Assembly (NCBI GenBank): GCA_021798635.1
Contig: JAJZGH010000119.1
Coordinates: forward strand, 1 to 14,210
Direction: 5' to 3'
Source: Planctomycetota bacterium
GTDB taxonomy: Bacteria > Planctomycetota > Phycisphaerae > WQYP01
DNA: 14,210 nucleotides
Under the pieces are notes generated by a model. That model ran no database searches and was not told where the DNA came from. It was given only the letters and a program-made list of their open reading frames with translations. Both the position numbers and the translations under genes were made by a program. Shown here in pieces: positions 1-14,210 of this stretch; the stretch's first letter is position 1, and each line of letters opens with the position of its first letter.

Positions 1-47
1 CGCGCCTGCGACTCGTTGAGCGTTCGCAGAAGTTTAAGTTTCATCAT
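1..47 (-). CDS. Start of an unidentified gene leaving the window
   Basis: Reading leftwards from 47, an open frame begins ATG ATG and encodes MMKLKLLRTLNESQA before the window edge. Only 15 residues are visible, so the product cannot be named. The case for a real gene rests on context: a near-consensus promoter on the same strand lies about 24 bases upstream, and the frame is open to the edge. The Shine-Dalgarno is weak (GAAG directly before the first ATG), so the second ATG at 44 may be the true start. The gene is divergent from the membrane protein gene at 202. Confidence 0.45.
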   Translation of the reverse strand, partial: MMKLKLLRTLNESQA

Positions 48-70
48 CTTCACACCGTCTATCCGCATAC

Positions 71-99
71 ATTATATTATCGGACGGATTATGTGTGAA
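71..99 (-). promoter_or_regulatory. Sigma-70-type promoter for the leftmost minus-strand gene
   Basis: On the minus strand there is a -35 TTCACA (99-94), a 17-base spacer and a perfect -10 TATAAT (76-71). Transcription would start near 64, giving a leader of about 17 bases before the ATG at 47. The -35 is 5 of 6 to consensus and the spacing is optimal. Confidence 0.6.
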
Positions 100-107
100 T
101 CATCACA
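94..107. promoter_or_regulatory. Palindrome TGTGA-N4-TCACA, candidate operator
   Basis: A perfect 5+5 inverted repeat (TGTGA, ATCA, TCACA) overlaps the -35 hexamer of the minus-strand promoter at 71-99. Its position suits a repressor or activator site. The half-sites resemble those of the CRP/FNR family, but the spacer is 4 rather than the usual 6, so I do not assign a regulator. Confidence 0.35.
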
Positions 108-139
108 TTTATTTTGTCACAAGCCCTAACTATATTTTC

Positions 140-167
140 TTGAGCATTTGTAGCGTTGTAGTATTAG
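140..167 (+). promoter_or_regulatory. Possible promoter of the membrane protein gene
   Basis: TTGAGC (140-145) and TATTAG (162-167) are separated by 16 bases, about 35 bases before the GTG at 202. Both hexamers are only moderate matches. Confidence 0.3.
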
Positions 168-201
168 CTCGGTCGGTGTACAAATCTGGATTGGACTGTG
201 T

Positions 202-1473
202 GTGTGGGTATTTGTAGCGGGGGATATAGGGAACTCGCGATCCTATGCCTTTCTTTCTCAATATATCGGAACTTTATTGGCGGCAGGGATGTTATGGACG
301 CACTTGAGTCGCCAGTTAACGGATCCTCAACGCGCCTTGATTCCGAACTTTATTCGTTGGCACGTCGCGGTGTTCCTGACTTTCGCCGTGGCCGTGACCG
401 TCGCACTGCCTGCGATCTCAATAGCCAGCCATGGCGGCGGACATTTCGGGGTTTTTGCCATAGCAATTTTTCTGTTTGGCGGCCTGGGGGTCGTCGTTGC
501 ATTTGATTTCCTTCCTGCAATTCTTATTCCAATCGCGGGGCTACCGCTGGTGGGAGCAGTGTTTCGGCACCGCAAAGGAGATACCGCGACACTCGATGGT
601 TGGCTGCTGGCGTTGTTGCTTTTGTCGGTTGGCATCGGGGCGACTGCATTTGCGCTGCGGCTCCTGGCAACCAAACCCCTGATGGAAGGTCGAAGATTTG
701 CCCTTTCCAATTATGCGGACAGCGTGTCGGTCCGCGTGAGAAACTTCACACGGTGGGCCTTGCCGCTTTCCGAAAAAGGCCGCTCCGGCGTTCATTTGCC
801 ATGCTTATGCCAGCCGCCATCCGAAGGGAATTCCCTAAGGGATGGAGGCGGCGAATTCTTAAGAGCCTTGCGCCGCTGGCACGCCGCCGGGTTGTTACGG
901 CCGGCACCTGCCATTATCGCCTCTCTGATCCTCGTTCTTCCCGTGGCACTGGCATTAGGTGCCGGAAAACGCGCCATTGAGATTGCGGTTGTGATCGACC
1001 TGCCGTTCGCGATTCTGATTCCACCAATCTACGGCCGACGCTGGCTGGAATTATGGCCGGCGACCGGGACGGAGTTATTGCGTCCGACCAGCCGCGGTAT
1101 GTTTATCCGCTCCATTGGAATCGCCATTTGCGCGCAAGTGGCCTGCGCCTGCATGACCTCGTGCATAGCGTTGATGTCACTGGCCTTTGTTGGAGGGGGA
1201 ATCACAGCACTTCTGCGCATCGGGCCTTGGATTGGCATAGCAATTCTTGCGCAGCCGATGGTCTGTGTCGTTTTTTGGGCAGGCCTGCGGAAGCCAGGCC
1301 TCTTCTCAGGCCTGCTTGCGGCACTGCTTGCAGTTTGCACCATGGTGGGATTTGGGATATTCCCAGAGCTTGGGCCGGTGAGTTCCGCTTTGCTGGCGGC
1401 GGGAATTGCAGCGGCAGGGCTGATCCTGCTGCGGCTTATTTACCGCCAATGGTTGAACACAGAATTTGGATAG
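202..1473 (+). CDS. Multipass integral membrane protein, function unknown
   Basis: The 423-residue product is dominated by hydrophobic segments. The clearest are near residues 50-72, 80-118, 133-155, 240-258, 265-280, 305-330 and 335-410. A hydrophilic segment of about 80 residues (160-240) separates the two halves. The general look, including an LSRQLTDPQR motif near residue 36 and RRWLELWP near 288, reminds me of ABC-2-like permease subunits, but I see no diagnostic motif and no ATPase next to it. The frame opens after a stop at 151-153. The first usable start is GTG at 202 with a weak GGATTGGA upstream; ATG at 289 is an alternative. Relatives could carry a longer N-terminus, so 5' truncation is possible. 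Bases 813-852, inside the hydrophilic part, form a long imperfect palindrome. The gene is convergent with the minus-strand operon ending at 1530. Confidence 0.7.
   Translation: MWVFVAGDIGNSRSYAFLSQYIGTLLAAGMLWTHLSRQLTDPQRALIPNFIRWHVAVFLTFAVAVTVALPAISIASHGGGHFGVFAIAIFLFGGLGVVVAFDFLPAILIPIAGLPLVGAVFRHRKGDTATLDGWLLALLLLSVGIGATAFALRLLATKPLMEGRRFALSNYADSVSVRVRNFTRWALPLSEKGRSGVHLPCLCQPPSEGNSLRDGGGEFLRALRRWHAAGLLRPAPAIIASLILVLPVALALGAGKRAIEIAVVIDLPFAILIPPIYGRRWLELWPATGTELLRPTSRGMFIRSIGIAICAQVACACMTSCIALMSLAFVGGGITALLRIGPWIGIAILAQPMVCVVFWAGLRKPGLFSGLLAALLAVCTMVGFGIFPELGPVSSALLAAGIAAAGLILLRLIYRQWLNTEFG
813..852. repeat. 40-base imperfect palindrome inside the membrane protein gene
   Basis: GCCGCC (813-818) pairs with GGCGGC (847-852), ATCC (819-822) with GGAT (840-843), and AGGGAA (825-830) with TTCCCT (831-836). 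That is 16 paired positions with one bulge (844-846) and a small internal loop. It encodes a Gly- and charge-rich stretch in the hydrophilic mid-section. It could be a short palindromic insertion or a chance GC-rich fold. Confidence 0.4.
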
Positions 1474-1529
1474 TTTTCGGGAGAATTACATTCTAATGAG
1501 GACGGTGGTATTGCGGAAAATCATGGGGT

Positions 1530-2189
1530 TCATGTGAATCGCTCGTGGCCCGGTTGGGCGACACGCGGCGTCTGCCTGATTTGTTGCGAACTGCGATCAA
1601 GGGCATGAAAAAGGTATCCGCAGAACATAATGGGCCATGGGCCATCGCCGCTAAGACCCAACGCATCTCGCACGACTGGTCTGTTCAAGAATGGGGACAA
1701 AACTGGGTAAGCTTCCTGGATCATGGATAAATCCACGGCTGGGAGGCGATGCTCGTCAATCAAATGGATATTTGCAAATCTATACGCTTCGAACACGAAC
1801 CCTGCGCAGCTGAACCGCATGCGGGTATATCTGCCGTCGGCCTCTGTTAGCGCGATCGCGTGAGGACATATGCAGTATCCCTGTCCAATGTTCGACCTGA
1901 GCAGCCCCAAAGTCTTAACCGCCTTGTGTTCATTTGCGTGTCGATCAATAAAAGTTCTGATTTTTTGTTGCTCGTCGGCGGTCAGGCCGACGCTGCCGAT
2001 AACCTCTGCGTGCATCAGTCGCCCGCTTGGCAGGGGAGGCCCCATATCGATAACTGCGATGTTGGGTGCTGCGTGCCCTCCCGCGACCTGCGCCAAGCCG
2101 ACGTGTTTAACGAACGGGCTGCCATCGCCGACAACATCGAACAGGGCGGCAACGGCGGGGGCGGAGCTACTTACTCGCGTGACCGGCAT
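1530..2189 (-). CDS. Unknown protein with an NlpC/P60-like Cys motif
   Basis: The product has 219 residues from the ATG at 2189. That start is preferred because GGAGAG lies 11 bases upstream; a GTG at 2228 and an ATG at 2207 are in frame but have poorer ribosome binding sites. The most telling segment is SCAGFVFEAY (127-136), which resembles the catalytic DCSGFVxxxY motif of NlpC/P60 papain-like enzymes, with Cys128 as candidate nucleophile. His110, in CPHAIAL, lies before the Cys, so a circularly permuted order is conceivable. The C-terminal part contains a well-formed GDGPWPIMFCGYLFHAL segment (181-197). There is no signal peptide or membrane segment, so it is probably cytoplasmic. The start overlaps the end of the upstream gene by 23 bases, suggesting translational coupling as the third gene of the operon. 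Enzyme activity is inference from one motif. Confidence 0.6.
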   Translation of the reverse strand: MPVTRVSSSAPAVAALFDVVGDGSPFVKHVGLAQVAGGHAAPNIAVIDMGPPLPSGRLMHAEVIGSVGLTADEQQKIRTFIDRHANEHKAVKTLGLLRSNIGQGYCICPHAIALTEADGRYTRMRFSCAGFVFEAYRFANIHLIDEHRLPAVDLSMIQEAYPVLSPFLNRPVVRDALGLSGDGPWPIMFCGYLFHALDRSSQQIRQTPRVAQPGHERFT

Positions 2190-3213
2190 CTCGCCCGCTC
2201 TCCACATTTCGGTGCCTGCTGAAAACACTCAGGCGGAGCTTAGCCAGCCAGTCGGCGGCCTCGGCATTCCGGCTGCTCCAGCGGCTCCCGAGCTCGTTGA
2301 GATCAGCATTGACGATTTCGCTAAACCAACGGTGCGGAGACCTCATTGCGGAATTCCATGCTTCCACAGCCAGGTCACTGCGCATCGCCACGATGGCCTC
2401 AATCGCCAGCGAGGCACAAGCAGAGTATTTATCGCGCAACAGGAGCCTTGGATTCAGATACGCCTGCGCCATCTGCATGAGATTTGACGCCAAGTGTGAC
2501 CGCACGTTCGCGTGCGTCGGCGGATGGACCTCAAAATTACGGTATACCATCTTGGCTACTTCAAGCTCCAATTCCAAAGGCAGAGGGCTGCGATTTTCCG
2601 GATCCAATAGAGCAGCAAGTGTTTCCATTTTTTCCATGGGCATTATTGCAATGTACTTGCGAATGGCGGAGCCCACCGCGATGAGTTCCCCCGGCGTGGA
2701 GCTGTTGCGATGAGCATGGATATAGCTCCAGAGAATGGGTAACAGGCAATGCTGCTGCTGCAGATCAAATCGTGTAATCTCGGCCTCAATGATATGATTC
2801 GGAGAAATATTTTCCCCTTCGGCGGCGAGAAGGTCTAACAGGCCACCGGGGGTAACTTGCTCGCCCAGGGTATCCACGTCCGACACACCCAATCCCGATT
2901 CGGACACCTGTGGATCGCTGTAAAGATCATCGGCGCGGCATTGGCCGGAAATGAATCTTGATCCATCTTCAGTTTCCAAGGCCGCCTCGAATCGGCCCGT
3001 TGGCTGAATCTCTATCACTCCGCCCGTTACGCTGGAAAGCGTGGCTCTGTTTGCCCGCTTTATTCTCTTCAATGTAGACTTTGCGCCAAAAATTCTTATC
3101 GATTCCGTCACGCACGTATCAATATCCATGGGCCAACTCGCCTGCTTCTCCAAGTATTCAGAGAACCATGACCCTGTTTTTGGGGCTACGTCTGGGTCAA
3201 TTAGCTCGGGCAT
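2167..3213 (-). CDS. Unknown mostly helical protein, second gene of the operon
   Basis: I do not recognise this 348-residue protein. Residues 1-110 are mixed, with a probable beta-rich stretch (TGGVIEIQPTGRFEAAL, near 63-79). From about residue 155 it looks all-alpha: successive amphipathic helices such as LLPILWSYIHAH, LELELEVAKMVYRNF and LLLRDKYSACASLAIEAIVAM suggest a HEAT- or TPR-like scaffold. The C-terminus is basic. No catalytic motif, signal peptide or membrane segment is visible. The start is well supported: AGGAG lies 10 bases before the ATG at 3213. It begins 14 bases after the first gene of the operon and overlaps the third, so the three are almost certainly co-transcribed. Confidence 0.65.
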   Translation of the reverse strand: MPELIDPDVAPKTGSWFSEYLEKQASWPMDIDTCVTESIRIFGAKSTLKRIKRANRATLSSVTGGVIEIQPTGRFEAALETEDGSRFISGQCRADDLYSDPQVSESGLGVSDVDTLGEQVTPGGLLDLLAAEGENISPNHIIEAEITRFDLQQQHCLLPILWSYIHAHRNSSTPGELIAVGSAIRKYIAIMPMEKMETLAALLDPENRSPLPLELELEVAKMVYRNFEVHPPTHANVRSHLASNLMQMAQAYLNPRLLLRDKYSACASLAIEAIVAMRSDLAVEAWNSAMRSPHRWFSEIVNADLNELGSRWSSRNAEAADWLAKLRLSVFSRHRNVESGRDAGHASK

Positions 3214-3227
3214 GGTAATTCAACTCC

Positions 3228-3950
3228 TTACCGCGGTGCTTTGGTTGAAGGAACAGGAATACTCTGACTTTTGAGAAGTTCCTTAACCACGGCGACTTTG
3301 CGTTTTGCGGTTGCAACTGTCTCTTCCAGCCTCGCTATTTGTTCCTCCGACATCCGAAGCTCAAGGACCTCAGATTCGCCACCGGAAGTTGTGTACTCCA
3401 ACCGCAGGATGACGACGGGCAGCGCACCTTCCACGCGCCGGCGGCTAGAGTCGAAAATCGGCCGAATATCGCAAATAATGTTTGCCTGGTCAAGTTCGGC
3501 ACCCGTCGCAGCGGCCAGCTTTTGAGCTTTGAATTGTCGGCCCAGCCCGTTTGGGACAACTGCCAGCCGCCGAAGGCGTTCAACAAGGGTCCTTCTTTCG
3601 TCAGCAGTAAACGGCTTTTCTTCTGCTGTGATTGCCTCGGAAAGAATTCTCATCGCGTCGTCAGCCGGCATGTCGGCGTCATGAAGCACTTCGGAAACTC
3701 GATATATTGCTGCCGCAAGTTTTTCCGCTTCATTTTGACCTGCCAGCACTTGGCTGACGGTCGCGTCCAGTACTTCGCGATTGATAAATGCGTCCGATTT
3801 TTCCAGCGTCCCTGCCAAATGGCGGAATCGGTCCTCATTCAAGCGGACAACCAACTGCATGTCCGCCAGGAAATCCTCATCGCGAACCAGCCGGCTTGCC
3901 AATAACTTAAAAGGCGGGCTGCCAAAAAAGAAGGTGCTTTTGTATCTCAT
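3228..3950 (-). CDS. Unknown protein with a COMM-domain-like C-terminus, first gene of the operon
   Basis: The product has 240 residues from the ATG at 3950, chosen because AGGA sits 8 bases upstream. ATG at 3959 and TTG at 3989 are in-frame alternatives with poorer sites. Residues 1-150 are predicted helical and charged. Residues about 155-225 read as beta strands and a hairpin followed by one long helix: a DIRPIFDSS strand, LPVVILRLEYTT, EVLELRMS, then EEQIARLEETVATAKRKVAVV. The order and hydrophobic spacing resemble the eukaryotic COMM domain, which also follows a helical N-terminal domain, but I have only visual similarity. No enzyme motif, signal peptide or transmembrane helix is seen. 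It heads a three-gene operon and is divergent from the gene at 4151. Confidence 0.6.
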   Translation of the reverse strand: MRYKSTFFFGSPPFKLLASRLVRDEDFLADMQLVVRLNEDRFRHLAGTLEKSDAFINREVLDATVSQVLAGQNEAEKLAAAIYRVSEVLHDADMPADDAMRILSEAITAEEKPFTADERRTLVERLRRLAVVPNGLGRQFKAQKLAAATGAELDQANIICDIRPIFDSSRRRVEGALPVVILRLEYTTSGGESEVLELRMSEEQIARLEETVATAKRKVAVVKELLKSQSIPVPSTKAPR

Positions 3951-4150
3951 ATCCCGCATCCTGACCGCCAAACCGACGTTCCAAGACAATTACTTCCAAT
4001 ACAGTCAATAGCATGGATAAGCCAGTCCTGTCAAGCAGGTGTGGCAAATGTTTTTTTCACTGGGTACACTCCGGTAGTGGTTTGTCCGGGGTTCACCGGC
4101 ATGGGGGCCGGGCCACGGCGGTCGGTATTCTGGTTGCGAGGTTTGGCTCA

Positions 4151-4780
4151 ATGGATGTAGCGACTCACTGGGAATTAAAAATGCCCGCTGATATGGTGCT
4201 GGCATTGCTGGAATGCCGCATTGTGCCTGTAAATCAGCATAGGCTCGTTACGTTGTTATTCGGGATCGCTGCCGAGGAACAGAAGTTGCCCGACACCATG
4301 CGGAGCCTGGTTTGGCTGATCGGGCCAAATGGGGAATCTGAAATCTGGCGACCCGGTAAAGATTATCCGGGTAGCAGCATCTGGTTTGGAGAGCCTGATA
4401 CCGGCATTCTGCTGGGCAATGATTTCCATAAACCTGATGCGGTATACGCGTGCAAACTTGACGGCACCCATATCGCCTCATTCCAACTGCCGCTGTTATG
4501 GGATAGCCCCATTCGACCGTGGCGTTTCAAGGCAACGCAGCAGAGCATTGAATATGTGGACTGCCAAGGCGAATTGCAGCACGCCGCCGACCTCGCAGAA
4601 CTAATTCTCCATGCCAAGGGTACCGCCGATGCAACGACCTCCCGTCTGGCCGCGGACTGGCGTCCCCGGACCTTGCTTTTGCCGACAAATATTCCCGGCG
4701 GCAACGGGATTCTGTTCCGCGTGAGTCGCAATGGCGATCACGTGCGGCTGGATTGCGTCCGAGCAACGCATAGGCTCTAA
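4151..4780 (+). CDS. Uncharacterised protein whose 3' end is duplicated before recN
   Basis: I do not recognise this 209-residue protein. It is soluble-looking and Trp-rich (SLVWLIGPNG, SEIWRPGKDYPGSSIWFGEP, RLAADWRPR), with a probably beta-rich middle and no catalytic signature. I chose the ATG at 4151 because GCGAGG lies about 9 bases upstream. The frame stays open to an ATG at 4013, but the extra 46 residues (Cys-, His- and Gly-rich) do not look like protein and no ribosome binding site supports that start. Its last 45 codons (from 4643) recur as a separate fragment at 6383-6520, with 34 of 45 residues identical. It is divergent from the three-gene operon, and the next gene downstream is the DNA methyltransferase. 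Confidence 0.6.
   Translation: MDVATHWELKMPADMVLALLECRIVPVNQHRLVTLLFGIAAEEQKLPDTMRSLVWLIGPNGESEIWRPGKDYPGSSIWFGEPDTGILLGNDFHKPDAVYACKLDGTHIASFQLPLLWDSPIRPWRFKATQQSIEYVDCQGELQHAADLAELILHAKGTADATTSRLAADWRPRTLLLPTNIPGGNGILFRVSRNGDHVRLDCVRATHRL
4642..4780 (+). repeat. Direct repeat, upstream copy (3' end of the 4151-4780 gene)
   Basis: These 139 bases align without gaps to 6382-6520, at an offset of exactly 1740. I count 116 identical positions (83%), including an unbroken 27-base match at the left end (4642-4668). Similarity collapses immediately to the left and also ends right after the shared TAA stop. Confidence 0.85.
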
Positions 4781-4852
4781 CCTGACTTTCCCTTAGGAGC
4801 CCACCCTGGCGCCTTGCTCGCTTGTGCCGATTTGTGAACGCCCTGAAAACCA

Positions 4853-4882
4853 TTTACGCAGTCGACGTTTTACGGCTATAAT
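4853..4882 (+). promoter_or_regulatory. Promoter of the DNA methyltransferase gene
   Basis: A perfect -10 TATAAT at 4877-4882 follows TTTACG (4853-4858) after 18 bases. Transcription would start near 4889, leaving a leader of about 20 bases that contains AAGAGGAG (4896-4903), a strong ribosome binding site 5 bases before the ATG at 4909. The methyltransferase therefore appears to be expressed independently of the gene upstream. Confidence 0.6.
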
Positions 4883-4908
4883 CCAATTCGCTTTCAAGAG
4901 GAGTCGTA

Positions 4909-5805
4909 ATGACGTTGGCTGCGCCGAAACAGGTAGAAATGGGTAAGCAAAGAGCTTCGGCCGACGGGCCTCTCCACCGGGAAAATGTGACCAACGCCCT
5001 GTTTGAAGGCGATTGCCTATCATTATTGGAACGATTCCCATCACATTGCGTTGATTTGATCCTATGTGATTTGCCCTACGGCACAACACAGAATCCGTGG
5101 GATAGCCCTATTAGTCTCACGGATCTATGGGCCGCGTACCGCCGCGTTCTCAAGCCCTCGGGCACTATCGTATTGACGGCGCAAGGCCTCTTCACCGCCC
5201 GTTTAATGGTTTCAAACGAAAAATGGTTCCGTTACAAACTGGTTTGGGAAAAATCGAAGCCGACAAATTTCCTCAACGCCAGACGCCAGCCGTTGCGAAA
5301 ACATGAGGATATATGCGTTTTCTCACCCAGGCAGGCGGCCTATTTTCCCCAGATGGGGTTGGGCGTTCCGTATGACAAAGGCGTGCGCAAGAACCAGCTC
5401 TCCGGCTCATACGGAGATTTTCTGCCTGCGCGCATCCGCAGCGAGGGGCAGCGATTTCCCACGGACGTAATTTATTTTAAGACCGCTGAAAGTGAGGGGC
5501 AGGTGTGGCATCCCACGCAAAAGCCCGTGGCGCTGGGACAGTACCTGGTCCGCACTTACTCGCGCCCGGGAGAACTCGTGTTGGATAACGCGTTCGGCAG
5601 CGGGAGCTTTCTTGTCGCCGCCCTGTTGGAAGGGCGGCGATTCTGCGGCATTGAGCAGAACGATGAGGCGCAGCTTTTTAAAAAGGCTCACATTGACTAC
5701 ATCACGCTGGCTGCGCAGCGCCTTGGCCAGGCGTGGAATTGCCTTAGCGAGGCGGTCCAGCAGGAACTCAGCGCGATTCAGATATACCGTATGCGACTCG
5801 TGTGA
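4909..5805 (+). CDS. Beta-class site-specific DNA methyltransferase (N6-adenine or N4-cytosine)
   Basis: The 298-residue product has the motif order of the beta group of exocyclic-amino DNA methyltransferases. The catalytic motif comes first, DLPYGTTQ at 54-61 (a DPPY variant), followed by a central target-recognition region. HPTQKP follows at 201-206, then the S-adenosylmethionine-binding LDNAFGSGSF near 226-235. It should methylate an adenine or cytosine amino group in a short sequence that cannot be read from the protein. Its own promoter and strong ribosome binding site precede it. No restriction endonuclease lies beside it: downstream is only a fragment-like specificity gene. It is thus an orphan methylase, or the surviving half of a restriction-modification system, lying between two copies of a direct repeat. 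The DNPPY-like Asp54-Tyr57 core is intact, so activity is plausible. Confidence 0.88.
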   Translation: MTLAAPKQVEMGKQRASADGPLHRENVTNALFEGDCLSLLERFPSHCVDLILCDLPYGTTQNPWDSPISLTDLWAAYRRVLKPSGTIVLTAQGLFTARLMVSNEKWFRYKLVWEKSKPTNFLNARRQPLRKHEDICVFSPRQAAYFPQMGLGVPYDKGVRKNQLSGSYGDFLPARIRSEGQRFPTDVIYFKTAESEGQVWHPTQKPVALGQYLVRTYSRPGELVLDNAFGSGSFLVAALLEGRRFCGIEQNDEAQLFKKAHIDYITLAAQRLGQAWNCLSEAVQQELSAIQIYRMRLV

Positions 5806-5839
5806 AATCGAACATCCGTTTGCACGTGAGTAGTACGAA

Positions 5840-6328
5840 ATGAAAGCATCTTCACTCGCGGATTTTGCAATCCCCATTAACCCCGACGCTCGGCTTTGCG
5901 TGTTCCGGCTGAAAGAACAGGCATTTGTCAATCAGCGATTCATCCGGCTTACGCTCCGCGAGCCTCCACATACTGACGCTGAACTCGTACACGCGCTCTT
6001 GAATTCTACCTTGGGAATGTTCCTGATCGAAGCTGCTGGGTTCGGCCGCGGGTTAGGAGTCTTAGACCTTAACGCAACCAAGTTATCGAAAACCTTTCAT
6101 ATGCTGAATCCCGATAGACCCGATGCAGCGGCTGCCGCCAGAATAAAAACATATTTCCGCCCGTTGCTTGCGCGCAGTATAAGAGAATTACCGAAAGAGA
6201 TTGCCTGCCCGGACCGGCTGGATTTTGATAGCTGTATAGCTGAGGTTTATGGATTTGTGGGTCTGGAACAAGGCATCCGGGAGGGAGCCGAATTTCTTTA
6301 TAAAATCCGTAAATCCGCGAAGGACTAA
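5840..6328 (+). pseudogene. C-terminal remnant of an Eco57I/TaqI-like adenine methylase
   Basis: The frame encodes 162 residues. NQRFIRLTLREP, ALLNSTLGMFLIEAAGFGRGLGVLDLNATKLSKTF and the following MLNPD (split here only for description) match the pattern of the C-terminal target-recognition part of large Eco57I-like N6-adenine methylases: lnStl, then a Gly-rich GFGRGLG, then an LDLNATK-type stretch leading to a (V/L)NP. The catalytic N-terminus (SAM motif and NPPY) is absent. The frame begins directly after an in-frame TAG (5831-5833), with no good ribosome binding site, 34 bases after the preceding methyltransferase. I read it as a truncated relic. A stand-alone specificity protein working with the neighbouring methylase is the alternative, since the frame itself is unbroken. 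Confidence 0.5.
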
Positions 6329-6381
6329 TCGACCATCATCCGGCCCCCCGATAGCGTCTGCTTAAGGAAATGCAGAAGTGG

Positions 6382-6520
6382 CCGTCTGGCCGCGGACTGG
6401 CGTCCCCGCGCCCCGCTTCTGCCCGCAAATATTCCCGGCGGAGGCGGGACTCTGTTCCGCTTGACTCGCAATGAAGACCACCTGCGACTGGATTGCGTCC
6501 GGGCAGCTCATATACTCTAA
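6382..6520 (+). repeat. Direct repeat, downstream copy (before recN)
   Basis: This is the partner of 4642-4780 at a constant offset of 1740 bases, with 116 of 139 positions identical and no gaps. The pair brackets the methyltransferase and the specificity fragment. Confidence 0.85.
6383..6520 (+). pseudogene. 3' fragment of a homologue of the 4151-4780 gene
   Basis: Translating from 6383 gives RLAADWRPRAPLLPANIPGG and continues to a TAA at 6518-6520. This aligns residue for residue with the last 45 residues of the 4151-4780 product (34 identical). Substitutions such as V/L, S/T and L/V are conservative and several base changes are silent, so the copy diverged while still coding. The rest of the gene is missing: homology stops sharply at 6382, just after a small hairpin (TCTGC 6357-6361, GCAGA 6372-6376). 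No start codon serves the fragment. It ends 52 bases before recN. Confidence 0.75.
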
Positions 6521-6572
6521 CGCGTGTGCGGTTAGAATACCGTCCGGTGTTTGGCTGAGGTAGTCTTAGATC

Positions 6573-8384
6573 ATGCTGCGTGAACTGCATATTTCTAATT
6601 TGGCCGTTATTGCGGATGCGGCGGTTGAATTTGACGCGGGCTTGAACTGCTTTACGGGACAGACCGGAGCGGGAAAGTCGTTGGTGCTGGGGGCGTTGGA
6701 ACTGCTGCTGGCGTTGCGGTCGGGGCAGAATATGCTGCGGGCCGGGGCTAGCGAGGCGCGCATTACCGGTGTATTTGTTATTCAAAACGCTGCCCTGCGC
6801 CGCCGCCTGGCGGAGATAACCGATCTGCCTTTGGCGGACGAACCGGAAATTATTCTCGTCCGGCGAATTCATGAATCAGGCCGCACCACGGCTTCACTTA
6901 ACGGCCAGCCGCTCACGGGATCCATGCTCAAAGACATTGCTGAGACGCTGGTGGATATTCACGGCCAGCATGACGCCCAATACCTGCTTAAGCCCGCCAA
7001 CCAACTGACCTTGCTTGATGACGCCGGGCATCTTAGTGCGCTGGCTGAAGAATTTCGCACGCTGCATCAGCAGCGACGGGAACTGATGATCCAATCGCGG
7101 GAACTTAGCGCCTCACAAACCTTGCGCAAGCAACAGATGGAGCTTTATGAATTTCAATTGCGGGAAATGGAGGATGCCAGTCCGCAGGCGGGAGAATTAG
7201 AGGTACTGGAAGCGCGGCACCGACTGTTAAGCAATATCGAAAAAATTAAACGCCTCGGCGGCAGCGCGTATGAAGCACTCTATGAAGATGACGCCGCCAT
7301 TATAGGTCGATTGAAATCCGTTACTGCGGTTCTCCTGGAGGCGGCGGAATTAAATCCGGATTTTATCGCCGCCGCCGGACAGGTAAAAGATTCCACGATC
7401 GCACTGGATGATGCGGCATTTACTTTACGCCGCACGCTGGATCACCTGGAGTTGGACCCCGAAGAGCTCGCGAGCGTATCCGATCGGCTTAATACACTTA
7501 ATCGGTTGATCAGCAAATATTGCGGCCACGGCGGCGGCTTGGACCAGTTACTGGAGTATCAGGAAAGCATCAAAGAGCAGTTGACGCAATTGAAATCCGC
7601 CGATCAAAACTCGGTCGATTGCGATGCACGCATTGCAGAGTTGGAGAAGCAGTTATTAGCTGTTGGGGCCAAACTATCGCAGGGGCGAAGAAATGCCGCG
7701 CAGATTGTTACACCTGGAGTGCATCAGCAATTGGCTGATTTGGGAATGAAGGAGGCCCGGTTTCACATCGAATTTTTGCCCGTGCCGGCCGCAGGCGAAA
7801 CAAAGGGCTATCCGGATGATCCATTTGCTTCGCCCAGCGGAATGGAGACGGTGGAATTTATGCTGGCACCCAATCCAGGGCAGCCAGGGCGGCCCTTGCG
7901 CAAAATCGCCAGTGGCGGAGAACTATCGCGCGTGATGCTGGCGGTGAAGTCTATTTTGGCGGCCTCCGACCGGGTCAGCGTGCTGGTATTTGATGAAATT
8001 GACGCCAATGTCGGCGGACGGATGGGGACGATCATCGGTGAAAAATTACGCGATATCGCAGGGCGGCACCAAGTTCTGTGTATCACGCATTTGCCGCAGA
8101 TAGCGGCGTATGCGGATCGACATATCAGTATTAAAAAAGTTGTGCGCGATGGGGAAAGTTTTACTTCCGTGAGCGCTCTTTCGGGCCAAGTGCGTCTGGA
8201 GGAACTGGCGGAAATGATTACCGGGAAAAATATTACTCCCACATCCCTGGCCCAGGCGCAGGAACTTCTGGCATTGGCCGTTAGAAAAGCCGAGCCTGAA
8301 TCGCCTGCGGCACGGCAAACAGAGTCCAAGCGCGGCAAGGCGAAAAGTCCGGCCTCATCTCGAAAAAGCCTGACGGAGAAATAA
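6573..8384 (+). CDS. recN: DNA repair protein RecN
   Basis: RecN is an SMC-like ATPase that acts in recombinational repair of double-strand breaks. The 603-residue product shows the full layout. The N-terminus is MLRELHISNLAVI, typical of RecN, followed by Walker A GQTGAGKS (29-36) and a Q-loop region with DIHGQHDAQYLL near 128-139. A central charged coiled-coil section covers roughly residues 150-400. The ABC signature SGGELSR is at 447-453 and Walker B VLVFDEID at 470-477, followed by DANVGGRMG (family usual D-T-G-V-S-G) and the CITHLPQIAAYAD switch region. A Lys/Ser-rich tail of about 35 residues makes it slightly longer than the usual 550-570. The ATG at 6573 has GAGGTAG about 11 bases upstream, and TAGAAT at 6533-6538 could be a -10. 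No LexA-type box was recognised. The gene is followed at once by the MATE exporter gene. Confidence 0.96.
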   Translation: MLRELHISNLAVIADAAVEFDAGLNCFTGQTGAGKSLVLGALELLLALRSGQNMLRAGASEARITGVFVIQNAALRRRLAEITDLPLADEPEIILVRRIHESGRTTASLNGQPLTGSMLKDIAETLVDIHGQHDAQYLLKPANQLTLLDDAGHLSALAEEFRTLHQQRRELMIQSRELSASQTLRKQQMELYEFQLREMEDASPQAGELEVLEARHRLLSNIEKIKRLGGSAYEALYEDDAAIIGRLKSVTAVLLEAAELNPDFIAAAGQVKDSTIALDDAAFTLRRTLDHLELDPEELASVSDRLNTLNRLISKYCGHGGGLDQLLEYQESIKEQLTQLKSADQNSVDCDARIAELEKQLLAVGAKLSQGRRNAAQIVTPGVHQQLADLGMKEARFHIEFLPVPAAGETKGYPDDPFASPSGMETVEFMLAPNPGQPGRPLRKIASGGELSRVMLAVKSILAASDRVSVLVFDEIDANVGGRMGTIIGEKLRDIAGRHQVLCITHLPQIAAYADRHISIKKVVRDGESFTSVSALSGQVRLEELAEMITGKNITPTSLAQAQELLALAVRKAEPESPAARQTESKRGKAKSPASSRKSLTEK

Positions 8385-8436
8385 ACTGAAATCCACCACC
8401 GATTATCCGGAATGGGAAGAATCCGAAGCCGCCAGT

Positions 8437-9876
8437 ATGGCTCCGCAGGATCTCGAGCCGCCGGCGACTAAAACACGCAGCCGGCGGATGGATTTTGTCG
8501 ACCATCAGCCCAGCGCGGCGCTGGTCCTGAAGCTGGCCAGCCCGGCGATTGTCGAGCAGATACTGGCTGCGGTCATTGGCCTGACTGACACCGTAGTTGC
8601 CGGGCATTTGCCGGGGACCGCTAATACCATTGCGGCGGCCTCGGCGGCCGTGGGCATTATGACCTATCTGCAATGGTTTGCGGGATTGATGACTGCGGCG
8701 CTGGGCGTAGGGGCAACCGCCATTGTGGCGCGGGCGTTTGGATCACGCCGGTCCCGCATGGCCCAGAGAGTTGCCGGCACATCTGTGAGTTCGGCATTTA
8801 TTGCCAGCACCCTGCTATCCGTATTGCTATATGTTTTTGCCCGGCAGATTTCCTATGGCTGCGGCCTTAGCGGAATATCAGCACATTTTGCCCGGCAATA
8901 TCTGCAAATTATGGTCATCACCATCAGCCTGCAGACCACCGCGCAGATCGGTATGGCGTGCATCCGCGGCGCTGGAGATACGGTGCGGCCCATGGCCATC
9001 ATGTTCATGGTCATGCTGGTAAACCTGGTGGCGTCCACCGCTTTTGCCTATGGGTACTTTGGCCTGCCGGCCTGGGGAATTCGCGGTGATGCGTTTGGCA
9101 CACTGCTGGCTTATCTCACGGGCGGGATCTGTGCGGCGGTGGTTTTGTTTACCGGCTTAAGCCCCATTAACTTACGCCTGCGACATTTACGAATTATCCC
9201 CCATATTCTGATGCGCGTGCTGAAAATCGGCATTCCCAGCTGGGTGGAGGGTATCTTGCTGTGGGGTGGGCAGTTTTTAATTGTTATTTTTGTCATCAAT
9301 TCCAAAAATGATCCTAACGGTTATCTGCTGGCGGCACATAACGCCGTTTTGCGTATTGAATCGATTTCTTTTCTCCCCGGCTTCGGCTTTGGTATTGCTG
9401 CCTCTACCCTTGTGGGGCAATATCTTGGGGCCGGCAAGCCGGAAGCGGCAAAACAGGCAGGCAAAATCGCCAACACACTGGCGCTTGTTACCATGACGGT
9501 TCTGGCGTTGCCGATGATATTCTGCCCGGGATTTATGCTCTCGTTAATTGTTAATTCCCCACCGGTAATTAAGGCCGGCTTTTGGCCCTTGGTCCTGGCG
9601 GGCTTGGCGCAGCCGGCATTTGCGCTGGCGATTGTATTTTCCGGCGCGCTCAAAGGCGCAGGTGAAACCGTACTACCGATGATATGCACGGTTTCAGGCA
9701 TTCTGGTGGTGCGGTGGGCGGTGCTGGCCATTGGGCTATATTGGATGGCGACGCATGGAATCCACGGGGATAACCTGATTGCGGTATGGGTGGCAATATG
9801 GGTTGATCTGAATTACCGAGGAATATTCAACGCGGTGGTCTACGCGCGTGGGCGCTGGCAGAGGAAAAAAATCTAA
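8437..9876 (+). CDS. MATE family multidrug/sodium antiporter
   Basis: The 479-residue product has about 12 hydrophobic segments in two similar halves, as in MATE transporters that expel cationic drugs or metabolites using a Na+ or H+ gradient. Recognisable family features are LASPAIVEQILAAVIGLTDT at the first helix, GVGATAIVARAFG after helix 2, CIRGAGDT (near 179) and its second-half counterpart ALKGAGETVLP, and GFGFGIAASTLVGQYLGAGK. The annotated ATG (8437) lacks a close ribosome binding site. The frame is open back to a CTG at 8386, 7 bases after GGAG (8375-8378) and one base after the recN stop, so translation may begin there, adding 17 acidic residues. Either way the gene is in tandem with recN and probably co-transcribed. 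Confidence 0.93.
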   Translation: MAPQDLEPPATKTRSRRMDFVDHQPSAALVLKLASPAIVEQILAAVIGLTDTVVAGHLPGTANTIAAASAAVGIMTYLQWFAGLMTAALGVGATAIVARAFGSRRSRMAQRVAGTSVSSAFIASTLLSVLLYVFARQISYGCGLSGISAHFARQYLQIMVITISLQTTAQIGMACIRGAGDTVRPMAIMFMVMLVNLVASTAFAYGYFGLPAWGIRGDAFGTLLAYLTGGICAAVVLFTGLSPINLRLRHLRIIPHILMRVLKIGIPSWVEGILLWGGQFLIVIFVINSKNDPNGYLLAAHNAVLRIESISFLPGFGFGIAASTLVGQYLGAGKPEAAKQAGKIANTLALVTMTVLALPMIFCPGFMLSLIVNSPPVIKAGFWPLVLAGLAQPAFALAIVFSGALKGAGETVLPMICTVSGILVVRWAVLAIGLYWMATHGIHGDNLIAVWVAIWVDLNYRGIFNAVVYARGRWQRKKI

Positions 9877-9921
9877 ATCCCTCTGGGCAAGCATGACCCA
9901 GACAGGCTCCGGGTGCAATTA

Positions 9922-9941
9922 AAAACTGCGGAATTTTCCGC
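9922..9941 (-). terminator. Intrinsic terminator of the small lipoprotein gene
   Basis: Reading the minus strand after the lipoprotein stop, GCGGAAAATTCCGC forms a short hairpin (9941-9928), followed within two bases by TTTTT (9925-9921) and then AATT. It lies just beyond the stop codon at 9948, in the short gap convergent with the MATE gene. Confidence 0.7.
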
Positions 9942-9947
9942 CTGCGA

Positions 9948-10301
9948 TCACTGCTGCGGGACGAGACGTTTCGGCACCGCAACAGTCATGTGATCGCTAA
10001 CTTGCGTGGGGTCTATTTGCACAGCGTCCAGATTCGGGCTGCCCTGCCCGGACCAGAGCCAGATATTGGCCTTATCCAATGAGGATATCCAGAAACTGAA
10101 ATGCCCCTTGGTATTCACAGGATAATAGTGCCGGGTAAAGGTGCTGCCCGGAGGCCCGACGGATAATTCTGCCCCCGCTGCTGGAAAACTGGTACCTTGC
10201 CACGTGGCCGTGCCCGCCACATGGGTACAGCTGGGCAACACGCCGCTAAGCGCCAAAAATGCGAGTAGACCAAAAATGCGGGGCGTCAAGCTGAGCTTCA
10301 T
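9948..10301 (-). CDS. Small lipoprotein, function unknown
   Basis: The 117-residue product begins with a lipoprotein signal peptide: Lys2, Arg8, a hydrophobic core (IFGLLAFLALSGV) and the lipobox LPSC with Cys25 as the lipidated residue. The mature part of about 93 residues is rich in Gly, Ser and Thr and alternates polar and hydrophobic residues (TATWQGTSFPAAGAELSVGP, HFSFWISS, DHMTVAVP). This suggests a small beta-sandwich such as a carboxypeptidase-regulatory-like fold, without any active site. The ATG at 10301 has GGGAG 7 bases upstream. The gene lies downstream of rpmA on the same strand, separated by 133 bases that contain a palindrome, so it may have its own promoter. An intrinsic terminator follows. 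Confidence 0.8.
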   Translation of the reverse strand: MKLSLTPRIFGLLAFLALSGVLPSCTHVAGTATWQGTSFPAAGAELSVGPPGSTFTRHYYPVNTKGHFSFWISSLDKANIWLWSGQGSPNLDAVQIDPTQVSDHMTVAVPKRLVPQQ

Positions 10302-10337
10302 TGCAAACTCCCAAAATATTTTCGCTGGGCGGACGAC

Positions 10338-10360
10338 GTTGGCCTATCGGATAGACCAAC
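10338..10360. promoter_or_regulatory. 23-base near-perfect palindrome upstream of the lipoprotein gene
   Basis: Two 11-base arms (10338-10348 and 10350-10360) surround a single central base. They are inverted copies with one mismatch. The site lies 37 bases before the lipoprotein ATG, between that gene and the 3' end of rpmA. The size and symmetry fit a dimeric repressor operator (TetR- or MarR-like). On the plus strand it is followed by CTATTTTTA, so a plus-strand hairpin terminator is an alternative, though no plus-strand gene ends nearby. Confidence 0.4.
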
Positions 10361-10434
10361 CTATTTTTAGCGCAGCACATAAGGAGTTGCCGGACGCAAG
10401 TTTTGAAAAAGCATTAAGCAGCAACGATGGCTTG

Positions 10435-10704
10435 TTAATTGGCGGCCGTTGTGGCGGGCTGCTCAAGGGGTTCCACCGAAACTTTTAAGTTGGAAGCAAA
10501 ATGCACCCGGCCCGGAGCTAAAGCAAAAAGGCTGTCGTCGCGCGCCAAACCGACATTCTTGCCCGCGCGATACTTTGTTCCGCGTTGCCGAATAATAATC
10601 GAACCGGTGGTAACGACTTCCCCGGCATACGCTTTTACGCCCAGGTATTTCGGATTACTGTCCCGCCCGTTTTGAGTGGAACCTTGACCTTTTTTATGCG
10701 CCAT
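10435..10704 (-). CDS. rpmA: 50S ribosomal protein bL27
   Basis: The 89-residue product is a complete bL27, which sits on the large ribosomal subunit near the peptidyl-transferase centre. It starts directly with [20 protein letters not shown], then [25 protein letters not shown] and [15 protein letters not shown], all hallmark segments. There is no Firmicutes-type cleavable N-terminal extension. The tail after KVSVEP is short and Ala-rich. GGAG lies 7 bases before the ATG. The usual partner rplU (bL21) is not upstream: rpmA stands alone, divergent from hpf, and is followed on the same strand by a lipoprotein gene. Confidence 0.97.
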
Positions 10705-10767
10705 GACACATCTCCAGGATAATCAAAGGCGAACCAGTTGTCCGCCTGCGAATTTCGCAAGTTATTA

Positions 10768-10795
10768 AGTATACGCAGTGCGGATTTGATTGCAA
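10768..10795 (-). promoter_or_regulatory. Promoter of rpmA
   Basis: On the minus strand TTGCAA (10795-10790), a 16-base spacer and TATACT (10773-10768) lie about 63 bases upstream of the rpmA ATG. Both hexamers are close to the sigma-70 consensus. Confidence 0.6.
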
Positions 10796-10823
10796 GTCTC
10801 CCGCTGGGCGAGATTTCTGTTGG

Positions 10824-10852
10824 TTGACGGTCACACAATAAGCCGATAATTT
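10824..10852 (+). promoter_or_regulatory. Promoter of hpf
   Basis: TTGACG (10824-10829), a 17-base spacer and TAATTT (10847-10852) precede hpf. The -35 is 5 of 6 to consensus and the -10 is weaker. The site is back to back with the rpmA promoter. Confidence 0.5.
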
Positions 10853-10915
10853 AGATAGGGTTCTCGCCACAGCAAGACCGCTGATACGGGCCGAGACTGC
10901 TAGGAGTTTGGATAA

Positions 10916-11221
10916 GTGATCATCACCCTCACGTGCCGTCATCTTGAAGTGACCCCGGCGATTCGCGAACATGCGGAGGCGAAGGCCAATAAGATGTTGA
11001 AATATTATGACCTCATCAAGGAAATTGAAATCATCCTTGACGGCACAGAAGCCAAACATAAGCGGGTGGAATTTATCGTCAGCGCTGAACACCGCAACAT
11101 GTTTGTCGCAACACAGGAGGGCGACGACCTGTATGCCTGCATCGATCAGGCCGCCCACAAGATTGAACGTCAGCTTACGGAACATAAAGACCGATTCCGA
11201 AATCGTAAACATCCCGGTTAG
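10916..11221 (+). CDS. hpf: Ribosome hibernation promoting factor, short form
   Basis: The 101-residue product matches the HPF/RaiA (YfiA/YhbH) family, which binds the 30S decoding region and inactivates ribosomes in stationary phase or starvation. The beta-alpha-beta-beta-beta-alpha domain is visible: MIITLTCRHLEVTPAIREHA at the start, then HKRVEFIVSAEHRNMFVATQ and DDLYACIDQAAHKIERQL. The end is basic (KDRFRNRKHPG). The C-terminal dimerisation domain of long HPF is absent, so this is the short type. Translation starts at GTG (10916), 9 bases after AGGAG (10902-10906). It is followed by PTS genes, an association also known from rpoN-hpf-ptsN clusters of Proteobacteria. Confidence 0.92.
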   Translation: MIITLTCRHLEVTPAIREHAEAKANKMLKYYDLIKEIEIILDGTEAKHKRVEFIVSAEHRNMFVATQEGDDLYACIDQAAHKIERQLTEHKDRFRNRKHPG

Positions 11222-11240
11222 CCCCGGCAAGCTCGGTGGC

Positions 11241-11246
11241 TATAAT
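11241..11246 (+). promoter_or_regulatory. Possible -10 element before the EIIA gene
   Basis: A perfect TATAAT lies 69 bases before the ATG at 11315, just after the hpf stop. No good -35 is found 16-18 bases upstream, so the promoter is tentative and read-through from hpf remains possible. Confidence 0.3.
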
Positions 11247-11314
11247 GCCCTGCGGGCAAGGATATTAAATTAAGCTGGGATTATCGGCGATTGTATGTGT
11301 GAGATAACCAACCC

Positions 11315-11791
11315 ATGAAACTCGGTGAATTTATCGTGAAGGACGCTATCGTCCCGGAACTCAAGGCAACCAGCCGCGACGGGGTGATCAGGGAACTCGT
11401 AGAAGCTTTAGCCGCCACCGGAGCATTTTCCACGGCGGATGTGGACACCATCTGTAAAGCCATCTTGGACCGTGAACGGCACGGCAGCACGGGATTTGGC
11501 AAGGGCGTGGCGGTGCCACACGGCAAACTCGCCTGTGTAAAAAAACGTATCGGAACCATTGGTCGCAGTGCCGCCGGGATCGATTTTTCAGCGTTGGATC
11601 AGGCCCCGGTATTCAGTGTGGTGCTGTTACTTTCCCCGCCAGATAATCCCGATGGCCATCTGCATGCCATGGAAAATATTTTCCGCAATCTTCAGCAGGA
11701 CAACTTTCGGCGCTTTCTGCGGCAGGCGTCTTCGCGTGAGGAAATTATCGAATTAATCGAAGAGGCTGATCAAGCCGGTATGGCTCGCTGA
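11315..11791 (+). CDS. ptsN: PTS EIIA type-2 domain protein, PtsN (EIIA-Ntr)-like
   Basis: The 158-residue product is a single EIIA domain of the fructose/Ntr type. The phospho-accepting His69 is in GVAVPHGK, and the second conserved histidine, His115, in GHLHAMENIF, packs against it. The helix before the active site (AILDRERHGSTGFGKG) is typical. No EIIB or EIIC domain is attached and no sugar permease lies nearby, so a regulatory role like that of EIIA-Ntr is more likely than sugar uptake. It would receive phosphate from HPr, encoded 68 bases downstream. The ribosome binding site is weak (GAGAT about 10 bases upstream). Which regulatory target it controls cannot be told. Confidence 0.88.
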   Translation: MKLGEFIVKDAIVPELKATSRDGVIRELVEALAATGAFSTADVDTICKAILDRERHGSTGFGKGVAVPHGKLACVKKRIGTIGRSAAGIDFSALDQAPVFSVVLLLSPPDNPDGHLHAMENIFRNLQQDNFRRFLRQASSREEIIELIEEADQAGMAR

Positions 11792-11859
11792 CGCACTTTT
11801 ATCCCTTGGGACCAGATTACTGTTACTAAACTCGCTCAATATGTGGGTGCCGCCGAATC

Positions 11860-12123
11860 ATGGACAGACAAGTAAAAATTTCAAACCGACTCGGACTGCA
11901 TGCCCGCCCGGCTATGCAGTTTGTGGATGTTGCCAATCAATTCAGGAGCAATATCCGCGTCTGGAAGGGGGATCAATGCGTGGATGGCAAAAGCATCATG
12001 CACATGATGATGCTCGCCGCCACCGAAGGCACCGGCCTGAAGCTTGAAGCCGACGGAGAAGACGCCGGTAAAGCTCTGGACGCACTGGAAAGTCTTGTCA
12101 ACGGCCGCTTTGGCGAAGAGTAG
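11860..12123 (+). CDS. ptsH: Phosphocarrier protein HPr
   Basis: The 87-residue product is a complete HPr. The PEP/EI phosphorylation site is His14 in NRLGLHARPA. Ser45 in DGKSIMHMMML corresponds to the regulatory Ser46 phosphorylated by HPr kinase/phosphorylase. The rest (AATEGTGLKLEADGEDAGKA, ALESLVNGRFGE) fits the family fold. It should pass phosphate to the EIIA encoded just upstream. Neither ptsI (enzyme I) nor hprK is in the window, so the kinase implied by Ser45 must lie elsewhere, if present. The ribosome binding site before the ATG is poor, which suggests translation linked to the upstream genes. An intrinsic terminator follows at 12285-12311. Confidence 0.95.
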   Translation: MDRQVKISNRLGLHARPAMQFVDVANQFRSNIRVWKGDQCVDGKSIMHMMMLAATEGTGLKLEADGEDAGKALDALESLVNGRFGEE

Positions 12124-12247
12124 CGCCCGCGCGGTCCCTCACCCCGCAGCCGAAATGATATTTTCAGCATCGCGTACTTTTATTGCATAAAACGGCATGT
12201 CGTTCCAGGGGTAAAAGTCCTATATTACAATTCCGGACAAAATTTCC

Positions 12248-12275
12248 TTGACAGTATCGTTATTCGGACTAGTCT
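12248..12275 (+). promoter_or_regulatory. Possible promoter upstream of the PEP-CTERM gene
   Basis: A perfect -35 TTGACA (12248-12253) is followed after 16 bases by TAGTCT (12270-12275), a weak -10. If used, the transcript would start about where the terminator-like hairpin at 12285 begins. Confidence 0.35.
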
Positions 12276-12284
12276 TAACCTTAA

Positions 12285-12311
12285 TTGAAGCTTGTCGCTT
12301 CAACTTTTTTT
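12285..12311 (+). terminator. Intrinsic terminator after ptsH
   Basis: A perfect 7-base-pair stem (TTGAAGC 12285-12291, GCTTCAA 12297-12303) with a 5-base loop is followed, after one C, by seven T residues (12305-12311). It lies 162 bases after the ptsH stop and only 32 bases before the start of the next gene, so it also sits within that gene's leader region. Confidence 0.8.
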
Positions 12312-12342
12312 GGCAATGTTTTACGAGCGGAAAGGGTAGAGT

Positions 12343-13416
12343 ATGCTTATCTCACCATCGGGCAATTTTGGAACAACCAGCGGGCACAAACTTTTGGCGG
12401 CATCCGCGATGATGTTGATGGCCGCAGGTGCCATCAACAGTTCAGTGGGCGCTATGACCATCACGCCACATTTTGAAAGCTCCATTACCGGAAGCGCCAG
12501 CTACAGCACCATCGCCTCGGATATCAATAGCGCGCTGACATTTTATAACCAGAACATCCTTAATAACGTCAATGTAAGCATCGATTTTGCCGTTACCCCG
12601 ACTACTTCCAGCGCTTCGTATCTTGGTCAAAGCAACAGCACTATTTATACTCCGTCGTACAGCACCTACACTTCCGCCATGCAGACCAATGCGATCCAAA
12701 ATAGCAACGCCATCGAACTGACCGCTTACAATAATCTGCAATATGGCAATGACAGCAACGGGGCGAAAAACATTGACGCCACGGCACCGGATATGCGGGC
12801 TCTTACCGGCTCGTCCGCCTACACGGGTGGCTACAATACCAACGGAAGCTATGTCGGAAGTTCGGGAACGATTGATGGCGTGATCACGCTTAATGCGGCG
12901 GACCTTTCCGGTTTCGGCGGCGGTGGAAATTTCAGTCCCGGTCGTGTCATTCAACATGAAGTCGATGAAGTTCTCGGCATCGGTGGCGGCGGATCAACTC
13001 TGACGAGTTCCACAACCTCGGCCACCGCCTATGGCCCGATGGATCTGTTTCGTTACTCCGCGCTCCATACGCCAAGCTATACCAACAGCTCCACCGCCAC
13101 GTCCTATTTCTCCATTGACGGCGGCACGGTAAATTTGGTGAATTTCAACCAGAACCCCGGTACCAATAGCCAGACCGGAGGCGACTTCGGCGACTGGAGC
13201 AGCGAAGGCACTACGGGTAACTATGTTCAATTGGCATTTACATCAAGCTCGCAAGGGGCGGCCAGCGTCAGCCCGACATCGCCAGAGGGGATTGCACTGC
13301 AAGCCGTGGGTTATGACATGGCGGTTCCTGAGCCATCAACCTTGGCCCTCTGCGGTGGATTGCTTTTCGGCCTGGGCCTGATGCGCCGCCGCGCCGCTCG
13401 GAGCCCTTCGCAGTAA
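12343..13416 (+). CDS. Exported PEP-CTERM protein, putative metalloprotease (NF038122-like)
   Basis: The 357-residue product has an N-terminal signal peptide (His15-Lys16, then LLAASAMMLMAAGAINSSVG) and a C-terminal PEP-CTERM sorting signal. The latter consists of VPEPSTLALCGGL from 328, a hydrophobic helix and the basic tail MRRRAARSPSQ; the exosortase system would process it. Between them lies a Ser/Thr/Asn/Gly-rich domain with HEVDEVLGIG at 205-214, an HExxE motif rather than HExxH. PMDLFRYSA (232-240), YFSIDGG (255-261) and GGDFGDW (279-285) follow. This set of segments is what I recall from the NF038122 PEP-CTERM metalloprotease family; protease activity is inferred. GAAAGGG lies 7 bases before the ATG. 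Low-complexity composition fits a cell-surface or matrix protein. Confidence 0.82.
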   Translation: MLISPSGNFGTTSGHKLLAASAMMLMAAGAINSSVGAMTITPHFESSITGSASYSTIASDINSALTFYNQNILNNVNVSIDFAVTPTTSSASYLGQSNSTIYTPSYSTYTSAMQTNAIQNSNAIELTAYNNLQYGNDSNGAKNIDATAPDMRALTGSSAYTGGYNTNGSYVGSSGTIDGVITLNAADLSGFGGGGNFSPGRVIQHEVDEVLGIGGGGSTLTSSTTSATAYGPMDLFRYSALHTPSYTNSSTATSYFSIDGGTVNLVNFNQNPGTNSQTGGDFGDWSSEGTTGNYVQLAFTSSSQGAASVSPTSPEGIALQAVGYDMAVPEPSTLALCGGLLFGLGLMRRRAARSPSQ

Positions 13417-13466
13417 CGGCTAAGTTGAGCTGACACGTTTAACACATTATCCACCATCACCTGACC

Positions 13467-14210
13467 TTACGGTTTACGTGCCTCAAATGGGAGTGCCGGC
13501 AGAGATTCTTTGTTCATCAGGTTCGGTACGGCAATGTCGCTGAAAGCAAACTGGACTGCTGTGGGAGTGCTGATTTTCGGGGATCGCACCACCACAGTTC
13601 TTCCAACTATTTGCGCCCTGGCGTTAACAAATGTCCCGTTTCGGCCGGAGAGCTGGAACCAATTCAACGGTTTTCCATCGCGCGAAAGCAGTCCGCCGCC
13701 CACATCTGTAAAGTGAATGACAACCTGATTCCCATCAAACTCCGCCGATTGAAACACCGGCCCCGAATAGGTTTTTCCAGAATGAAATATCTTCGCCAAG
13801 GCGATGGCGGCCAAGCGATTGCCGACCGCTTGCTTATTAGCAGGATGGATATTATGAATATTACCGATATCCATGGTTGACGCGATACCGCAATTTGGAA
13901 TTCGCCGGGCCGCTTTTTCTTCTGCCTGCCAGATCACCGGCTCCATCGGCCCGTCGTGGCCATAATTATACGGGGCAATCTGCACGATATAAAAAGGAAA
14001 GTTTCCCTGCCGCCACAATTTTCGCCAGGAACCAATTAGCGCCTTGAGATGATAGTAATAGAGATGATCATGGGAAGATACATTATTTTCCCCCTGGTAC
14101 CAGATCACGCCGCCAATAGCATAAGGAATCAATGGATGAATCATGCCGTTAAAAAGCGTGGTTGGATTTTGCCGCGGATCCGGCTGCCAGTCACCGTGTG
14201 GAATCTGGTA
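13467..14210 (-). CDS. Sialate O-acetylesterase-like SGNH hydrolase, 5' end outside the window
   Basis: The frame is open from the right edge (YQIPHGDWQPDPRQNPTTLF) through to TAA at 13467, so about 247 C-terminal residues are visible. GGVIWYQGENN is the conserved block of the SASA family, with WYQGE(S/N)N supplying oxyanion-hole residues. NIHNIHPANKQAVGNRLA carries the catalytic-type His of the family's D-x-x-H-P...VG-RLA motif. The nucleophile block (GDS-like) lies beyond the window. A C-terminal beta-rich portion (VFQSAEFDGNQVVIHFTDVG, VVVRSPKIS) is normal for the family. Such enzymes remove acetyl esters from sialic acids or, in environmental bacteria, from plant and algal polysaccharides, and are usually exported. 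The gene is convergent with the PEP-CTERM gene. Confidence 0.9.
   Translation of the reverse strand, partial: YQIPHGDWQPDPRQNPTTLFNGMIHPLIPYAIGGVIWYQGENNVSSHDHLYYYHLKALIGSWRKLWRQGNFPFYIVQIAPYNYGHDGPMEPVIWQAEEKAARRIPNCGIASTMDIGNIHNIHPANKQAVGNRLAAIALAKIFHSGKTYSGPVFQSAEFDGNQVVIHFTDVGGGLLSRDGKPLNWFQLSGRNGTFVNARAQIVGRTVVVRSPKISTPTAVQFAFSDIAVPNLMNKESLPALPFEARKP

Follow-up and report, generated by a model that had tools for sequence, protein, structure and literature searches.

A Type IIG restriction-modification unit between ORF1 and recN in Planctomycetota, and the diverged copies of a gene end that flank it

Introduction

To our knowledge, it is not settled how restriction systems without a transposase of their own come to occupy one chromosomal site in several strains. 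Nobusato et al. 2000 reportedly described the insertion of restriction-modification (RM) units with long target duplication. Excerpts of two papers describe RM units with direct target repeats on both sides (PMC3031569, PMC4978471), and an excerpt of a third presents site 39 of Streptococcus suis, a variable defence locus that holds different cargo between the same two conserved genes (PMC5398294).

We analysed a stretch of 14,210 nt (the window) on the forward strand of contig JAJZGH010000119.1 (GCA_021798635.1), from a Planctomycetota bacterium (Phycisphaerae; WQYP01). Just before recN, the window carries a methyltransferase gene and a broken gene, bracketed by two diverged copies of the 3' end of an upstream gene, ORF1. 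How did the enclosed unit reach this spot, and where did the second gene end come from? Among the matches listed in a literature search, considered by title and start of abstract, no publication dealt with the ORF1-recN locus. A first-pass annotation, made from the letters of the window, had proposed the import of a related strain's gene together with an RM module.

Results

A repeat of the ORF1 end before recN

The two copies of the ORF1 end agree at 116 of 139 bases without a gap (Table 1). The next-best ungapped plus-strand placement in the window reached 59 of 139 and the maximum over 20 base-shuffled windows was 60 of 139; thus, the repeat is not due to chance. It comprises the last 46 codons of ORF1, stop included, with both copies in the same frame and an equivalent TAA closing each (4778-4780 on the left, 6518-6520 on the right). 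The right copy has no 5' part, and 52 bp separate its stop from the start of recN. In all these respects the first-pass annotation, which had described a 139-base repeat ending at equivalent stops just before recN, was accurate. Its description of the protein changes as conservative is only loosely right, because the 23 differences fall in 18 of the 46 codons, 7 silent and 11 non-silent. An Rfam scan of the window at the gathering threshold matched no RNA feature.

Table 1. Features of the window around the inserted module
Feature	Position	Strand	Remarks
ORF1, 209 aa	4151..4780	+	Open frame begins at 4013; ancestral neighbour of recN on its upstream side
Left repeat copy (ORF1 3' end)	4642..4780	+	116/139 identity to right copy
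M1 upstream region, TATAAT at 4877-4882	4852..4908	+	Left edge of conserved module; similarity to L074 and L077 by eye
M1, N6/N4 DNA methyltransferase, 298 aa	4909..5805	+	PF01555 at residues 48-254, E 1.4e-25
Leftover middle piece of Type IIG gene	5790..5832	+	Matches L003 3601-3645; between two deletions
Type IIG C-terminal remnant	5833..6328	+	162-aa ORF from 5840; PADLOC PDLC03606 E 3.4e-39
53-bp spacer joining module to right copy	6329..6381	+	Core in G003 and G004
Right copy, 3' end of an ORF1 allele	6382..6520	+	In frame to stop, without 5' part
recN	6573..8384	+	Right flank of insertion; SMC_N and AAA_23 matches; name from the first-pass annotation

A protein search with ORF1 returned 14 proteins, its own included, and a profile search that scored 8000 candidates listed the same 14. 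No family in Pfam, PADLOC or NCBIfam matched ORF1, nor did any PDB sequence; its AlphaFold model (mean pLDDT 73) consists mostly of strands, and the best matches of this model to PDB folds were weak (E 0.013 and worse). Matches to ORF1 were found in 15 of 150 relatives of one genome, G003 (five close and ten distant), and no second full copy was among the matches listed in that search. Full-length ORF1 is present as one copy each in five of the six relatives' genomes, counted as genomes with matches. We rejected the possibility, raised in the first-pass annotation, that the shared segment is a common C-terminal domain of unrelated genes: its eight matches in six relatives' genomes all lie at the recN locus or can be assigned to it.

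The enclosed module is the remnant of a Type IIG system

A scan with recN returned seven loci. Six are recN relatives found in MAGs of Planctomycetota or Phycisphaerales, with 79-94% protein identity of recN; the seventh (L007) is a match of 26 residues only. In G003 (locus L003), a 330-aa M1 and a 924-aa Type IIG enzyme come after ORF1, and the enzyme matches PDLC03606 with E 8.6e-231 over residues 17-923 of 924. This enzyme carries an N6_Mtase domain at residues 338-574, also found in the G002 enzyme, and an N-terminal nuclease motif recognized by eye only. The same pair occurs in G002 (L002) and G001 (L026), where the Type IIG enzyme is 91% identical, and the order ORF1-M1-IIG is intact in all three relatives. 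M1 overlaps the Type IIG gene from upstream in G003 and G002. With its near-full-length match and this overlapping M1, the G003 form resembles the known combination of a Type IIG enzyme with a separate methyltransferase (PDLC03606 + MTase_II), which we take to be Eco57I-like. Judged by its sequence, the intact form is a Type IIG RM system, with predicted nuclease, methyltransferase and specificity parts in one polypeptide.

The window differs from this system in that only the C-terminal end of the enzyme, a short middle piece and M1 are left. The enclosed methyltransferase (4909-5805) and broken gene (5840-6328) of the first-pass annotation are both real, and the broken gene proves to be the Type IIG C-terminal end. 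It covers positions 774-932 of the 935 in PDLC03606, so the RM polypeptide is not complete in the window, and it shares 93.5% DNA identity with L003. Relative to L003, the window lacks 1766-3600 and 3646-4049; these two deletions, about 2.2 kb together, removed most of the Type IIG enzyme and the last 36 residues of the relatives' 330-aa M1. A protein on a separate 4232-bp contig (P0015) has the same 162-residue form and shares 99% identity with the remnant. This speaks against a local assembly error as the source of the truncation, although the short form of P0015 could also come from a contig edge. The window M1 is 97% identical to that of G003 over 294 residues, and its PF01555 match (91 bits against a cut-off of 26.7; profile positions 1-215 of 221) spans a complete catalytic domain. 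M1 is probably now a solitary methyltransferase whose Type IIG partner is largely deleted, and it may still methylate DNA.

The Type IIG protein is patchily distributed: of 397 genomes, 61 have a match with E 0.001 or better, in many of them confined to the shared methyltransferase domain. From the best non-local Type IIG loci, seven were fetched with 10-14 kb each. M1 lies directly before the Type IIG gene in all seven, and none has a match to ORF1 or recN in the 10-14 kb fetched. When the window is compared by eye with two loci, L074 and L077, similarity starts near the TATAAT before M1 and stops near the IIG stop. We take these points as the probable edges of the module, and the TATAAT as a putative promoter of M1. 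In G024 (L077:5260-7846), M1 is followed by a broken Type IIG gene with split frames, one TGA and no match past residue 567; decay of the restriction half is thus not confined to the window.

The module entered between two old neighbours

In another relative, G005, one contig end holds ORF1 and, about 300 bp further on, the start of recN, and the recN contig starts in the same ORF1 end, about 166 bp before recN (both distances counted from the alignment). These two contig ends overlap and differ as two strain variants would. No Type IIG gene was found in G005, and no methyltransferase lies between its ORF1 and recN. ORF1 also stands directly before recN, without the module, in five of the ten distant homologues, at gaps of 113, 52, 19, 69 and 19 bp, a range that includes the 52 bp between right copy and recN in the window; in the other five genomes no recN match was found near ORF1 in the 8-11 kb fetched. 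Since the module-free order occurs both in G005 and in five of ten distant genomes, we take ORF1-recN as the old order and the module as the newcomer. The first-pass annotation had expected relatives with a single ORF1 before recN and no methyltransferase, and these genomes are such relatives; the window's arrangement is not common to all. Insertion of an RM module between ORF1 and recN is therefore well supported and nearly certain.

The left side of ORF1 varies too, because the window and G004 have two minus-strand genes there (2167-3213 and 3228-3989) where G003 keeps only an 80-bp remnant of the 2167-3213 gene (L008:1219-1298). Next to this remnant lies a segment that G002 has as well and that by eye resembles purL.

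The junction is shared by three genomes, but the right copies are not alike

Among the six relatives' genomes, the core of the spacer was found only in G003 and G004, with up to 3 mismatches allowed. The order of IIG stop, 53-bp spacer and ORF1 end is common to these two genomes and the window, the spacer being 98.2% identical between window and G003 and 85-87% identical with G004. The G004 contig starts at the IIG stop codon, and no Type IIG gene was found in that assembly; the putative module of G004 is thus read from the spacer at this contig start. Because G003 and G004 share the junction with a homologous spacer, the joining event appears to predate the window strain. The import of a related strain's gene with an RM module, as first proposed, therefore holds in part: the module did enter between ORF1 and recN, but the joining is not specific to the window, and the two copies do not fall into two clean lineages.

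In G001 and G002 the module is present and the right copy is absent, with other sequence in its place. The two replacing stretches (L026:14690-15312 in G001 and L002:7471-7930 in G002) differ from each other, their shared sequence being limited to about 38 bp that follow the IIG stop; in the G002 stretch, a Fic-like_C match is weak and stays under the cut-off (E 2.7e-4). Between right copy and recN, G003 encodes a long tandem-repeat protein of 965 aa (L003:4939-7836) with a PEP-CTERM end (above the cut-off in NCBIfam, below it in Pfam), and G004 a 1631-aa relative of this protein (L004:397-5292); the window has no long repeat gene at this position. Elsewhere in the window, 12343-13416 encodes a predicted protein that closes with VPEPSTLALCGGLLFGLGLMRRR and a short tail and by eye resembles a PEP-CTERM surface protein.

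Beside spacers that are 85-98% alike, the right copies of the window, G003 and G004 are only 66-77% alike. Between window and G003, identity is 93.5% in the IIG end, 91.7% in recN, 97.7% in the pre-recN stretch, 90.4% in the left ORF1 end and 65.7% in the right copy. The 48 mismatches in 140 positions of these two right copies exceed the 16.6% divergence of third positions (P about 3e-7), whereas window and G004 show no excess by the same check (P 0.93). All three right copies are free of stops over 42 codons and align without gaps.

These comparisons bear on the possibility that a single insertion duplicated the ORF1 end and that the copies, identical at first, then drifted apart, the right one as a pseudogene. 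Such an event has precedent, as excerpts of published work describe RM units with long flanking direct repeats (PMC3031569, PMC4978471). It would also suit the junction common to three genomes, the good match of the first bases of the right copies to the left copies, and a window-G004 divergence no higher than the neutral expectation. Yet the window and G003 right copies differ by 34% next to a spacer that differs by 2% and neighbouring third positions that differ by about 16%, and drift would not readily leave three copies open over 42 codons and free of gaps. We therefore consider this account a real but clearly lesser possibility; a long target duplication may have produced the first junction, but by itself it does not account for the difference between window and G003.

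Mosaic signals in ORF1 and in the right copies

Mismatches between the left and right copies of one genome are concentrated away from the junction. G004 has 5 in the 79 positions near the junction and then 18 in 56 (0 of 2000 shuffles as clustered), G003 has 4 in 49 and then 35 in 86 (4 of 2000), and the window has 0 in 27 and then 23 in 108 (102 of 2000, a borderline result). Of ten left-left control pairs only window-G003 clusters (19 of 2000), the nine others giving at least 160 of 2000. Among the other pairs with a right copy, 8 of 15 also cluster (100 of 2000 or fewer), so that clustering is not confined to a genome's own left/right pair; 6 of these 8 break at base 120, in the variable tail. 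The start of the right copy is nearest to the genome's own left copy in G004 (5 mismatches in 76; next best 8) and in the window (0 in 27; next best 1). For the start of the G003 right copy, the window's left copy is the closest (4 in 50) and the left copy of G003 itself comes second (5).

Breakpoints also appear within ORF1 itself. At about 4563, G003 changes from resembling G004 (37 of 59 informative sites before) to resembling the window (27 of 31 after), and at about 4618, G004 changes from resembling G003 (39 of 54 before) to resembling the window (17 of 19 after); 0 of 5000 shuffles matched either. Four other ORF1 triplets gave 10, 146, 341 and 963 of 5000. Recombination within ORF1 and a mosaic make-up of the right copies are thus indicated by these statistics. 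By eye, the first half of the ORF1 relative P0009 resembles P0005/P0006, whereas the last third is more like P0010, which hints at further exchange in the 3' part of the gene.

Over residues 10-41, the right copy of the window is nearest to P0003/P0004 (25 of 32 residues; its own P0001, 23), that of G003 to P0006 (26; next 23) and that of G004 to P0001 (25; next 24), all by small margins. In the ORF1 DNA fetched, no donor allele was found for any right copy. In the C-terminal tree suggested by the first-pass annotation, 5 of 7 inner branches are unresolved, the sequences being short; constraining the right copies to one clade in this short tree gave p-AU 0.051, and protein and DNA trees of the short ORF1 ends are likewise mostly unresolved. 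Left/right dN/dS, considered as a sign that the right copy was once selected as a working gene, is 0.48 (window), 0.26 (G003) and 1.04 (G004), as against 0.19-0.45 in ten left-left pairs, and does not establish such a past. Overall, the right copies do not look like simple inherited duplicates.

An older duplication could be imagined instead, in which ORF1 was duplicated in tandem, the second gene was truncated and the module later landed between the two. The right copy does keep its frame up to a stop of its own, and its spacing from recN looks ancestral. However, no examined genome has two full ORF1 copies among the matches listed, the right copies do not group in the tree (a weak result), and in three genomes the truncation falls exactly where the module is joined. 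We regard such a history as improbable.

A gene end restored on one side of an insert, with a spare end on the other, is the layout left by integrases that act at gene ends. The ORF1 locus resembles such products, and in the window 27 identical bases lie at the junction, as might be seen if a site-specific recombinase island had used the ORF1 3' end as its attachment site and displaced the original end to the right. But M1 and the IIG gene fill nearly the whole module in the window, G003 and G002, and no recombinase family matched the module proteins scanned by family search. Module copies elsewhere carry no ORF1 end in the fetched DNA, and G001 and G002 have no right copy. Such an island is thus very unlikely to be the source of the repeat.

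Discussion

The reading that we prefer, though we would put its chance of being correct at no better than even, is that a Type IIG unit inserted before recN and that strains then exchanged it by homologous recombination through ORF1, which made the right copies mosaic. An RM unit made of M1 and a fused nuclease-methyltransferase entered between ORF1 and recN, and the 53-bp spacer links its right end to a second ORF1 3' end. Strains would then pass on or exchange the unit by homologous recombination, one crossover falling in or before ORF1 and the other within the right copy. Where the recipient had an ORF1 of its own before recN, it would acquire the donor's ORF1 together with the module, and its new right copy would start as the donor's and continue as the end of the recipient's old ORF1. 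In the window strain, the Type IIG gene has lost about 2.2 kb in two deletions. Allelic exchange of this kind seems to us the simplest account of the right copies, in which the right copy would act as a homology arm and the transfer would run from donor to recipient as outlined. Against it stand the borderline mosaic signal of the window's own pair, the clustering in other pairs, the closeness of the G003 right-copy start to the window's left copy, the lack of excess divergence between the window and G004 right copies, the weak C-terminal trees, and the modules of G001 and G002 that have no right copy. The left ORF1, M1, IIG end and recN all place G003 nearest to the window, and the gene after recN is slightly nearer in G001/G002; the G003 ranking fits vertical descent as well as transfer.

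RM units with target repeats, and loci at which defence genes are swapped, are already known; what is informative here is the junction at ORF1-recN. As in RM insertion with long target duplication, an RM unit lies between two direct copies (139 bp) of a chromosomal segment, and this segment is single in the unit-free G005, as expected of the window's empty site. The locus differs from that model in that the window copies disagree at 23 of 139 positions, the allele type varies between strains, and no strain here has a fresh, identical repeat pair. Like site 39 of S. suis, as far as the excerpt of that study describes it (PMC5398294), the locus has two fixed, conserved neighbour genes and cargo that varies among related strains. 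Unlike site 39 as presented there, it holds one RM type at varied stages of decay, along with a PEP-CTERM repeat gene and other fragments, and a gene-end repeat marks the junction.

More tentatively, the module may carry its own right-hand homology arm, taken from the end of the neighbouring gene, and each right copy may record the ORF1 allele that its recipient lost; we hold this as a conjecture, more doubtful than the exchange itself. A module with its own arm could be acquired by plain homologous recombination in any strain with the ORF1-recN order. Within a small group of Planctomycetota known from MAGs only, the locus occurs empty, with an intact module or with a decayed one, and its junction repeats vary; because these forms coexist here, the homologous-recombination route can be tested in more strains. 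If the proposal is true, it would provide a recombinase-free route for the spread of defence genes, and past transfers would be readable from the right copies.
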